A stretch of 64,000 nt of DNA, taken from contig NZ_JAAKZI010000007.1 in NCBI RefSeq assembly GCF_011045165.1, positions 1 to 64,000 on the forward strand, in the 5' to 3' direction. This document shows, piece by piece, positions 1 to 64,000 of the stretch; the stretch's first letter is position 1, and the number at the start of each line of letters is the position of its first letter. The notes beneath the pieces were generated by a model. It saw only the letters and a program-made list of their open reading frames with translations. It made no database searches and was not told the origin of the DNA. This stretch comes from Arthrobacter silviterrae. GTDB taxonomy: Bacteria > Actinomycetota > Actinomycetes > Actinomycetales > Micrococcaceae. The position numbers and the translations under genes are program-made.

Positions 1-54
1 CGACGGTGGGCCGGCCACTTCGGCGCGGGCAGGGTCAGCCGGCGCGGGCCGGGG

Positions 55-684
55 TCACCCGGCGAGGGCTGCTTCGAGCCGGTCCAGGGCGGTTTCGGCG
101 GAGACGGCCTCTTCAGCGGGGTTGGATTCGCCACCCGTGCGCAGGGTCCAGTTTCCGGATTCGACGGCGGCCAGCTGGGCGGTGACGGGCTCGGCGCCCA
201 CTCGAATGCGCCGGACCGTGGCCATGGCGGGCAGTCCCTCGGCGGCCCCCACCAGGTATTCACTGCACAGATGCAGGCCCAGGGCCAGCATTGCGGGGCC
301 GGACTCAATGGGTTGGATCTCATGCACGCCGAAGGGGCTCAGCCCCAGCAGCACGGCGCCAACGTTGGAGCCGGCCATGAACAGCACGTGCTCCGCGGAC
401 GGCGTGGACAGCGAAATTTCCAGCCATTCCTGGGCTTGAGAAAGCACTGTCCCGACCACGGCGCAGCGTTCAACGGGGATGATCCGCCCACCCTGTTCCT
501 CGGCCAGTCCGCGAACCAGCAGCGTGGTGAGGCCGGCGTTGTGGAGCAGTTCGTTGCCGGCGTGTTGGTCCAGCCGGAAAAGGCCCAGCGTGGTGGCCGC
601 AGATTCCGTCGGCGTCATGGACAACAGCGCGAGCAGTTCGTGGTCGGTCATGCGCAATTCGGTGTCAGTCATGGGCTCCAGCAT
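55..684 (-). CDS. hypothetical protein, 209 aa
   Basis: I do not recognise the family. The start is placed at 684 because AGAGG lies 7 bases before that ATG; the open frame continues upstream to 858, but that part has no ribosome site and reads as low-complexity Arg/Pro. The protein begins MLEPMTDTEL. It is mixed alpha/beta with no signal peptide or clear membrane segment. Residues near 95-135 (FMAGSNVGAVLLGLSPFGVH) are Gly-rich and hydrophobic. The C-terminus is acidic and Ala/Glu-rich. It lies alone near the window edge, divergent from the BtrH-like gene, so context gives no functional hint. Confidence 0.6.
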   Translation of the reverse strand: MLEPMTDTELRMTDHELLALLSMTPTESAATTLGLFRLDQHAGNELLHNAGLTTLLVRGLAEEQGGRIIPVERCAVVGTVLSQAQEWLEISLSTPSAEHVLFMAGSNVGAVLLGLSPFGVHEIQPIESGPAMLALGLHLCSEYLVGAAEGLPAMATVRRIRVGAEPVTAQLAAVESGNWTLRTGGESNPAEEAVSAETALDRLEAALAG

Positions 685-1091
685 AGGTGAACCTCTACGC
701 GTTCGCCGTTGCCGGGGCTCCACCTTGCCCTGCAGTTCGGCGTATTCCGCCGCGGCCGGGCTGGATGCCTCCCGCGGCACCGAAGGGGAAAGCAGCTTCA
801 ATCGGGGTGTCCTGTCCTTCGTCACAGCGGTCCAAAGTCCCGGGAAATGCCCGGCCACTGGGTTGCCTGCACCGAAGCCTGCAACGGCGCGTCAACCGAC
901 GCCAACGGCGTCCGGCCCTTCCGCGGAATGCGGCGCCTAGCGGCCCGTCCTGCTGAATCCATTGCGGAAGTTCCTTCCCAAAGCTGTGCATGTGGTCCAG
1001 GGGCCTGCCTCATCTCACGGTCCGGCGCAGGCGATGGGGACAGCTCTCCGTGGCTTCCGCCAGCCCGCAGCTTCCCGGCTACAATCAACGC
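685..1091. other. 407-base gap between divergent genes
   Basis: Several frames stay open here, but none has a plausible start, ribosome site or recognisable product. The gap separates two divergent genes and should hold both promoters. The only promoter-like feature I see is a TACAAT box at 1080-1085, 7 bases before the ATG at 1092. No repeat or strong hairpin is obvious. Confidence 0.4.
1080..1085 (+). promoter_or_regulatory. -10-like box TACAAT, probable leaderless start for the BtrH-like gene
   Basis: TACAAT ends 6 bases before the ATG at 1092, so transcription would begin at or very near the start codon. No Shine-Dalgarno sequence precedes that ATG, which fits a leaderless mRNA, common in Actinobacteria. 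I see no good -35 box. Confidence 0.4.
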
Positions 1092-2183
1092 ATGCTCCCC
1101 GCCTATGCTCCCCGGACAGCCCATTCCCACTGGGACTCGGGGCTGTGGACCCGCGTATTCGCGGCGTCCGGCACCATCAATCCAATGACGGGCGCCCCAT
1201 TTACGGAAGCCATGCTGGCTGGCTTGGGCGGCGGGATCGGCTTCATGCTGTTCACCTTTGAGTACACCGAGGTGACCACGGCTTCGGTTGTCATGCGCTT
1301 CCATCCCGGGCCGTTCGTGGAAAACATGCTCTCCCGCAGCGGAGCCGCCGTGTCCATCCAGCAGACAGGCAGCGCCAGGCTAGCCCAGGCGCGACTGGAC
1401 GCAGCACTGGAAACGGGGGCACCCGCCGTCGTGCGCGTGGTCCGCGGCCAGCTTCCCTGGGCGGAGGCGGAACCCTGGGCCGACATGGACTCCATGGACA
1501 TCGCAGTGGTGGCCCGCGACGGGGACGCCTATCTGGTGGACGACGGCGGCGGGCGGCTCGAGCGGATCAGTGCGGCCGCGCTGGGCGGGGCTCGGGGGAA
1601 GCGCAAGGCGGACAAGCACTGGCAGGCCCATGTGTTGGTGGATGCGGGCAGGGATGGGGGCGCCGCGCTGACGCCCCAGGTGCTGCGGGGGGCCGTGGCC
1701 CAGACCATGGAGGCGCTGCTGTCTGAAAGCGCGCCGCCCGGCATTCCGGCGGGGTACGCAAAGAACTTTGGCTTGGCCGGCATGCGTTCCTGGGCAGCCT
1801 GGCTGAGGGACACGTCGGGCAAGCGGGGCTGGGCCCGGATCTTCGCCGACCCGGACCGGCGGGCCGGGGCCATGTCCATGCTGCACCGCCAATTGACCGG
1901 AAAGCGGTACAGCGGGCCGGGGGCGCTGCGCCCGTTGTATGCCCAATTCCTGCGGGAGGCGGCTCCCCTCGCGGACGCGGGCGACGGCGTCATTCTGTCC
2001 AGGTGGCTGGAAGCGGCGGGGGAGTACCCGAAACTTGGTGCACACTGGACGTGGCTGGCGGCACTGATTGAACTTGACGCAGGCGGCGATTTTGCCGCCA
2101 TGTCCGAAACCGTGGCCGCCTTGGCGGACGCCGAGGAGCGGACGGCACGGCTGGCAATGGGCACCTTGATGACGGGCAGCTAG
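1092..2183 (+). CDS. BtrH N-terminal / DUF4872-like protein, 363 aa
   Basis: The N-terminal 60 residues resemble the BtrH_N family (related to the butirosin acyltransferase BtrH, papain-like fold), including a GLGGGIGFM stretch around residues 45-55. The C-terminal half resembles DUF4872, with a helix-rich segment GWARIFADPDRRAGAMSML. In the family the start of the fold normally reads His-Cys-x-Ser/Thr. Here it reads HSHWDSG and I see no Cys at that point, so the nucleophile appears to be missing. No peptide or polyketide synthesis genes lie nearby. The ATG at 1092 is chosen because of the adjacent -10-like box; the frame stays open upstream to 990. Family assignment is from memory of the motif pattern and is moderate. 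Confidence 0.6.
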   Translation: MLPAYAPRTAHSHWDSGLWTRVFAASGTINPMTGAPFTEAMLAGLGGGIGFMLFTFEYTEVTTASVVMRFHPGPFVENMLSRSGAAVSIQQTGSARLAQARLDAALETGAPAVVRVVRGQLPWAEAEPWADMDSMDIAVVARDGDAYLVDDGGGRLERISAAALGGARGKRKADKHWQAHVLVDAGRDGGAALTPQVLRGAVAQTMEALLSESAPPGIPAGYAKNFGLAGMRSWAAWLRDTSGKRGWARIFADPDRRAGAMSMLHRQLTGKRYSGPGALRPLYAQFLREAAPLADAGDGVILSRWLEAAGEYPKLGAHWTWLAALIELDAGGDFAAMSETVAALADAEERTARLAMGTLMTGS

Positions 2184-2240
2184 CGCTCGCCGGCCCCTGC
2201 CTTTGATGGGCGCGGCCCCGGCTGGGATAGGCTAGGGGGC

Positions 2241-3365
2241 GTGACTTATGAGATTGAGATTGGCCGTGGCAAGCGTGGACGCCGTGCGTATTCACTGGAT
2301 GACATCGCGATCGTGCCCTCCCGAAGGACCCGCGACCCCAAGGATGTGTCCGTCAAGTGGCAGATCGACGCCTACCAGTTTGAGACGCCCGTCATTGGCG
2401 CGCCCATGGACTCGGTCATGTCGCCGGAGACCGCCATTGCGCTGGGCCGGCTGGGGGGCCTCGGCGTGCTGGACCTGGAAGGCCTGTGGACCCGCTATGA
2501 GGACCCGCAGCCGGTGCTGGATGAAATCGCCCAGCTTGAAGGATCCGTGGTGGACCCGGAATCCACGCTCCGCATGCAGCAGCTGTACAGCGCCCCGATC
2601 CAGCCCGAGCTGATCACGCAGCGGTTGGCGGACATCCGGGCATCCGGGGTCACCGTGGCCGGTTCGCTGACGCCGGGGCGCACGCAGGAGTTCTACAAGA
2701 CCGTGGTCGCCGCCGGCGTGGACATTTTCGTGATCCGCGGCACCACCGTTTCCGCCGAGCACGTGTCCAAGACAACTGAGCCGCTCAACCTGAAGCAGTT
2801 CATCTACGAGCTTGACGTGCCTGTCATTGTCGGCGGGGCCGCCGGCTACACACCGGCGCTGCACCTGATGCGCACCGGTGCCGCGGGCGTGCTGGTCGGC
2901 TTTGGCGGCGGCGCATCCACCACCACCCGCCGCGCCCTGGGGATCCGTTCGCCCATGGCCAGTGCCATCTCCGATGTTGCGGGCGCCCGGCGCGATTACA
3001 TGGACGAGTCCGGCGGGCGCTATGTTCACGTGATTGCCGACGGCGGCATGGGCTCCAGCGGCGACATTGTCAAGGCGATTGCCATGGGAGCTGACGCCGT
3101 CATGCTCGGCGCCGCGCTGTCGCGTGCGGCCGAGGCTCCGGGCCAGGGCTGGCACTGGGGCGCGGAGGCCCACCACCAGGAACTGCCGCGCGGCCACCGC
3201 GTGAAGATGGGCACGGTCGGCACGCTGGCCGAGGTGCTGCACGGGCCGGCTCACACGGCCGACGGCGCTTCGAACTTGATCGGTGCGTTGCGCCGTTCGA
3301 TGGCCACCACCGGCTACTCGGACCTGAAGGAGTTCCAGCGCGTTGAGGTGCTGGTTTCCCCGTAG
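2241..3365 (+). CDS. guaB3: GuaB3 family IMP dehydrogenase-related protein, 374 aa
   Basis: This is a TIM-barrel protein of the IMPDH/GMP reductase superfamily that starts in the GuaB3 style (EIGRGKRGRRAYSLDDIAIV). The phosphate-binding part of the barrel is present (VIADGGMGSSGDIVKAIAMG). The CBS domain insert of true IMP dehydrogenases is absent. The catalytic loop, which in IMPDH holds the nucleophilic Cys, reads VGFGGGASTTTRRALG and has no Cys. GuaB3 members are therefore thought to do a different purine-nucleotide reaction, with a nucleotide reductase role proposed, rather than IMP oxidation. The GTG start at 2241 has no strong ribosome site and a TAGGCT-like box lies just upstream, so it may be leaderless. 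An intrinsic terminator follows. Confidence 0.9.
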   Translation: MTYEIEIGRGKRGRRAYSLDDIAIVPSRRTRDPKDVSVKWQIDAYQFETPVIGAPMDSVMSPETAIALGRLGGLGVLDLEGLWTRYEDPQPVLDEIAQLEGSVVDPESTLRMQQLYSAPIQPELITQRLADIRASGVTVAGSLTPGRTQEFYKTVVAAGVDIFVIRGTTVSAEHVSKTTEPLNLKQFIYELDVPVIVGGAAGYTPALHLMRTGAAGVLVGFGGGASTTTRRALGIRSPMASAISDVAGARRDYMDESGGRYVHVIADGGMGSSGDIVKAIAMGADAVMLGAALSRAAEAPGQGWHWGAEAHHQELPRGHRVKMGTVGTLAEVLHGPAHTADGASNLIGALRRSMATTGYSDLKEFQRVEVLVSP

Positions 3366-3417
3366 TCCTGCTTTAACTCTCCAGTGGCCAGCCAAACGAT
3401 GATTGGCTGCGGCCAGG

Positions 3418-3449
3418 CGCCCCGGTTCCGTGCGGACCGGGGCGTTTTT
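3418..3449 (+). terminator. intrinsic terminator after guaB3
   Basis: The arms CGCCCCGGT (3418-3426) and ACCGGGGCG (3436-3444) pair perfectly around a 9-base loop and are followed by five T residues. Confidence 0.85.
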
Positions 3450-3487
3450 GGTCTCTCTCCGCATAATTTCTGCGCCCTCCCTGAATA

Positions 3488-3541
3488 CCGACGCTTCATC
3501 ACTTTTCGCTGGTTTTCGGCCGACGCGGCATCACCTTTCGC
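3488..3541. repeat. imperfect 22-bp direct repeat, period 32
   Basis: Two copies of CCGACGCnnCATCACyTTTCGC start at 3488 and 3520. They differ at three positions. The 10-base spacer GTGGTTTTCG-like segment is unique. The repeat lies in the 305-base gap between guaB3 and the convergent PKD-protein gene. I cannot link it to a known element. Confidence 0.6.
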
Positions 3542-3583
3542 GGGCTGCCGCCCGCCGCCCGCCGGTAAGGCCTGTCAATGACT

Positions 3584-3640
3584 TCGTTGAGGTTGGAGAT
3601 CACCACGTCCTGCCGTCGTTGAGGTTGGAGATCACCACGT
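3584..3640. repeat. exact 25-bp direct repeat, period 32
   Basis: Identical 25-base units (core GTTGAGGTTGGAGATCACCA) start at 3584 and 3616, separated by 7 bases. This is the same 32-base period as the repeat at 3488-3541, and the two repeat pairs are offset by an exact multiple of 32. On the minus strand the unit could be read as VVISNLN, but there is no surrounding gene to support coding. Confidence 0.7.
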
Positions 3641-3670
3641 GGTTGTCCCGGTTGTTGGTGCGTGCGTGGT

Positions 3671-4582
3671 TTAGCAGCCGGTGCCGGTGGGGTTTTGGTT
3701 GCAGTTGTCGGCGTAGTTGCGGGTGATGGCGCGCCAGACGGTGAGGTGCAGGGGTGGGGAGGGGATGTTTACCTGGCCGGGGATGGGGAGGGTGGGGCCG
3801 TTGTTGACGGTGTAGGTGCCGGTGTAGTGGGTGGTGAGGGTGATGGTGTATTTGCCGGTGGTGGTGTAGGCGTGGCTGGTTTTGGTTTGTTCGCCGATGC
3901 GGTCATCGGGTAGTGGGGCGCCGTGGCTGGGGGTGGGTCCGAGGGTGGTGCCGTCGCCGTAGTTCCAGGTGTAGGTGGTGGTGGTGGCGGTGATGTGGAC
4001 TTTTTGGCCCAGGAGGGTGATGTTGAAGGTTTGTTCGGTGGCGTTGGCGTAGAAGTTGGTGTTGTTTCCGCGCAGGGTGTGGGGTCCGGGTTGGGAGCCG
4101 ATGGTGGCGGGGGCGACGGGGAGTTGCTTGAACTCGTGCTCGATCCTCGCGGCGATTTCCTTGAGCACGTCGATGGGCTTTTCGTCGTAGATGCAGGTGG
4201 GGCCGGAGTCAAAGGCCCAAACCGGGGTCTTCTTTCCTCGGAGTGAGTGGTACCACCACACAGCAACGCCACCTTTCGCGGCCGTGCAGGCAGGCAGATT
4301 GACGGCACATTTGGCGAAGATGGCTTGGTCCGCCGTTGTGCAGGCCAGCCTGTATTCGTAGATGTAGGGATCTACGGGTCCGGCCGAGGGCAGTTGCCCC
4401 CAGTGGGAGGGATCATTGGGCAACTGATTCCAGGACCCGGACTTAATGTGCGTATCGTCCCAATCCAACTCATAGTCTCCGTCAGCCCATACGGGCTGGC
4501 CAACGGTGGAGAACAGTACGACAAGGGCGAAGACGCTGAACAAGAAATGTAAGTTGGGTGTCCGGCGGGGTGAATTACTCAC
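3671..4582 (-). CDS. secreted PKD-domain protein, 303 aa
   Basis: The N-terminus has a signal peptide: a basic start, a hydrophobic run FLFSVFALVVLFSTVG and a likely cleavage after VWA near residue 34. A PKD-type immunoglobulin-like domain occupies about residues 185-275, recognised by YTWNYGDGTTL and the later SHAYTTTGKYTITL. The first half has four Cys residues suggesting two disulfides. The start is GTG at 4582, which overlaps the stop of the upstream DUF6318 gene by 8 bases (GTGAGTAA), so the two are translationally coupled. Such pairs are commonly seen in Arthrobacter relatives. The job is unknown; cell-surface binding is the simplest guess. The coding strand is strongly C/T-biased, Pro/Thr-rich. 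Confidence 0.8.
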   Translation of the reverse strand: MSNSPRRTPNLHFLFSVFALVVLFSTVGQPVWADGDYELDWDDTHIKSGSWNQLPNDPSHWGQLPSAGPVDPYIYEYRLACTTADQAIFAKCAVNLPACTAAKGGVAVWWYHSLRGKKTPVWAFDSGPTCIYDEKPIDVLKEIAARIEHEFKQLPVAPATIGSQPGPHTLRGNNTNFYANATEQTFNITLLGQKVHITATTTTYTWNYGDGTTLGPTPSHGAPLPDDRIGEQTKTSHAYTTTGKYTITLTTHYTGTYTVNNGPTLPIPGQVNIPSPPLHLTVWRAITRNYADNCNQNPTGTGC

Positions 4583-5393
4583 CGCTACTGCCCTTCAGAT
4601 GTTCGACAGTTTGGGCTATCCATTGCCCTTTGACGTAGTTCGTGACGACAATGTCCGCGACCGAAGATTTCGCTCCCAAGTCCTTCGACAGCGACTTATC
4701 GGCGCGGTAGTACTTGACTTGTGACTGGCGGACCATGGTGATCGTTTGGTAGGAACCACCAGGGGCCGGATCAAATGAAGCCTCCGTGGTTAGCACCTCC
4801 ATTTGTCCTCCCACGATCCACCGCCCGTTTTCGTGTCCACCGATGGCGGAACTTTTCATGGCATTGCACGGCTTGCAGCCTGGGTCGCTGATGGCGAGCA
4901 TGGGGCCGGCGTCTCCGGTTTCGAAGGCGTAGCCGAGGGTGGCGTACCAGTAGGTGGCGAAGGCTTCCAAGCCTTCCTTGGAGAATTCCTTGGCCTTGGC
5001 CGGTAGTACGGGGACGGGCACGTTTTGTGCCGGACCGGCCGCCGTGGCCGGCTTGTACGCCGGCGCCGGCGCTGGGACAGTAGTCGGCGGATTCGTCGGC
5101 GCGGCATTGGCGGCCGTTGAGGGGGCCCACTTTCCGGGCGACCCGCTGCCGGCCACCGGCGGGGCGGCGGATGAGCACCCGGGCAGCAACAGCGACGCCG
5201 CCACCACGGCGGCCACCACCACTGCCGCGGGCCGTGAAGGCCGTGGAGGCCGTGAAGGCCGTGAAGGCCGTGGAGGCCGCGACGGCCGCGAAAGCCGGAA
5301 CCGGGCTGTGCCGGCGGGCCGGACCAACAGCCACCCGGCCCGCCCCGACAGGAAGGGCACTGTGTGTGCCGTGGTCCGCATGTTCGTCGTCAT
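4575..5393 (-). CDS. DUF6318 family lipoprotein, 272 aa
   Basis: Residues from about 130 on match the DUF6318 pattern: FATYWYATLGYAFETGD, then SDPGCKPCNAMK with a Cys pair, and ending IVVTNYVKGQWIAQTVEHL. A lipobox LLLPGC near residue 75 follows a hydrophobic run AAVVVAAVVAAS. The region before it is odd: about 45 residues including a run of Arg-Pro-Ser/Arg-Pro-Pro triplets encoded by seven 9-base repeats. No later start codon precedes the hydrophobic run, so this long cytoplasmic extension seems real. The ATG at 5393 has a G-rich ribosome site. The gene is coupled to the PKD-protein gene by an 8-base overlap, so both probably act together at the cell surface. Confidence 0.8.
   Translation of the reverse strand: MTTNMRTTAHTVPFLSGRAGWLLVRPAGTARFRLSRPSRPPRPSRPSRPPRPSRPAAVVVAAVVAASLLLPGCSSAAPPVAGSGSPGKWAPSTAANAAPTNPPTTVPAPAPAYKPATAAGPAQNVPVPVLPAKAKEFSKEGLEAFATYWYATLGYAFETGDAGPMLAISDPGCKPCNAMKSSAIGGHENGRWIVGGQMEVLTTEASFDPAPGGSYQTITMVRQSQVKYYRADKSLSKDLGAKSSVADIVVTNYVKGQWIAQTVEHLKGSSGE
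5230..5292. repeat. seven tandem 9-bp units inside the DUF6318 gene
   Basis: Units of GGCCGTGAA or GGCCGTGGA, then GGCCGCGAC and GGCCGCGAA, run without gaps. On the minus strand they encode Arg-Pro-Ser and Arg-Pro-Pro in the N-region of the lipoprotein signal. The unit is a multiple of three, so copy-number change would keep the frame. Confidence 0.85.
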
Positions 5394-5468
5394 AAAAGCC
5401 CCCGCCCAAGTCCCCCCAGGGCCGCCTCGTGGCGGTCCCCGGCTCAGCTATGTACCAAGTTAGCCGAC

Positions 5469-5496
5469 TTGACGCAGACCCGCCAGAAGTTATCCA
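5469..5496 (+). promoter_or_regulatory. candidate promoter for the 5584 lipoprotein gene
   Basis: TTGACG (5469-5474) and TATCCA (5491-5496) are separated by 16 bases. They lie about 90 bases before the gene in the divergent gap. This is a sequence-only guess. Confidence 0.3.
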
Positions 5497-5583
5497 CAGC
5501 CATTGCGGGGCGCGCCGCGCACAGGGGTGCCCCGCAAATGGCTAGCATTGGCACCATCGGAATGGAATTTCTGAGGAGGTCCA

Positions 5584-6441
5584 ATGCCATCTCGACGGGG
5601 ACTACGCCAATTTTTCCCAGCGAATCATGCCCCAACCACCGCAATCCGGGTCGCCACAGCCGCCCTCGCCGTCGCGCTTTCCGTCACGGGTTGCGGTGTG
5701 TCGATCGGCGTTCCAAGCCAGGCGCCCCAAGCGGGCGGGGCCACGCAATCCGCACCAGCGCCGTCGGCCTCGGCAGGAGGCGCTTCGGCAGGAGGCGCCT
5801 CGACGCCGACTGCCGCCAACAGCGCCGGGCCGGGAAGCAGTGCAACCCCGTCAGCGGCGGGCCCCACCATGGAGCCCACGGCCGCGGTATGGAAAATCTA
5901 CACGGACCCGGGCAAAAACATCAGCTTTGAACTGCCCCAGGACTGGACCACGCAGCTGGTGCCGGGCACCAACCCCGCAGCCCTGCACGTGGAAGTCCGG
6001 GACCAGGACGGCACGCTTACGGCCACCCTGCAAACCCACATCACCGGGCTCGGCGGCGCGTGCCAGCCCGGAGCCATGCGGCCCTACACGGTGCTGTCGA
6101 GCATTCCACTGGCCATCCCATCCACCAGTACGGGAACCACCACGGTGGACCCCCGTTTTGTGTACCGGCTGATTCAGGGCGCCACACACTTTTACGCCTC
6201 CTACGGCATCACCGACAGAGCCGGCGGCCAGGACGGCCGCGCCTGCCTGGTCTACAACACCGTAACCTCGGACAAGCTGGGCATCTACATGTTCGGGGAC
6301 GTCCTCCAGTTCACCAGTGCACCCGACGGCTCGCCCGGGCTGCAGGCCTTCACCACCATCACGGAGGCCCAGGCACACATGCGCTCCACCAGCTATCGCA
6401 ATGTGGAGCGGATGGTCACTTCCCTGAAGGTGTTGGGGTAG
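5584..6441 (+). CDS. putative lipoprotein, 285 aa
   Basis: A strong ribosome site GAGGAGGT lies just before the ATG at 5584. The signal region has basic residues, a hydrophobic run VATAALAVALS and lipobox VTGC near residue 37. A linker rich in Ala/Ser/Gly/Pro follows (about residues 45-98). The globular part begins near VWKIYTDPGKNISFELPQDW, a pattern seen in actinobacterial surface proteins of unknown job (PsbP-like beta fold is possible). Two Cys residues (GGACQPG and GRACLVY) could form a disulfide outside the cell. The gene is divergent from the DUF6318 gene, and its 3' end overlaps the convergent MarR gene by 26 bases. Confidence 0.7.
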   Translation: MPSRRGLRQFFPANHAPTTAIRVATAALAVALSVTGCGVSIGVPSQAPQAGGATQSAPAPSASAGGASAGGASTPTAANSAGPGSSATPSAAGPTMEPTAAVWKIYTDPGKNISFELPQDWTTQLVPGTNPAALHVEVRDQDGTLTATLQTHITGLGGACQPGAMRPYTVLSSIPLAIPSTSTGTTTVDPRFVYRLIQGATHFYASYGITDRAGGQDGRACLVYNTVTSDKLGIYMFGDVLQFTSAPDGSPGLQAFTTITEAQAHMRSTSYRNVERMVTSLKVLG

Positions 6442-6898
6442 CTGCCCGCACGGCAACGGTGGCACGCAACTTTCCCGTCAGCTCCAGCAGCACCTGCATC
6501 TCGGCGTCGGTGAGCCCTTCCTCCATGACGTGCATGATATTTTGCACATGCGCCCGCCCCACCTTCTTTTGCAACGCCGCGCCCGCCTCGGTGAGGCCGA
6601 TCAGCACGCCCCGGCGGTCGTCGTCGGGCGTCTTGCGCCTGACCAGCCCGCGCTCCTCCAGCCTGTCCACCAGGCGGGAGATGCTGGGCTGGGTCAGCAG
6701 GACGTTGTCATTGAGCTCGTTCAGCCGCAGCCAGCCGGTGGGGCAGCGGGAGAGGTTGAACAGCACGTCGTACTCCCGGCTGCCCACCTCCTTGAAAATG
6801 GGTTCCTTGTGGAGTTCGCGCATCACGGCCACCTGCGCGCGCAACAGCGATTCCCAGGATTCCGCGGCCAGGCGCCGGTGCGCTGCAGCTGACATCAT
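6416..6898 (-). CDS. MarR family transcriptional regulator, 160 aa
   Basis: The winged-helix core is clear: LNDNVLLTQPSISRLVDRLEERGLV is the recognition-helix region and TPDDDRRGVLIGLTEAG the wing, at about residues 60-110. These proteins are dimeric DNA-binding repressors that usually respond to small phenolic or oxidised ligands. The ATG at 6898 overlaps the stop of the upstream flavin oxidoreductase gene (ATGA), so the two form one operon and the regulator probably controls it. A palindrome of MarR type lies in front of the operon at 8059-8076. The 3' end overlaps the convergent lipoprotein gene by 26 bases, which is unusual but clean. Confidence 0.9.
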   Translation of the reverse strand: MMSAAAHRRLAAESWESLLRAQVAVMRELHKEPIFKEVGSREYDVLFNLSRCPTGWLRLNELNDNVLLTQPSISRLVDRLEERGLVRRKTPDDDRRGVLIGLTEAGAALQKKVGRAHVQNIMHVMEEGLTDAEMQVLLELTGKLRATVAVRAATPTPSGK

Positions 6899-8025
6899 GC
6901 CCCGGCCCCGCCTACAGCTGCGCCGGAATGCTCGACGCCGGCCGCCTCCTTCGCTGCCTTGGCCGCCTTGCGTGCCGCAAAGGTGGGCGCGTCCGGGACT
7001 GTGGCCGGGCGGTTTGCCGCAAACTCGGCGCGGAGTGTGGGCAGCACGTCCGAGCCGAACAGGTCCAGCTGTTCCAGCACTGTCTTCAGCGGCAGGCCGG
7101 CATGGTCCACCAGGAACAGCTGGCGCTGGTAATCGCCAAAGTAGTCCCGGAAAGTGAGTGTCTTCTCAATGAGTTCCTGCGGGCTGCCCACCGTCAGCGG
7201 GGTCTGCGAGGTGAAGTCCTCCATGGACGGGCCGTGGCCGTAGACGGGGGCGTTGTTGAAATACGGGCGGAACTCGTTCACGGCGTCCTGTGATTTGGGC
7301 CGGATGAAGAACTGCCCGCCCAGGCCCACAATGGCCTGCTCCGGCGTGCCGTGGCCATAGTGCGCGTAGCGTTCGCGGTACAGGTTGATCAGCTGCTGGT
7401 AGTGCTCCTTGGGCCAGAAGATGTTGTTGGCAAAGAAGCCGTCGCCGTAGTAGGCGGCAATCTCTGCCACCTGGGGGGTGCGGATGCTGCCGTGCCATAC
7501 AAACGGGGCAACGCCGTCGAGCGGGCGGGGCGTGGCCGTGAAGCCGCGCAGCGGCGTGCGGAACTTGCCCTCCCAGTTCACCACTTCTTCATCCCACAGG
7601 CGCCGCAGCAGGGCGTAGTTTTCCACCGTCAGCTCCACGGAATCCTGGTTGTTCTTGCCAAACCAGGGGTACACGGGGGCCGTGTTGCCGCGGCCCAGCA
7701 CCAGGTCCACGCGACCTTCGGCAAGGTGCTGCAGCGTGGCGAAATCCTCCGCGATCTTCACCGGATCGTTGGTGGTGATCAGCGTGGTGGTGGTGGAAAG
7801 GATGATTCTCTCAGTTTGCGCCGCGATGTAGCCGAGAATGGTGGTGGGGGAGCTGGGATAGAACGGCGGGTTGTGGTGCTCGCCCGTGGCAAACACGTCC
7901 ATGCCGACGTCCTCGGCGTGCTTGGCGATGGTGGTGATGGCCTTCAGACGTTCGTGTTCGGTGGGCGTGCGGCCCGTGGTGGGGTCCATGGTGACGTCCC
8001 CGACGCTGAATATTCCGAACTGCAT
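6895..8025 (-). CDS. LLM class flavin-dependent oxidoreductase, CE1758 type, 376 aa
   Basis: This is a bacterial luciferase-like monooxygenase (TIM barrel using reduced FMN). It begins MQFGIFSVGDVTMDPTTGRT, typical of the CE1758 subgroup, and keeps the GEHHNPPFYPSSP and LVLGRGNTAPVYPW segments that line the flavin site. The C-terminal tail is Ala-rich. The start is ATG 8025, set by AAGGAG at the right spacing; an upstream ATG at 8073 would lie inside the palindromic operator. The substrate is unknown. It is co-transcribed with a MarR regulator, and the divergent MFS exporter at 8216 may belong to the same response. Confidence 0.88.
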   Translation of the reverse strand: MQFGIFSVGDVTMDPTTGRTPTEHERLKAITTIAKHAEDVGMDVFATGEHHNPPFYPSSPTTILGYIAAQTERIILSTTTTLITTNDPVKIAEDFATLQHLAEGRVDLVLGRGNTAPVYPWFGKNNQDSVELTVENYALLRRLWDEEVVNWEGKFRTPLRGFTATPRPLDGVAPFVWHGSIRTPQVAEIAAYYGDGFFANNIFWPKEHYQQLINLYRERYAHYGHGTPEQAIVGLGGQFFIRPKSQDAVNEFRPYFNNAPVYGHGPSMEDFTSQTPLTVGSPQELIEKTLTFRDYFGDYQRQLFLVDHAGLPLKTVLEQLDLFGSDVLPTLRAEFAANRPATVPDAPTFAARKAAKAAKEAAGVEHSGAAVGGAGA

Positions 8026-8058
8026 GGTGCGCTCCTTGCTCCGGGCCGGTGGCCAAGA

Positions 8059-8076
8059 TATATGCGTTTGCATCTA
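8059..8076. promoter_or_regulatory. candidate MarR operator
   Basis: TATATGC-GTTT-GCATCTA is an interrupted palindrome of 7-base arms with one mismatch. It has the TAnnTGC-N4-GCAnnTA form common for MarR-family sites. It lies 34 bases before the oxidoreductase start and in the divergent gap with the MFS gene, so it could control both sides. Confidence 0.6.
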
Positions 8077-8215
8077 ATATACCCGGCAACCGTGCAGGAC
8101 GTGAAAATGTTCCCGGGCGAAACCTGTTGCCGCCCCGCCTGCGTCCAGTTCCCCGGCGGGCGCTAGGATTCTGCCAACCGGTAGTAACGGATCTCACACA
8201 TTGCGGGGGCAGTTC

Positions 8216-9682
8216 ATGGATTCACCCAAGCTCAGCCAGGCCAGGGCGCAGGCGGGCCCGGCGGCCATGGCCGTGGTGGGATTTTTGGTCCTCGTGGAGT
8301 TCACCAGCGGCATCCTGCAGGGCTACTACACGCCGCTGCTGACCGACATTGCCCGCTTCCTCCACATTCGCGACGCCGACGTCAACTGGTTTGAAGCCGC
8401 CCAGCTCATGGTCAGCGCCCTGGTGGTGCCCGTGCTGGCGAAGCTGGGCGACATGATTGGCCACCGCCGCGTACTGCTGATCTCCACGGCGCTGACGGCC
8501 GCCGCTTCGTGGGGTGTGGCCTTCGCCCCAAACTTCTGGCTTTTCCTAGGTGCGTGGGCGCTGCAGGGCTTTTATGTGGTGTGGCTACCGCTGGAAATCG
8601 CCCTCGTCTACAGCCGCTCCCACCGCCAGCCCGACGGCGCCGCACTGACCCGCAAAGCAGCCGGCATCCTCGTGGCCGGCCTGGAATTCGGCGTCATTGT
8701 TGGGGCCCTGGCGGGCGGCTTCATTGGCGGCGCCCTGCCCGGACGGTTGTGGCTGACACTCCTCATCCCCGCCATCGCCGTCACCCTGTGCTTCTTTGTG
8801 ATCCTCCTTTGGGTGCCTGAATCGGCCAGCCGGACGGGCGGGCGGATCGACACCACCGGGCTGGTGCTGCTGTCGACCGGGTTGCTGTTGATTACCGCGG
8901 GGCTGACGTTCATGCGCATCAACGGCCCGGGCACCTGGTGGGCGTGGGGCGCGGTGGTGCTTGGCGTTCTGGCGCTGGTGCCGTTCACCCGGTACGAGCT
9001 GGGCCACCGGGACCCGCTCGTGGACATTCGGCTGCTGCGCCAGCCCAGCATGTGGCCGGTGCAGCTGACGGCCTTCCTGTTTGGGGTTTCCGTCCTCGGG
9101 GCGCAGGCGCCCTTGTCCACATTTGCCCGCACCAACCCGCACGACGTCGGCTATGGGCTGGGTGCCAGTTCGTCCCTGGTGTCCGTGCTGATCGGAGTTT
9201 ACGTCCTGGGCCTGCTGGTGGGTGCGCTGTTGTTCCCGGCCGTGGCCAAATGGACCACGCCGCGGGTCACCTTGATCGGCGCTGCCCTCCTGGTGGCGTT
9301 GGGGTACCTGATGTTCCTGCCGCTGCACGGTTCCATGGTGCAGGTGCTGGTAAACATGGGAATCGCCGGTATTGGCAGCGGCGCCCTGGTGGCGGCCCTG
9401 CCCTCTGCCGCCGCGGCGGCGGCGCCGCTGACAAAGACGGGCATGGCCACCGGCCTGACCAATGCCACCAAGACCGTGGGCGGCGCCTTCGCCTCGTGCG
9501 TGTTTGGCATTGCCCTGGCCGGATCGGCGCTGGGGTCCCTGACGGCTGGCGCGGGCAGCACGGCGGCCCCTTTGGCAGGCTACATGCTGGTGTGGACGGT
9601 GTGCGGAGTCACTGCGCTGGTTGCGGCCACGGCGCTCTATTTTGTGCCGAAACTGGCCTTCGGAGCCACCCTTCCGGCCTGA
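8216..9682 (+). CDS. MFS transporter, DHA2-like drug exporter, 488 aa
   Basis: The sequence shows about 14 hydrophobic segments. It carries the MFS loop motif LGDMIGHRRVL between segments 2 and 3 (about residues 74-84), and a motif-C-like Gly-rich fifth segment (GALAGGFIGGALPGR). The Pro/Trp-rich first segments (EFTSGILQGYYTPLLTDI) suit a proton-coupled exporter. The ATG at 8216 is chosen; a TTG at 8201 is in frame but lacks a ribosome site. Substrate cannot be told. Its position, divergent from a MarR-controlled oxidoreductase with a shared operator, suggests joint induction by a toxic compound. Confidence 0.85.
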   Translation: MDSPKLSQARAQAGPAAMAVVGFLVLVEFTSGILQGYYTPLLTDIARFLHIRDADVNWFEAAQLMVSALVVPVLAKLGDMIGHRRVLLISTALTAAASWGVAFAPNFWLFLGAWALQGFYVVWLPLEIALVYSRSHRQPDGAALTRKAAGILVAGLEFGVIVGALAGGFIGGALPGRLWLTLLIPAIAVTLCFFVILLWVPESASRTGGRIDTTGLVLLSTGLLLITAGLTFMRINGPGTWWAWGAVVLGVLALVPFTRYELGHRDPLVDIRLLRQPSMWPVQLTAFLFGVSVLGAQAPLSTFARTNPHDVGYGLGASSSLVSVLIGVYVLGLLVGALLFPAVAKWTTPRVTLIGAALLVALGYLMFLPLHGSMVQVLVNMGIAGIGSGALVAALPSAAAAAAPLTKTGMATGLTNATKTVGGAFASCVFGIALAGSALGSLTAGAGSTAAPLAGYMLVWTVCGVTALVAATALYFVPKLAFGATLPA

Positions 9683-9863
9683 AAGGGTACTTAGTCCTTC
9701 AATTGGAGAATTACCTCACAGACACGCCGGAAGACGGTCTGCGCGGGGGAGGTGCTCGGTTAATCTTTCAAGTGGCGCACATGACCACCGGTCCCCAAGC
9801 ACGTGGGGAACTTGTCAGTTTCTTGGATTCCCTGGCTGCGCAAACCCTCTGAAAGGCACCTTT

Positions 9864-10836
9864 GTGAGCAATTTCAACGGGGCACACCGACCCCTTGCAA
9901 CGATCCCGTTCCCGGTGCGCCCGCACCCCAGCCGGGGCCGTCCAACCGCAAGACCCTCTTCAGCGTCCCGGGCCCCGTTGCAGCCGTGATGGTGCTTGCC
10001 CTGGTCGCCGTGTCTGTTTGGGCTATCCCCGCATTCACCCAGTTTGTGGCCAATGGCAAGCCCGGGCCCACGGCGGTCGCGGCATAATCGGAGCAGGGTG
10101 CGCCGCCGGCGTTGGGCATGCCGCCGGCAGAATCAAGTCCGGAAGCAACTTCGGCCGGCCAGGAGACAGGGGCCGCTGCGGGCATTCCGGCCGGCGCGGT
10201 GGCGCTTCCCGCGGGCTGGATTGCGCTGAACGGGCCCAGCAACGTCCCGGCGGACGGGGATCCGAAGTTCGGGAAGTTTGTGACGGGGGAGTCGTCCTTC
10301 CAGCACCTTTCGTCATGGAGCAATGACAACATGTTCGGCATCACCACCGATCCGGAAACGGGGAAGACGATGCAGCAGGTGGCCCAGGGCACTGAAGAGA
10401 AGGACGCCGACGGAATTTCCATGGCCTTTGCGTTTTTTGCCGAAACCGACGAGGGCAAGTACGGCAGCGACCCGGCCAAGGTAAAGGCGGCCATTGCGGC
10501 CACGCAGGAGAAACTTGCAGCCACCCCCGCAGCCGAACTCCCGAAGTACTTGGTGGGCCACAAATGTGTCTCCGACTTCCAGTCAAGCACCCCGGAAACC
10601 CGCGAGTTCCGCCGCGGGATGGCCTGGTGGTGCAATTCAGCTGCAAGACGGCCGCCGGGGATGAGATCCAAGCCGTCAACCCTTTTTTTCCGTCACCCCG
10701 TGGGGAACCCCGCAACGAATGGGGATCAGCGGCCACAAGAGCTACTGGGATGCGAATCCCGGCACGCTTGAACTGCTCGCCAACTCCTACCGCATCAACA
10801 AGTGGAAGCAGCAAGGGCAGCCCCGTCCGGTCCCGG
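9864..10836 (+). pseudogene. broken membrane-anchored extracellular protein gene
   Basis: A single ancestral gene is visible in pieces. It starts at GTG 9864 with ribosome site GAAAGG. Within about 40 bases the frame must shift to read a Pro-rich segment and a membrane helix (VAAVMVLALVAVSVWAIPAF). At 10085 a TAA interrupts it where CAA (giving AAQSEQGAPPAL) would keep it open. The same frame then encodes a folded domain (LPAGWIALNGPSNVPADGD on) up to 10620, where loss of one G turns a Val run into AWWCN. After VVQFSCKTAAGDEIQAVN another one-base shift in a T7 run leads into WGTPQRMGISGHKSYWDANP. So there are three frameshifts and one stop. The original end is unclear, near the convergent RND gene. 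Family unknown. Sequencing error could explain the homopolymer shift, but not easily all four lesions. Confidence 0.65.
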
Positions 10837-13800
10837 TCAGTCGGCTGCCGCGCGACGGCCGCGGACCTTGGGGATGGCGCCCGTGGTCCAGTCCTGAAAC
10901 TCCGGAACCCCCGCCGGGCCGGCGGCCGGGACCCCCGCCGGAACCCCGGCCGGGACCCCGCCTGGCAAAGCGGCCGGCTTGTGCACCACCTTGAGTGCCT
11001 TCAGCAGCTCGCGGCGTTCCTTGCGCCCCTCCACGAGGCGGTACAGCACCGGGACCAGGACCAGCGTCAGCAGGGTTGAGGAAACCAGGCCGCCCACCAC
11101 CACCACGGCCAGCGGCTGGGAGATGAACCCGCCGCCGCCCGTCACGCCCAGCGCCATGGGCGTCAGCGCAAATATGGTTGCCAGGGCGGTCATCAGGATG
11201 GGGCGCAGGCGCTGGCGGGCGCCGTGCTCAATGGCGTCTGCCACGTTCATGGCGGGCCTGTCGCCGGAAGGGCGCCGGTACTGGTTGATCAGGTCGATCA
11301 GCACAATGGCGTTGGTGACCACAATGCCCACCAGCATCAGCATGCCGATCAGCGACGGCAGGCCCAGCGGGATCCGGGTGATGAGCAGCAGCGCAATGGC
11401 GCCCGTGGCGGCAAACGGGATGGACACGAGAAGGATCAGCGGCTGCACCAGCGACTTGAACGTCGCCACCATGATGACGTAGACAATGGCGATGGCGGCC
11501 AGCATGGCCAGGCCAAGCTGCTTGAATGAATCGGCCTGCTGTGTGGCCGCACCGCCCACGGAGGCAATGGTGCCGGCGGGAAGCTTGGTAGCGTCGAGCC
11601 GCTTTTGGACCTGGGCACTGAGCGAGCCCAGCGAGTTGGCTTCCGGCACCACGGACACGGTGGCCGTGCGCTGGCCGTTGGAGGAGGTGATGGTCAGCGG
11701 CGTGTCCACCTGCTTTACGGTGGCCACCGCTGAAAGCGGCACCAGGCCCGCGGGGGTGGGAATCTTCGCATCGGCCAGTGCGGCAACGGAGTCAAAGGTG
11801 GTGCCCGTGCCCACCTGGACCTTGTAGTCGGTGGTGTCAATGCGCACGGTGCCGGCCGGGATGGGGCTGACAGTGGCGGCCAAAAGTCCCGTGATCTGCG
11901 ATTCGTCCAGGCCGGCAGCCACTGCCTTTGCGCGGTCCACGCTCACCTGGACCACGGGCTGCGCCGCGGACAGGTTGCTGGAGACGGACTGGGCCCCGGG
12001 AACGCCGGTCATGGCCTTGACCAGGGCGTCGGAGGCCTGTTGAAGTTCGACGCCGGTGCTTGCCTTCACCGTGATGTCCACCGAGCTTGAGGTGCCAAAG
12101 CCGCCTCCGCTGGCACCGAGGGAAATGCTGCCAGCATCCTTGATGGTGGCGATGGCGGCCCGGACGGTGTCCTGGAGCTTGACCTGGTCTGCGGCAGGGT
12201 CCGTGATGATCTGGAAGGAGGCGCTGGACGCCCCGGAGGACAGCAGGGCCGAGAAGCCGCCGGAGCTGTTGCCGATGGTGACCTGGACGTCCTGGATGCC
12301 GGTGATGCCCTTGAGCTTCGCCTCAACCTTCTTCGCGGCCGCATCGGTCACGGCCAGGCTGGTGCCCGGCGGCATGGCCTGCTTGACGGACATGCTGTTC
12401 TGGCCGGTGTCGCCGAGCAGATTGGTGGGCAGCAGCGGCGTCATGGCGAGGGTGGCCCCGAGGATGATGACGCCGGCAATGAGCGTGTAGACGGGGTGCT
12501 TCTGGGTCTTGGCGAGGACGGGCAGGTAGCCGCGCTGCAGCCACGAGGACCGCTCCTTGGCCTCCACCACGCGAAGCAGGGCCTGGCCGCCCAAGGGGGC
12601 GCCGGCTTCGTCCGTGTGGGAGGTGCCCTTCAGGAACCAGTAGGCGAGCACAGGCACAATGGTCAGCGACACCAGCAGGGAAGCCAGCAGCGCAAAGGTG
12701 ACGGTGAGCGCGAACGGGCGGAACAGCTCCCCGGCCAGGCTGCCCACGAAGGCAATGGGGAGGAAAACGGCCACCGTGGTCAGGGTGGAGGCTGTAACGG
12801 CACCCGCCACCTCGCGGATGGCGGACAGGATGGCTGCCCTCTTGTCCTCCCCGTAGCTCATGTGCCGCTTGATGTTTTCAATGACCACAATGGAGTCGTC
12901 CACCACCCGGCCAATGGCGATGGTCAGCGCGCCGAGGGTCAGGATGTTCAGCGAATACCCCGTGGCCCAGAGCCCAATGAAGGTCACCAGCAGGGACAGC
13001 GGGATGGAGATGGCGGTGACAAGCGTGGAGCGCGCCGAGAGCAGGAAGATCAAGATCACGACGACGGCGAAGCCCAGTCCCAGCAACCCCTCCTGGGTGA
13101 GGTCGCTTATGGACTTTTCAATGAACGGGGCCTGGTCCAGGACGGTGGTGAACTTTGTCTGGTGGCCCAGTGATGCCTCGATTTGCGGCAGCTGGGCGTT
13201 GATCTGCTTGGACAGCCCCACAGTGTCCGCGTCCGGCTTTTTCGTGATGGACAGTGCCAGCGTGGCCACGCCGTTGGTGCGGGTGATCGAGGTGGTGGTG
13301 TCGTCCGCCAGGGCAACGCTGGCCACCTGGCCGATGGTGGGCGCGGCGGCGGCCTTGCTGCCGGCCAGCGGGAGGGCCTTGATGGTGTCCAGCGAATCAA
13401 CGGGGCTGCCTGCCTGGACGGGGAGTGTCAGCCCGTCATTGCTCAGGGATCCGACGGGAATTAGTGGGCCGTTGTTCTTCAGCGCCGCAGTGATGGAGCC
13501 GGGATTGACGCCCGCGGCGGCCATCTTGGCGGGATCGGGCAGGATGGCGATGTGCTGGGAGTTGGCGCCCGTGACGTCGGCGCTTCGCACGCCGTCGATT
13601 TTCATCAGGGCCGGCACGGCCAGCCGCTGCAGGTTGGTGTTGAGGGCGGCGAGGTCCTGGTTTGAGGAGACTGCCAGGAAAACTATGGGGAAGTCAGCGA
13701 TGGAGCCGGCAATCGGCTGCGGGGTGACGCCGGAGGGCAGCGTGGTGCTGACGGTGGAAATGGCACGGTCAATCTGGTTCCGGGCACGGTCCAGGTTGGT

Positions 13801-14097
13801 GCCGTAGGTGAAGGCCAAGTTGATCGTGGAGACGCCGCTGCGCGAGGTGGACGTGCTTGATTCCAGGCCCTCGACGGCGTTCAGCGCGGCTTCCAGCGGT
13901 GCGCTTACCTGCTTGTCAACCACCTCGGGCGAAGCGCCCGGCATTGCCGAGACCACCGTAATTTGCGGAAATTCGATGGACGGGATGAGCTCCTGCTTGA
14001 GGGAGCCGAGGGTGATCACCCCGAAAACCACCGCGAAGATGGTGATGAGTGCAATGAGTGCCCGGTTTCCCAGGGACAGCCGTGCCAAACGAAACAT
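10837..14097 (-). CDS. RND superfamily efflux permease (HAE1/SwrC-like), 1086 aa
   Basis: The two-fold RND layout is plain: a first membrane helix (ALIALITIFAVVFGVITLG), a long extracytoplasmic porter domain (about residues 40-330), six helices, a second porter domain, and six more helices. The proton-relay motif in helix 4 is present (GRVVDDSIVVIENIKRH). The protein starts MFRLARLSLGNRALI. The C-terminal tail carries GVPAG repeats and is not part of the family core. The true start is ATG 14097 (GGGAG seven bases before it), not the TTG at 14100. Gram-positive members such as B. subtilis SwrC export surfactants or drugs without an outer-membrane partner. No adaptor gene is adjacent. Substrate unknown. 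Confidence 0.92.
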   Translation of the reverse strand: MFRLARLSLGNRALIALITIFAVVFGVITLGSLKQELIPSIEFPQITVVSAMPGASPEVVDKQVSAPLEAALNAVEGLESSTSTSRSGVSTINLAFTYGTNLDRARNQIDRAISTVSTTLPSGVTPQPIAGSIADFPIVFLAVSSNQDLAALNTNLQRLAVPALMKIDGVRSADVTGANSQHIAILPDPAKMAAAGVNPGSITAALKNNGPLIPVGSLSNDGLTLPVQAGSPVDSLDTIKALPLAGSKAAAAPTIGQVASVALADDTTTSITRTNGVATLALSITKKPDADTVGLSKQINAQLPQIEASLGHQTKFTTVLDQAPFIEKSISDLTQEGLLGLGFAVVVILIFLLSARSTLVTAISIPLSLLVTFIGLWATGYSLNILTLGALTIAIGRVVDDSIVVIENIKRHMSYGEDKRAAILSAIREVAGAVTASTLTTVAVFLPIAFVGSLAGELFRPFALTVTFALLASLLVSLTIVPVLAYWFLKGTSHTDEAGAPLGGQALLRVVEAKERSSWLQRGYLPVLAKTQKHPVYTLIAGVIILGATLAMTPLLPTNLLGDTGQNSMSVKQAMPPGTSLAVTDAAAKKVEAKLKGITGIQDVQVTIGNSSGGFSALLSSGASSASFQIITDPAADQVKLQDTVRAAIATIKDAGSISLGASGGGFGTSSSVDITVKASTGVELQQASDALVKAMTGVPGAQSVSSNLSAAQPVVQVSVDRAKAVAAGLDESQITGLLAATVSPIPAGTVRIDTTDYKVQVGTGTTFDSVAALADAKIPTPAGLVPLSAVATVKQVDTPLTITSSNGQRTATVSVVPEANSLGSLSAQVQKRLDATKLPAGTIASVGGAATQQADSFKQLGLAMLAAIAIVYVIMVATFKSLVQPLILLVSIPFAATGAIALLLITRIPLGLPSLIGMLMLVGIVVTNAIVLIDLINQYRRPSGDRPAMNVADAIEHGARQRLRPILMTALATIFALTPMALGVTGGGGFISQPLAVVVVGGLVSSTLLTLVLVPVLYRLVEGRKERRELLKALKVVHKPAALPGGVPAGVPAGVPAAGPAGVPEFQDWTTGAIPKVRGRRAAAD

Positions 14098-14179
14098 CAA
14101 TAAACTCCCATTGCGTTATGCCGGTTCCGTCTGGCCCTGCCTGTGTTGCCTTTGGTGCGTGTGGCGGCGTCCGCCCGCC

Positions 14180-15679
14180 CTACCCCGCCACCGTCTCCAG
14201 CTGCAGGGATGCTGCAGTCGAGGCAAGTGTCTTTTCAAAGAGCTCGGCATTCTCGTTGAGCTTGGTGCCGTAGGTTGGCATCATTCCGCGCAGGGAGTCC
14301 TGCCATTCGCGCTTGAACTTGCGCGGGAAGCACCGCTGGAGCAGCTGCAGCATGATCGGCACCGCCGTGGAGGCCCCGGGGGAGGCGCCGAGCAGGGCGG
14401 AAATGGAACCGTCGGCCGAGGTAATGACTTCGGTGCCGAACTGCAGGATCCCGCCCTTCTTGGCATCCTTTTTGATGATCTGCACGCGCTGGCCGGCCGT
14501 GATGAGTTCCCAGTCCTTGCCGTCCGCCTCGGGGAAGTATTCGTGCAGGGCCTCCACCTTGCCGGCGTGCGACTTGGTGACTTCGCTGACCAGGTACTTC
14601 ACCAGGTCCAGGTTGTCCTTGCCCACGGCCAGCATGGGGATGATGTTCCCGGGCCGGATGGACCCCGGCAGGTCAAGGTAGCTGCCGGTCTTGAGGTACT
14701 TGGTGGAAAAGCCGCCGTACGGGCCGAACAGCAGCGAGCGCTTGCCGCCGACGAAGCGGGTGTCCAGGTGGGGAACTGACATGGGCGGGGCGCCAACTGA
14801 CGCCTGGCCGTAGACCTTGGCGCTGTGCTGGGACGCCAGTTCTTCATCCGTGCACCGGAAGAACTGGCCGGAGACGGGAAAGCCGCCAAAGCCCTTGCCC
14901 TCGGGGATGCCCGATTTCTGCAGCAGGTGCAGCGCCCCGCCGCCGCCTCCGATGAAGACAAACTTGGCCTTGATCTGCCCGTGTTCGCCGGAGGCCGGGT
15001 GCTTGGTGGAAATGTCCCACTGGCCGCCGCTGGTGCGCTGGACATCCGTGACGGAGGTGTTGTAGTTGACCTCCACGCCGCTTTCGCCCATGTAAGCGAT
15101 GAGCTCGCGGGTGAGCGCACCAAAGTCGACGTCGGTGCCCTCGGCCGCACGGGTTGCCGTCGCCACGTCACGGGGGTCGCGGCCCTTCATGACCAGCGGC
15201 GCCCACTCGGCAATCTGTGCGGGGTCCTCGGAGTATTCCATGGAGGCAAACAGCGGGTTGTTGCTCAGCGCGGCGTGCCGGGCCTTGAGGAACTTCCTGT
15301 GCGCCTCGCCCAGCACGAAGCTCATGTGCGGGACGGTGTTGATGAAGCCTTTGGGGGAGCCGACCATGTTGTTGTCGACCATGTGCGCCCAGAATTGGCG
15401 CGAGAGCTGGAACTGTTCGTTGATGTTCAGCGCCTTTGCCGGGTCAACGGTGCCGTCTTTTGCCATCGGCGAATAGTTGAGCTCGCAGAGCGCGGAGTGG
15501 CCGGTGCCGGCGTTGTTCCACGGGCTGGAGGACTCAAGGCCCGGTTTGTCGAGCTGTTCAAACAGCACGATGTTCCAGGTGGGTTCGAGTTGCTTGAGCA
15601 TTGCACCCAAAGTGGCGCTCATGATGCCGCCTCCGATGAGGACAACGTCAGCGTCTTTGGTGGTGGAAATGAAAGTCAC
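14180..15679 (-). CDS. mqo: malate:quinone oxidoreductase, 499 aa
   Basis: Mqo is a peripheral membrane FAD enzyme that oxidises L-malate to oxaloacetate and passes electrons to quinone, taking the place of NAD malate dehydrogenase in the TCA cycle. The FAD-binding Gly motif is [15 protein letters not shown] near residues 12-26. Family segments include [23 protein letters not shown] split over about residues 50-72, PHMSFVLGE and the C-terminal [16 protein letters not shown]. Full length. I place the start at GTG 15679 because GGAG lies 6 bases before it; the TTG at 15685 would overlap that ribosome site. It stands alone, with no cotranscribed neighbour. Confidence 0.95.
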
Positions 15680-15772
15680 AGTCAACTCCGGGTAGAGGCT
15701 CTTCCTAGCGGTAGAAGCCTATCGCGGCGGGGGCGCGATGCTTAAATCACGTCTGGTGGGTCACATCACGCC

Positions 15773-17461
15773 CTAGCCGCCCGCGCCAGGCGTCAGCGTG
15801 ACGTGGTTGAAGACCTCGTTGAGGACGGGGCTGAGAGGATAGCTGGCCACCTTGTCGGAGAGGGCGATGGCGGAGATGGGCAGGGCAATGGGGATGGCGG
15901 GCAGTGTGGCGGCAATCTGCTTGTTGATGGCGTCATAGGCGGCAACCCGGTCCGGCCCGTTGGGCATGCTGCGGGCGCGGGTGATTTTCGAAACCAGCTG
16001 CGGGTCCTCGAGCCCCAGCCCGGCGTTGGCCGAGCCGAACAGCGGGCCCACAAAGTTGTCCGGGTCCGCGTAGCTGCCGTTCCAGCCCATCAGGCTCAGC
16101 GCCTGCCCGTCCTGTTTGGTCACGGCCTGGACGTAGCCGTCATTCCAGGCAATGGGCACTGGCTTGATGTTCAGCCCGATGGCCGTCAGCTCACGCGCAA
16201 TTTCGGCGTACACCTTTTCGGGCGTGGGGAGGTAGGGGCGCGACGCATTGGTGGGGTAGAAGAATTTCAGCTCCTGCCCCTTGTAGCTGGAGGAGGCCAG
16301 CAGCGCCTTGGCCTTGACTGGATCGTACGGGATGCCCTGGACCGAGTTGTTGAAACCGCTGAGCTTGGGCGGGATGAACTGCGCCGTGGCGGTGGTGCCG
16401 GCAATGAAGAACTTGTCCACCAGGGTTGACTTGTCAATGCCCGCCGCAATGGCCTCACGGACCTTGAGGTCCGCCAGGACGGGAATGGACTGGTTGAGGG
16501 CCACGTACATGACGGAGAACGGGTCGCGCTGCAGCACCTGCTTGCCGCTCTTGATGAGCTTGTCAAAGTTGCCGGGCGTGACCGGGTCGAAGCCGTCCAG
16601 GGTGCCGTCGGCGAGGGCGGCCAGGCGCGCTTCGGGCTGGTCGTAGGTAATGAACTTCAGCGTGGTGATTTGGCCCTTGGTGCCCCAATAGCCGGGGTAG
16701 GCCGTCATTGTCACGACGCCGTTGGCTGAGGAGGTGAATTCGAACGGGCCCGTGCCCACGGGGTGGAGGGCGTACTTGGAGACCTTGTTGCCGCCCATGG
16801 TCTCGTTGAGGGTGTTGGCGGTGCCCTGCTGAAGTGCCTTGGGGGAGGAGATGGCGAAGGCGGGAACGGTCAGGGCCTGCAGGAAGCCGGTCAGGCGCAT
16901 TTTGAGCCCAACCGTGACTTCCAGGGTACTGTCCACCGTGCAGCGGTCGTACAGGGAGTTTGCGGCGTTGTCGGAAAATTCACGGAACACCTGCTTGAAG
17001 GTGGCCGAGGACCCGTCCCCGCGCGTTGCGGCCGGCATGGTGTACCAGCGGTTGAAGTTGGCGCACACGGCTGCCGCGTCAAACGGCGTACCGTCCTGGA
17101 ACGTGACACCCTTGCGCAGCTTGAATGTGTAGCCGAGCCCGCTGCCGAGTTCGGTCCACGACGTCGCCAGGCTGGGGGCGGGCGCGCCCGTCACCGGGTC
17201 AATGGTGACCAGGCCCTCGAGCACCTGCCGTGTCACCCGGTACGACTCCGTGTCGGAGACCAGTGCCGGGTCAAAGCCGGAAGGGTCCGCCCCCGTGCCG
17301 AAGCTGAAGGTGACTGGCGCTGGGGCCGTGGTGGCCGGCGTCGTGCTGGAGGGGTCGGGGCCCGGCGCCCCAGTGCACCCCGTGGCGGCCAGAAGCACGA
17401 CGGCGGCAATCACGGCAGCGCGGCGGCTTGCCTTGCGTCGGGGACCGGCTGGGGTGGGCAC
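15773..17461 (-). CDS. ABC transporter substrate-binding lipoprotein, peptide/opine type, 562 aa
   Basis: This is an SBP_bac_5 family lipoprotein (DppA/OppA-like). The signal region has Arg/Lys, a hydrophobic run AAVIAAVVLLAATG and lipobox ATGC near residue 29. The family signature region is TWTELGSGLGYTFKLRKGVTFQDG-like (about residues 105-130), and the C-terminal ligand-binding lobe contains LMGWNGSYADPDNFVGPLF. The start is GTG 17461 with AAGGAG 8 bases upstream. No permease or ATPase genes are beside it, so it is an orphan binding protein that would have to use a transporter encoded elsewhere. Ligand unknown; oligopeptide is the default guess. Confidence 0.9.
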   Translation of the reverse strand: MPTPAGPRRKASRRAAVIAAVVLLAATGCTGAPGPDPSSTTPATTAPAPVTFSFGTGADPSGFDPALVSDTESYRVTRQVLEGLVTIDPVTGAPAPSLATSWTELGSGLGYTFKLRKGVTFQDGTPFDAAAVCANFNRWYTMPAATRGDGSSATFKQVFREFSDNAANSLYDRCTVDSTLEVTVGLKMRLTGFLQALTVPAFAISSPKALQQGTANTLNETMGGNKVSKYALHPVGTGPFEFTSSANGVVTMTAYPGYWGTKGQITTLKFITYDQPEARLAALADGTLDGFDPVTPGNFDKLIKSGKQVLQRDPFSVMYVALNQSIPVLADLKVREAIAAGIDKSTLVDKFFIAGTTATAQFIPPKLSGFNNSVQGIPYDPVKAKALLASSSYKGQELKFFYPTNASRPYLPTPEKVYAEIARELTAIGLNIKPVPIAWNDGYVQAVTKQDGQALSLMGWNGSYADPDNFVGPLFGSANAGLGLEDPQLVSKITRARSMPNGPDRVAAYDAINKQIAATLPAIPIALPISAIALSDKVASYPLSPVLNEVFNHVTLTPGAGG

Positions 17462-17637
17462 GTTGTGGTTCTCCTTGCGGGGATGAATTCCATCAGCCCC
17501 TCATCTTAGTGGCACTTTCCCCGCAACGCCCGGGAGGCGCGGTGGGTGCGCTGGCAGCGGGCGGTCACAAGCTGCATCGCGGCCGGGTAGTATGGTGCAG
17601 GTCTTTCAAGGTGTTCATTCCTTGGCGGACGCACCGC

Positions 17638-17719
17638 GCGCGAGTGGTGGAATTGGTAGACACGCAGGTTTTAGGTACCTGTGCCTTCGGGCGTAGGGGT
17701 TCAAGTCCCCTCTTGCGCA
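17638..17719 (+). tRNA. tRNA-Leu (anticodon UAG)
   Basis: The acceptor strands GCGCGAG and CTTGCGC pair, and the anticodon stem CAGGT/ACCTG encloses loop TTTAGGT with anticodon TAG at 17672-17674. A long variable arm (CCTTCGGG hairpin) marks the leucine class II shape, and the T arm is GGGGTTCAAGTCCCC. CCA is not encoded. It reads CUA and, by wobble, other CUN codons. Confidence 0.95.
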
Positions 17720-17770
17720 CTCTTTGGACCGGGCTTCGGGGCTGCGGCCTCCGCCGTCCTAGGCCTTGTT

Positions 17771-18247
17771 CTAGGCCTTGTCGATGCCCAGGTCCCGTCG
17801 CAACTTCGCCACATGGCCGGTGGCGCGGACGTTGTATTGCGCCACAGCAACCTTGCCCGCGCCGTCCACCACAATCGTGGAACGGATCAGCCCCTGGTAG
17901 GTCCTGCCGTAGTTCTTTTTCTCCCCCCATGCCGCATAGGCTTCGGCCACGGCGTGGTCCTCGTCGGCCAGCAGCGGGAACGGGAGATCCTGTGCCGCCG
18001 CGAACGTGGCCAGCTTGGCAACGGGGTCGGGGGAGATCCCCACCACCTGGTACCCGGCCGATTTCAGCGAGGCCAGGTTGTCGCGGAAATCGCAGGCCTG
18101 CTGGGTGCAGGCGGGCGTGGAGGCGGCCGGGTAAAAGTAGACCACCACCAAGCTGTCGGCGAAGTCCTTCAGAGAGGTGCTCCCGCCTGCGGCGTTGGGG
18201 AGGGTGAAGTTGGGGGCGGCATCGCCGGGGACAAGACGGTCACTCAC
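17771..18247 (-). CDS. bcp: thioredoxin-dependent peroxiredoxin, Bcp/PrxQ type, 158 aa
   Basis: Bcp reduces hydrogen peroxide and organic peroxides using thioredoxin. The active-site motif is YFYPAASTPACTQQACDFRD: the peroxidatic Cys is residue 47 and the resolving Cys residue 52, the usual five-residue spacing of this subclass. The family more often has TPGCT; here it is TPACT. Full length. The start is GTG 18247 with AAGGAG 8 bases before it. The gene sits alone between two tRNA genes. An 11-base tandem duplication at its 3' end repeats the stop-codon region. Confidence 0.94.
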   Translation of the reverse strand: MSDRLVPGDAAPNFTLPNAAGGSTSLKDFADSLVVVYFYPAASTPACTQQACDFRDNLASLKSAGYQVVGISPDPVAKLATFAAAQDLPFPLLADEDHAVAEAYAAWGEKKNYGRTYQGLIRSTIVVDGAGKVAVAQYNVRATGHVAKLRRDLGIDKA

Positions 18248-18380
18248 GTCGGAACTCCTTGCGGGCGCCGCCGTGCGGCGCCAAATGGTGGTGTTTGTTC
18301 CAGCCTAGGCCAGAATCCACGGGGGCGTGGTCACGGAATAAAGTGGCAGCTAATAGCCAGTTGGGCCGATTCGAGGCTAT

Positions 18381-18424
18381 AAAAAAAACCGCTCCAACAC
18401 CGGCTGTTGCCAGTGTTGGAGCGG
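18381..18424 (-). terminator. intrinsic terminator of the tRNA-Lys transcript
   Basis: Read on the minus strand, the arms CCGCTCCAACACTGG and CCGGTGTTGGAGCGG enclose a 6-base loop and are followed by eight T residues. It begins 11 bases after the tRNA-Lys gene. Confidence 0.93.
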
Positions 18425-18434
18425 CTTTTCTCTG

Positions 18435-18507
18435 TGCACCCCTCGGGACTTGAACCCGAAACCCATTGATTAAGAGTCAATTGCTCTGCCAATTGAGCTA
18501 GAGGTGC
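18435..18507 (-). tRNA. tRNA-Lys (anticodon CUU)
   Basis: On the minus strand the acceptor strands GCACCTC and GGGGTGC pair, with a D arm TAGCTCAATTGGCAGAGCA, anticodon stem ATTGA/TCAAT around CTCTTAA (anticodon CTT), and T arm CGGGTTCAAGTCCCG. CCA is not encoded. A strong terminator follows. Confidence 0.95.
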
Positions 18508-18757
18508 ATCTTGGCGCTGCAGTGAACCACCCCGGTTTGTGTCCGTTGTGTTCCCCGCAACGACATGAAACATTACATGGTTTTTGCATGAGTGTGAAAT
18601 CCAAAGTGGCGTTTGCGGTGCAGATCACACCCGCTGCCGCGAAAAGCCCCGGAATCACGTGGGTTTTGGCGGCAAAATTGGTCCGCGGGGCGGCTGGGCG
18701 GCGGCGGGCGCGCGGATTCTGTGGCCTGCGTCGCATTCCGGTCATAGACTGGCGAAC

Positions 18758-20521
18758 ATGAGCGTCGAGACCAATTCACCAGACAGGGCGTCAGTGGACA
18801 AGGCATCAGCACTTGTCCGCAACGCCGACGGCAGCCCGGACATCAAGCCACGCAGCCGCGTGGTGACCGACGGCATCCACGCCTCGCCTGCACGGGGCAT
18901 GTTCCGTGCCCTGGGCATGGGCGACGACGACTTTTCCAAGCCGCAGATTGGCGTGGCCAGTTCCTGGAACGAAATAACCCCCTGCAACCTGTCCCTGAAC
19001 CGGCTGGCACAGGGCTCCAAGGAAGGCGTGTTCGCAGCGGGCGGCTACCCCATGCAGTTCGGCACCATCTCCGTCTCCGACGGCATTTCCATGGGCCACG
19101 AGGGCATGCACTTTTCCCTGGTTTCGCGTGAAGTCATCGCCGACTCCGTTGAAACGGTCATGATGGCCGAACGCCTGGACGGCTCCGTGCTGCTGGCGGG
19201 CTGTGACAAGTCGCTGCCCGGCATGCTCATGGCTGCCGCCCGGCTGAACCTGGCCAGCGTCTTCCTTTATGCAGGCTCCATCATGCCCGGATTTGCCAAG
19301 CTCGAGGACGGCACGGAGAAGGAAGTCACGCTCATCGACGCCTTCGAAGCCGTTGGTGCGTGCGCAGCCGGCAAGATGAGCATGAAGGACCTCGATTCCA
19401 TTGAGCGGGCCATCTGCCCCGGCGAAGGTGCCTGCGGCGGCATGTACACCGCCAACACCATGGCCTGCATCGGGGAGGCGCTGGGCATGTCGCTTCCCGG
19501 TTCGGCCGCCCCGCCAAGCGCCGACCGCCGCCGGGACATGTTTGCCCGCCAGTCCGGGGAGGCGGTGGTCAATCTGTTGCGCCTGGGCATCCGCGCCCGG
19601 GACATCATGACGAAGAAGGCCTTTGAGAACGCCATCGCCGTCACCATGGCCTTCGGCGGCTCCACCAACGCGGTGCTGCACCTGCTCGCCATTGCCCGCG
19701 AGGCCAACGTTGACCTGACATTGCACGACTTCAACCGCATCGGAGACAAAATCCCGCACCTGGGCGACCTCAAGCCGTTTGGCCGGTATGTCATGTTCGA
19801 CGTCGACAAGATCGGCGGGGTGCCCGTCATCATGAAGGCATTGCTCGACGCCGGCCTTCTCCACGGCGACTGCCTCACCGTCACGGGCAGGACGGTTGCC
19901 GAAAACCTGGCGGACATCAATCCGCCGGATCCCGACGGGAAGGTGTTGCGCGCCCTGGACAACCCGATCCACAAGACAGGCGGCATCACCATCCTGCACG
20001 GCTCCATGGCCCCCGAAGGCGCCGTCGTGAAGAGTGCGGGCTTCGATCTGGATGTCTTTGAAGGCACCGCCCGGGTGTTTGAGCGTGAGCAGGGTGCCCT
20101 GGACGCCCTCGACAACGGCGAAATCCACGCCGGCGACGTCGTCGTCATCCGTTATGAGGGTCCCAAGGGCGGGCCTGGCATGCGCGAGATGCTTGCCATC
20201 ACCGGCGCCATCAAGGGGGCCGGCCTCGGCAAGGACGTGCTGCTGCTCACCGACGGGCGCTTCTCCGGCGGCACCACGGGGCTGTGCATCGGCCACGTCG
20301 CCCCGGAGGCCGTGGACGGCGGCCCCATTGCATTCGTGCGGGACGGGGACGTGATCCGCGTGGACATCGCCGCACGCACCTTTGACCTGCTGGTGGATGA
20401 CGCTGAACTGGCCGGGCGCCGGGAGGGCTGGGCACCGCTTCCGCCCAAGTTCACCTCCGGCGTGCTGGCCAAGTATGCGAAGCTGGTCAACAGCGCTTCG
20501 ACGGGAGCTTATTGCGGCTAA
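18758..20521 (+). CDS. ilvD: dihydroxy-acid dehydratase, 587 aa
   Basis: IlvD dehydrates 2,3-dihydroxy acids to the 2-keto acids that precede valine, isoleucine and leucine, using an Fe-S cluster. Three Cys-bearing motifs expected for the cluster are present: [10 protein letters not shown] (near residue 72), [10 protein letters not shown] (near 145) and [14 protein letters not shown] (near 227). The C-terminal Ser-region reads [20 protein letters not shown]. Full length. The ATG at 18758 is preferred to the longer open frame: a TAGACT box lies just upstream and there is no ribosome site, so the mRNA may be leaderless. It is about 3 kb upstream of ilvBNC, separated by one membrane-protein gene. 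Confidence 0.96.
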
Positions 20522-20593
20522 TCCAGATTGTTACAGGCGCCCCGGCCCTGCTTGGATATGCTCGCAGGGAAACCATTGCACCTGGGGGCAACT

Positions 20594-21523
20594 ATGCGCA
20601 GTACACCGACACGGCTCGAGCGGCATCTGAAATGGGCGGTGCCGCTTGCCGCAGCACCTCTGATCTATCTGGGGGCAATGTTCGCCGCGTGGTTGCTGGT
20701 GCAGGGTGCGGGCAGTGGGAACCCGGGGATCTGGCGGCCTTTGGCGGAGTTGGCACTTTATTTGGTGGCCATTGCCGGCCCTCTTGCCGCACTGGTGCGT
20801 GCAGCCATCAACGGTCACCGCGCCTTCCGCCACTGGCGCCGGGAAAACGGCCATTTCACCAAGTCGGAAGCCGTGGTGGCGCAACGGCATGACAGTTCCG
20901 CCCGGTCCTGGGCGCAAGCGCGTCATCTGCGCTCATGTCTCCTGCGGGGGGAAGCGCCACAGGCCGTCCAGGTGTGGGATGTCGTGGCGAACCCCGGCGA
21001 AGTCTTTTTCATGGATGTTCCTGCCGACTATGCACGTCACTACGGCATGGACGTCACTTTCACCCAAACCTCAGGGATTTATTTCGGCAGGCCGGCCTTT
21101 GTCCTGGCCGGACTGGGCCTCACTGCCATGTCGAACGCAGCCAAGCGGAACGCCGCCAACAGGCAGGCGGCCGTCCAGTGGCGCGAACGGCAGCCTTGCA
21201 GGCTGGTTGTGGGCAACCAGCGCCTTCTGTGCCAGGTGGGCGGGCAGTGGCTGAGTTTTTATTTCTCCGCCGTGACGGCCGTATATCCGGAAATAGATAA
21301 CTGGTCCCTGATCACCCAGTACGGTTCCACCTCGCCCCTGATGCTAAGCGGAGAGCATGTGCCCTCGGCGGCCTTGTTCACAGTTCTTGCCACGCACGGC
21401 GTGGAGGCAGTGTCTGCCCATCCCAGCCTGCAAAGACTGGGTGCCGGCAACCCGGGCAAACCCGGCTCGACGGAAGGAGGGAACGGCATTGACCACAGAG
21501 TGGACCATGCGTCCACATTGTGA
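20594..21523 (+). CDS. hypothetical membrane protein, 309 aa
   Basis: I do not recognise the family. The ATG at 20594 follows GGGGG at good spacing. Two membrane helices lie near residues 14-36 (AVPLAAAPLIYLGAMFAAWLL) and 50-68 (LYLVAIAGPLAALVRAAI), and a weaker one near residue 155 (PAFVLAGLGLTAMSNAAK). Between and after them the protein is soluble and basic. Segments such as YARHYGMDVTFTQTSGIYFGRP and CRLVVGNQRLLCQVGGQWLSF look like a small beta domain. It lies between ilvD and the ilvB leader, in the same direction, but nothing ties it to amino-acid synthesis. Confidence 0.65.
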   Translation: MRSTPTRLERHLKWAVPLAAAPLIYLGAMFAAWLLVQGAGSGNPGIWRPLAELALYLVAIAGPLAALVRAAINGHRAFRHWRRENGHFTKSEAVVAQRHDSSARSWAQARHLRSCLLRGEAPQAVQVWDVVANPGEVFFMDVPADYARHYGMDVTFTQTSGIYFGRPAFVLAGLGLTAMSNAAKRNAANRQAAVQWRERQPCRLVVGNQRLLCQVGGQWLSFYFSAVTAVYPEIDNWSLITQYGSTSPLMLSGEHVPSAALFTVLATHGVEAVSAHPSLQRLGAGNPGKPGSTEGGNGIDHRVDHASTL

Positions 21524-21577
21524 GATGACGGCGCGGGCTGTTTGACACCCCGGAGCGGAAAACGGGAGACTACAGGT

Positions 21578-21610
21578 ATGCAACTGAACCTCGTAGTCGT
21601 CATTAGCTAG
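21578..21610 (+). CDS. ilvB leader peptide MQLNLVVVIS
   Basis: The short frame reads Met-Gln-Leu-Asn-Leu-Val-Val-Val-Ile-Ser-stop. Six of ten residues are branched-chain: two Leu, three Val in a row and one Ile. GGGAG lies 9 bases before the ATG. An intrinsic terminator follows 75 bases downstream, before ilvB. This is the classical layout of ribosome-mediated attenuation: shortage of charged tRNA for Leu, Val or Ile would stall the ribosome and favour an antiterminator. Similar leaders are known before ilvB in other Actinobacteria. Confidence 0.88.
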   Translation: MQLNLVVVIS

Positions 21611-21684
21611 CGCGTGACGCAAAGTGGCCGCACCAGGCCATGACCCTCTAACTAACAAGTGAAGAGAACGTCGCAGCACGTGCA

Positions 21685-21723
21685 AACCCCTCGATGAGAG
21701 CCTTCCGGCTGAGGGGTTTTTTT
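21685..21723 (+). terminator. attenuator terminator before ilvB
   Basis: AACCCCTC (21685-21692) pairs with GAGGGGTT (21711-21718), with an inner AGCC/GGCT stem, followed by a T7 run. Upstream ACCCTCTAAC near 21643 could pair with the GAGGGGT strand as an antiterminator. It lies 100 bases before ilvB and has no upstream gene to serve other than the leader peptide, which marks it as an attenuator. Confidence 0.88.
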
Positions 21724-21823
21724 GTTTCCACCACCAGCGGCAACTCGCAAGAGCGCGTCAACAACCCTTAAACGCCACCCCGGAGAAGTACCCAAGAGCA
21801 TGAGTTTCCCAAAGGATGAACCG

Positions 21824-23710
21824 ATGAGTAAAGGATCGCCCGCCAGCCCCGCGTTGCTGGCAACCAAGTCCCACGGACACGGCGGCCACGCAGGCGGGAG
21901 CTCCGGCGCCGTCAGCCCGGCCGCCCAAACCGCCGTCGTAGGCCCCAACAACGTAGTTGCGCCGGTGCAGATGACCGGTTCCGAGGCGCTGGTCCGTTCA
22001 CTTGAGGAACTTGGCGTCAAGGACGTCTTCGGGCTTCCCGGCGGGGCCATCCTCCCCACCTACGACCCGCTCATGGCCTCATCCCTGAACCATGTGCTGG
22101 TCCGCCACGAACAGGGCGCCGGCCACGCTGCCCAGGGCTACGCGATGGTCACCGGCGAGGTGGGCGTTTGCATTGTGACGTCCGGCCCGGGCGCCACCAA
22201 CCTGGTCACGCCCATCATGGACGCCCATATGGATTCCGTTCCCATGGTGGCCATCACCGGCCAGGTGTCCAGCAGCGTCATCGGCACCGATGCGTTCCAG
22301 GAAGCCGACATTGTGGGCATCACCATGCCCGTCACCAAGCACTCCTACCTGGTCACCAACGCCCAGGACGTCCCGCGGGTGCTGGCCGAGGCCTTCCACC
22401 TCGCCTCCACCGGCCGGCCCGGACCCGTGCTGGTGGACGTGTCCAAGGACGCCCAGCAGGGACTCATGACGTTCTCCTGGCCCCCCACCATCGACCTGCC
22501 CGGCTACCGTCCGGTGTTCCGCGGCCACTCCAAGCAGCTGCGCGAGGCCGCCCGCCTCATCAGGGAAGCCAAGAAGCCCGTCTTGTACGTTGGCGGCGGC
22601 GTCATCAAGGCGAACGCCTCCCAGGAACTCCTGGAACTGGCCGAGTTCACGGGCATTCCCGTGGCCACCACCCTCATGGCCCGGGGAGCCTTCCCCGATT
22701 CCCACACCCTGCACGTGGGCATGCCCGGCATGCACGGCTCGGTGTCCGCCGTGACCGCACTGCAGCAGTCGGATTTGCTCATCACCCTCGGCGCCCGCTT
22801 TGACGACCGCGTCACCGGCGTGCTCAAGAGCTTCGCACCGCATGCCAAAGTCATCCACGCCGACATCGACCCCGCGGAAATCTCCAAGAACCGCACGGCC
22901 GACGTTCCGATCGTGGGCTCGCTGAAGGAGATCATCCCCGACCTCACTGCAGCCGTGAAGGTAGAGTTTGACGCCGGTGGCGCGCCGGACATCAGCGACT
23001 GGTGGGCGTTCCTGGGCAACCTGCGCGACACCTACCCGCTGGGCTGGACGGAACCCGAGGACGGACTCATGTCCCCCCAGCGCGTCATCTCCCGGATCGG
23101 CGCCCTGACCGGTCCGGAGGGCGTGTATGTGGCCGGCGTGGGCCAGCACCAGATGTGGGCTGCGCAGTTCGTCAAATATGAGCGCCCGCGTTCCTGGCTC
23201 AACTCCGGAGGGGCCGGCACCATGGGCTACTCCGTCCCCGCCGCCATGGGGGCCAAGGTGGGCAACCCGGACCGCGTGGTGTGGGCCATCGACGGCGACG
23301 GCTGCTTCCAGATGACAAACCAGGAGCTGGCCACCTGCCGGATCAACAACATTCCGATCAAGGTGGCCGTCATCAACAACTCTTCCCTGGGCATGGTCCG
23401 CCAGTGGCAGACACTTTTCTACGACAGCCGCTATTCCAACACCGACCTCAACACCGGCCATGACAGCATGCGCGTCCCGGACTTCGTCAAGCTCGCCGAT
23501 GCCTACGACTGCGTGGGACTGCGCTGCGAACGTGTCGAGGACATCGACGCCACCATTGAGGCCGCCCTGGCCATCAACGACCGCCCCGTGGTCATTGACT
23601 TTGTGGTCAGCCCCGACTCCATGGTGTGGCCGATGGTGCCTTCGGGCGTCAGCAACGACCAAATCCAAGTGGCACGCAACATGACACCCGTCTGGCAAGA
23701 GGAGGACTAG
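21824..23710 (+). CDS. ilvB: acetolactate synthase, large (catalytic) subunit, 628 aa
   Basis: IlvB is a thiamine-diphosphate enzyme that joins two pyruvates, or pyruvate and 2-ketobutyrate, in the first common step of branched-chain amino-acid synthesis. The N-terminal domain holds the catalytic Glu context ([15 protein letters not shown]) and the FAD-region; the C-terminal ThDP motif is [17 protein letters not shown] leading into [17 protein letters not shown]. The start is uncertain between ATG 21800 and ATG 21824; I prefer 21824 because AAAGGA lies 7 bases before it. The N-terminus has a 45-residue Gly/Ala/Ser-rich extension before the domain begins at [15 protein letters not shown]. It is the first gene of ilvB-ilvN-ilvC and lies behind a leader-peptide attenuator. 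Confidence 0.96.
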
Positions 23711-23712
23711 AG

Positions 23713-24225
23713 ATGACACGGCACACCCTTTCCGTCCTGGTGGAAGACAAGCCCGGCGTCCTGACGCGCGTGGCCAGCATGTTTGCCCGCCGCGCCTTCA
23801 ACATCAACTCCCTGGCAGTGGGCCCCACGGAGGTCACCGGCGTCTCCCGGATGACCGTGGTGGTTGACGCCGACGGCGAGCTGATTGAACAAGTCACCAA
23901 ACAGCTGAATAAACTGGTCAACGTCATCAAGATCGTTGAACTTGTTTCAGATAATTCCGTGCAACGGGACCACATCCTGGTCAAGGTACGTGCGGATGCC
24001 GCCACGAGGCTGCAGGTCACCCAAGCCGCAGACCTTTTCCGTGCTTCGGTGGTTGACGTGTCCACAGACTCGTTGACCATTGAGGCCACCGGCCACCCGG
24101 ACAAGCTCACGGCACTGCTCAACGTGCTGGAGCCCTTCGGCATCCGAGAAATCGTGCAATCCGGCACCCTGGCCATTGGGCGGGGATCCCGTTCCATGAG
24201 CGACCGGGCACTTCGCGCTTCCTAA
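23713..24225 (+). CDS. ilvN: acetolactate synthase, small regulatory subunit, 170 aa
   Basis: The N-terminal ACT domain (LSVLVEDKPGVLTRVASMFA at about residues 5-24, then GPTEVTGVSRMTVVVD) binds valine and gives feedback inhibition of the IlvB subunit. The C-terminal part (DHILVKVRADAATRLQ on) is the usual activation domain. Length fits the family. It starts two bases after the ilvB stop, with GAGGAGG inside the end of ilvB as ribosome site, so the two subunits are made together. Confidence 0.96.
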   Translation: MTRHTLSVLVEDKPGVLTRVASMFARRAFNINSLAVGPTEVTGVSRMTVVVDADGELIEQVTKQLNKLVNVIKIVELVSDNSVQRDHILVKVRADAATRLQVTQAADLFRASVVDVSTDSLTIEATGHPDKLTALLNVLEPFGIREIVQSGTLAIGRGSRSMSDRALRAS

Positions 24226-25326
<1,101 letters not shown>

Positions 25327-25386
25327 GCCCCGGCCGTGTGACGCGCGTCGCTTGCGTCGCCGTCCCGGCTGATTGTTACGGCAAGG

Positions 25387-25422
25387 AAGCCGGGCTCCCA
25401 TAAACTGGAGTCCGGCTTTTTT
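25387..25422 (+). terminator. intrinsic terminator after ilvC
   Basis: AAGCCGGGCTCC pairs with GGAGTCCGGCTT (one mismatch) around an 8-base loop, followed by a T6 run. It closes the ilvBNC transcript. Confidence 0.9.
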
Positions 25423-25495
25423 GTTGCAACGCCTACGAATAAGCCATTCACCAAAATCCCCACCAGAACATCAACGAGAGCTAAAGAGGTCATAG

Positions 25496-27091
25496 GTGAG
25501 CGCCACCAAGCCAGTTGTACTCCTCGCAGAGGAACTTTCACCCGCAACAGTTGAGGCGCTGGGCCCCGACTTTGAAATCCGCCAGACGGACGGCTCCGAC
25601 CGCTCCCAGCTGCTCTCTGCCATCGTCGATGCCGACGCGATCCTGATCCGCTCGGCCACCCAGGTCGACGCCGAGGCCATCGCGGCTGCGAAGAACCTGA
25701 AGGTCATTGCACGTGCCGGCGTGGGGCTGGACAACGTGGACATCAAGGCAGCAACGCAGGCCGGCGTCATGGTGGTCAACGCGCCGACGTCGAACATTGT
25801 CTCCGCAGCTGAACTGACCATCGGGCACATCCTCTCCCTGGCCCGCCACATTCCGGCAGCCAGCACCGCCCTGAAGAACGGCGAGTGGAAGCGCTCCAAG
25901 TACACCGGCACCGAACTGCTGGAAAAGAAGCTGGGCATCATCGGCCTGGGCCGCATCGGCGCCCTGATCACCGAACGTGCCAAGGCCTTCGGCATGGAAA
26001 TAGTCGCCTACGACCCCTACGTCACCTCCGCCCGCGCCGCCAGCCTGGGCGTGCAGCTGCTCTCGCTGGATGAGCTGCTGGAACAGTCCGACTTCATCAC
26101 CATCCACATGCCGCGCACGCCGGAAACCGTCGGGATGATCAGCACCTCAGCGTTCGCGAAGATGAAAAAGAGTGCCTACGTCATCAACGTGGCCCGCGGC
26201 GGCCTCATCGATGAAACGGCCCTGAACATTGCCCTGCGCGACGGCGAAATTGCCGGCGCCGGGATTGACGTGTTCGTCAAGGAGCCGGCCACCGACGTCG
26301 ACTTCCTGTCCCTGGACAACGTCATTGCCACCCCGCACCTGGGCGCCTCCACTGGCGAGGCCCAGGAAAAGGCCGGCGTCTCCGTGGCCAAGTCCGTCCG
26401 CCTGGCGCTGGCCGGCGAGCTGGTCCCCGACGCCGTCAACGTGGCTGGCGGCGTGATCGCCTCCGATGTCCGCCCGGGCATCCCACTGATCGAGAAGCTG
26501 GGCCGCATCTTCACCGCCCTGACCCACGCCTCGGTGACGCAGATCGACGTCGAGGTGGCCGGCGAGATTGCCGCCCTGGACGTCAAGGCGCTGGAACTCT
26601 CCGCGCTGAAGGGCGTCTTCAAGGACGTGGTCTCGGAGCAGGTTTCCTACGTCAACGCGCCCATCCTTGCTGAACAGCGCGGCATCAAGACGAACCTGAT
26701 CACCACGCTGGAATCCGCCGACTACCGCAACGTGCTGACCATCCGCGGCGCGCTGTCCGACGACTCGCAGATCTCCGTCGCCGGGACGCTGACAGGTCCG
26801 AAGCAGATCCAGAAGATCGTCGGCGTCAACGGCTATGAGCTGGAAATCCCCATGAGCGACCACCTGCTGGTCATCTCCTACGCGGACCGCCCCGGCGTGG
26901 TGGGCACGCTGGGCCGCCTGCTGGGCGAAAACAATGTCAACATTGCCGGCATGCAGGTGGCCCGCCACAGCGAGGGCGGCCAGGCCCTGGCCCTCATCAC
27001 CGTGGACAGCTCCGTGCCGCAGGGCCTGCTGGAGTCCATCAAGGCCGAGATCGGCGCCACCGTGGCCCGCGAGGTGGACCTGGAGGACTGA
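25496..27091 (+). CDS. serA: D-3-phosphoglycerate dehydrogenase, 531 aa
   Basis: SerA oxidises 3-phosphoglycerate with NAD, the first step to serine. The NAD motif GIIGLGRIGALITERAKAFG is near residues 145-164. The catalytic Arg is in NVARGGLIDE and the His in ATPHLGASTGE. The long form is evident: after the dehydrogenase (to about residue 310) come an ASB-type intervening domain (VNVAGGVIASDVRPGIPLIE on) and a C-terminal ACT domain (LLVISYADRPGVVGTLGRLL) for serine feedback. The start is GTG 25496 with GAGG before it. The gene has its own terminators on both sides. Confidence 0.97.
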   Translation: MSATKPVVLLAEELSPATVEALGPDFEIRQTDGSDRSQLLSAIVDADAILIRSATQVDAEAIAAAKNLKVIARAGVGLDNVDIKAATQAGVMVVNAPTSNIVSAAELTIGHILSLARHIPAASTALKNGEWKRSKYTGTELLEKKLGIIGLGRIGALITERAKAFGMEIVAYDPYVTSARAASLGVQLLSLDELLEQSDFITIHMPRTPETVGMISTSAFAKMKKSAYVINVARGGLIDETALNIALRDGEIAGAGIDVFVKEPATDVDFLSLDNVIATPHLGASTGEAQEKAGVSVAKSVRLALAGELVPDAVNVAGGVIASDVRPGIPLIEKLGRIFTALTHASVTQIDVEVAGEIAALDVKALELSALKGVFKDVVSEQVSYVNAPILAEQRGIKTNLITTLESADYRNVLTIRGALSDDSQISVAGTLTGPKQIQKIVGVNGYELEIPMSDHLLVISYADRPGVVGTLGRLLGENNVNIAGMQVARHSEGGQALALITVDSSVPQGLLESIKAEIGATVAREVDLED

Positions 27092-27105
27092 CCTTCTGCA
27101 ACATC

Positions 27106-27150
27106 CGACGGCGGCGTTCCCACTGAGGCGGGGACGCCGCCGTCGTTTTT
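27106..27150 (+). terminator. intrinsic terminator after serA
   Basis: CGACGGCGGCGT and ACGCCGCCGTCG form a long stem (loop about 15 bases with CCC/GGG inside), followed by T5, 15 bases after the serA stop. Confidence 0.92.
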
Positions 27151-27182
27151 GTTAGGAAGCGGCGAATCACCACTGTTCACGG

Positions 27183-27188
27183 TAAATT
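27183..27188 (+). promoter_or_regulatory. -10 box TAAATT for leaderless metG
   Basis: TAAATT lies 6 bases before the GTG start of metG and no ribosome site is present, so transcription probably starts at the start codon. Confidence 0.45.
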
Positions 27189-27194
27189 CGTAGG

Positions 27195-28769
27195 GTGACA
27201 TCATCTGAACCGGCCAAGACGCCTTACTACCTGACCACCGCCATTACGTACCCGAACGGTGTTCCGCACATCGGGCATGCCTACGAGTACATCGCCACGG
27301 ACGCCATGGCACGCTTCAAGCGCCTGGACGGGTATGACGTCATGTTCCTGACCGGCACGGATGAGCACGGCATGAAGATTGCCCAGGCAGCCGAAAAGGA
27401 AGGCATCACGCCCAAGGAACTGGTGGACCGCAACGCCGCCGTGTACAAGGAGGCGCACGCGGCACTTGGCATCAGCTACGACAGGTTCATCCGCACCACC
27501 GATGCCGACCACCTGGCAGCGTCGCAGGCCATCTGGAAGAAGATGGAGGACGCCGGTGACATCTACCTGGGCAAGTACGAGGGCTGGTATTCCGTCCGCG
27601 ATGAGGCCTACTACGGCGACGACGAGACCGAACTCCGCGAGGACGGCAAGCGCTACTCCAAGGTCACCGACACGGAACTGACCTGGACGGAAGAGGAAAG
27701 CTACTTTTTCCGCCTGTCCAACTACCAGGAAAAACTGTTGGCCCTCTACGAGGAACAGCCCGAATTCGGCGCGCCGCGCACCCGCTTCAACGAGGTCATC
27801 AGCTTCGTCAAGGGCGGCCTGGATGACCTCTCCGTCAGCCGCACCACCTTCGACTGGGGCGTCCCGGTCCCCGGCAACGACAAACACGTCATGTATGTGT
27901 GGGTTGACGCCCTCACCAACTACCTCACGGGCGTGGGCTACCCCGACGTCGACTCGGCAGCCTTCCAGAAGTTCTGGCCCGCGGACGTGCACATCATCGG
28001 CAAGGACATCTCCCGCTTCCACGCCGTGTACTGGCCGGCATTTTTGATGTCCGCCGGGATCGAGCTGCCCAAGCGGGTCATGATCCACGGTTTCCTCCAC
28101 AACAACGGCGTGAAGATGTCCAAGTCCCTCGGCAACGTGGTGGCCCCGGCCGACTGGGTGGCCCAGTACGGCCTGGACCAGGTGCGCTTCTTCCTGCTGC
28201 GCGAGGTCCCCTTCGGTGCGGACGGCTCCTACAACCACGACGCCGTCGTGGGCCGGATGAACTCCGACCTGGCCAACAACCTGGGCAACCTGGCCCAGCG
28301 TTCGCTGTCCATGGTGGCGAAGAACTGCGCGGGTGTTGTGCCCGTACCCGGGGAGCTGACAGCCGCGGACGAGTCGATTCTGGCCGCGGCCGGGGCACTC
28401 CTGGACCACGCCCGGCAGGCCTACCAGGCGCAGGATTTCCACGGTTCGCTGGAGAAAATTTGGCACGTCCTGGGCGACACCAACGCCTACTTCGCCGAGC
28501 AGGCCCCGTGGGTGCTGCGCAAGACGGACGTGCCCCGCATGGAGACCGTGCTGTATGTGACCCTTGAGGTGCTGCGCATTGTGTCCATCCTGGTCCAGCC
28601 GGTCATGCCTGACTCCGCCGCGAAGCTCCTGGACGTGTTGGGGCAGGGCACGTCGCCGGACGACGCCTTCCGCCAGTTCGCCGCCGTCGGGACACCCCTG
28701 GCCCCCGGCACCGTCCTTCCCGCCCCGACGCCGATCTTCCCCAAGTACGAGGAACCCGCCGAGGCGTAG
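27195..28769 (+). CDS. metG: methionyl-tRNA synthetase, 524 aa
   Basis: MetG charges tRNA-Met. The class I HIGH motif is in [19 protein letters not shown] (near residues 17-35) and the KMSKS motif in [14 protein letters not shown] (near 302-315). The metal-binding knob region ([23 protein letters not shown]) has none of the Cys pairs of the zinc-bearing forms, so it is the zinc-free type. The anticodon-binding helical domain follows, and the C-terminal dimerisation domain of E. coli MetG is lacking. GTG 27195 appears leaderless. Confidence 0.96.
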
Positions 28770-28779
28770 GCACCAGCCG

Positions 28780-28824
28780 GAAATTGGCGCCGGTGATCGA
28801 GCTTGTCGCGATCCCGCCAATTTC
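28780..28824. repeat. imperfect palindrome at the 3' side of the AbiEi-like gene
   Basis: GAAATTGGCG pairs with CGCCAATTTC, and inside it GATCG pairs with CGATC with unequal flanks. There is no T run, so it is not a standard terminator. It lies 12 bases from the stop codon of the 28837 gene and may be a damaged member of the long-palindrome class seen at 29961. Confidence 0.5.
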
Positions 28825-28836
28825 GTGTTCGGAGCA

Positions 28837-29841
28837 TCACTTTTGCGGGAGCCCCGCCTCGCGCAGGAGGGCGGGGAACCGTTCCCGGTCCAACATTTCA
28901 GCCCACGTCCAGCGGACAAATCCCACGCCTTGGGCGCGGATTTGGTCCTCCCGCGCCTTCTCCGCCAGCACCCGGTCCTGAATCGAGGCTCCGCCTCCCC
29001 AATCGGCGCGGAGATACTTTCCCTTCCCGTCGAATTCACCCACGAGCGCATGTTCCTCGAACCAAAAGTCCACTTTTGCCTCCCGGCCGTCGCGGAGGGC
29101 AAACGGCTTTTGGAGGATTGGTGCCGGGAATCCCAGCTGGAACATTTTTGCGCGGCTGATCGATTCGCCCGCCGAGCCGGACAGGGCCGACGCGAAGTTG
29201 ACCACGGCAAGAGTCCGATCGCGGGCGGCCCTGCTCTTGAAACTTCCCGCGGCAGACTTCAGCTCCTCCACGGCGAGCGCCGGACCCTGCGGGCCGTCGG
29301 TGAACCACCGCGGTTCACCCGGGGGCGGCGGGGAGCCGGCGGCCGCAAATTGGTTGACAGCATGGCGGGCCTCCGGAATCCTCAGCGCGGAGTCGCAGAC
29401 CGCCACGGCGTAGGGGAAGGACAGCTCCTTGATCAATGCCAGCGTGGTCGTCAGCTTGTCGGTGAGCAGAAACGGGCCGCACTGCACCATGCTGCCCGTC
29501 AGCGATCCGAAGTGGCGAATCACCCCGTTGTTGCTGCGGCCGCTGGTGGCGGTTTCCGTCACCACATGCAGCTTTGACGGCACTCCGACGATCCACAAGC
29601 CCCACAGTCGGGCCGCCGTCGCATGGCAAAATACCGGCTGCCGCGGTGCCAGGGCCTGGAATGCGGCAGCCTGCAGTCCGTACCGCTGGGCCGGGCTTGA
29701 ACCGTTCCAGTCCGCGGATTTCGCATAGACGCCGCGGCGGATACGCACCAGCTCACCCCTGTTCGTGCGCTGGGCGAGCTTCCGGGAATCTTGTCCCACG
29801 AGCCGCAAATCCGCCGGCAGGATCAGGCGTGACGTGTTCAT
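28837..29841 (-). CDS. AbiEi-type HTH domain protein with nuclease-like C-terminus, 334 aa
   Basis: The N-terminal 50 residues match the AbiEi antitoxin winged-helix pattern (QDSRKLAQRTNRGELVRIRRGVY). The middle is helical. The C-terminal 85 residues have a pattern shared with a second protein in this window (59538-60518): VGEFDGxGKY, then KAREDQIRAQG and FVRWTWAEM. That arrangement recalls DUF559/Vsr-like restriction-endonuclease folds, but I cannot confirm catalytic residues. No AbiEii toxin gene is adjacent, so it is not a simple toxin-antitoxin pair. Start ATG 29841 (MNTSRLILPADLRL); the frame stays open upstream through the palindrome at 29961. Both sides carry long palindromes. Confidence 0.75.
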   Translation of the reverse strand: MNTSRLILPADLRLVGQDSRKLAQRTNRGELVRIRRGVYAKSADWNGSSPAQRYGLQAAAFQALAPRQPVFCHATAARLWGLWIVGVPSKLHVVTETATSGRSNNGVIRHFGSLTGSMVQCGPFLLTDKLTTTLALIKELSFPYAVAVCDSALRIPEARHAVNQFAAAGSPPPPGEPRWFTDGPQGPALAVEELKSAAGSFKSRAARDRTLAVVNFASALSGSAGESISRAKMFQLGFPAPILQKPFALRDGREAKVDFWFEEHALVGEFDGKGKYLRADWGGGASIQDRVLAEKAREDQIRAQGVGFVRWTWAEMLDRERFPALLREAGLPQK

Positions 29842-29960
29842 GCCTCCCAGCGTGCCATCACGTGAACTGCCAGGTAAGGGGCAAATTTGCTTCTGTGGAT
29901 AACCTGCCAGCGTCCAGAAACCGGCGGCCATGGTGTCCTGATCCGGTGACAAACGTGAAA

Positions 29961-30020
29961 TGCCGCCGTTCCCGCATTTTGCCGCAGGTAGACAGGCGGC
30001 AAAATGCGGGAACGGCGGCA
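29961..30020. repeat. 60-bp palindromic element, 25-10-25 geometry (E1)
   Basis: A perfect 25-base inverted repeat (left arm 29961-29985, right arm 29996-30020, arm core CCGTTCCCGCATTTTGCCGC) encloses loop AGGTAGACAG. No T run follows. It lies 120 bases upstream of the AbiEi-like gene and 22 bases beyond the stop of the ABC permease gene. A 56/60 identical copy, inverted, is at 46246-46305. Confidence 0.92.
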
Positions 30021-30042
30021 AATTCCGTCCCGGCGGACCGGA

Positions 30043-32607
30043 TCAGTCCATGGCGAGGCCCTCAACGGGGGACAGCGTTGCCGCGCGGCGGGCGGGCACC
30101 ACGGAGGCGAGCAGTCCGGCCGCGGCGGCCACGGCCACTACAAGCAGCACCTGGGCCCACGGCACCACGGCCACCACTGTGGTGAAACCGCCCAGGGCGG
30201 ACTGGGCGCCGAGCCAGCCATACAGCACGCCCAGTGCGGAGCCGATGACGGCTGCCACCCCTGCAATGAGGACAGCCTCCAGCGCAAGCATCCCGCGCAA
30301 CTGGCCGCGGGTCAGGCCCAGTGCCCGCAGCAGCGAGTTCTCCCGCGTCCGCTCCAGCACCGAAAGCGACAGGGTGTTCGCCACGCCGATCAACGCAATG
30401 ACGATCGCCACGGCCAGCAGGCCCGTCACCACCAGCAGCAGGGTGTTGATGACCTGGTTGAACATGACCTTCTGCAGCACCGCACCGTCAACCTGGTTTT
30501 CATCAACATGCAGCGCCGACGCCAGCTCGGTGCGCAGCGTCGACAAGGCGTTTGCGCCCAGGGCTGGATTGACCTTGATCCACAGCTGTTCCGCGGTCCG
30601 GGACAGAACGGGGCTGCCGGCCGTTGCCGCCGGGAAGGAATCCAGTGTCACCAGCGGGGGAAATTCCCGCGTGGTGGCGACCCGCACGGAAAGCTGCGTG
30701 GCCTTGCCGGCATCAACCAGCGACGCCGTCCCGGCCTTCGCTGCTTGACTTCCCTTGGGCAGCACCACAGTGCCGGGAGCCGGGCGGTTCCCCGAGTTGC
30801 CGAGCAGGCGCGCCGCATCGGAGGAGGCAATGCCGTAGGCTGCCAGCTCCTGGCCGCCTGCCGTCACCGTCCCCACGGGCACCAGGCGGGCAACGGCCGA
30901 AACTCCCGGCAGTGCTGCAGCCTTGGCCAGTTCAGCATCCGTAAACGCAGGGGCCCCGGGCACCGCCATGGCTGTCAGGTCCACGGGGAAGTGGCTGGAC
31001 AGCTGTGATTCAAATGCCTGCCGCGCTGTGGCCGCGCCTGTCATCATCATGGTCACCAGGGTGACACCGATCAGCAGCGCCGAGGCCGTGGCGGTGGTCC
31101 GGCGCGGATTCCGCACGGCGTTTGCCTTGGCCATGGTGCCCGGGACCCCGGCGGGGCGGGCAAGGTGCCCCGTCAGGGCCACCAGCCGCGGGACAAAAAG
31201 CGATGCCGCCAGGATGATCCCCACGAACGATGCAGCCCCGGACGGCACCGCCAGCAGCAGCGAGGCCTTGAGCCCGCCGGCAACCAGTCCCACGCCGCCC
31301 GCCAGGATGAGCGCGATGCCCAGCCCCAGCCGTATGCGGCCCGCGGCATTGTGCATTGAGGCGTCGTCGGCCGGGCGCAGGGCTGCGAGCGGTGCCACGC
31401 GGGTGGCTGAACGTGCCGGAACAAGGGCGGCCACCACGGTCAGCAATGTGCCAACCACCAGCCCTGCAATGATGGACGACGCCGGCACCCCCAGGGTGGC
31501 GAACGCATAGTCGGGATTTTGGCGCAGCAGGCCAACGACGGCGGCCATGGTCCCCACTGCGGCGAGCACGCCCAGCACCGAGGCCACCAGCCCGACGACG
31601 GCGGCCTCGAGAATGACCGACCAGCGCACCTGCTTCCTGCTGGCGCCAACACAACGCAGCAGTGCCAGCTCACGGGTTCGCTGGGCCACCAGCACAGAGA
31701 AGGTGTTGGAGACGACCAGCCCGGAGACAAGCAGTGCGACGGCGGCGAAGGCGAGGAGAACGATCGTGAGGTGGTCCGAGCCGCCCGTGAAGGACTTGAC
31801 GGTGTTGGTGGTCAGCTGCTGCGGGGTGGCCACCTGGCCGGCCGGCAGCTTGAGCGCTGATTCGAGTGCCGTGGCGGCCGCGGCAACGTTGGTGCCCGGT
31901 GCCAGCTTGACGGCAATCGTTGCATAGCCGGCCACCGGGCCGGACACGGCGTCAACGGTGGAAGCCGTGGCGGCAAGCTGGGCCAGGCCTGAGAGTTGGG
32001 GGTCGGCGGATGCCGCCATGATCCCCGTGACGGTGGCCTTGACTGATGGCGGCACGGCGCTTGGCGGCGCGGCGATCGGCGCGGCGCCCTGGGTGCCTGA
32101 ACCGCCTTCGGCCTTTGCGCCGCCCCCTTGCGGGGATGCTGCGGAATTTCCCAGCAGCGAGACGGTGCTGCCGACAGCCAGGTGCCGGGCAGCCGCCGTC
32201 TTGGCGTCGACGGCCACCTGGCCGGCCGCCGTCGGCCATGAACCGCTCACCAGCGCCAGGGGCTCCAGCGCTGCCGAGGACGGGGTGTTGCGCAGGGTGG
32301 CGGCCACGGTGGCGTTGTCGGCCGTAACGGCCACCATTTCCTGCCGGAGGGGGTAGCTGGCTGCGATGCCCGGGGTCCGGGCGGCCGCGGCGGCTGACTC
32401 CGCGGTCAACGCGACGGAGTTGGTGGGGGAGGCCACGAGGTCGGCCTTGGCATAGGACTGGCCCAGGCTGGCAGTCAGCGAGGCCTGGGCGGAGGCGTTG
32501 ACCATGAGGGTGGCGGAGAGGAAGGCGACGGCGAGCAGCACGGCCAGGGTGATGGCAATGAAGCGGCGCGAGTGGTTCCTGAGCTGGCTGAGGGCAACGT
32601 GCAGCAT
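30043..32607 (-). CDS. ABC transporter permease, MacB/FtsX type, 854 aa
   Basis: This is a two-module FtsX-like permease: an N-terminal helix (FIAITLAVLLAVAFLSATLMV), a large extracellular domain (about residues 40-260), three helices, a loop with a further helix group, a second extracellular domain, and three more helices at the C-terminus. The FtsX signatures are LALLRCVGASRKQVRWSVIL and NSLLRALGLTRGQLRGMLAL. The start ATG 32607 is 4 bases after the stop of the ATPase gene, so they are one operon. Such Gram-positive pairs export peptides or lipids, or respond to antimicrobial peptides. The nearby response-regulator operon is a plausible controller. Confidence 0.92.
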   Translation of the reverse strand: MLHVALSQLRNHSRRFIAITLAVLLAVAFLSATLMVNASAQASLTASLGQSYAKADLVASPTNSVALTAESAAAAARTPGIAASYPLRQEMVAVTADNATVAATLRNTPSSAALEPLALVSGSWPTAAGQVAVDAKTAAARHLAVGSTVSLLGNSAASPQGGGAKAEGGSGTQGAAPIAAPPSAVPPSVKATVTGIMAASADPQLSGLAQLAATASTVDAVSGPVAGYATIAVKLAPGTNVAAAATALESALKLPAGQVATPQQLTTNTVKSFTGGSDHLTIVLLAFAAVALLVSGLVVSNTFSVLVAQRTRELALLRCVGASRKQVRWSVILEAAVVGLVASVLGVLAAVGTMAAVVGLLRQNPDYAFATLGVPASSIIAGLVVGTLLTVVAALVPARSATRVAPLAALRPADDASMHNAAGRIRLGLGIALILAGGVGLVAGGLKASLLLAVPSGAASFVGIILAASLFVPRLVALTGHLARPAGVPGTMAKANAVRNPRRTTATASALLIGVTLVTMMMTGAATARQAFESQLSSHFPVDLTAMAVPGAPAFTDAELAKAAALPGVSAVARLVPVGTVTAGGQELAAYGIASSDAARLLGNSGNRPAPGTVVLPKGSQAAKAGTASLVDAGKATQLSVRVATTREFPPLVTLDSFPAATAGSPVLSRTAEQLWIKVNPALGANALSTLRTELASALHVDENQVDGAVLQKVMFNQVINTLLLVVTGLLAVAIVIALIGVANTLSLSVLERTRENSLLRALGLTRGQLRGMLALEAVLIAGVAAVIGSALGVLYGWLGAQSALGGFTTVVAVVPWAQVLLVVAVAAAAGLLASVVPARRAATLSPVEGLAMD

Positions 32608-32611
32608 GTGC

Positions 32612-33364
32612 TCAGGCCCCCAGGGAGGCGAGCGAAGCAAGCACTGACTCGGCGGTGGGGCTGTCCAGCTCGCCCACCAGTTCGCCGTCGTTCATTAACA
32701 CCACGCGGTCGGCGTAGGAGGCGGCCACCGGGTCGTGCGTGACCATGATGATGCTCTGTCCCATCTCGCGGGAAGAGCGGCGGAGCATGCCCAGCACCTC
32801 GGCGCCGGAGCGGGAATCGAGGTTGCCGGTGGGCTCGTCGCCGAAGATGACGTCGGGACGGGTCAGGAGTGCGCGGGCCACGGCGACGCGCTGCTGCTGG
32901 CCGCCGGAGAGCTCGTGCGGCTTGTGCTTCAGCCTGTCGACCAGGCCCAGCGTGGTGGTGACAAAGGCGAACCATTCCGCGTCCACCTTGCCCCCGGCCA
33001 GTGCCACGGGCAGGGTGATGTTGGCTTCCGCGGTGAGTGTGGGGACCAGGTTGAAGGCCTGGAACACGAAGCCGATCCGGTCCCGCCGCAGTTGGGTCAG
33101 CGCCTTGTCGTTGAGGGCGGTCAGCTCCGTGTCGCCCAGGTGGATGGTGCCTCCCGTGACGGAATCGAGCCCGGCCAGGCAGTGCATCAGGGTGGACTTG
33201 CCCGAACCGGAGGGGCCCATAATGGCGGTGAACTGGCCGGCGGGGAAGTCCAGGTCCACGCCCTTCAGCGCAGCCACCTCCGTGTCGCCTCTGCCATACG
33301 TCTTGCGCAGTCCGCGGGCCTGGACAGCAAGGGTACGCTGGTTTTTCTCAGTGATGATGGTCAT
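32612..33364 (-). CDS. ABC transporter ATP-binding protein, MacB/LolD type, 250 aa
   Basis: The ATPase has Walker A MGPSGSGKST (residues 49-58), the Q-loop FVFQAFNLVPTLT, the signature LSGGQQQRVAVARAL and Walker B VIFGDEPTGNLDS, with the switch His in MVTHDP. FNLVPTLTAEANITLP is typical of the MacB/LolD subgroup. It is the first gene of a two-gene operon with the permease downstream. A 24-base stem palindrome lies about 110 bases upstream (33473-33531). Confidence 0.95.
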   Translation of the reverse strand: MTIITEKNQRTLAVQARGLRKTYGRGDTEVAALKGVDLDFPAGQFTAIMGPSGSGKSTLMHCLAGLDSVTGGTIHLGDTELTALNDKALTQLRRDRIGFVFQAFNLVPTLTAEANITLPVALAGGKVDAEWFAFVTTTLGLVDRLKHKPHELSGGQQQRVAVARALLTRPDVIFGDEPTGNLDSRSGAEVLGMLRRSSREMGQSIIMVTHDPVAASYADRVVLMNDGELVGELDSPTAESVLASLASLGA

Positions 33365-33472
33365 GGCCCCAGCCTATTTGCGGCCGGGGCCGCCGCGGAT
33401 CGGAGCACGGGAGGATATGCGCCGGGTTTTCGACGCCGGGGCCTCCTACCACGGGATGACCCGCCACGCCCC

Positions 33473-33531
33473 TCGAACCGGCACTTAACGTGGATGTTCC
33501 GCGCAAACATCCACGTTAAATGCCCGTTCGG
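33473..33531. repeat. long palindrome between the two-component operon and the ABC operon
   Basis: An inverted repeat of about 26 bases per arm with three poor pairs encloses a 7-base loop; the inner arm is TTAACGTGGATGTT with its complement AACATCCACGTTAA. There is no T run. Its size (59 bases) is close to that of the 60-bp elements, but the sequence and odd loop differ, so I treat it as a separate element. Confidence 0.75.
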
Positions 33532-33545
33532 CGAGAGGGCAGCCG

Positions 33546-34250
33546 TCAGCCGGGGGAGACGATCCCTGTCTCATACGCCAGGACAACCACCTGAACGCGG
33601 TCGCGGGCGTTCAACTTGGCCAGGATGTGGCCCACATGCGTCTTGACGGTGGCCTCGGAAACGAACAGCTGTGCCGCAATTTCCGGGTTGGAGAGGCCAT
33701 TGGCGATCAGCACAAAAACCTCGTGCTCGCGCGCCGTCAGTGACGCCACGGCCGCCGCATTGGCGTCGCTGGCCGGGCTCGGGGCGGAGAGCATGGGCGC
33801 CACGTGGTCCAGCAGCCGGCGCGTGGTGGACGGGGCAATGACCGCGTCCCCGGCAAACACTGTGCGGATGGCGCCAAGCAGTTCCTCGGGCGGGGCATCC
33901 TTGAGGAGGAACCCGCTGGCCCCGGCCTGGATCGCCGACAGGGCATATTCGTCGAGGTCAAAGGTGGTCAGCACCACGATCTTCAGCTCCGACAGCCACG
34001 ATCCCGCCGGCGCGCCCTTGATCCGTTCCATGAGCCGGCGGGTGGTCTCAATCCCGTCCATGCCCGGCATGCGCACGTCCATGAGCACCACGTCGGCAGC
34101 CACGGCAGCCAGCCCGGCCAGGGCCTCGATCCCATTGCCGGCCTCCACCACCACGGCCAGATCGGGCTGCGAGTTGATCAACATGCCGAAGCCGGAGCGG
34201 ACCAACTGCTGGTCGTCCACCAAGGCCACACGGATGGGAACGGATGTCAT
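33546..34250 (-). CDS. LuxR-family response regulator (NarL type), 234 aa
   Basis: The receiver domain has the acidic pair VDDQQLV (residues 11-17) and phosphoacceptor Asp58 in LMDVRMPGMDG, with the later Lys in FLLKDAPPEEL. The C-terminal LuxR helix-turn-helix reads LTAREHEVFVLIANGLSNPE then AAQLFVSEATVKTHVGHIL. Its ATG directly follows the stop of the histidine kinase gene (TGA-ATG), so kinase and regulator are coupled. It is the natural partner of the kinase and may control the neighbouring ABC exporter, as in LiaRS or DesKR-like systems. Confidence 0.95.
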   Translation of the reverse strand: MTSVPIRVALVDDQQLVRSGFGMLINSQPDLAVVVEAGNGIEALAGLAAVAADVVLMDVRMPGMDGIETTRRLMERIKGAPAGSWLSELKIVVLTTFDLDEYALSAIQAGASGFLLKDAPPEELLGAIRTVFAGDAVIAPSTTRRLLDHVAPMLSAPSPASDANAAAVASLTAREHEVFVLIANGLSNPEIAAQLFVSEATVKTHVGHILAKLNARDRVQVVVLAYETGIVSPG

Positions 34251-35543
34251 TCAGGCCTCCGAATAGGGGATGAGTGCGGCGATGCCGAAGCCGCCGCCGG
34301 CGAGCGGTTTGGCGGTCAGGGTTCCATCGTAGAGCTTGACGCGTTCGGCCATGCCGCGCAGGCCGTTCCCGCCAGACGCCCCAACCGCAGCAGGGCCGGG
34401 AGGCGGGCCGGCTGCCGCCGGGGACGGCTGGGAGCCGCGGCCGGGCGCGGGGGAGGGTGCGCCGTCGTGCCTGGAAACGGTGTCAGCGAACGACGCCGTT
34501 GCCCCCCTTCCGTTGTCCCGCACCGACACTTCCAGGCCCCGTGCGGTCCAGTTCAGCAATACGTCGGCCCGGGCGTTGGGCCCGGCGTGCTTGATGACAT
34601 TGGTCAGGCCCTCCTGCACCATGCGATAGGCCGTGAGTTCCGCCCCCGGGGGGAGGGCGCGCCGGGCGGTGCCGGTGACGGTGTAGGAGACGGGCAGGCC
34701 CGTGGCGCGGATGCCGAGGAGGAGCTCGTCCAGGTCCGGCAGGCCCGGCAGGGGGCGCATGGGGGCGTCGGTGCCGCCGCGCAGCACGCCCAGCAGGCGG
34801 CGCATTTCCTGCAGCGAGGTGCGGCCCGTTTCGGCGATGGTGGCCAGCGTGGCCGGGGCCACCTCGGGATTCGCGGCCGCCGCGTACCGTGCGCCGTCGG
34901 CCTGGGCAATGATGACCGAGAGGGAGTGTGCCACGATGTCGTGCATTTCGCGGGCGATGTGGGCGCGTTCGTCGCTGGCCGCCAGCTCGCGTTCCTGCTG
35001 GGCTTCGATTTCCAGCCGGTGCGCCCTGTCCTCCAGGGCCTGTTCGCGCAGCCGTTTGGTCCGGGTCAGGTCCCCGGCCGTCCAGCTGAACAGCACCAGC
35101 ACCCACACCGTCAGCACCAGCACCATCCCGTAGGGGAGCGCGGCCACGGAGCTTGAGGTGAGGTTGACGAAGAAGCGGGTGACCATCATGACGGCGCCCA
35201 GCAGTGCCAGCACCAGCCCCCCGAGGGACGCCCAGCGGGGGCCAAACGCCGCCAAGGCGTACACGATGACCGGGACGGCCACGTCGGCCGGCATCGGGTG
35301 GACGGACAGGCCCCACTGCAGGATGGCGGCGGCCGCAATGATCGCACCGGCCATGGCGGTGCGCGTGCGGCGCCAGGCCAGGGGAAACACCAGCAGCACG
35401 GAGAACAGGGCGCCGCCGAGCCTGTCGGATCCCGTCGAGCCGGCCAGGACCCCAAACGGCGCCACCACCAGCAGGAGCACGCCCATGAGGACAAAGTCCA
35501 CGGCAAAGCGGTGCTGCCGGAACCAGTCGTAGACGGAAGTCAT
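34251..35543 (-). CDS. sensor histidine kinase, DesK/LiaS type (HisKA_3), 430 aa
   Basis: The first 155 residues hold about five membrane helices and almost no extracellular domain, so it probably senses the membrane itself. A coiled-coil linker (RTKRLREQALEDRAHRLEIE) leads to the HisKA_3 dimerisation motif AHIAREMHDIVAHSLSVI, with phosphoacceptor His201. The ATPase domain ends with the G-box region GNGLRGMAERVKLYDG. A Pro/Gly-rich insert lies in the ATP-lid region (SPAPGRGSQPSPAAAGPPPG), not normal for the family. ATG 35543 is chosen over the longer frame. The response regulator follows without a gap. Confidence 0.94.
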   Translation of the reverse strand: MTSVYDWFRQHRFAVDFVLMGVLLLVVAPFGVLAGSTGSDRLGGALFSVLLVFPLAWRRTRTAMAGAIIAAAAILQWGLSVHPMPADVAVPVIVYALAAFGPRWASLGGLVLALLGAVMMVTRFFVNLTSSSVAALPYGMVLVLTVWVLVLFSWTAGDLTRTKRLREQALEDRAHRLEIEAQQERELAASDERAHIAREMHDIVAHSLSVIIAQADGARYAAAANPEVAPATLATIAETGRTSLQEMRRLLGVLRGGTDAPMRPLPGLPDLDELLLGIRATGLPVSYTVTGTARRALPPGAELTAYRMVQEGLTNVIKHAGPNARADVLLNWTARGLEVSVRDNGRGATASFADTVSRHDGAPSPAPGRGSQPSPAAAGPPPGPAAVGASGGNGLRGMAERVKLYDGTLTAKPLAGGGFGIAALIPYSEA

Positions 35544-35676
35544 GATCACTGGACCAACTCTAGGCCGGATCGGCGCGGGGGCGCGTCCTGCCACGGGTGG
35601 AGATTCCGCCCCGCGGAGTGTCTCAAACTGTGAGATCAGCTGCCCATCATGTGGATGATTTCGCTAGGGTTGGGGC

Positions 35677-36729
35677 ATGAGCGCATCGATTGACATTGCA
35701 GTAATCGCCGGTGACGGCATCGGCCCCGAAGTAACGGCGGAGGCCGTCAAGGTCCTGAAAGAGGCCACGGCCTCCGACGGCGTTGAGCTGAAGATCACGG
35801 ACTACGAGCTGGGCGCCGCGCACTGGCTAGCCACCGGGGAAACCCTCACCGATGCCACCATTGACGCCCTGCGCGGCCATGACGCCATCCTCTTTGGCGC
35901 GGTGGGGGCAGCCCCCGGCGACACCAGCATCCCCTCCGGGCTGATCGAGCGCGAACTGCTGCTCAAGCTGCGGTTCAGCCTGGACCATTACGTCAACCTC
36001 CGCCCGTCCCGCCTGTACCGCGGTGTGGCGTCACCGCTCGCGGACCCCGGCGCCATCGATTTCGTGGTGGTTCGCGAAGGGACCGAGGGCCCGTACGTGG
36101 GCAACGGCGGCGTGCTGCGCAAGGGCACCCCGCAGGAGATTGCCACGGAGGTGTCGGTCAACACCGCCTTCGGCGTGGAGCGCGTGGTGCGGGACGGTTT
36201 CCGCCGGGCCAATGAGCGCCCGCGCAAGAAGCTCACGTACGTGCACAAGCACAACGTCCTGGTGCACGCGGGGCACCTGTGGAAGCGCACCGTGGAGGCC
36301 GTTGCCGCGGAATTCCCCGACGTTGCCGTGGACTACCTGCATGTGGACGCCGCCACGATTTTCCTGGTCACCGACCCGGCACGCTTTGACGTCATTGTCA
36401 CGGACAACCTCTTTGGCGACATTATTACCGACCTGGCCGCTGCCGTCACGGGCGGGATCGGCCTGGCCGCCTCCGGCAACATCAACATGGACCGCACCGC
36501 GCCGTCCATGTTTGAACCGGTCCACGGCTCCGCACCGGACATTGCCGGCCAGCAAAAAGCTGATCCGACGGCGGCCATCCTGTCCGCGGCACTCCTGCTC
36601 GAACACCTTGGCCACGGGGCCGCGGCCGCCCGCATTGAAGCAGCCGTCGCCGCCGACATTGCGGGCCGCAACCCGGCGTCAGCCCGCCCGACCAGCGCGA
36701 TAGGCGACGCCATAGCGGCAGCCCTCTGA
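35677..36729 (+). CDS. leuB: 3-isopropylmalate dehydrogenase, 350 aa
   Basis: LeuB oxidises and decarboxylates 3-isopropylmalate in leucine synthesis. Segments include [16 protein letters not shown] at the N-terminus, the substrate Arg motif [10 protein letters not shown] (near 108-117), [15 protein letters not shown], the Mg-binding [15 protein letters not shown] (near 243-257) and [13 protein letters not shown], which binds NAD. Actinobacterial-type length. A TAGGGT box lies shortly before the ATG at 35677 and there is no ribosome site, so it may be leaderless. It is a separate unit from leuCD and lies just before ilvE. Confidence 0.96.
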
Positions 36730-36904
36730 CCGGCGTCGTGCCTGTCGGGGGAGCCGGGCTGTGCAGGAGTACGCTTAACCAATAGAGTGAGTGCACCGTA
36801 ACTGAAATCCCCGGTGCATGAACACAATTCACGGCACGGATTTTCGGCACCAATCTCCGCCCAGGCTGGCACAAGCAATGAGGCGAAAACCATGTGGAGG
36901 AAGC

Positions 36905-38017
36905 ATGACACAGACAGCAAATGGGCTGGCATTCACCCGGCAGCCCAACACGAATCCGAAGAGTGACGCCGAGCGGGCAGCCATTTTGGCCAACCCCGGC
37001 TTTGGCGACTACTTCACGGACCACACCGCTGTCGTGGACTTCACGATTGACGCGAACGGGCAGGGCGGCTGGGGCAATGCGCGCATTGAACCCTACGGTC
37101 CCATCGCCATGGACCCCGCCGCCGCGGTGCTGCACTACGGCCAGGAAATCTTTGAGGGCCTGAAGGCATACCGCCACGCCGACGGCTCCGTGTGGAGCTT
37201 CCGTCCCGAAGCCAACGCAGCCCGCTTCAACACCTCGGCACGCCGCCTGGCACTGCCCGAACTGCCCGAAGAGGTCTTCATCGAGTCGCTGCGCCAGCTG
37301 GTCGCCGCCGACCAGGCCTGGGTTCCGTCCGGCGACGGCGAGGCCCTGTACCTGCGCCCGTTCATGATCGCCACCGAGGCGTTCCTGGGCGTCCGCCCGG
37401 CCCGCGAGGTGTCCTACCGCGTCATCGCCTCGCCGGCGGGCAACTACTTTGGCGGCGAGCTCAAACCCGTCTCCATCTGGCTCTCCACCAGCTATGCGCG
37501 TGCGGGCGAGGGCGGCACGGGCGAGGCCAAGTGCGGCGGCAACTACGCAGCCTCGCTGGCCGCGCAGATGGAGGCCGAGGCCCAGGGCTGCAAGCAGGTG
37601 CTGTTCCTTGACCCGTTCAACGACAACGCCATCGAAGAGCTCGGCGGCATGAACATCTTCTTCGTGTTCAGGGACGGCCGGCTGGTCACGCCCGCGCTCA
37701 ACGGCCACATCCTGCACGGCATCACGCGGTCCTCGGTCATGCAGCTGGCCGCCGACCGCGGTCTCAAGGTGGAGGAACGCAAGATCACGATCGACGAGTG
37801 GCGAACCGGTGTGGCCTCGGGGGAGATCACCGAGGCGTTCGCGTGCGGCACGGCCGCCGTCATCACCCCCATCGGCGAGCTGAAGACGGCCGAGGGCACC
37901 ATCGCATCGCCCGGTTCCGGCGCCGGCGAGGTCACCATGGCCATCCGCGAGCAGCTCCTGGGCATCCAGACCGGTGCCGTGGAAGACCTGCACGGCTGGC
38001 TTACCCGCCTGGTGTAG
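36905..38017 (+). CDS. ilvE: branched-chain amino-acid aminotransferase, 370 aa
   Basis: IlvE makes the last step to valine, leucine and isoleucine with glutamate as amino donor. It is a PLP fold type IV enzyme: the Schiff-base Lys lies in GTGEAKCGGNYAASLAAQ, preceded by the phosphate-site Arg region YLRPFMIATE, and followed by LGGMNIFFVF and TRSSVMQLA. AGGAAGC just before ATG 36905 is the ribosome site; an in-frame ATG at 36818 has none. An 8-base inverted repeat (TGCACCG ... CGGTGCA) lies upstream near 36793-36819 and could be regulatory. Confidence 0.95.
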   Translation: MTQTANGLAFTRQPNTNPKSDAERAAILANPGFGDYFTDHTAVVDFTIDANGQGGWGNARIEPYGPIAMDPAAAVLHYGQEIFEGLKAYRHADGSVWSFRPEANAARFNTSARRLALPELPEEVFIESLRQLVAADQAWVPSGDGEALYLRPFMIATEAFLGVRPAREVSYRVIASPAGNYFGGELKPVSIWLSTSYARAGEGGTGEAKCGGNYAASLAAQMEAEAQGCKQVLFLDPFNDNAIEELGGMNIFFVFRDGRLVTPALNGHILHGITRSSVMQLAADRGLKVEERKITIDEWRTGVASGEITEAFACGTAAVITPIGELKTAEGTIASPGSGAGEVTMAIREQLLGIQTGAVEDLHGWLTRLV

Positions 38018-38237
38018 TTCGCTTTCCTGCTTGCTTAAGAACGACGCCGGGTCCCTGCCTGGGTGGGTGGCCCGGCGCCGGCGCGGGCTGCGTGCCATCA
38101 TGGCCTCGCGTATTCGAGGGCGGCCATAGCAGGAAATCCTTGTTTTACGCTGTGAAATTGCAGTAGATTTCTTTCAGTCGCTTCCTGCCACGACGTGGAG
38201 TCCAGTCACTGCGACGGGATTATTATTTGGGGGCCTC

Positions 38238-40235
38238 GTGGGCAATTATCGTGGATTGAAACTAAACCTTGTCGCGGGTATGTTCGCGGCGTTCGCGCTG
38301 GTGGTGGGCGGTTTGGCGCCGGCCGATGCAAGCCCGGCGCCTGCCAAGGCCCCGGCCGTTATCCCGGCAGTGGCCCCTTCGATGACCAGCCCAGCATCTG
38401 TGACATCCATCGGACCCGACGTGCAGCTGGGTTCTGCCTCCCAATGGTTGTGGAAAACGTTCCTGACTGTCACCCCGGACGGGAAAACCGCCTACGTAGC
38501 CTCAGGCAAGAACATCAATGTGTTCAGCATCCCCGGAAACAAGGCATTGGCTTCTGTGCCTGTCGCTGCCAGCGCCGGCTCAATAGTGGCGAGCCCTGAC
38601 GGGGCCCGCATATACGCCACTCTTACGGCCAAGAACGGCATCACCGTCATTTCCACAGCGAGCAATTCGGTGGTCTCCACCATTGTCCCGGACGGGATTG
38701 GCGACAATCCGGACCTGACATTGACGGCAGACGGGAAAACGCTCCTGGCACTGGATAGCGGCGTCAGCAGGAACCTGCACTTTATCGACACGGCCTCATC
38801 CACTCCTACCGGGGCGGTGTCCCTGGCAGCCGAGGCTGAAGTGTTCGGAGTGTGGACCACCCCTGACAGCGCACAGGCTTACATTGCCACGGGCAGCGCC
38901 TACAACGCGCAAGGAGTCCGGACTTTTGACATTAAGGTAATGGACCTGGCGACGCGGACCGTGGTCGGCACAATACCGTCCTGTGAGTTTGTCCGCGCAA
39001 TTGCCTTCAGCCCCGACAGCCGGAAAGCCTATGTTGGCTGTGAAACTGGTGACGTCTCCGTAGTGGACATGATTGCCGGAAAAGTGGTCAAGACGCTGTC
39101 GCCCGGATTCAAGGTGCACTACGCTCAGCTCGCGGGCGGCGGCACCAAGGTACTGGTGGCCGGGGATGTCGACAACCTGGTTGCGGAGATTGACATTGCC
39201 ACGGACACCGTCACGGGAACTGTCTCGACGGACTCCCAGATCCTGGGCCTTGTCGTGCCGCAGGCGGGAACTACGGCGTATGTGGTGCGGCAGGACGGGC
39301 AATCGCAGATCATGCTCTCCGCGATGACCGTGACAAATGCACACCCATCAGTCTTAACTGACCGCCTGTCTGGCACCGACCGATATGCGACTGCTATAGC
39401 CGTCTCGACGGCGCATTTTGGGACGGCCGGAACTGTTTACATTGCCACGGGCGAGCAGTTTCCCGACGCGCTGTCTGCGGCGCCAGCCGCCAGCTGGGAA
39501 TACGCCCCCCTGCTGCTGACCCACACACTCAGTCTGCCCGCCGGGGTCCAGGATGAGATCATCCGGCTCAAGCCAACCAAGATTGTGGTCGTGGGTGGAA
39601 CTGGCGCGGTATCCGCTGCCGTCTTTGCCCAGCTGAAGGCAATGGTGCCCAACACCATAAGGAGGGCGGGCGCTGACCGCTACGCGACTGCCCGGGCCGT
39701 GGTTGCGGGGGCATTTCCAAGTGCCACATCGGTTGCAGTGGCAACTGGCGTGAATTACCCGGACGCGCTGTCCGCGGCAACTCTTGGCCCTGTCCTTCTC
39801 GTGCCATCGGGGTCCACCCATCTGGATGCCGCAACCATGGCTCTGCTCAAGCAACTGAAGGTCGCCTTCGTGGACATCGTGGGTGGAGTCGGTGCCATAT
39901 CCGCCAGCGTCGACAAGAGTTTGGAGAACAACTACATCCAGGTGTTCCGCTACGGCGGCAGGAACCGCTTTGAAACAAACCAACTGGTGAACAACGCCTA
40001 CTTCGCTACCACCGCGAGCCGCACCTATTATGTCTCAGGCTGGGACTTCCCGGACGCACTTGCCGTTTCCGCCGTTGGACCACGCCGTCAGGGCCAGGTT
40101 TACCTGGTCCAGCCCAACTGCATCCCGGCAGGAGTGGTAAAGGCGATCTCGGGGACTACCGCAGCCACCCGAATAACCCTCGTTGGCGGGCCTGCTGTGG
40201 TAGGCAATGACGTGGCCTTCGGCAAGGCCTGCTGA
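38238..40235 (+). CDS. secreted beta-propeller protein with three CWB2 cell-wall repeats, 665 aa
   Basis: A signal peptide (LNLVAGMFAAFALVVGG, cleavage near ADA at residue 32) is followed by a YVTN-type beta-propeller at about residues 60-375, shown by repeated blades such as VTPDGKTAYVASGKNINVFS and FSPDSRKAYVGCETGDVSVV. Three cell-wall-binding 2 repeats (PF04122 type) follow from RLSGTDRYATAIAVS: the second starts RRAGADRYATARAVV, and the third is degenerate (RYGGRNRFETNQLV). CWB2 repeats bind anionic wall polymers, so the propeller would be displayed on the wall. GTG 38238 has GGGGG before it. It is the first of three surface-protein genes in a row. Confidence 0.9.
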   Translation: MGNYRGLKLNLVAGMFAAFALVVGGLAPADASPAPAKAPAVIPAVAPSMTSPASVTSIGPDVQLGSASQWLWKTFLTVTPDGKTAYVASGKNINVFSIPGNKALASVPVAASAGSIVASPDGARIYATLTAKNGITVISTASNSVVSTIVPDGIGDNPDLTLTADGKTLLALDSGVSRNLHFIDTASSTPTGAVSLAAEAEVFGVWTTPDSAQAYIATGSAYNAQGVRTFDIKVMDLATRTVVGTIPSCEFVRAIAFSPDSRKAYVGCETGDVSVVDMIAGKVVKTLSPGFKVHYAQLAGGGTKVLVAGDVDNLVAEIDIATDTVTGTVSTDSQILGLVVPQAGTTAYVVRQDGQSQIMLSAMTVTNAHPSVLTDRLSGTDRYATAIAVSTAHFGTAGTVYIATGEQFPDALSAAPAASWEYAPLLLTHTLSLPAGVQDEIIRLKPTKIVVVGGTGAVSAAVFAQLKAMVPNTIRRAGADRYATARAVVAGAFPSATSVAVATGVNYPDALSAATLGPVLLVPSGSTHLDAATMALLKQLKVAFVDIVGGVGAISASVDKSLENNYIQVFRYGGRNRFETNQLVNNAYFATTASRTYYVSGWDFPDALAVSAVGPRRQGQVYLVQPNCIPAGVVKAISGTTAATRITLVGGPAVVGNDVAFGKAC

Positions 40236-40556
40236 CCTTCTCCGCCGTGCCCGGCGCACCGCTGTCGATGCAGGACGGCGGCGCCCGACGGGCATTGCAG
40301 GCCGGGCACCTCTGCATGTCGAGACTGTTACTTTCCAGTCTTCCCCATAACAATTCCGCGTCGAATCCGCCGCCGTTTGAGGGGCACCGACCCGGAACCG
40401 CGGGAATCCGCCGATCCACCCGCCGGGCCGAAGGTCACGGGCCGTGACCACCTCTCCAACAGTCTTCCGCCGAGGCCGTTTTTGCACTAGCTTTTGTGTC
40501 ATCCTCTCCTGCCGCAACGCGGATTTCAGGGGTCTGGGATGGAACCGGAGGTAGAA
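40236..40556. other. 321-base gap with a short palindrome
   Basis: No credible gene. A 17-base interrupted palindrome GGTCACGG-G-CCGTGACC is at 40433-40449 and could be an operator for the downstream propeller gene. TGCACTAGCT near 40484 is a possible -10 region. Nothing else stands out. Confidence 0.45.
40433..40449. promoter_or_regulatory. short palindrome, candidate operator
   Basis: The arms GGTCACGG and CCGTGACC pair perfectly around a single G, about 108 bases before the start of the LAxTG propeller gene. No T run, so not a terminator. The regulator is unknown. Confidence 0.35.
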
Positions 40557-41861
40557 ATGAAAAGTATCCGAGTGTTCATGGCGAAGGCGCTTGCCGGCGC
40601 GGCCATGTTGGGGGCGCTCTCTTTGTCCGTCGTCGCTTCGGCGGCGGCCGAGCCCGCTGCGGGCGCGGCGCGAGGATTGCTGCCTGCACAAGCGCCGGAA
40701 ATCTCCGTGGGGGCCGGCGTGTCCGCCATGGTCACGGTGCCTGACGGTTCCCGCGCCTACGTTGCCGATGCCAGCGCGCCAACCGTCACGGCCTACGACC
40801 TCGCCACGGGCAGCGTGGTGGCCGTCGTGCCGCTGCCGGGGCAGGCCGTTGGATTGGCGCGAAGCCGCGATGGGGCCCGCATCTACGTGAGCACCTCAAG
40901 CGTTACAGACGGCAACTATTTCGTGACTGTCACGACGTCGACAAACACCGTTGCATCCAAGGTCAAGCTGGACGACGTGGCGTACACCATGGCAGAAACA
41001 GCCGACGGCACGGCGATCCTTGCCTTGGGCCAAAGTTCAGCAAAGAACTTGTACGTGGTTGATGCGACCACCGGTGCGCTCGCCAAGACCATTTCCATCG
41101 CCCAGCTGGATGGCACGCTGGAGGCTTTGTCGGTTTCGACCAGTCCCGGTGATTCCTACGCGTACATCAGCCGTGCTGCAATGACCAGTGCCACGGCTTC
41201 GACCTCTGATGTCCTGGTTATTGACCCGGGAGCCCAAACGATCGTGAGGACCATCAAGCCATGTGAGGCGGTCGGCGCGATTGCCTTCTCCAGCGACGGG
41301 GCGACAGGCTACGTCGGCTGCGGTGACGGACATCTGGCCGTGTTCCAAAGCTCCACCGGAGCAGTCCTGAAGACCATCGATGTCGGCTTCCAGGTGAGCT
41401 ATGCACAACTGACGGCGGGCGGCACACGCCTGATTGTCGCGGGGAACATGCACCGGGAGTTGGCGGAAATTGATACTGCCACGCTGCAGATTGTTTCGAC
41501 TTATACCTCCACCGGTTCAGTCAGTTCACTTTCGGCACCAGAGGTGGGGGAGCGGGTTTGGTACCTGCGCGGTAACCAGGACCACACCATGGTCTTGGCG
41601 TCCCTGGACATTGGCGCGACAAGCGTCACGGACATGAGCGCTAGCCCAACGGCGACCATCACAGCAACGACAGCTGCGGGAGCGACAGTGGCAGGGGTTG
41701 GCCCAACCCCCGAACACTCCGGCAGTCCGGCTGCGGTTGTCGCCGCTGACGGCACCCCATTGGCGGCCACCGGGGCTGGCATGACATACCCGTTACTGGC
41801 GGCAGCCATTTTGTTGCTCGGATTCGGGGGGCTTCTGCTGCGTCGTCGCATGATGCCGTAG
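40557..41861 (+). CDS. LAxTG-anchored beta-propeller surface protein, 434 aa
   Basis: After a signal peptide (FMAKALAGAAMLGALSLSVVASA) comes a YVTN-type propeller over about residues 45-350, with blades like VPDGSRAYVADASAPTVTAY and FSSDGATGYVGCGDGHLAVF. A Thr/Ala/Pro linker precedes the C-terminal sorting signal: LAATG, a hydrophobic run YPLLAAAILLLGFGGLLL and RRR. LAxTG is the signal used by class E sortases of high-GC Actinobacteria, so it should be covalently bound to peptidoglycan. GGAGG before ATG 40557 decides the start. The propeller is clearly related to that of the upstream gene, but the wall attachment differs. Confidence 0.9.
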   Translation: MKSIRVFMAKALAGAAMLGALSLSVVASAAAEPAAGAARGLLPAQAPEISVGAGVSAMVTVPDGSRAYVADASAPTVTAYDLATGSVVAVVPLPGQAVGLARSRDGARIYVSTSSVTDGNYFVTVTTSTNTVASKVKLDDVAYTMAETADGTAILALGQSSAKNLYVVDATTGALAKTISIAQLDGTLEALSVSTSPGDSYAYISRAAMTSATASTSDVLVIDPGAQTIVRTIKPCEAVGAIAFSSDGATGYVGCGDGHLAVFQSSTGAVLKTIDVGFQVSYAQLTAGGTRLIVAGNMHRELAEIDTATLQIVSTYTSTGSVSSLSAPEVGERVWYLRGNQDHTMVLASLDIGATSVTDMSASPTATITATTAAGATVAGVGPTPEHSGSPAAVVAADGTPLAATGAGMTYPLLAAAILLLGFGGLLLRRRMMP

Positions 41862-42198
41862 CCGTCAACGTTGGGCGGAGGCTGACCGATGGCAGATCCG
41901 CTTCAACGGCCGGGCGCGTGTGCCTGGTTCACGGCATCCTTTTCGAGGTCAGCGTCCAGAACTTCTAAGTTCGAAGGCGGTGATTTTCGCCGTTCCGGAA
42001 CTTTCTCACAGTCCATTCGGAAGTGCCCACCCGCTTGGCCGCGGGTCCCTCGGCAGCGCTTTGGCAAATGATTCCCGAGGAGAAGCGAAAATACTGGGCT
42101 GGTTCTTTTGAGTGTCTTGATTGCAATGAGATTGTTTTGTCGAACGGGGTTTAAGATGGTTATTCATCACTCAATGCATGATTAAAAAAGGGGACTTA
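41862..42198. other. 337-base gap before the CWB2 protein gene
   Basis: No credible gene. It becomes AT-richer toward the 3' end than the surrounding sequence. TAAGAT at 42152-42157 is a possible -10 box for the next gene. A small inverted repeat GAACTT-CT-AAGTTC is at 41959-41972. I see no terminator for the upstream gene. Confidence 0.4.
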
Positions 42199-43785
42199 AT
42201 GATTGGAAAAGGCAGGGCTGCTCCGTTTTTCAGCGCTTTGGCCATCGCGGCCATGTTGTCAGCCGGCGCTGTGGCGTTGTTACCGGCGGATCCAGCGAAT
42301 GCGGCGGGCCTAAACGGAACCGGCCCCATAAGGATGTCCGGTGCGGATCGATATGGCACTTCTCAGGTGATTTCAAAGAACAATTTCCCTACACCAACCA
42401 AGGCTGTTTTTTTGGCCACCGGTACGACATTCCCCGATGCCCTTGCAGGGGGACCTGCGGCGGGGATGATGGCGTCTCCGGTCATTTTGACGGCACCAAC
42501 AGCACTGTCCGCGGTCGCAGCCCAAGAGCTAAACCGGCTCCGCCCCGCGACGATCTACGTGTTGGGCGGTGTCGGTGCCGTGTCAAATTCGGTGCTGACA
42601 TCCGCGCGGGCCTACAGTGCCAATGTGGTGAGGCTCTCGGGTATTGATCGATTCGCGACCGCGGCGGGCGTCAGTAAGCAATTTTGGTCGACAACCCCTA
42701 CCGTTTACGTTGCCTCTGGTGCTGACTTTGCGGATGCGCTGTCTGGAGGCGCGTTGGCGGCAAAGATGCACTCTCCGATCCTGCTCACAGCTTCAGGTGG
42801 GTTGCCGGACGCGACAAGAAATGAACTGCGACGGTTGGCTCCCAGTCGGGTGGTGGTTCTTGGAGGTACTGGAGCTGTGTCTGCTACGGTTGCTTCGCAA
42901 ATATCCGGGGCGGTTCCTGGTGCAGCGGTGTCTCGAATTCAGGGCCAAGACCGCATGGCTACGTCTGCGGCGGTGTCGAAAGCAGGGTGGGGGAGTTCCT
43001 CCAAGGCCATGTATGCAGTTGCCTCAAACTTTCCCGATGCATTGGCGGGAGTTGCTGCCGCGGCGGTAAATGGTTCGCCACTTTTGCTGACAAATGCAGG
43101 TTGCATGCCCGTTTCCGTTTGGAATGAAAGCATCCGTCTCGGGGTCACCACGAAAGGCATTTTGGGTGGGCCCGGCGTCTTGTCCATTACGGCAGCGTCG
43201 GCGAGTTGTAGCGAGGCAGCGCCATTCCCCGGAGCCAGCGCCACGGCTAGATCCTATAGCGGCTACGGAGACAGTGTAATTAGCATCAGCAAGCCTGATG
43301 GGGCTGCCAGCATTGGCATGGCAACCATGACACACCGGGGACGTTCCAATTTTATTGTTTCCGGTCTGAATTCGGCGATGAATTGGTCGTCCAGCTTGGC
43401 CAACGAGATCGGAAGCTACGCCGGAACAGTCGTCTTTGACGAAAGCGACTGGCGGGGGACAACCACCAAGCTTCAGATTACAGCTGATGGTCCGTGGACT
43501 ATCTCAATCGCAAGCGTCAAATCGGCTCCAACGTTCGGCAGGCAGTACGTCAGCGGACGGGGCGATGCAGTATTCAACTACAACGGAGTGGCCAGCGTGG
43601 CAACCCTTTCACACGACGGAGTGAGCAACTTTATTGTAATTATGGACCGCACTGATGGCAGCGGGGATTTCAACGACCTGATCGTCAATGTGATCGGCCG
43701 TTACAGCGGGACTCGCATTTGGCCGCGGGGTCCGGCTGTGGTTTCAGTCATAGCCGATGGCAATTGGAGCGCCGCCATTCGGTAG
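42199..43785 (+). CDS. secreted protein with CWB2 repeats and a duplicated C-terminal beta domain, 528 aa
   Basis: GGGGAC before ATG 42199 sets the start. The signal peptide runs FFSALAIAAMLSAGAVALL with cleavage after ANA near residue 36. Three CWB2 repeats follow (first MSGADRYGTSQVIS, second LSGIDRFATAAGVS, third IQGQDRMATSAAVS) to about residue 345. The last 180 residues contain two copies of one domain: the pattern GxGDxV ... HxGxSNFIV ... NxIGxYxGT ... ADGxW. I know this pattern from other Gram-positive secreted proteins but not its job. Codon use is less GC-biased than in the neighbours, with more A/T third bases, which may mean recent arrival. A strong hairpin follows. Confidence 0.88.
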   Translation: MIGKGRAAPFFSALAIAAMLSAGAVALLPADPANAAGLNGTGPIRMSGADRYGTSQVISKNNFPTPTKAVFLATGTTFPDALAGGPAAGMMASPVILTAPTALSAVAAQELNRLRPATIYVLGGVGAVSNSVLTSARAYSANVVRLSGIDRFATAAGVSKQFWSTTPTVYVASGADFADALSGGALAAKMHSPILLTASGGLPDATRNELRRLAPSRVVVLGGTGAVSATVASQISGAVPGAAVSRIQGQDRMATSAAVSKAGWGSSSKAMYAVASNFPDALAGVAAAAVNGSPLLLTNAGCMPVSVWNESIRLGVTTKGILGGPGVLSITAASASCSEAAPFPGASATARSYSGYGDSVISISKPDGAASIGMATMTHRGRSNFIVSGLNSAMNWSSSLANEIGSYAGTVVFDESDWRGTTTKLQITADGPWTISIASVKSAPTFGRQYVSGRGDAVFNYNGVASVATLSHDGVSNFIVIMDRTDGSGDFNDLIVNVIGRYSGTRIWPRGPAVVSVIADGNWSAAIR

Positions 43786-43813
43786 CGGCATGAACGGCTG
43801 AACTGTTCATGCC

Positions 43814-43853
43814 AGACTTCCCCCATGGCTGTGTAGAGCCATGGGGGAAGTCT
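43814..43853 (+). terminator. long hairpin terminator after the CWB2 gene
   Basis: A perfect 17-base stem (AGACTTCCCCCATGGCT and its complement) encloses GTGTAG. The T run is weak (TCTCATTT). It ends 23 bases before the next gene. Confidence 0.7.
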
Positions 43854-43876
43854 CATTTCAGGCTAGACTCATCCAC

Positions 43877-44653
43877 ATGCGCATAGCCCGTTTTGTAGTA
43901 GACAGTGACCCAATGTACGGCGTGGTGGAGGGGGACTCCGGCAGTGAAGTAGTCACTGTCATCAAGGGTGACCCGTTCTTCAACGGTGTGGAGCGGACCA
44001 CCATCAAGTACCCGCTGGATGACGTCCGGCTGGTGTCTCCCATCATCCCGCGCAGCAAGGTCATTGGCGTGGGCCGGAACTTCGCCGACCATGCCCGGGA
44101 ACTCGGCAACGAGGTGCCCGTCCACCCGCTGCTCTTCCTCAAGCCGAACACCTCTGTGGTGGGCCCCGGCGAGCCGATCGTGCTGCCGGAATTTTCCGAG
44201 GAAGTCTCCTACGAAGCCGAGCTCTGCGTCGTCATTGGGCGCATCTGCAAGGACGTGCCCGAGGAACGCGTGGATGAGGTCATCTTTGGCTACACGTGCG
44301 GCAATGACCTGACGGCACGCGATGTCCAGCAAACGGACGGCCAGTGGGCCCGCGCGAAGGGCTTTGACACCTCCGCACCGCTGGGTCCGTGGATCGAGAC
44401 TGAACTGGATCCCGACGAGCTCCGCATCCGGGGCTGGCTCAATGGCGAACTCCGCCAGGACGGCAACACCAACCAGATGGTGCGCAGCGTGCGTGAACTG
44501 GTCGCCACCGTTTCGCGCGCCTTCACCCTGCTCCCCGGCGATGTCATCATGACGGGCACCCCCGCCGGCGTCGGGCTGGTTGCAGAGGGAGACCGCTATG
44601 ACGTGGAGATCGAGGGCATCGGGCGCCTGTCCAACCCTGTGGTCCGCCACTAA
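43877..44653 (+). CDS. fumarylacetoacetate hydrolase family protein, 258 aa
   Basis: The FAH fold is shown by the three metal-binding acidic sites: EVSYEAELCVVIGR (two Glu) and YTCGNDLTARD (Asp), with Lys in ARAKGFDTSAPLGPW and the C-terminal MTGTPAGVGL. Members hydrolyse or isomerise C-C bonds of acyl-pyruvates or 2-hydroxy-dienoates, and some decarboxylate oxaloacetate. No aromatic-degradation genes are near, so a housekeeping acylpyruvase or oxaloacetate tautomerase/decarboxylase role is as likely. ATG 43877 follows a TAGACT box closely and may be leaderless. In related genomes this gene is often found close to gltX, as here. Confidence 0.9.
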   Translation: MRIARFVVDSDPMYGVVEGDSGSEVVTVIKGDPFFNGVERTTIKYPLDDVRLVSPIIPRSKVIGVGRNFADHARELGNEVPVHPLLFLKPNTSVVGPGEPIVLPEFSEEVSYEAELCVVIGRICKDVPEERVDEVIFGYTCGNDLTARDVQQTDGQWARAKGFDTSAPLGPWIETELDPDELRIRGWLNGELRQDGNTNQMVRSVRELVATVSRAFTLLPGDVIMTGTPAGVGLVAEGDRYDVEIEGIGRLSNPVVRH

Positions 44654-44729
44654 GCACAGGCCCGGCCCGCCTGTGGCCCACGCCACGGAAATGTGTCCGC
44701 TGCCGTAGTAGCATTGACAGGTCTTCTGC

Positions 44730-44769
44730 GCCCCCACCCGCTTTTGGCGCGTGCCCAGGGGCTTTTTTT
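44730..44769 (+). terminator. intrinsic terminator between the FAH gene and the permease
   Basis: GCCCC (44730-44734) pairs with GGGGC (44758-44762), with further G/C pairing inside, followed by T7. It lies 77 bases after the FAH stop and 32 bases before the permease start, so it could end the first transcript or act as an attenuator in the permease leader. Confidence 0.6.
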
Positions 44770-44801
44770 GCAGGACGTCAGCCGATCTTAAGGACCCCCG
44801 C

Positions 44802-46241
44802 GTGTCACAAAACGCCACCGATCTTGCCACCCCTGTGCCCGGATCCATCACGGGGGAGGGCTACCAGCGCACCCTCTCGCGGCGTCACGTCACCATGATC
44901 GCCATGGGCGGGGCCATCGGCGTCGGGCTGTTTATGGGGGCCGGCGGCAGGCTCGCCTCCACAGGCCCGGCGCTGATCTTTTCCTACGCCATAGCCGGCA
45001 TCATCGCCTATCTGCTCATGCGGGCACTGGGCGAGCTGGTCATGTACCGGCAGACCTCCGGTTCCTTTGTCTCCTACGCCGGGGAGCTTTTCGGCAAGAA
45101 GGGCGCATACCTCTCCGGCTGGATGTACTTCATCAACTGGGCCATGACGGGGGTGGCGGAGCTGATCGCGATCGGCCTGTACTTCCAGTTCTTCTTCCCC
45201 GGCGTGCCAGTGGAGCTCAGCGCGCTGTGTGCCCTGGTGCTGCTGGTGGCGGTGAACCTGCTCAGCGTGAAGGCGTTCGGCGAGTTCGAGTTCTGGGCGT
45301 CCTGCCTGAAGGTGGCCGCCATCGTGATGTTCCTGGTGGTGGGCACCATCATGGTGGTCACGAACGCGAAGGTGGGCGGCCAGCACGCCACCGTCAGCAA
45401 CCTTTTCCAGGCCGACGGCGGCATGTTCCCCAAGGGCGGGCTGGTCATGATCCTGGTCCTGAACGCCGTGATCTTTGCCTACAATGCCATTGAATTGGTG
45501 GGCATTACGGCCGGTGAAATGGAGAACCCGGAGCGCGAGGTGCCCCGGGCCATCCGTGCCGTGGTGGTGCGCATTGTCATCTTCTACGTAGGCTCGGTCA
45601 CCCTGCTGGCCATGATCATGCCTTCTGACCATTACAAATCCGGTGAGAGCCCCTTCGTTACAGTGTTCGCCTCCATGGGGCTTGACTGGGTGGGCTCCGT
45701 GATGAACTTCGTCGTCATCACTGCCGCACTGTCCTCCTGCAACTCCGGCCTGTACTCGATCGGCCGGATCTTTCGCACCATGGCGAACAACGGCCACGCG
45801 CCGAAATGGCTGACCAAGATGTCATCCCGCCATGTTCCCTACGCGGCCATCCTTGCCATTGCCGCCGTGTACGTGGTGGGCGTGGGCGCCAACGTGTGGC
45901 TGGGCGGATCCCACGCCTTCGACCTTGCCTTGAACACCGCCTCCATCGGCGTGATCTTCACATGGGGCTCAATCTTCGCCAGCCAGATCATGCTCCGGCG
46001 CAAGAAGGGCAAGGTCTCTTCGCTGCCCATGCCCGGCTCTCCCTGGACCAGCTGGGTGGGCCTGGCCGCCCTGCTTGCAATCACCGTGCTCATCGGCTTC
46101 GACACCATGACAGGTCCGGACGGGTCGGTCTTCCACCTGGGCCTGTGGACCCTGTGCGCCATCCCCGTGTTCGCAGCCGTGCTGTGGATCGGCTGGCAGT
46201 TCGTGAAGGACAACGAGCCGGCGAATGAGCTGTTCAGCTGA
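44802..46241 (+). CDS. amino-acid permease, APC superfamily (AnsP/CycA-like), 479 aa
   Basis: About 12 membrane helices. The N-terminal family signature is TLSRRHVTMIAMGGAIGVGLFMGAG-like (about residues 22-46), followed by ALGELVMYRQTSGSFVSYAGE and, in the middle, AYNAIELVGITAGEMENPEREVP. This is the amino-acid transporter (AAT) family pattern of proton symporters for asparagine, serine/alanine/glycine or GABA. The specific substrate cannot be read. GTG 44802 is chosen: AAGGA lies 8 bases before it. A 60-bp palindrome (E2) starts 5 bases after its stop. Confidence 0.9.
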   Translation: MSQNATDLATPVPGSITGEGYQRTLSRRHVTMIAMGGAIGVGLFMGAGGRLASTGPALIFSYAIAGIIAYLLMRALGELVMYRQTSGSFVSYAGELFGKKGAYLSGWMYFINWAMTGVAELIAIGLYFQFFFPGVPVELSALCALVLLVAVNLLSVKAFGEFEFWASCLKVAAIVMFLVVGTIMVVTNAKVGGQHATVSNLFQADGGMFPKGGLVMILVLNAVIFAYNAIELVGITAGEMENPEREVPRAIRAVVVRIVIFYVGSVTLLAMIMPSDHYKSGESPFVTVFASMGLDWVGSVMNFVVITAALSSCNSGLYSIGRIFRTMANNGHAPKWLTKMSSRHVPYAAILAIAAVYVVGVGANVWLGGSHAFDLALNTASIGVIFTWGSIFASQIMLRRKKGKVSSLPMPGSPWTSWVGLAALLAITVLIGFDTMTGPDGSVFHLGLWTLCAIPVFAAVLWIGWQFVKDNEPANELFS

Positions 46242-46245
46242 CATT

Positions 46246-46305
46246 TGCCGCCGCTCCCGCATTTTGCGGCCTGTATACCTGCGGCAAAATGCGGGAGCGG
46301 CGGCA
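46246..46305. repeat. 60-bp palindromic element, 25-10-25 geometry (E2)
   Basis: Arms of 25 bases (46246-46270 and 46281-46305) pair with one mismatch around loop CTGTATACCT. Read in reverse it is 56/60 identical to E1. Relative to E1 one arm pair changed from T-A to C-G on both sides, a compensatory change that keeps the stem. It fills the 72-base gap between convergent genes and is followed by T5 on the plus strand, so here it may also end transcription. Confidence 0.92.
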
Positions 46306-46313
46306 TTTTTGCC

Positions 46314-46808
46314 TTAAACGGGCGCCCCGGCCAGGATCGCGTCGATCTGACCCATCGCCTCGCCCATTCCCTCCTCCATGCCCATCTGGATCATCTTCTC
46401 CATCTGGTCGGCGTTTGCGAAGGTGGAGGTGACCGTCATGCGGGTGCCGGCGCCGGTGTCTTCCAACGCCGTGGACATTCGGGCGCTGCCCACTTCTTCA
46501 ACCGGGTTGCCGTCGTCGTCGGCGAAACCGTCCTCAAGCTCCAGCCGGTCGGGGGCGCCGATGGCGGTGAAGCGCCACCAGCCGCGCGCCTTGGTGCCGT
46601 CCGGCCCGGTCATGTAGTAACTGGCCTTGCCGCCAGGCTGGAAATCGAAGGTCTCAAACGTGGCGGGCCACGTGGGCGGCCCCCACCAGCGCTCCAGCTG
46701 GCGCGGATCCTCCCAGAGCTGCCAGACGCGTTCGACGCCGGCACTGAACTCCGCGACGATGGTCAGGCTGAGTGCCTCGGGGCTTTGGGTGGAACTGATG
46801 ACTGTCAT
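46314..46808 (-). CDS. SRPBCC/AHSA1-domain protein, 164 aa
   Basis: The START-like hydrophobic-pocket fold is recognised by FSAGVERVWQLWEDPRQLERWWGPPTW near residues 22-48 and FDFQPGGKASYYMTGPDG. The AHSA1 (Aha1-like) group in bacteria is often encoded with an ArsR regulator, as here: its ATG overlaps the stop of the ArsR gene (ATGA). The ligand or reaction is unknown. The operon should be controlled by the palindrome at 47141-47158. Confidence 0.9.
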   Translation of the reverse strand: MTVISSTQSPEALSLTIVAEFSAGVERVWQLWEDPRQLERWWGPPTWPATFETFDFQPGGKASYYMTGPDGTKARGWWRFTAIGAPDRLELEDGFADDDGNPVEEVGSARMSTALEDTGAGTRMTVTSTFANADQMEKMIQMGMEEGMGEAMGQIDAILAGAPV

Positions 46809-47149
46809 GGTTTTTCCTCGTCTTCCAACAGGATCTCCGCAATCCGCCCGGCCCGCTGCCGCCAGATCGCCTCATATTCGTCGAGCAGTTGCCGGGCCCT
46901 GTCCAGGCCGTCGCGGTTTGCGTGCACCAGCTGCTCCCTTCCCCGCCGCTCCTTGCTGACAAGGCCGGCGCGTTCCAGTACGGCCACATGTTTCTGCACG
47001 GCCGCGAAACTCATGGCGTAGTGCCCCGCCAAGCCGGAGACCGACAAGCCGCCGTCGCTCACCCGGCGGACAATGTCCCGGCGCGTGGCATCGGCGAACG
47101 CCTGGAACAGGCGGTCCAACTCGGTCTCGCGAAGCTCATCTACAACCAT
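46805..47149 (-). CDS. ArsR family winged-helix regulator, 114 aa
   Basis: The ArsR helix-turn-helix is clear: FQAFADATRRDIVRRVSDG, then GLSVSGLAGHYAMSFAAVQKHVAVLERAGLV and wing SKERRGREQLVHA. None of the Cys metal motifs (ELCVCDL) is present, so it is not a metal sensor. The ATG at 47149 lies inside an 18-base palindrome, and a GATAAC box is 10 bases upstream, so the mRNA would be nearly leaderless and binding of the repressor would block transcription start. It is first in an operon with the SRPBCC gene. Confidence 0.93.
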   Translation of the reverse strand: MVVDELRETELDRLFQAFADATRRDIVRRVSDGGLSVSGLAGHYAMSFAAVQKHVAVLERAGLVSKERRGREQLVHANRDGLDRARQLLDEYEAIWRQRAGRIAEILLEDEEKP

Positions 47150-47158
47150 TTGGTTGTA
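47141..47158. promoter_or_regulatory. ArsR operator overlapping the start codon
   Basis: TACAACCA-TT-TGGTTGTA is a perfect 8-base inverted repeat with a 2-base centre. The regulator's ATG (47149) sits in it. Such ACAACCA-type sites occur in front of ArsR/SRPBCC operons of Actinobacteria, and autorepression is the likely role. Confidence 0.75.
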
Positions 47159-47273
47159 CGTTATCCGATTGCCTGGTGGGTGTCAAGGGTCCGGAGGGTT
47201 TTGGGAGCGGCGGCTAATGTCATTCCGGTGGCTGCGCGGACCGGGCATCCGGTGCGTCTAAACTTGTTTCATC

Positions 47274-48773
47274 ATGACTATTGCTGCCTCGATCCCCACT
47301 GTCACTGCCGAAACTCCTGTCCGGGTGAGGTTTTGCCCCTCGCCCACCGGAACGCCCCATGTGGGCTTGATCCGCACGGCCCTTTTCAACTGGGCCTACG
47401 CGCGCCACACCCAGGGCAAGCTCATTTTCCGCATCGAGGACACCGATGCCAAGCGGGACAGTGAGGAAAGTTACCTGCAGCTTCTTGACGGGCTCAATTG
47501 GCTCGGCATCACGTGGGACGAGGGCGTGGAAGTGGGCGGCCCGCATGCCCCGTATCGCCAGTCGCAGCGTGGGGACATCTACCAGGACGTCATCAAAAAG
47601 CTGGTGGCCGGAGGGCACGTTTACGAGTCGTATTCGACGCCGGAAGAGGTCGAGGCCCGTCACAAGGCGGCCGGCCGTGACGTTAAGCTGGGTTACGACA
47701 ACTTTGACCGCGAACTCTCGGAAGAGCAGATTGCTGCGTTCAAGTCAGAAGGGCGCCGGCCGGCTTTGCGGTTGCGCATGCCGGAAACGGACATCACCTT
47801 CACGGACCTGGTCCGGGGCGAGATCACCTTCAAGGCAGGATCAGTCCCGGACTACGCCCTGGTCCGACCCAACGGCGCCCCCCTCTACACGCTGGTGAAT
47901 CCGGTGGACGACGCCTTGATGGGAGTCACCCACGTGCTGCGCGGCGAGGACATCCTCTCCTCCACGCCCCGCCAGATAGCCCTGTACCAGGCACTGTTCG
48001 AAATCGGCGTCGCGGAGTACCTGCCCCTCTTTGGCCACCTGCCCTACGTCATGGGCGCCGGCAACAAGAAGCTCTCCAAGCGCGACCCTGAGGCGAGCCT
48101 GTTCCTGCACCGCGACCACGGCTTCATCCCGGAAGGCCTGCTGAACTACCTGTCCCTGCTGGGCTGGTCGTTCTCCGCCGACGAGGACATCTTCTCCGTG
48201 GACCAGCTGGTGGAGCACTTCGACATCCACGACGTGCTGGGCAACCCTGCCCGCTTCGACATCAAGAAGGCCGAGGCCATCAACGGCACCCACGTGCGCA
48301 TGCTGGAGGCAGCGGACTTCCGCAACCGCCTGGTCCCGTACCTGCAGGCTGCCGGGGTGGTCGGCCCGCAGCTCACTGCGCGCGAGGAGGAAATCCTCAC
48401 CGAAGCAGCGCCGCTGGTCCAGGAGCGCATTACGCTGCTGGGCGAGGCCCCCGAGATGCTCTCCTTCCTGTTCAAGAACGACGACGCCGTTGACGTCGCC
48501 GAGGATGCCCGCAAGGGCCTCCCAGAGAATGTCCACGAGGTCCTGGCAGCCGCCGTTGCGGCGCTGGAGCCCGTGCAGGACTGGACCGCGGAAAACATTC
48601 AGGCCGCGCTCAAGGCCGCCCTGGTGGAGGGCCTGGGCATCAAGCCGCGCTTCGCGTTTGGCCCTGTTCGCACGGCCGTGTCCGGGCGCCGCATTTCCCC
48701 GCCGCTGTTCGAGTCCATGGTGATCCTGGGCAGGGATTCCTCGCTGGCCCGCCTCAAGGCCTTCCAGGGCTGA
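47274..48773 (+). CDS. gltX: glutamyl-tRNA synthetase, 499 aa
   Basis: GltX charges tRNA-Glu. The class I signature is [20 protein letters not shown] (near residues 20-39); the KMSKS equivalent is [14 protein letters not shown] (near 262-275). The anticodon-binding domain is helical and full length. In organisms without GlnRS, GltX also charges tRNA-Gln, and amidation is done by GatCAB; whether that holds here cannot be seen. ATG 47274 has a TAAACT box close upstream. Genes for tRNA-Gln and tRNA-Glu lie just downstream. Confidence 0.96.
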
Positions 48774-48774
48774 C

Positions 48775-49569
48775 GTGGCTGGCACCGCGGCACACTGCAC
48801 CCCTGTTCCGGGCGCCCCTGCGGCCCCGGTCAGGGGTGTCTTGTTTGATATCGACGACACGCTGGTGGACCTGCACCAGGCCATGAAGGACGCCATGATC
48901 GCGGCGAGCCGGCCGCTGGTCCCGCACCTGGGCGCAGGGGAATGGGATGCCTTCGCGGCCATGTACATGGCGGACGTGGACCATTTCTATGACAGGTACG
49001 TGGCCGGGGAATTCACGTTTGCCGAACAGCGCGGCCTGCGGGCCCGGGCCGTCATGGCCCACTTCGGCGTGTCGGGATTTGACTTGGCTGCCGAGCAGTG
49101 GTGGATTGAGGCCTTTGAGAAGGCCCAGCCAGGCTACATCCGGGCCTACCCGGACGTGGTTCCCGTCCTTGACGCCCTGGACGCGGCAGGGTTCCCATAT
49201 GGGGCGGTCAGCAACAACGTCCACGACTACCAGCGGGCCAAGCTGGACGTGGCGGGGCTGTCCCGCATCCGCGTGCTGGTGGGCATCGACACCGTGGGCG
49301 CGGCAAAGCCCGATCCGCGCGTCTTCGCCGAAGGCTGCCGCCTGCTGGGGACCGTCCCGGCCCAAACGCTCTACGTGGGTGACAACTACCTGATCGACGC
49401 CGAGGGCTCCGCCCAGGCGGGGTTGCAGGGTGTCTGGCTGGACCGCAAAGGCGGGGGCCCGCCGTCGTCCGCGGCCGTGGAAGGCGTCCGGATCATTGGG
49501 GGCCTGGCCGAGGTGCAGGGGCTGGCCGGGCTGATGCTGCCGCGGGCACGCGCCGGCGTCCAGCTGTGA
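48775..49569 (+). CDS. HAD family hydrolase, 264 aa
   Basis: The HAD motifs are present: motif I GVLFDIDDTLVDLHQAM (nucleophile Asp near residue 24), motif II AVSNN near residue 143, motif III Lys in VGAAKPDPRVF, and motif IV YVGDNYLIDAEGSAQAG. The helical cap between motifs I and II marks subfamily I, small-molecule phosphatases. The GTG start is 1 base after the gltX stop, so it is cotranscribed and perhaps coupled. Substrate unknown; a phosphoglycolate- or nucleotide-type monophosphate is a guess. Confidence 0.88.
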   Translation: MAGTAAHCTPVPGAPAAPVRGVLFDIDDTLVDLHQAMKDAMIAASRPLVPHLGAGEWDAFAAMYMADVDHFYDRYVAGEFTFAEQRGLRARAVMAHFGVSGFDLAAEQWWIEAFEKAQPGYIRAYPDVVPVLDALDAAGFPYGAVSNNVHDYQRAKLDVAGLSRIRVLVGIDTVGAAKPDPRVFAEGCRLLGTVPAQTLYVGDNYLIDAEGSAQAGLQGVWLDRKGGGPPSSAAVEGVRIIGGLAEVQGLAGLMLPRARAGVQL

Positions 49570-49699
49570 TGCACGCCTCAGGGGTGCCGGGCGGTTCCGT
49601 TTTGGCGTCTGGGAAACTCTCAGGTATAGTTTTATCCCGGCGCAAGGGCCGCTGAAGGGCCGGGGAAACCCGGTGGATTCGGCGGTGGAGCGCAGCCAT

Positions 49700-49771
49700 T
49701 GGGATATGGTGTAATTGGCAACACATCGGTTTCTGGTACCGACATTCTAGGTTCGAGTCCTGGTATCCCAG
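49700..49771 (+). tRNA. tRNA-Gln (anticodon CUG)
   Basis: The acceptor strands TGGGATA and TATCCCA pair, including the U1-A72 pair typical for glutamine. The anticodon stem TCGGT/ACCGA encloses TTCTGGT with anticodon CTG at 49733-49735, and the T arm is CTAGGTTCGAGTCCTGG. CCA is not encoded. Confidence 0.95.
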
Positions 49772-49860
49772 CGCTTGCAAGAGCCGCCTTTCGATTGGCG
49801 TGTTCGGCGAGATTCCAGTAAAGTTTTTGGAGTTCACCGAGCAAAAATCGGTTGTATTAG

Positions 49861-49933
49861 GGCCCCATCGTATAGCGGCCTAGTACGCTGCCCTCTCACG
49901 GCGGTAACGCGGGTTCGAATCCCGCTGGGGTCA
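49861..49933 (+). tRNA. tRNA-Glu (anticodon CUC)
   Basis: The acceptor strands GGCCCCA and TGGGGTC pair. The anticodon loop CTCTCAC has anticodon CTC at 49895-49897; the T arm is GCGGGTTCGAATCCCGC. Unlike the other tRNAs in this window, CCA is encoded (49934-49936). Confidence 0.95.
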
Positions 49934-49938
49934 CCAAC

Positions 49939-49972
49939 AAGGCCGGGAAGTTGAAAAGCTTCCCGGCCTTTT
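49939..49972 (+). terminator. intrinsic terminator after tRNA-Glu
   Basis: AAGGCCGGGAAG pairs perfectly with CTTCCCGGCCTT around TTGAAAAG, followed by a short T run. Confidence 0.9.
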
Positions 49973-50080
49973 GCATGCCCGGCGCCGTTCCGAGGTACTT
50001 CACCCCGCCGCTCCAAGCAACTTCACAGATTCCGCCCAGCAATCCCGCCCAGCACGGGCCGGAACTGGCATGATGAAGCT

Positions 50081-51868
50081 GTGAACCCAACCTTCAATGG
50101 CAATTTCAGGGACGACGCCGGTGCCGCCGGCGTGCAGGACGCTTCGGTTGCGCTGTTGGAGGGTGTGAGGGGGGAGCTGGCCTCGCTCCGGCTCGGGCTC
50201 GAACTGCCCGGCACTGCAGATGCACGCAGGACTGCCGGGAGCGCCGTGGGCCAGCTGGATGACTATATCCTCCCGCGGTACCGCAGCCTGGACGCGCCGC
50301 TGCTGGCCGTGGTGGGTGGCTCCACGGGGGCCGGGAAGTCCACCCTGGTGAACGCCTTAGCGGGCCATCCCGTCACCCGGGCCGGCGCCATCCGCCCCAC
50401 CACCCGCCAGCCCATCCTGTTGCACCACCCGCAGGACGCACCATGGTTTGCCTCCCCGCGTGTGCTGCCCACGCTGTCCCGCGTCCGCGGGGAACTGGCC
50501 GGCGCGGGAACCCCTGCAACCAGCGCCGGCGCCGCGCCGGACCCCTCCGCCATGCAGTCGCTTGTGCTGCTTGCGGACCCCGCCGTCCCGGAAGGCGTGG
50601 CCCTGCTGGACGCGCCGGATGTGGACTCCATCTCCGATGACAATCGCGCCCTGGCCTCACAGCTGCTGGCCGCGGCGGACCTTTGGCTTTTCGTCACCAC
50701 CGCCAACCGCTACGCCGACGCCGTGCCGTGGAAGCTGCTGGTGGACGCCGCCTCCCGGGACATTCTGGTGGCTGTGGTGTTGGACCGTGTGCCTGCAGGT
50801 GCCGCGGAGGAGGTCAGTGCCGACCTCCGCTCCATGCTGGCCCGCGAGGGGCTGGCCGGTGCCGAACTTTTCGTGGTCGCCGAGACAGCGCTGGATCCAC
50901 TGGGCATGCTGCCCCCTGCCGCCACCGCGCCCATCCGCGACTGGCTGCAGGGCATTGCCGCGGATGCGGCCGGGCGCTCCGGGATTGCGCGGCGCACGCT
51001 CAACGGCACGGTGCGCGCCCTGTCCGGGAAAGTGGCCGGCCTTGCGGAGGCGGTCAAGGACCAGGACGACGCCGGACGGCAGCTGGCGGGCGACGTCACC
51101 GCCTCGTTCGCGGACGCCGCGGGGCGCATCTCCCAGGCCACCAGCGACGGCTCCCTGCTGCGCGGGGAAGTGCTGGCCCGCTGGCAGGACTTTGTGGGCA
51201 CGGGCGACTTCTTCCGCGCACTGGAAAGCGGGATCGGACGCGTCCGCGACAGGATCGGCGCGTTCTTCAAGGGGCAGCCGCCGCCGGCCGTGAAGGTGGA
51301 GGCCGCCATAGAAACAGGGCTGCAGGCCGTGATTGTGGACCAAGCCTCGCGTGCGGCGGAGGATGCCGACCAGCGCTGGCGCTCCGATCCGGCAGGCCGG
51401 GCGCTGCTGGGAACGGACGACCTCTCCGGCACCACGGCCGAATTCCCCGCCGACGTCGCCGCCGAAATCCGCGCCTGGCAGGGTGACGTGCTCGCCATGA
51501 TACGCACGGAAGGTGCCGCCAAGCGGTCACAGGCCCGGTGGGTTTCCTTCGGGGTGAACGGGATGGGCGTGGTCCTGATGATTTTCGTCTTCTCCCTGAC
51601 CGGAGGCCTGACGGGGGCGGAGATCGGCATCGCAGGCGGCACCGCCGTCGTCGGCCAAAAACTGCTGGAAGCCGTGTTCGGCGAGGACGCAGTGCGGCGG
51701 CTGGCCAACCAGGCGCGCCATTCCCTGGATCAGCGGTGCGAAGGATTGCTGGACGGCCAAAGACAGCGCTTCCTGGAGCGACTGGGGACGCAGCAGGACG
51801 GTACACCCCAAGCTGACAGGCTTCGCGAGCTGGCCGTGGAACTGGCGAAACTGGGGGAGGGCGCATGA
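50081..51868 (+). CDS. dynamin-like/YfjP-type membrane GTPase, 595 aa
   Basis: The P-loop VVGGSTGAGKST is at residues 77-88, switch I includes AIRPTTRQPILL, and the G3 motif is LLDAPDVDS near residue 170. The usual NKxD is replaced by VLDRVP, so base recognition may differ. The middle is helical. Near residues 490-530 there is a hydrophobic hairpin (GMGVVLMIFVFSLTGGL and IGIAGGTAVVGQKLL), followed by a helical C-terminus. This layout resembles bacterial dynamin-like or Era-like GTPases that act on membranes. The GTG start has a CATGAT box close upstream. It overlaps the next GTPase gene by ATGA, so the two proteins probably act as a pair. Confidence 0.8.
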   Translation: MNPTFNGNFRDDAGAAGVQDASVALLEGVRGELASLRLGLELPGTADARRTAGSAVGQLDDYILPRYRSLDAPLLAVVGGSTGAGKSTLVNALAGHPVTRAGAIRPTTRQPILLHHPQDAPWFASPRVLPTLSRVRGELAGAGTPATSAGAAPDPSAMQSLVLLADPAVPEGVALLDAPDVDSISDDNRALASQLLAAADLWLFVTTANRYADAVPWKLLVDAASRDILVAVVLDRVPAGAAEEVSADLRSMLAREGLAGAELFVVAETALDPLGMLPPAATAPIRDWLQGIAADAAGRSGIARRTLNGTVRALSGKVAGLAEAVKDQDDAGRQLAGDVTASFADAAGRISQATSDGSLLRGEVLARWQDFVGTGDFFRALESGIGRVRDRIGAFFKGQPPPAVKVEAAIETGLQAVIVDQASRAAEDADQRWRSDPAGRALLGTDDLSGTTAEFPADVAAEIRAWQGDVLAMIRTEGAAKRSQARWVSFGVNGMGVVLMIFVFSLTGGLTGAEIGIAGGTAVVGQKLLEAVFGEDAVRRLANQARHSLDQRCEGLLDGQRQRFLERLGTQQDGTPQADRLRELAVELAKLGEGA

Positions 51869-53475
51869 GCCGGCACCGCGACGCACGCACGGAATCGGCC
51901 CTGGCACGCCGGCTTGAGGCACTCAACGAAGCCCGCGAGCTTGGTGAGGGCCGCCTGGACGATTCCGCCCTGCAGCAGGCGTACGACGTCCTGGAACGGG
52001 CCACCTCGCGGCGGTCCCTGAGCGCGGATCACACCGTTGTGGGGTTCTTCGGCGCCACGGGAAGCGGAAAATCGTCTCTGTTCAACGCCGTGGCCGCCAC
52101 GGATGCGGCGCGCGTGACCGTGCGGCGGCCCACCACCAGCGAAGCGCTGGCCATGGTGTGGCAGCCGGCCGGGAGCGCGCCGCTCCTGGATTGGCTGGAG
52201 GTTTCGGAGCGGCGCGAGGGCGGCCCGGTGCCCGGCCTCACCGACGACGCCGGGGGGCTGGTGCTGCTGGACCTGCCCGACTTTGACTCCGTCCAGCGCG
52301 CCAACCGCGAAACCGTGGAGCGCCTGGCCGGGCAGGTGGATGTGCTGGTGTGGGTGGTGGACCCGCAAAAATATGCGGACGCGGCCATCCACAACGAGTT
52401 CGTCAGGCCATTTGCCGCCCACGCCGCCGTGACGCTGGTGGTCCTGAACCAGGTGGACCGGCTGGCCACTGCCGAGGTCAAGCCAGTGCTTGAATCGCTG
52501 TCGTCGATTCTGGACCGCGACGGGCTGGGCAAGGTGTCGGTGCTGGGCGTTTCGGCCGTGACGGGGGAAGGGATTGACGTGCTGCGCCGGCGGGTCGCCG
52601 CCGTCGTGAAGGCCCGGCAGGCCCAGTCCGCCAGGCTGGCTGCGGACGTGGCCGTGGCCGCCCGCCACCTCGCCGACGCGGCCGGCGCGGGGGATGCCGC
52701 AGGGATCCACCAGCAGGACCGCAAGGCCCTCGCCGCCGGGCTTGCAGACGCCGTGCACATGGAAACGGTGGTCTCCGCCGTGCAGACGTCCTACCGGCTG
52801 GAGGCCACACGGCGGACCGGCTGGCCCGTGACGAGGTGGATGTCCCGCTTCCGGCAGGATCCGCTGCGCCGCCTGAGCCTGCGCAGGGAAGGCGGGCCGG
52901 ACGTGAACCGGACCTCGCTGCCGCCGGCCGGCGTGGCTGAACAGGCGCGGCTGGATTCGGCGGTGCGCGACTTTGCGGACGCAGCGGGCAGCGGAGCCGC
53001 CGGTCCTTGGCGGGCCTCCATCCGGGCGGCAGCCCGCAGCAACCGCGAGGCCCTGCCGGATGCCCTGGATCAGGCGGTTGCCTCGGCTGACCTGAAGGCG
53101 AACAAGGGCGCCTGGTGGTGGCCGGTGTTCTCCGTCATCCAGTGGCTGGCGCTGCTGGTGGCCGTGGGCGGGCTGGCCTGGCTGGGCGTGCTTGCTGCGC
53201 TGGGCTATTTTCAGCTGCCCGTCCCGGAGGTGCCCCGCGAGCAGGGCTGGCCGCTGCCCACGCTGATGGTTTTGGCTGGCGTGGTGCTGGGGATTTTTCT
53301 GGCCGTGACCAGCAAGCTCATTGCGGCGGCTGGTGCCCGGGGGCGTGCCGCCATGGCGCGGCGCCGGCTCCGGGAGGGCATCGCCGGGGCGGCGGAGGCC
53401 TTGGTGGTTGCCCCCACGGAGGCCGAAGTCGACCGCTGCCGGGCGTTCCATGAAGCCCTCGCCGCTGCCCAGTAA
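51865..53475 (+). CDS. second membrane GTPase of the pair, 536 aa
   Basis: The P-loop FFGATGSGKSS is at residues 61-71, switch I has RRPTTSEAL, G3 is LLDLPDFDS near residue 134, and G4 VVLNQVDRL, close to NKxD. The region to residue 250 is a standard small-GTPase fold. The C-terminal third has two membrane segments (VFSVIQWLALLVAVGGLAWL and TLMVLAGVVLGIFLAVTSKL). Start ATG 51865 overlaps the first GTPase gene by 4 bases. Tandem dynamin-type genes are known from Bacillus DynA and Streptomyces DynAB, but here the sequence is nearer the YfjP/Era group, and the role (membrane remodelling, division or stress) is unknown. Confidence 0.8.
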   Translation: MSRHRDARTESALARRLEALNEARELGEGRLDDSALQQAYDVLERATSRRSLSADHTVVGFFGATGSGKSSLFNAVAATDAARVTVRRPTTSEALAMVWQPAGSAPLLDWLEVSERREGGPVPGLTDDAGGLVLLDLPDFDSVQRANRETVERLAGQVDVLVWVVDPQKYADAAIHNEFVRPFAAHAAVTLVVLNQVDRLATAEVKPVLESLSSILDRDGLGKVSVLGVSAVTGEGIDVLRRRVAAVVKARQAQSARLAADVAVAARHLADAAGAGDAAGIHQQDRKALAAGLADAVHMETVVSAVQTSYRLEATRRTGWPVTRWMSRFRQDPLRRLSLRREGGPDVNRTSLPPAGVAEQARLDSAVRDFADAAGSGAAGPWRASIRAAARSNREALPDALDQAVASADLKANKGAWWWPVFSVIQWLALLVAVGGLAWLGVLAALGYFQLPVPEVPREQGWPLPTLMVLAGVVLGIFLAVTSKLIAAAGARGRAAMARRRLREGIAGAAEALVVAPTEAEVDRCRAFHEALAAAQ

Positions 53476-53480
53476 CCGGG

Positions 53481-54014
53481 CTACGGTGCCATCGCGTCGC
53501 GGCACTTGAGCAGCGTGCGCAGGTTGCGGGTCGTCGTCGTGCTCTTGTATTTGGCCTTGGCGGACAGCTTGCTGAAGGGGGAATCCAGGGTGCCGCCGGC
53601 AGGGGCCGGCCAGGCGAGCGCCTCGGGGGAGAGCCTTGCCAGTTCGACGCCGGCCAGCCCGCCTCCCAGCGTTTCGAGTTCGTCGAGGATGGCCGGGTCG
53701 GAGGAGAGCGTGACGTAGCTGTGCTGTTCCTTGCTGTCCGCGGGGTACGGGCAGGCCTCTATGACCGCATCAAGGCGCTCCTGGTCCAGGACCACCACCC
53801 AGGCGTCATAGCCGAAGTTTTCCCGCAGGCAGCCTTCTACCAGGGACTTTAGTTCCGCTGCCGGGACTTTCGCCGTGCACACAATGTTGCCGGACGCGAG
53901 GAGCGTCTTGGCGCCCGTGAGCGGGAGTTTTTGCAGGGCTGTGCGGAGATCGGCCATTTTGATGTTGATGCCGCCCACGTTGATGCCGCGCAGGAACACC
54001 GCATATTTTGTCAT
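53481..54014 (-). CDS. DUF1697 family protein, 177 aa
   Basis: The DUF1697 opening KYAVFLRGINVGGINIKMADL is very typical, as are TLLASGNIVC near residue 40 and the C-terminal TTRNLRTLLKC. The function of the family is unknown. It is convergent with the GTPase pair (5 bases from its stop) and has no obvious partner. Confidence 0.93.
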   Translation of the reverse strand: MTKYAVFLRGINVGGINIKMADLRTALQKLPLTGAKTLLASGNIVCTAKVPAAELKSLVEGCLRENFGYDAWVVVLDQERLDAVIEACPYPADSKEQHSYVTLSSDPAILDELETLGGGLAGVELARLSPEALAWPAPAGGTLDSPFSKLSAKAKYKSTTTTRNLRTLLKCRDAMAP

Positions 54015-54064
54015 GGCAAAACCCTACCCGGCGGGCGGCCCTGCCCGGGAGCCCTAGCCGGTCC

Positions 54065-56155
54065 CTAGCCGGTCCCGAAGAACGGGGCGTGGCCCAAGAA
54101 GCGCAGGTGCTCGTCGAATTCGGCAAAGGTTGCCGCCGGCGGCGGCGAGTTCCAGGCGGACTGGGCGTGGACGCGCAGCCGGGGGAGCAGGGTGCGGGTC
54201 AGCAGCTGCTCGGGGGCCCAGCCGTGGGCGTCGTCCCAGATGGGGAACAGCTGGCCGTGGGAGCCGGACTCGGCGCCGGGGGTGAGGCGAGCCGGTTCCG
54301 ACCAGCCGCGGGAGTATACGTAGGGGTTCAGATACGTTTCCCACTGGTACTCGGGCAGCGGCTGGTTGATGGTCATGTTTGGTACGTCGTCCGGGTTCAG
54401 AGGGGGCCACAGATCATGGTACAAATCCGAGGAGGAGCCGATGAGCTGGTGGCCGTCCGCGATGAGGTCCTCGGCGGACAGCGATTCATAAATCTGTGCC
54501 CAGTAGGCAATCAGGATGTCCTTGTCCAGGGCGACGGCCTTGTTTTTGCCGTTGATCATGTCGTTCCACATGATGGTGCCCCGACCGTCCGCCCGGATCG
54601 CGGCGGCCAGTTCGTTGAACAGCTGGAGATAGGCGTCCACGGGGGTGGCGGACGGGTCTCCGGTCGCGGCGCGGATCCAGGACAGGGCGCTGGGGTGGTC
54701 CTGGCCGAAGAACTCGTCGCCGCCCACATGAACGAACGGGCTGTCAAAGGTTTCGCCGGTCTCGCGGAGCACATCCGCCAGCAGCCGGCGAACCTGAGGG
54801 CGCGAATAGTCCCACCCGGCGGCTTCGCCCGCGCCGCCGGGAAACATGAATTCCGAGTAGACCAGCGTGTCCATTTCCGAGTGGCCGGGCACGTCAAACT
54901 CCGGAATGACGCTCACATGGTGGCGCCGGGCAAACTCCACCAGCTCCCGGACCTCCGCCTTGGTCCAGTGTCCGCCCCCGGGACTGTTGTCCACAATTCC
55001 GGGCAGCACATCACTTTCGATCCGGAGCCCCTCGCTGTCCTTGACGCGCAGGAACAGCGTGTTCAGCTTGGTGTAGGCCAGGTCCCGGATGTGGTCCCTG
55101 AGCCACGCGAGTGAGTAATAACGCCGACCGGAATCCACCTGCAGCCCCCGCCATGGCTGGTCCGTCCAGTCCGTCACGGTGCCCTGCGGCAGTGCGCCGG
55201 CACCCTTGAGCGCCTGAACCAGCGTGGCCCCGGCGTACAGTGCACCCGCCGGTCCGCCGGCAACCACGTGAACGCCGTCCCCGGCCACCCGCAGCGAATA
55301 GGCCTCATGTGCCTGGACGCGGGCCGCACCGGCGGTGTCCACGGCACCCAGGGTGAGGTGGACGCCGTCGGGCACGGCCGTGCCAAATCGGACGACGGCG
55401 CCCCTGGCCAACCCTGCTTCGGCCAGTTGGGCGGCCACCAGCCCGGCAACGTCGCCCAGCTGCCGCCGGCAGCTGGGGTCGACGGTGACCTGCGTGACGC
55501 CGTCGGCCGGGGCCCAGCTGCCGCCGGCAGCTTCAAAGCGGCGGACGGCGGGGATGGTGACAGGGAATCCGTTGGGGGCGGGCGGAGGAGCGGACCACGT
55601 CTCGGGGGCGCGGGCGGGGTGTGCGGCCGGGCCGATCCGGGTCACGTCCATGCGGCGGCAGTATCCCGGGCCGGTGTTTTCGGCCATGATGCAGAAGGCG
55701 TTCAGTTCTGTGGTGCGCGGGCCGGTGGTGATTGTGGCCGTCACGGCCTCCCACTCGGTGCCGTTGCCGGGCGTCTGCTGGCCCTTGTAGCGCTCGGCCC
55801 GGGGACCCCCGGCGGCAAGCCCGCGGTAGTGGAGCCGGTGCTCGGCGTCGAAGATGCCCCATATGAGCCCGGTGCCCCGGATCTGGAGTTCCACGCGGTA
55901 TTCAGTGTTGGGCTCGACGCCGGTCACGAGCTTGTTGACCATCCCGCGGCTTACGGCAGTGCCTCTCGTGGGCAGGTTGTGGCCCGCCGCGCGCCGGGAA
56001 TCCCCGTCAAAGGAAAAGCCGAGCTGGATGGCCGGGCCGTCGAGGTCCACGAACTGGGCATGGACCCCCTGCGTGCCTTCCCACGACCGCCGGGAAAAGT
56101 CGGGGTCGGAGTGCTGCGGACCGGACAGTTGCCGGGAGTCAAGCGGGGACTTCAT
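54065..56155 (-). CDS. glycoside hydrolase family 20, beta-N-acetylhexosaminidase-like, 696 aa
   Basis: The order is: an N-terminal carbohydrate-binding-like beta domain (about residues 1-180, e.g. EYRVELQIRGTGLIWGIFDA), the GH20b domain (PAVRRFEAAGGSWAPADGVT to GALYAGATLVQAL), and the GH20 barrel from WRGLQVDSGRRYYSLAWLRD. The catalytic Asp-Glu pair is in FVHVGGDEFFG. The enzyme would release terminal N-acetylhexosamine from chitin or glycan chains. I see no signal peptide at the chosen ATG 56155 nor in the open frame up to 56275, so it may be cytoplasmic or exported without a standard signal. It ends in an 11-base tandem duplication that repeats the stop codon. Confidence 0.85.
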   Translation of the reverse strand: MKSPLDSRQLSGPQHSDPDFSRRSWEGTQGVHAQFVDLDGPAIQLGFSFDGDSRRAAGHNLPTRGTAVSRGMVNKLVTGVEPNTEYRVELQIRGTGLIWGIFDAEHRLHYRGLAAGGPRAERYKGQQTPGNGTEWEAVTATITTGPRTTELNAFCIMAENTGPGYCRRMDVTRIGPAAHPARAPETWSAPPPAPNGFPVTIPAVRRFEAAGGSWAPADGVTQVTVDPSCRRQLGDVAGLVAAQLAEAGLARGAVVRFGTAVPDGVHLTLGAVDTAGAARVQAHEAYSLRVAGDGVHVVAGGPAGALYAGATLVQALKGAGALPQGTVTDWTDQPWRGLQVDSGRRYYSLAWLRDHIRDLAYTKLNTLFLRVKDSEGLRIESDVLPGIVDNSPGGGHWTKAEVRELVEFARRHHVSVIPEFDVPGHSEMDTLVYSEFMFPGGAGEAAGWDYSRPQVRRLLADVLRETGETFDSPFVHVGGDEFFGQDHPSALSWIRAATGDPSATPVDAYLQLFNELAAAIRADGRGTIMWNDMINGKNKAVALDKDILIAYWAQIYESLSAEDLIADGHQLIGSSSDLYHDLWPPLNPDDVPNMTINQPLPEYQWETYLNPYVYSRGWSEPARLTPGAESGSHGQLFPIWDDAHGWAPEQLLTRTLLPRLRVHAQSAWNSPPPAATFAEFDEHLRFLGHAPFFGTG

Positions 56156-56302
56156 GCGGGAGGTGCTCCATCGGTGGTGGCTTGGCAGAGGCTGCCGGGC
56201 GTGCGGGATCGACGCTACACTGGCCGCCGGTGCGGGCCAACACTGACGGCCGTGGTTACTTCGACGCGTCATCATTGCCGAGATCGCGCGCCCCCGCTTA
56301 AA

Positions 56303-56373
56303 AACTGTGTGTCAGAAGCTACACGAAAACACGTCAAAATAGGGTGATTTCGTGCAGTTTCTGACACACAGTT
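56303..56373. repeat. long palindrome between the GH20 and IclR genes
   Basis: Arms of 26 bases (AACTGTGTGTCAGAA then CACGAAA, and their complements) pair with one mismatch and one wobble around a 19-base loop; outer CCCCGC/GCGGGG pairs extend it. No T run. It lies just beyond the IclR stop and upstream of the GH20 gene. Confidence 0.85.
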
Positions 56374-56387
56374 GGCGGGGGAGAGGG

Positions 56388-57107
56388 TCAGTCGTTGGTC
56401 TTGCGCAGGGCCTCGGTCAGGATGCGGGAGGCGTTGCAGACAATTTCCGCGTGCAGGCGGCCGGGCTGGCGGGTCAGGCGCTCAATGGGGCCGGAAATCG
56501 AGACGGCGGCAATGACGCGCCCGGACGGGCCGCGCACCGGGGCGGACACCGAGGCGACCCCGGGCTCACGTTCGCCGAGCGACTGCCCCCAGCCCCGACG
56601 TCGAACGCCGGCCAAAACGGTGGGGGTGAAGCGGGCGTTGTGGAGGCCCTCAAGCAGGCGCTCGTGGTCCTCCCAGGCGAGCAGGACCTGTGCGGCGGAA
56701 CCGGCCTTCATGGTCAGCTGTGTGCCAACCGGAATGGTGTCGCGCAGGCCGATGGGGCGCTCGGCGGACGCCACGCACACGCGGGAATCACCCTGGCGGC
56801 GGAAGATCTGGGCGCTTTCACCCGTGGAGTCGCGCAGTTGCAGGAGCACCGGGCCGGCGGCGGCGATGAGCCGGTCCTCGCCGGCCGCCGAGGCCAGCTC
56901 AACCAGCCGGCTGCCCAGCACAAACCGTCCCTGCATGTCCCGGCTGACCAGCCGGTGATGTACCAAGGCCAGTGCCAACCTGTGCACGGTGGGCCGGGCC
57001 AGGCCGGTTGCCGCAACGAGCTGAGCCAGGGTGGTGGGGCCGGCTTCCAGTGCATCAAGCACCAATGCCGCTTTATCGATGACGCCAACGCCACTAGAAT
57101 TGTCCAT
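56388..57107 (-). CDS. ltbR: IclR family regulator, LtbR/NdgR type, 239 aa
   Basis: The N-terminal winged helix reads VIDKAALVLDALEAGPTTLA then QLVAATGLARPTVHRLALAL; the effector domain begins near residue 80 (SAAGEDRLIAAAGPVLLQL) and contains RRGWGQSLGEREPGVASVSA. The gene is divergent from leuCD. In Corynebacterium glutamicum LtbR and in Streptomyces NdgR, an IclR regulator in this very place represses or modulates leuCD and other amino-acid genes, so I use that name by position and family. ATG 57107 follows a TATCAT box and may be leaderless. Confidence 0.88.
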   Translation of the reverse strand: MDNSSGVGVIDKAALVLDALEAGPTTLAQLVAATGLARPTVHRLALALVHHRLVSRDMQGRFVLGSRLVELASAAGEDRLIAAAGPVLLQLRDSTGESAQIFRRQGDSRVCVASAERPIGLRDTIPVGTQLTMKAGSAAQVLLAWEDHERLLEGLHNARFTPTVLAGVRRRGWGQSLGEREPGVASVSAPVRGPSGRVIAAVSISGPIERLTRQPGRLHAEIVCNASRILTEALRKTND

Positions 57108-57122
57108 GTAATGATATTGACG

Positions 57123-57137
57123 TCTCAACATGTGAGA
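57123..57137. promoter_or_regulatory. candidate LtbR/NdgR operator in the ltbR-leuC gap
   Basis: TCTCA-ACATG-TGAGA is an inverted repeat with 5-base arms and a 5-base centre, 15 bases from the ltbR start and overlapping the expected promoter area of leuC (TTGACG at 57117). Dyads of this size are usual for IclR regulators. Confidence 0.5.
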
Positions 57138-57267
57138 TGCAAATCCGCGGGCTGGCATCCGCGGGCCCGAGGCTGGGACAGTGGAGCCATAACAACCAAA
57201 GATCCGGGCGGCCGTGCCAATCCCATGGCACCATGACGCCGGGATCAATTCATGAAGGGAGCTGGCC

Positions 57268-58788
57268 GTGACCGAGGCAACCACACCTGACGCACAGGGC
57301 TCAGCACAGGTGCCGGCAGTTTCCACGGCGGCGCCCCGCAGGGCAGCGAAGACGCTGGCGGAAAAAGTTTGGCGCGACCACGTGGTCAAGCAGGGCGAGG
57401 GCGACGGCGACGCAGCCCAGCCCGACCTGCTCTACATAGACCTCCACCTCGTCCACGAAGTCACCTCACCGCAAGCCTTCGAAGGGCTGCGCCTGGCCGG
57501 CCGTCCGCTGCGCCGCCCCGACCTGACGATCGCCACGGAGGACCACAACACCCCCACGATCGCCATCGACAAGCCCATCGCCGACCTCACCAGCCGCACG
57601 CAGATCCAGACGCTGCGCAACAACTGCAAGGAATTCGGGGTCCGCCTCCACTCCCTGGGCGACGCCGAACAAGGCATCGTCCACGTGGTGGGCCCGCAGC
57701 TGGGCCTGACCCAGCCCGGCATGACGGTGGTGTGCGGCGACTCGCACACCTCCACCCACGGCGCCGTCGGCGCGCTCGCGTTCGGCATTGGCACGTCCGA
57801 GGTGGAGCACGTCATGGCCACCCAGACCCTGCCGCTGAAGCCGTTCAAGACCATGGCCATCAACGTTGAAGGCACCCTGCGCCCGGGCGTCAGCTCCAAG
57901 GACATCATCCTGGCCATCATTGCCAAGATCGGCACCGGCGGCGGGCAGGGCTACGTCCTGGAATACCGCGGCTCCGCGATCCGCGCCCTGTCCATGGACG
58001 CCCGCATGACCATCTGCAACATGTCCATCGAGGCGGGCGCCCGCGCCGGCATGATCGCCCCGGATGAGACCACCTTCGAATTCCTCAAGGGCCGCCCCCA
58101 CGCCCCGGTTGGTGCCGAGTGGGATGCCGCCGTCGAGTACTGGAAGTCCCTGGCCACCGAGGACGACGCCGCGTTCGACGCCGAAGTATTCCTGGACGCG
58201 AACACCCTGGAACCGTTTGTCACCTGGGGCACCAACCCGGGCCAGGGCGTTTCCCTGAACGACGCCGTTCCCTCACCTGAGTCCTTCGGCGACGAAAACG
58301 CCAAGGCGGCCGCCCAGCGCGCGCTGGCCTACATGGACCTGGAAGCCGGCACGCCCATGAAGGACATCCGCGTGGACACGGTGTTCCTGGGTTCCTGCAC
58401 CAACTCCCGGATCGAGGACCTGCGCGCCGCGGCGGACATCGTCCGCGGCCGCGAAAAGGACCCCAATGTCCGCATGATGGTTGTCCCGGGCTCGGCCCGT
58501 GTACGGCTCGAGGCAGAGGCCGAGGGACTGGACAAGGTCTTCCTGGCCTTCGGTGCGGAGTGGCGCTTCGCCGGCTGCTCCATGTGCCTAGGCATGAACC
58601 CGGACCAGCTGGCGCCGGGCGAGCGCTGCGCCTCCACGTCAAACCGCAACTTTGAGGGCCGTCAGGGCAAGGGCGGGCGCACCCACCTGGTCTCGCCCGT
58701 GGTCGCAGCCGCAACGGCCGTGCGCGGAACCCTCAGTTCGCCGTCGGACCTTGAACCTATTGGCGTCGCAGCCAGCACCGTAGCGTAA
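57268..58788 (+). CDS. leuC: 3-isopropylmalate dehydratase, large subunit, 506 aa
   Basis: LeuC with LeuD isomerises 2- to 3-isopropylmalate using a 4Fe-4S cluster. Aconitase-family signatures: [20 protein letters not shown] (near residues 155-175), [17 protein letters not shown] (cluster Cys near 376) and [14 protein letters not shown] (two cluster Cys). Start GTG 57268 has GGAG 7 bases before it. The first 30 residues are an Ala/Pro/Thr-rich extension before [12 protein letters not shown]. leuD follows after 12 bases with AAGGAG. The divergent regulator gene and dyad suggest control by LtbR. Confidence 0.97.
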
Positions 58789-58800
58789 GGAGCTCACCCC

Positions 58801-59400
58801 ATGGAAAAGTTCTCCACCCACACCGGCATTGGTGTTCCGCTGCGCCAGAGCAACGTCGATACCGACCAGATCATCCCCGCCGTCTACTTGAAGCGCATCA
58901 CGCGCACCGGCTTTGAGGATGCATTGTTCGCGAGCTGGCGCAAAAACCCTGAATTCATCCTCAACCAAGAGCCGTTCAACGCCGGCTCCGTGCTAGTTGC
59001 CGGGGCGGACTTCGGCACCGGTTCCTCCCGCGAACACGCCGTATGGGCGCTCAAGGACTACGGCTTCAAGGCCGTGCTGTCCTCCCGCTTTGCCGACATT
59101 TTCCGCGGAAACTCCGGCAAGCAGGGCCTGGTGGCAGCCGAGGTGGCCCAGGACGACATCGAGCTGATCTGGAAGGTCCTGGAGAACGCGCCGGGCACCG
59201 AGGTTACGGTGGACCTGGAGGCCAAGATGGTCACCGCCGGTTCGGTGGTGGCGCCGTTCCAGATTGACGACTACACCCGCTGGCGTCTGCTCGAAGGCCT
59301 CGACGACATTGGCCTGACCCTGCGGGACGAACCGGCCATCACCGCGTTTGAGGCCACCCGCCCGTCCTTCAAGCCCACCACCCTGCCCGCCAAGAGCTAA
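58801..59400 (+). CDS. leuD: 3-isopropylmalate dehydratase, small subunit, 199 aa
   Basis: LeuD supplies the swivelling domain of isopropylmalate isomerase. It begins [30 protein letters not shown] and has the substrate loop [20 protein letters not shown] near residues 69-88. Length is normal for the bacterial type 1 enzyme. AAGGAG precedes ATG 58801. Two 60-bp palindromes (E3, E4) lie just after its stop and may also serve as 3' structures. Confidence 0.97.
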
Positions 59401-59410
59401 CTTTCGCTCC

Positions 59411-59470
59411 GGATGGCGATACGGACTTTCGCCCCTGGTATACCGGGGGCGAATGTCCGTCCCGGCCCCA
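59411..59470. repeat. 60-bp palindromic element (E3)
   Basis: Left arm 59411-59435 and right arm 59446-59470 pair well over the inner 15 bases (ACGGACTTTCGCCCC with one mismatch) around loop TGGTATACCG. The outer right arm is degenerate. The loop core GGTATAC is also seen in E2 and, with one change, E1. The left arm matches the E5 arm at 20 of 25 positions. Confidence 0.8.
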
Positions 59471-59530
59471 GGATGTCGAAACGGCTAATTGAGCCCGATA
59501 GTTCAGGCTCAAATGTCCGGATCGGCATCC
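59471..59530. repeat. 60-bp palindromic element (E4)
   Basis: It directly abuts E3. Arms of 25 bases (59471-59495, 59506-59530) pair at 19 of 25 positions around CGATAGTTCA. The right arm matches that of E5 at 22 of 25 positions. It ends 7 bases from the stop of the AbiEi-like gene. Confidence 0.8.
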
Positions 59531-59537
59531 GCAGCGA

Positions 59538-60518
59538 TCAAACACGTTTCCGGCTCCCGGAACCGGACGGCAGTCCAGCCTTGTGCAGCTTGGCCACCAG
59601 CAGCCGTGGATCCCTGAGGTCGTCCCAGACCCAGCGGACCACCGTGTAGCCGAGCGCCCGCAGCCGGTCCTCCCGTTTCTTCTCTTCCACAACCACCTGC
59701 GACGGCGTTTTGCCTTTGAGGTAGCGCTGGGCAGAATACTTTTCGAAGCCGTCAAATTCACCGATGACCTTGAATTCCTCCCAGTCAAAGTCCGGATAGC
59801 CCACCAGCCCCCAGTCGTCAAAGAAGGGCTTTTGCAGCACGGGCCGGGGGAATCCATTGAGGATCATGATGGCACGGCTTCTGGATTCCCCGGCTGACTG
59901 TGCGCCGGCGTCGGCAACGTCAAGCACCCGCCTGACCCGGTTCTGCTTGGCCATGGAGCCCAGTCTGGCAAGGGATTCACGCATGTGCTCCTCCCCGAAC
60001 GTCAGATTGGTACCGTGGGGCGAGCCGGGGAGAATCTTGCCCTGCAGGAGTTTGTCCATGGCTGGCAGGGCACGCTCGAGGGGCAGGTGGACGGCCAGGT
60101 CGCGGGCCGTCTCCACTGGCCGGGTCACCCTGAGCCCGAACATGGCCCACGGTTCCGGATCCCCTTCGACCGCCATGATCCGCCGCACGCCGTTGCGGCT
60201 CTGCCCGCCCGGAGTTCCGGGCGGGATGACCGTCTGGACCAGGAGGGGCACGCCGAATACGGGAAGCCCCATCACCTCGGCGGCGGATTCCCTGGCAAAA
60301 ACGGGCGGATTGACGGCCAGTTCTTGCACGGCCTGGACCCGAACCCGGTGCTGCTCCCACGGTTTCAGCGCAGCCCACACCTCCGTGGGCAGGTAAAGGC
60401 CCTGCCGCACGCGGACCAATTCCCCTGACGCCGCGCGCCTGGACAGCTGCCGGCTGCCGTGCTCGGAGACGAACTTGCTCGGGGCACTGATGAAGGGCGG
60501 CAATTCAAGCGTGGTCAT
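59538..60518 (-). CDS. AbiEi-like HTH protein with nuclease-like C-terminus, 326 aa
   Basis: A distant paralogue of 28837-29841. The N-terminus has the AbiEi-type winged helix (GSRQLSRRAASGELVRVRQGLYLP), the middle is helical, and the C-terminus holds the shared block VIGEFDGFEKY, then EKKREDRLRALGY and VVRWVWDDLRD. This may be a restriction-endonuclease-like fold of DUF559/Vsr kind; catalysis is not proven. No toxin gene is adjacent. The 60-bp palindromes E3 and E4 lie 7 bases past its stop, and E5 lies 125 bases before its start, nearly the same distance as E1 from the other paralogue. Start ATG 60518 (MTTLELPPFISAP). Confidence 0.75.
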   Translation of the reverse strand: MTTLELPPFISAPSKFVSEHGSRQLSRRAASGELVRVRQGLYLPTEVWAALKPWEQHRVRVQAVQELAVNPPVFARESAAEVMGLPVFGVPLLVQTVIPPGTPGGQSRNGVRRIMAVEGDPEPWAMFGLRVTRPVETARDLAVHLPLERALPAMDKLLQGKILPGSPHGTNLTFGEEHMRESLARLGSMAKQNRVRRVLDVADAGAQSAGESRSRAIMILNGFPRPVLQKPFFDDWGLVGYPDFDWEEFKVIGEFDGFEKYSAQRYLKGKTPSQVVVEEKKREDRLRALGYTVVRWVWDDLRDPRLLVAKLHKAGLPSGSGSRKRV

Positions 60519-60642
60519 GCGTCAATGGTTCCGTGTCCCGGCGGCTTGGAACCGGCCATCGCCCCGAATGTGGGCAACCCCGTCCCCGGCTCCCCTTGTG
60601 GAGGACGGATCGGGGGCTGCCCGAAAGGGGCGGATTGGTCCA

Positions 60643-60702
60643 GGATGTCGAGGTGGACTATTGATCCCGGGATATGAGGATCAAAAGTCCGAATCGGCAT
60701 CC
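60643..60702. repeat. 60-bp palindromic element (E5)
   Basis: Arms of 25 bases (60643-60667, 60678-60702) pair at 20 of 25 positions around CGGGATATGA. The right arm core GTCCGAATCGGCATCC is shared with E4. It lies between the AbiEi-like gene and murA, which are divergent. Confidence 0.85.
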
Positions 60703-60829
60703 TGCATGGAATCACGACGCCGGAGCCCCCATCCGCTGTTCCGTTTCGGCATCTTCGGTGAAGAAACTATGCTTGACTGAGGCTTCCTGCATGCCAGGGG
60801 AACCGAGCCGCAACAAAGGATGTGTATTT

Positions 60830-62167
60830 ATGGGCAGGATTCTTACGGTCCGCGGAGGAGTTCCGCTCAAGGGACGGGTGCAGGTGCGGGGGGCCAAGAA
60901 CCTGGTGCCAAAAGCCATGGTCTCGGCCCTGTTGGGAAACTCACCGTCCATCCTGCGCAATGTGCCGGAGCTCAAGGACGTTGAAGTTGTCACCTCACTC
61001 CTGCAGATCCACGGCATCACGGTGGTCAAGGACCCCGTCACCGGCGACCTCACGATGGATCCGGCCAACGTCAAGACGGCGTCCAGTTCGGAAATCAACA
61101 CCCATGCCGGCGACTCCCGCATCCCCATCCTGCTGTGCGGACCGCTGATCCACTCCATCGGCCACGCGTTCATCCCGGACCTGGGCGGCTGCAAGATCGG
61201 CGACCGGCCCATCGACTACCACCTGGAAGTGCTGCGCAAATTCGGCGCCGTGGTGGACAAGACGGGCGGCGGCATCCTGATCACCGCACCGAACGGACTC
61301 AAGGGCACCAAGATTTCGCTGCCCTACCCCAGCGTCGGCGCCACGGAACAGGTGCTCCTTTCGGCAACCCGGGCCGAAGGCATCACCGAGCTCAGCGGGG
61401 CGGCAACGGAACCGGAAATCATTGACCTGATTGCCATCTTGCAAAAGATGGGCGCCATCATCTCGGTGCAGACTGACAGGACCATCCGCATTGAGGGCGT
61501 GAAGGAACTGACCGGCTACGTCCACACGGCGCTCCCGGACCGCAACGAGGCGGCGTCGTGGGCCTCGGCCGCACTGGTGACGGGCGGCGACATTTACGTT
61601 GAGGGCGCCAGCCAGCGGGACATGATGACCTTCGTGAACACCTTCCGCAAGATCGGAGGCGGCATGGACATCCACGACGACGGCATCCGTTTCTACCACC
61701 CCGGCGGCGACCTCAAGCCCCTGGTCCTGGAAACCGACGTCCACCCCGGCTTCATGACCGACTGGCAGCAGCCGCTGGTGGTGGCGCTGACGCAGGCCCA
61801 GGGTGTGTCGATTGTCCACGAAACGGTTTACGAAAACCGCTTCGGCTTTACCGAGGCCCTGGCCCGCATGGGCGCCAACATCCAGTTGCACCGCGAATGT
61901 CTGGGCAGTGTCCCCTGCCGGTTTGGCCAGCGCAACTTCATCCACTCGGCCGTCATTTCAGGCTCCACCCCGCTCACCGGCACCAGCATTGACATCCCGG
62001 ACCTGCGCGGCGGATTCAGCCACATGATCGCCGCCCTCGCCGCCAAGGGCACCTCCACCGTGACCGGAATTGACATCATCAGCCGCGGCTATGAGCGCTT
62101 CACCGGCAAGCTGGACGCACTCGGCGCCGACTTCGACGTCCACGACTCCAAACAGGCGCTGGTGTAG
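60830..62167 (+). CDS. murA: UDP-N-acetylglucosamine 1-carboxyvinyltransferase, 445 aa
   Basis: MurA transfers enolpyruvate to UDP-GlcNAc, the first committed step of peptidoglycan synthesis. The EPSP-synthase-like fold starts GGVPLKGRVQVRGAKNLVPKAMVSALL (Lys-Asn pair for substrate). The catalytic Cys is in DLGGCKIGDRPIDYHL near residue 122, the position attacked by fosfomycin; it is Cys rather than the resistant Asp. The substrate Arg region is LPDRNEAASWASAAL. AAGGA 9 bases before ATG 60830 sets the start; the frame is open further upstream without support. It begins a run murA-acyltransferase-gpsA. Confidence 0.95.
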   Translation: MGRILTVRGGVPLKGRVQVRGAKNLVPKAMVSALLGNSPSILRNVPELKDVEVVTSLLQIHGITVVKDPVTGDLTMDPANVKTASSSEINTHAGDSRIPILLCGPLIHSIGHAFIPDLGGCKIGDRPIDYHLEVLRKFGAVVDKTGGGILITAPNGLKGTKISLPYPSVGATEQVLLSATRAEGITELSGAATEPEIIDLIAILQKMGAIISVQTDRTIRIEGVKELTGYVHTALPDRNEAASWASAALVTGGDIYVEGASQRDMMTFVNTFRKIGGGMDIHDDGIRFYHPGGDLKPLVLETDVHPGFMTDWQQPLVVALTQAQGVSIVHETVYENRFGFTEALARMGANIQLHRECLGSVPCRFGQRNFIHSAVISGSTPLTGTSIDIPDLRGGFSHMIAALAAKGTSTVTGIDIISRGYERFTGKLDALGADFDVHDSKQALV

Positions 62168-62169
62168 GA

Positions 62170-63006
62170 ATGGCTGATCGCAAGCGGCCCTTCAAACCTG
62201 CCGGAATGTCCCTGCGCACCCGCGTTTTCTTCGCCATCCTGGCCGGCGTGGCCCGCCCGGCCATGAACCTGCTCACGGGCAAGGAGTGGCACGGGCTGGA
62301 AAAGCTGCCCGTGGGCGAGGGCTTCATTGTGGTGCCCAACCACTGCACCGAAATTGACCCCATAGTGGTGGGCCACATGCTCTACAACCAAAACCTCATG
62401 CCCCACTTCCTGGCCAAGGACGGACTGTTCCGCACGCCCGTCCTGGGCGCCGTGTTGCGGGGTGCCCACCAAATCCCCGTTGAGCGCAGCGGCGTCGGGG
62501 CGGGGAAGTCGCTCGAAGGCGCCGAAAGGGTGCTGGGTGAGGGCGGCGCCGTCGTTATTTATCCTGAGGGGACCTTGACCCGGGATCCGGGCCTGTGGCC
62601 CATGAAGGGCCGCACCGGCGCCGCGCGGTTGGCGCTCAGCACGGGTGCCAAGGTGGTTCCGGTGGCCCATTGGGGCGCCCAGGAGGTGTTCCCCCGCTAT
62701 GCCAAGGGCTTCAAGATTTTCCCCCGCAAGAAGACGCATGTGGTGGTGGGGGACCCCGTCAACCTGGATGAATTCATGGGCAGGACGGGCGACAAGGCCA
62801 CGCTGGAAGCCATGACGGAGGTCATCATGGCGGACATCACGGCCCTGCTGGAACCGCTGCGCGGCGAGAGCGCGCCGGCCCAGCGCTGGGACCCCACGGC
62901 CCACCACCAGTCAACCCACGGCCGCTTCGTGGAGCGGGGCGCCAAGGCCCACGGTACACCCGGCAAGGACGACGCCGGCACACCGGAAACAGGGGACCCC
63001 AAGTGA
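62170..63006 (+). CDS. 1-acyl-sn-glycerol-3-phosphate acyltransferase family (PlsC-like), 278 aa
   Basis: The acyltransferase motif H(x4)D is in VVPNHCTEIDPIVVG near residue 60, and the later phosphate-binding motif YPEGTLTRDPGLWPMKGRTG near residue 135. These enzymes acylate lysophosphatidic acid in phospholipid synthesis. A Gly/Asp/Pro-rich tail follows the domain. It starts 2 bases after murA and its stop overlaps the gpsA start (GTGA), so the three are one operon linking wall and lipid synthesis. PlsC and GpsA act in the same pathway. Confidence 0.92.
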   Translation: MADRKRPFKPAGMSLRTRVFFAILAGVARPAMNLLTGKEWHGLEKLPVGEGFIVVPNHCTEIDPIVVGHMLYNQNLMPHFLAKDGLFRTPVLGAVLRGAHQIPVERSGVGAGKSLEGAERVLGEGGAVVIYPEGTLTRDPGLWPMKGRTGAARLALSTGAKVVPVAHWGAQEVFPRYAKGFKIFPRKKTHVVVGDPVNLDEFMGRTGDKATLEAMTEVIMADITALLEPLRGESAPAQRWDPTAHHQSTHGRFVERGAKAHGTPGKDDAGTPETGDPK

Positions 63007-64000
63007 GCTTTGTGGACGGCCTGGCACCGGCCAAGGTTGCCGTACTGGGCGCGGGAAGCTGGGGCACCACCTTTGCCAAGGTGCTCGGCGATGCCGCGGA
63101 AGGCACCGGCCGCAGCATTGTGCTCTGGGGTCGCCGGCAGGAAGTTGTCGACCAGATCAACAACCACCACAGGAATCCGCGCTACCTCTCCACCACGGCG
63201 CTGCCGGTCAACATCACCGCCTCCACCGACGTCCGGGAAGTCCTGGCCAGGGCCGAGCTGGTGGTGCTGGCAGTCCCGGCGCAAACCCTGCGCGAGCAGC
63301 TTCGCGGGTGGGCCGGCCTCCTGGCGCCGGACGCCGTCGTCGTGAGCTTGATGAAGGGGCTGGAGCTGGGCACGGACCAGCGCATGTCCCAGGTCATTGA
63401 ACAGGAACTGAACCTCACCCCGGACCGCGTGGTGGTGGTCTCCGGGCCCAACCTGGCCATGGAGATTGCGCGCCAGGAACCCACGGCATCCGTGGTGGCC
63501 TGCGCGGCGGAAAGCACGGCGAAGTGGGTGGCCGAGGTGTGCACGCCCGCATACTTCCGCCCCTACACCAATGACGATGTGGTGGGCGTGGAAATCGGCG
63601 GGATCGTGAAAAACGTGATTGCGCTGTGCGTGGGCATCTGCGAGGGCCAAAAGGTGGGCGACAACACCAAGGCCTCCGTCATCACGCGCGGGCTGGCGGA
63701 AACCACGCGGCTGGCGCTGGCCTTGGGCGGCAAGGCCGAGACCCTGTCGGGGCTGGCGGGGCTGGGCGACCTCGTGGCCACGTGCTCGTCCTCGCTCAGC
63801 CGCAACCACACCGCCGGTCGGATGTTGGGCGAGGGGCTGACGCTGGAGGAAGTCAACAACCGCATGACGCAGACTGCCGAAGGCATCAAGTCCGGGCGTG
63901 CCGTGAAGGACCTGGCCGCCAAAATGGGAGTTGAGATGCCCATTACCAACGCCGTGGTCGGTGTCCTCGAAGGTAAGCTGACTGTCGACGACCTCGGGCC
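63003..64000 (+). CDS. gpsA: glycerol-3-phosphate dehydrogenase (NAD(P)+), C-terminus cut by window end
   Basis: GpsA reduces dihydroxyacetone phosphate to glycerol-3-phosphate for phospholipids. The Rossmann motif is KVAVLGAGSWGTTFAKVLGD near residues 11-30. The catalytic Lys is in GGIVKNVIALCVGICEG near residue 204, and the substrate site in GLAGLGDLVATCSSSLSRNH. The GTG start at 63003 overlaps the acyltransferase stop by 4 bases. 332 codons are present, which is nearly the whole protein; probably only a short tail is missing. Confidence 0.95.
   Translation, partial: MSFVDGLAPAKVAVLGAGSWGTTFAKVLGDAAEGTGRSIVLWGRRQEVVDQINNHHRNPRYLSTTALPVNITASTDVREVLARAELVVLAVPAQTLREQLRGWAGLLAPDAVVVSLMKGLELGTDQRMSQVIEQELNLTPDRVVVVSGPNLAMEIARQEPTASVVACAAESTAKWVAEVCTPAYFRPYTNDDVVGVEIGGIVKNVIALCVGICEGQKVGDNTKASVITRGLAETTRLALALGGKAETLSGLAGLGDLVATCSSSLSRNHTAGRMLGEGLTLEEVNNRMTQTAEGIKSGRAVKDLAAKMGVEMPITNAVVGVLEGKLTVDDLG

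What the first reader, a model, noticed from the sequence alone, without database searches (positions are those of the whole stretch)
59411..60702. Both orphan AbiEi-HTH genes are bracketed by 60-bp palindromes: a candidate REP-like element with its own protein
Seen: two distant paralogues (28837-29841 and 59538-60518) share an N-terminal AbiEi-type winged helix and a C-terminal block GEFDGxxKY ... REDxxRAxG ... RWxW. The 60.5-kb gene has E3 and E4 from 7 bases past its stop and E5 125 bases before its start. The 29-kb gene has a damaged palindrome 12 bases past its stop and E1 120 bases before its start. The spacing is strikingly alike. Known: REP sequences and RAYT transposases show this kind of layout. 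Inference: these AbiEi-nuclease-like proteins could recognise or spread such palindromes, or the palindromes could regulate the genes. Weak point: E2 (and the differing palindromes at 33.5 and 56.3 kb) have no such gene beside them.
Basis: partly seen in the sequence, partly recalled or inferred. Interest (0 to 1): 0.78.

Follow-up and report, generated by a model that had tools for sequence, protein, structure and literature searches.

The report
Nuclease genes with matching dispersed palindromes
A family of bacterial nuclease-like genes sits between pairs of short repeats, mostly palindromes, each gene having its own repeat type that often also lies scattered over the chromosome, which looks like a second version of the known REP/RAYT repeat system built on an unrelated protein.

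Summary
The genome (an Arthrobacter relative) has 12 full-length paralogues: an AbiEi-antitoxin-like part fused to a Vsr/DUF559-type nuclease domain. Ten of 12 are bracketed by alike repeats, each gene with a different one. An eleventh, the window's 29-kb gene, has one intact and one decayed palindrome; both are intact in A. wenxiniae. In 1.54 Mb all 5 pairs of alike hairpins 0.5-2.5 kb apart bracket a family member. Repeats match within a locus but differ between species as the proteins diverge. The layout recurs across Actinomycetota (16 of 29 loci). Genes mostly keep their place, but one unit is cleanly absent from its relatives' site here and sits elsewhere. Best explanation: a RAYT/REP-like system with an unrelated protein that recognises its own palindrome and drives its spread or renewal. 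Association and co-divergence are shown; binding, cutting and copying are inferred. No paper seen in ten searches of the held library describes it.

The parts
59538..60518 (-). P0001: AbiEi-like N-terminal part plus Vsr/DUF559-like nuclease domain; cognate of palindrome family F1
   Evidence: the fold was modelled for the paralogue L009
59471..59530 (.). E4, F1 palindrome 25-10-25, 7 bases past the stop of P0001
   Evidence: same place in A. wenxiniae
59411..59470 (.). E3, imperfect palindrome next to E4 (best register 59416-59465); not in the A. wenxiniae locus, where about 4.6 kb of other DNA lies
60643..60702 (.). E5, F1 palindrome 25-10-25 upstream of P0001
   Evidence: counterpart in A. 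wenxiniae differs in both arms
28837..29841 (-). P0002: paralogue (34% identical), cognate of palindrome family F53
29961..30020 (.). E1, perfect F53 palindrome upstream of P0002
   Evidence: conserved in A. wenxiniae while the spacer beside it is not
28779..28824 (.). decayed palindrome downstream of P0002 (centre lost); an intact F53 palindrome is at this place in A. wenxiniae
46246..46305 (.). E2, solo F53 palindrome, also present in A. wenxiniae
33474..33530 (.). solo F7 palindrome (25-7-25); its gene is on contig C24
56303..56373 (.). solo F9 palindrome (arms 30, loop 11); its gene is on contig C96
   Evidence: the same site in A. wenxiniae holds a palindrome with like ends and a different middle

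Best explanation
A REP/RAYT-like system built on an unrelated protein. Each gene codes for an AbiEi-antitoxin-like DNA-binding part fused to a Vsr/I-Bth0305I-type nuclease domain. Shown: genes are bracketed by their own repeat family (mostly 50-65-bp palindromes), most families also have solo, mainly extragenic copies elsewhere, and gene and repeat diverge together. Inferred: the AbiEi-like part binds the cognate palindrome as a dimer, the nuclease nicks or cuts it (perhaps as an extruded hairpin during replication), and repair copies cognate palindromes onto diverged ones or into new places. Genes mostly stay put, with rare relocation of the whole unit, while palindromes spread, are rewritten and decay.
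Against: No binding, cutting or movement was seen. Some loci fail: L004 and its A. wenxiniae relative L157 have no matching pair, and 12 of 28, 8 of 28, 8 of 28 and 13 of 29 relatives' loci score under 40. Copy numbers are modest (2 to 14 per family in a fifth of the genome). F11 and F12 are direct repeats and F102 is mixed. For short arms F8 and F9 many lone, partly chance, matches were counted. Position 250 of the acidic motif is Q or K in 15 of 64 proteins. Some solo sites are old and shared with A. wenxiniae. The own F7 gene is not where its relatives' is, as a transposon cassette would predict. Over all locus pairs the rank correlation of protein and repeat similarity is weak (rho 0.07), most pairs being unrelated.
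Confidence: 0.62

Rival explanations
1. Operator sites only: the AbiEi-like part binds the palindromes to control its own gene and, through the solo copies, a set of other genes; the nuclease domain moves nothing.
For: The N-terminal part resembles the AbiEi antitoxin, a family recalled to repress itself by binding inverted repeats. Co-divergence of operator and repressor is expected, and one palindrome lies 119-124 bases upstream of each window gene.
Against: It does not explain the downstream copy. Family elements are most over-represented between convergent genes (17 of 61 against 1.9% of random places), where promoters are rare, and only 6 of 61 lie between divergent genes. The nuclease core is invariant in 64 of 64.
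Confidence: 0.16
2. A transposon-like cassette: the gene between two alike ends moves as a unit and solo palindromes are its remnants or short derivatives.
Against: 11 of 15 P0001 relatives lie at murA or leuD, and 8 of 10 F7 loci share neighbours. Nearly identical gene copies within the genome were not seen: the closest own pair is 66% identical with different repeats. Loss plus an old paralogue would explain the C1 site as well.
Confidence: 0.1
3. Cellular hairpin sites: the palindromes serve as terminators, barriers or repair sites, and the nuclease trims or resolves them as a house-keeping enzyme.
For: Extragenic placing with an excess between convergent genes, and T or A runs beside 3 of 4 F53 elements; Vsr is a repair nuclease (recalled).
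Against: Such runs lie beside only 10 of 61 elements, 0 of 12 for F7. House-keeping does not explain a dozen paralogues, ten with a private repeat bracketing the gene.
Confidence: 0.08

Closest known systems
RAYT (TnpA-REP) with REP/REPIN palindromes
   Same: Gene flanked by two copies of its cognate palindrome, mostly kept in place, palindromes co-diverging with the protein, protein evolving faster than its neighbours, dispersed extragenic copies (Nunvar 2010, PMC2817692: abstract and the section on evolution read; here)
   Different: The protein has a Vsr-type nuclease domain and an AbiEi-like part, with no tyrosine transposase family among its matches; palindromes are mostly 50-65 bp against the 20-40 bp given for REPs in the abstract of PMC3733652; GTAG at one end only in 6 of 94 elements; lower copy number
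Vsr-like homing endonuclease I-Bth0305I (EDxHD family, recalled)
   Different: Both window genes stand free between genes and beside palindromes, not inside an intron, intein or split target
AbiE type IV toxin-antitoxin system (AbiEi antitoxin)
   Different: A nuclease domain is added, and the neighbours of P0001 are leuD and murA
DUF559 / REase_MTES_1575 proteins
   Different: No link to repeats was found for these in the paper searches or in the passages read

Membership tests
RAYT/REP | gene flanked by two copies of the cognate palindrome | tested here: met
   10 of 12 own paralogues; 16 of 28, 20 of 28, 16 of 29 and 20 of 28 relatives' loci (sets overlap in part)
RAYT/REP | dispersed extragenic copies of the same palindrome | tested here: met
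   61 elements in 0.857 Mb, 39 outside crude ORFs of 150 aa or more and 2 at stretch ends, against about 10% of random positions; F7 at 12 places in the whole genome
RAYT/REP | HUH tyrosine transposase (Y1) protein | tested here: not met
   Pfam scan of 11 paralogues at E up to 5 lists nuclease, AbiEi and one unrelated family, no Y1 transposase; the C-terminal domain has the Vsr fold
RAYT/REP | GTAG or like tetranucleotide at one foot of the palindrome | tested here: not met
   GTAG within 10 bases of one end only in 6 of 94 bracket elements; other tetranucleotides were not tested
RAYT/REP | palindrome and protein co-diverge | tested here: met
Homing endonuclease (EDxHD/Vsr-like) | Vsr-like catalytic fold | tested here: met
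   on a predicted model
Homing endonuclease (EDxHD/Vsr-like) | gene inside an intron, intein or interrupted target site | tested here: not met
   in the window both genes lie between other genes, beside palindromes
AbiE toxin-antitoxin | adjacent AbiEii toxin gene | tested here: inconclusive
   P0001's neighbours were named leuD and murA from my reading and used so; the long ORFs beside P0002 and the other paralogues' neighbours were not scanned
Any of the above | sequence-specific binding and cleavage of the palindrome | not testable with these tools
   needs purified protein

The most novel reading that the evidence does not exclude
A second, convergently evolved REP system: across Actinomycetota, AbiEi-Vsr fusion nucleases each own, renew and spread a private palindrome by a homing-like cut-and-copy of palindromes, so that one genome carries about a dozen independent protein-palindrome pairs, and many orphan AbiEi or DUF559 genes are its drivers rather than defence or toxin-antitoxin genes.
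Probability: 0.45. Interest if true: 0.93.

Novelty: new variant of a known kind. Interest (0 to 1): 0.86.

Why it matters
The RAYT tyrosine transposases are the only dedicated REP enzyme class that I know of. Here the same layout, dispersal and co-divergence occur with an unrelated nuclease, in Actinomycetota. It offers a role for genes now annotated as orphan AbiEi antitoxins or DUF559 proteins, a natural set of about a dozen protein-target pairs per genome for decoding specificity, and a way to ask directly whether a nuclease can drive short palindromes through a genome.

Tried and rejected
Terminators as the whole answer: T or A runs lie beside only 10 of 61 elements. The terminator scan listed none of the palindromes between 28 and 47 kb, but it accepts loops of 3-8 only, so it could not have listed the 25-10-25 ones. 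Shared palindrome for both window genes: rejected, two families. Plasmid-borne family: only 5 of 72,556 plasmid records match P0001 at E 1e-5, all under 60% identity. A rank correlation over all locus pairs was uninformative (rho 0.07). A one-size hairpin test is weaker than the flank alignment: 7 of 12 own members have a 25-bp hairpin of 17 or more pairs on both sides against 19 of 499 other ORFs, and on at least one side 11 of 12 against 175 of 499, so a single hairpin near a gene means little. Solo palindromes: three solo F1 sites of A. wenxiniae share only the palindrome with three own solo F1 sites (one further 22-base match), and the gap that holds an F7 copy in L020 holds other repeats in G011; no target duplication was found. 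A half-site count for family Fz (24 of 24 arms paired) is inflated, as the arm matches itself in both senses; about 8 stretches hold it. The crude ORF caller mislabels some genes in GC-rich DNA. In one search, 10 of 13 members were in the set: C12, G003 and P0002 dropped out and C11 was mis-started. The highest of the 3000 random intervals score 117-354; the sample includes the paralogues. Foldseek itself was not obtained; the second-look search was. Absence of true RAYT genes in this genome was not tested.

Rows dropped: one search used 29 of the 30 loci (own left out; one, L070, gave no stop); one search used 28 of 30 (two own left out); one search used 7 of 8; one search used 23 of those 29 and 27 of those 28 (partial matches left out) plus L146, L147 and the own 12; one search used 28 of the 29 new loci; one search used 26 of those 28; one search tabled 12 of 15 matches.

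Full report
Observation. E1, E2, E4 and E5 are 25-10-25; E3 is imperfect and best without a loop. The window has hairpins of 20 or more pairs in 25 at 7 places; five first-order random sequences of its size had none above 19.

The genome. A profile of the first 11 paralogues finds 12 full-length members and one weak fragment in the 4.29-Mb genome. I compared the 300 bases (350 for L102) before and after each gene by local alignment. Scores are 57 (P0001), 53, 112, 86, 67, 89, 44, 95, 42 and 61, against 22 for P0002 and 26 for L004. Three thousand random 1-kb intervals have median 22 and 99th percentile 35; the highest, 117-354, come from a sample that includes the paralogues. Among crude ORFs of three genomes, 13 of 1225 non-members and 8 of 10 members reach 40 (Fisher p 7e-14). 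At least two of the 13 overlap a member or a palindrome by their coordinates. Without looking at genes first, I listed 236 hairpins in 1.54 Mb and all alike pairs 0.5-2.5 kb apart: there are five, and all five enclose a member; this strict way finds 5 of the 13 members there.

Own families. The ten bracketed genes have ten different repeats, the highest score between the repeats of two genes being 26. Examples are GGCACTTAACGTGGATGTT for L007 (F7) and GTCAGAAACTGCA for L009 (F9). In the 0.857-Mb sample the families have 2 to 14 copies including the pair at the gene; F1 and F10 showed only that pair there, and F1 solo copies were then found on C37, C41 and C56. The window's palindromes at 33.5 and 56.3 kb are F7 and F9, whose genes lie on contigs C24 and C96, and E2 is F53, the family of P0002. 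A strict F7 pattern has 12 places in the own genome and none in 22 other genus genomes, with zero matches of the reversed control. A strict F53 pattern has 5 places in the own genome, one in G032 and one in G009, none in the other 20. G032 looks by contig coordinates like the A. wenxiniae genome (G033); it holds a P0002 orthologue at 79% identity, and G009 a broken one at 75-76%. The next, G014 at 74%, has a version with a changed base in each arm of the upstream copy.

Arms. F7 arms lie in inverted pairs in 22 of 25 cases and those of a family without a known gene (Fx) in 8 of 9. The picture is weaker elsewhere: F53 8 of 13, F9 10 of 21, Fy 8 of 17, F102 8 of 22 with 8 more in direct pairs, F8 8 of 73 (59 lone; shuffled arm 16 matches). 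F12 and F11 are direct pairs (19 of 25, 6 of 9).

Placing. Of 61 family elements, 39 lie outside crude ORFs of 150 aa or more (17 between convergent genes, 16 tandem, 6 between divergent genes), 12 within 120 bases of an ORF edge, 8 deeper in an ORF and 2 at stretch ends. Random positions give 1.9% convergent, 4.7% tandem, 3.2% divergent and 0.9% ends.

Relatives. Bracketing at 40 or more: 16 of 28 measured loci from a P0001 search, 20 of 28 from an F7-protein search, 20 of 28 of the P0002 group, 16 of 29 loci from 29 genomes across the phylum, and 5 of 6 measured named loci including A. wenxiniae and three mycobacterial loci. The sets overlap in part and should not be added. The family is in 59 of 198 genomes and 50 of 148 genera of the phylum at E 1e-15, the own included; numbers per genome there are lower bounds, as at most 11 candidates were scored.

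Places of the genes. Of 15 P0001 relatives, 11 lie at murA or leuD and four (G016, G011, G001, G006) share another neighbourhood. At murA or leuD the neighbours are 90-96% and 92-96% identical while the proteins are 52-66%, or 83% in A. wenxiniae, so the protein evolves faster. Of 10 F7 loci, 8 share neighbours (one shown by one side only) and two, the own and G017, do not. In the own genome the two neighbours of the relatives' F7 gene lie side by side on C1, 58 bases apart, with no gene of the family and no such palindrome between them. In G003 the same neighbours are about 1.4 kb apart and hold palindrome, gene and palindrome. This is a clean presence-absence site of the whole unit; whether it moved, or was lost there while an old paralogue stayed on C24, is open.

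Concerted change. In 64 proteins with 47 bracketed loci, repeats of two loci are alike (34 or more) in 4 of 4 pairs above 75% protein identity, 5 of 29 at 65-75%, 2 of 52 at 55-65% and 0 of 996 below. Among 26 P0002-group loci all have a 25-bp hairpin of 17 or more pairs within 350 bases on at least one side and 23 on both sides; for 499 other own ORFs these are 175 and 19. Mean arm complementarity is 0.92. Up- and downstream arms of one locus agree at median 0.80 (23 loci) while upstream arms of different species agree at 0.44 (247 pairs; Mann-Whitney p 4e-8, which treats related pairs as independent). So both palindromes of a locus change together, stay palindromic, and diverge between species: a turnover process acts on them.

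A. wenxiniae beside the window. The E4 and E5 counterparts differ from the own ones in both arms. E1 is conserved while the spacer around it is not. The decayed downstream palindrome of P0002 is intact there. The solo site at 56.3 kb holds a palindrome with like ends and a different middle (one case). Three solo F1 sites there share only the palindrome with three own solo sites.

Mechanism. Shown: family-specific bracketing, dispersal, co-divergence and a conserved nuclease core. Inferred: the AbiEi-like part reads the arm, two copies on an inverted pair; the nuclease nicks or cuts; repair from another copy rewrites or adds palindromes. That genes mostly keep their place while palindromes change speaks for a RAYT-like resident enzyme; the C1 site shows that the unit is not always fixed.

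Literature. Ten searches of the held library gave listings. Of papers I saw the abstract and one section of PMC2817692 and passages of PMC12306157, PMC3733652 and PMC3710099. None of what I saw ties DUF559, MTES_1575 or AbiEi proteins to dispersed palindromes; subscription papers are not covered. PMC12306157 tabulates REP-like sequences in an Arthrobacter genome, and its main text has no word beginning with 'transposase' or 'nuclease'. [quoted passage not shown]

Noticed in passing
L026:15760, L042:12638, L049:2463 (family Fz); L027:2753, L038:12860 (Fx); L034:11253, L040:8808, L047:147 (Fy): Dispersed palindrome families with no bracketed family gene found in the own genome; Fx resembles the bracket of locus L144 of G013 by eye, so its gene may be lost here.
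   Followed up: partly
L104-L115: Many F7 copies have C-rich DNA on one side and G-rich DNA on the other beyond the palindrome; meaning unknown.
   Followed up: no
window 46241-46246: A. wenxiniae has about 3.4 kb more DNA directly beside the palindrome E2, the break lying within 5 bases of the palindrome edge.
   Followed up: partly
L017:7351-7410 (C1): Empty site of the F7 unit in the own genome: its relatives' neighbours lie 58 bases apart here, about 1.4 kb apart in G003.
   Followed up: partly
L150, L151, L152: Mycobacterium and Mycolicibacterium homologues are bracketed by another repeat containing GACACGCCG.
   Followed up: no
L004 (C74:89799-90614) and L157: One paralogue line has no matching repeat pair in either species; it may have lost its repeats.
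   Followed up: partly
L011 and L012: Two own paralogues 66% identical carry different repeats (F11, F12), a natural pair for finding specificity residues.
   Followed up: no
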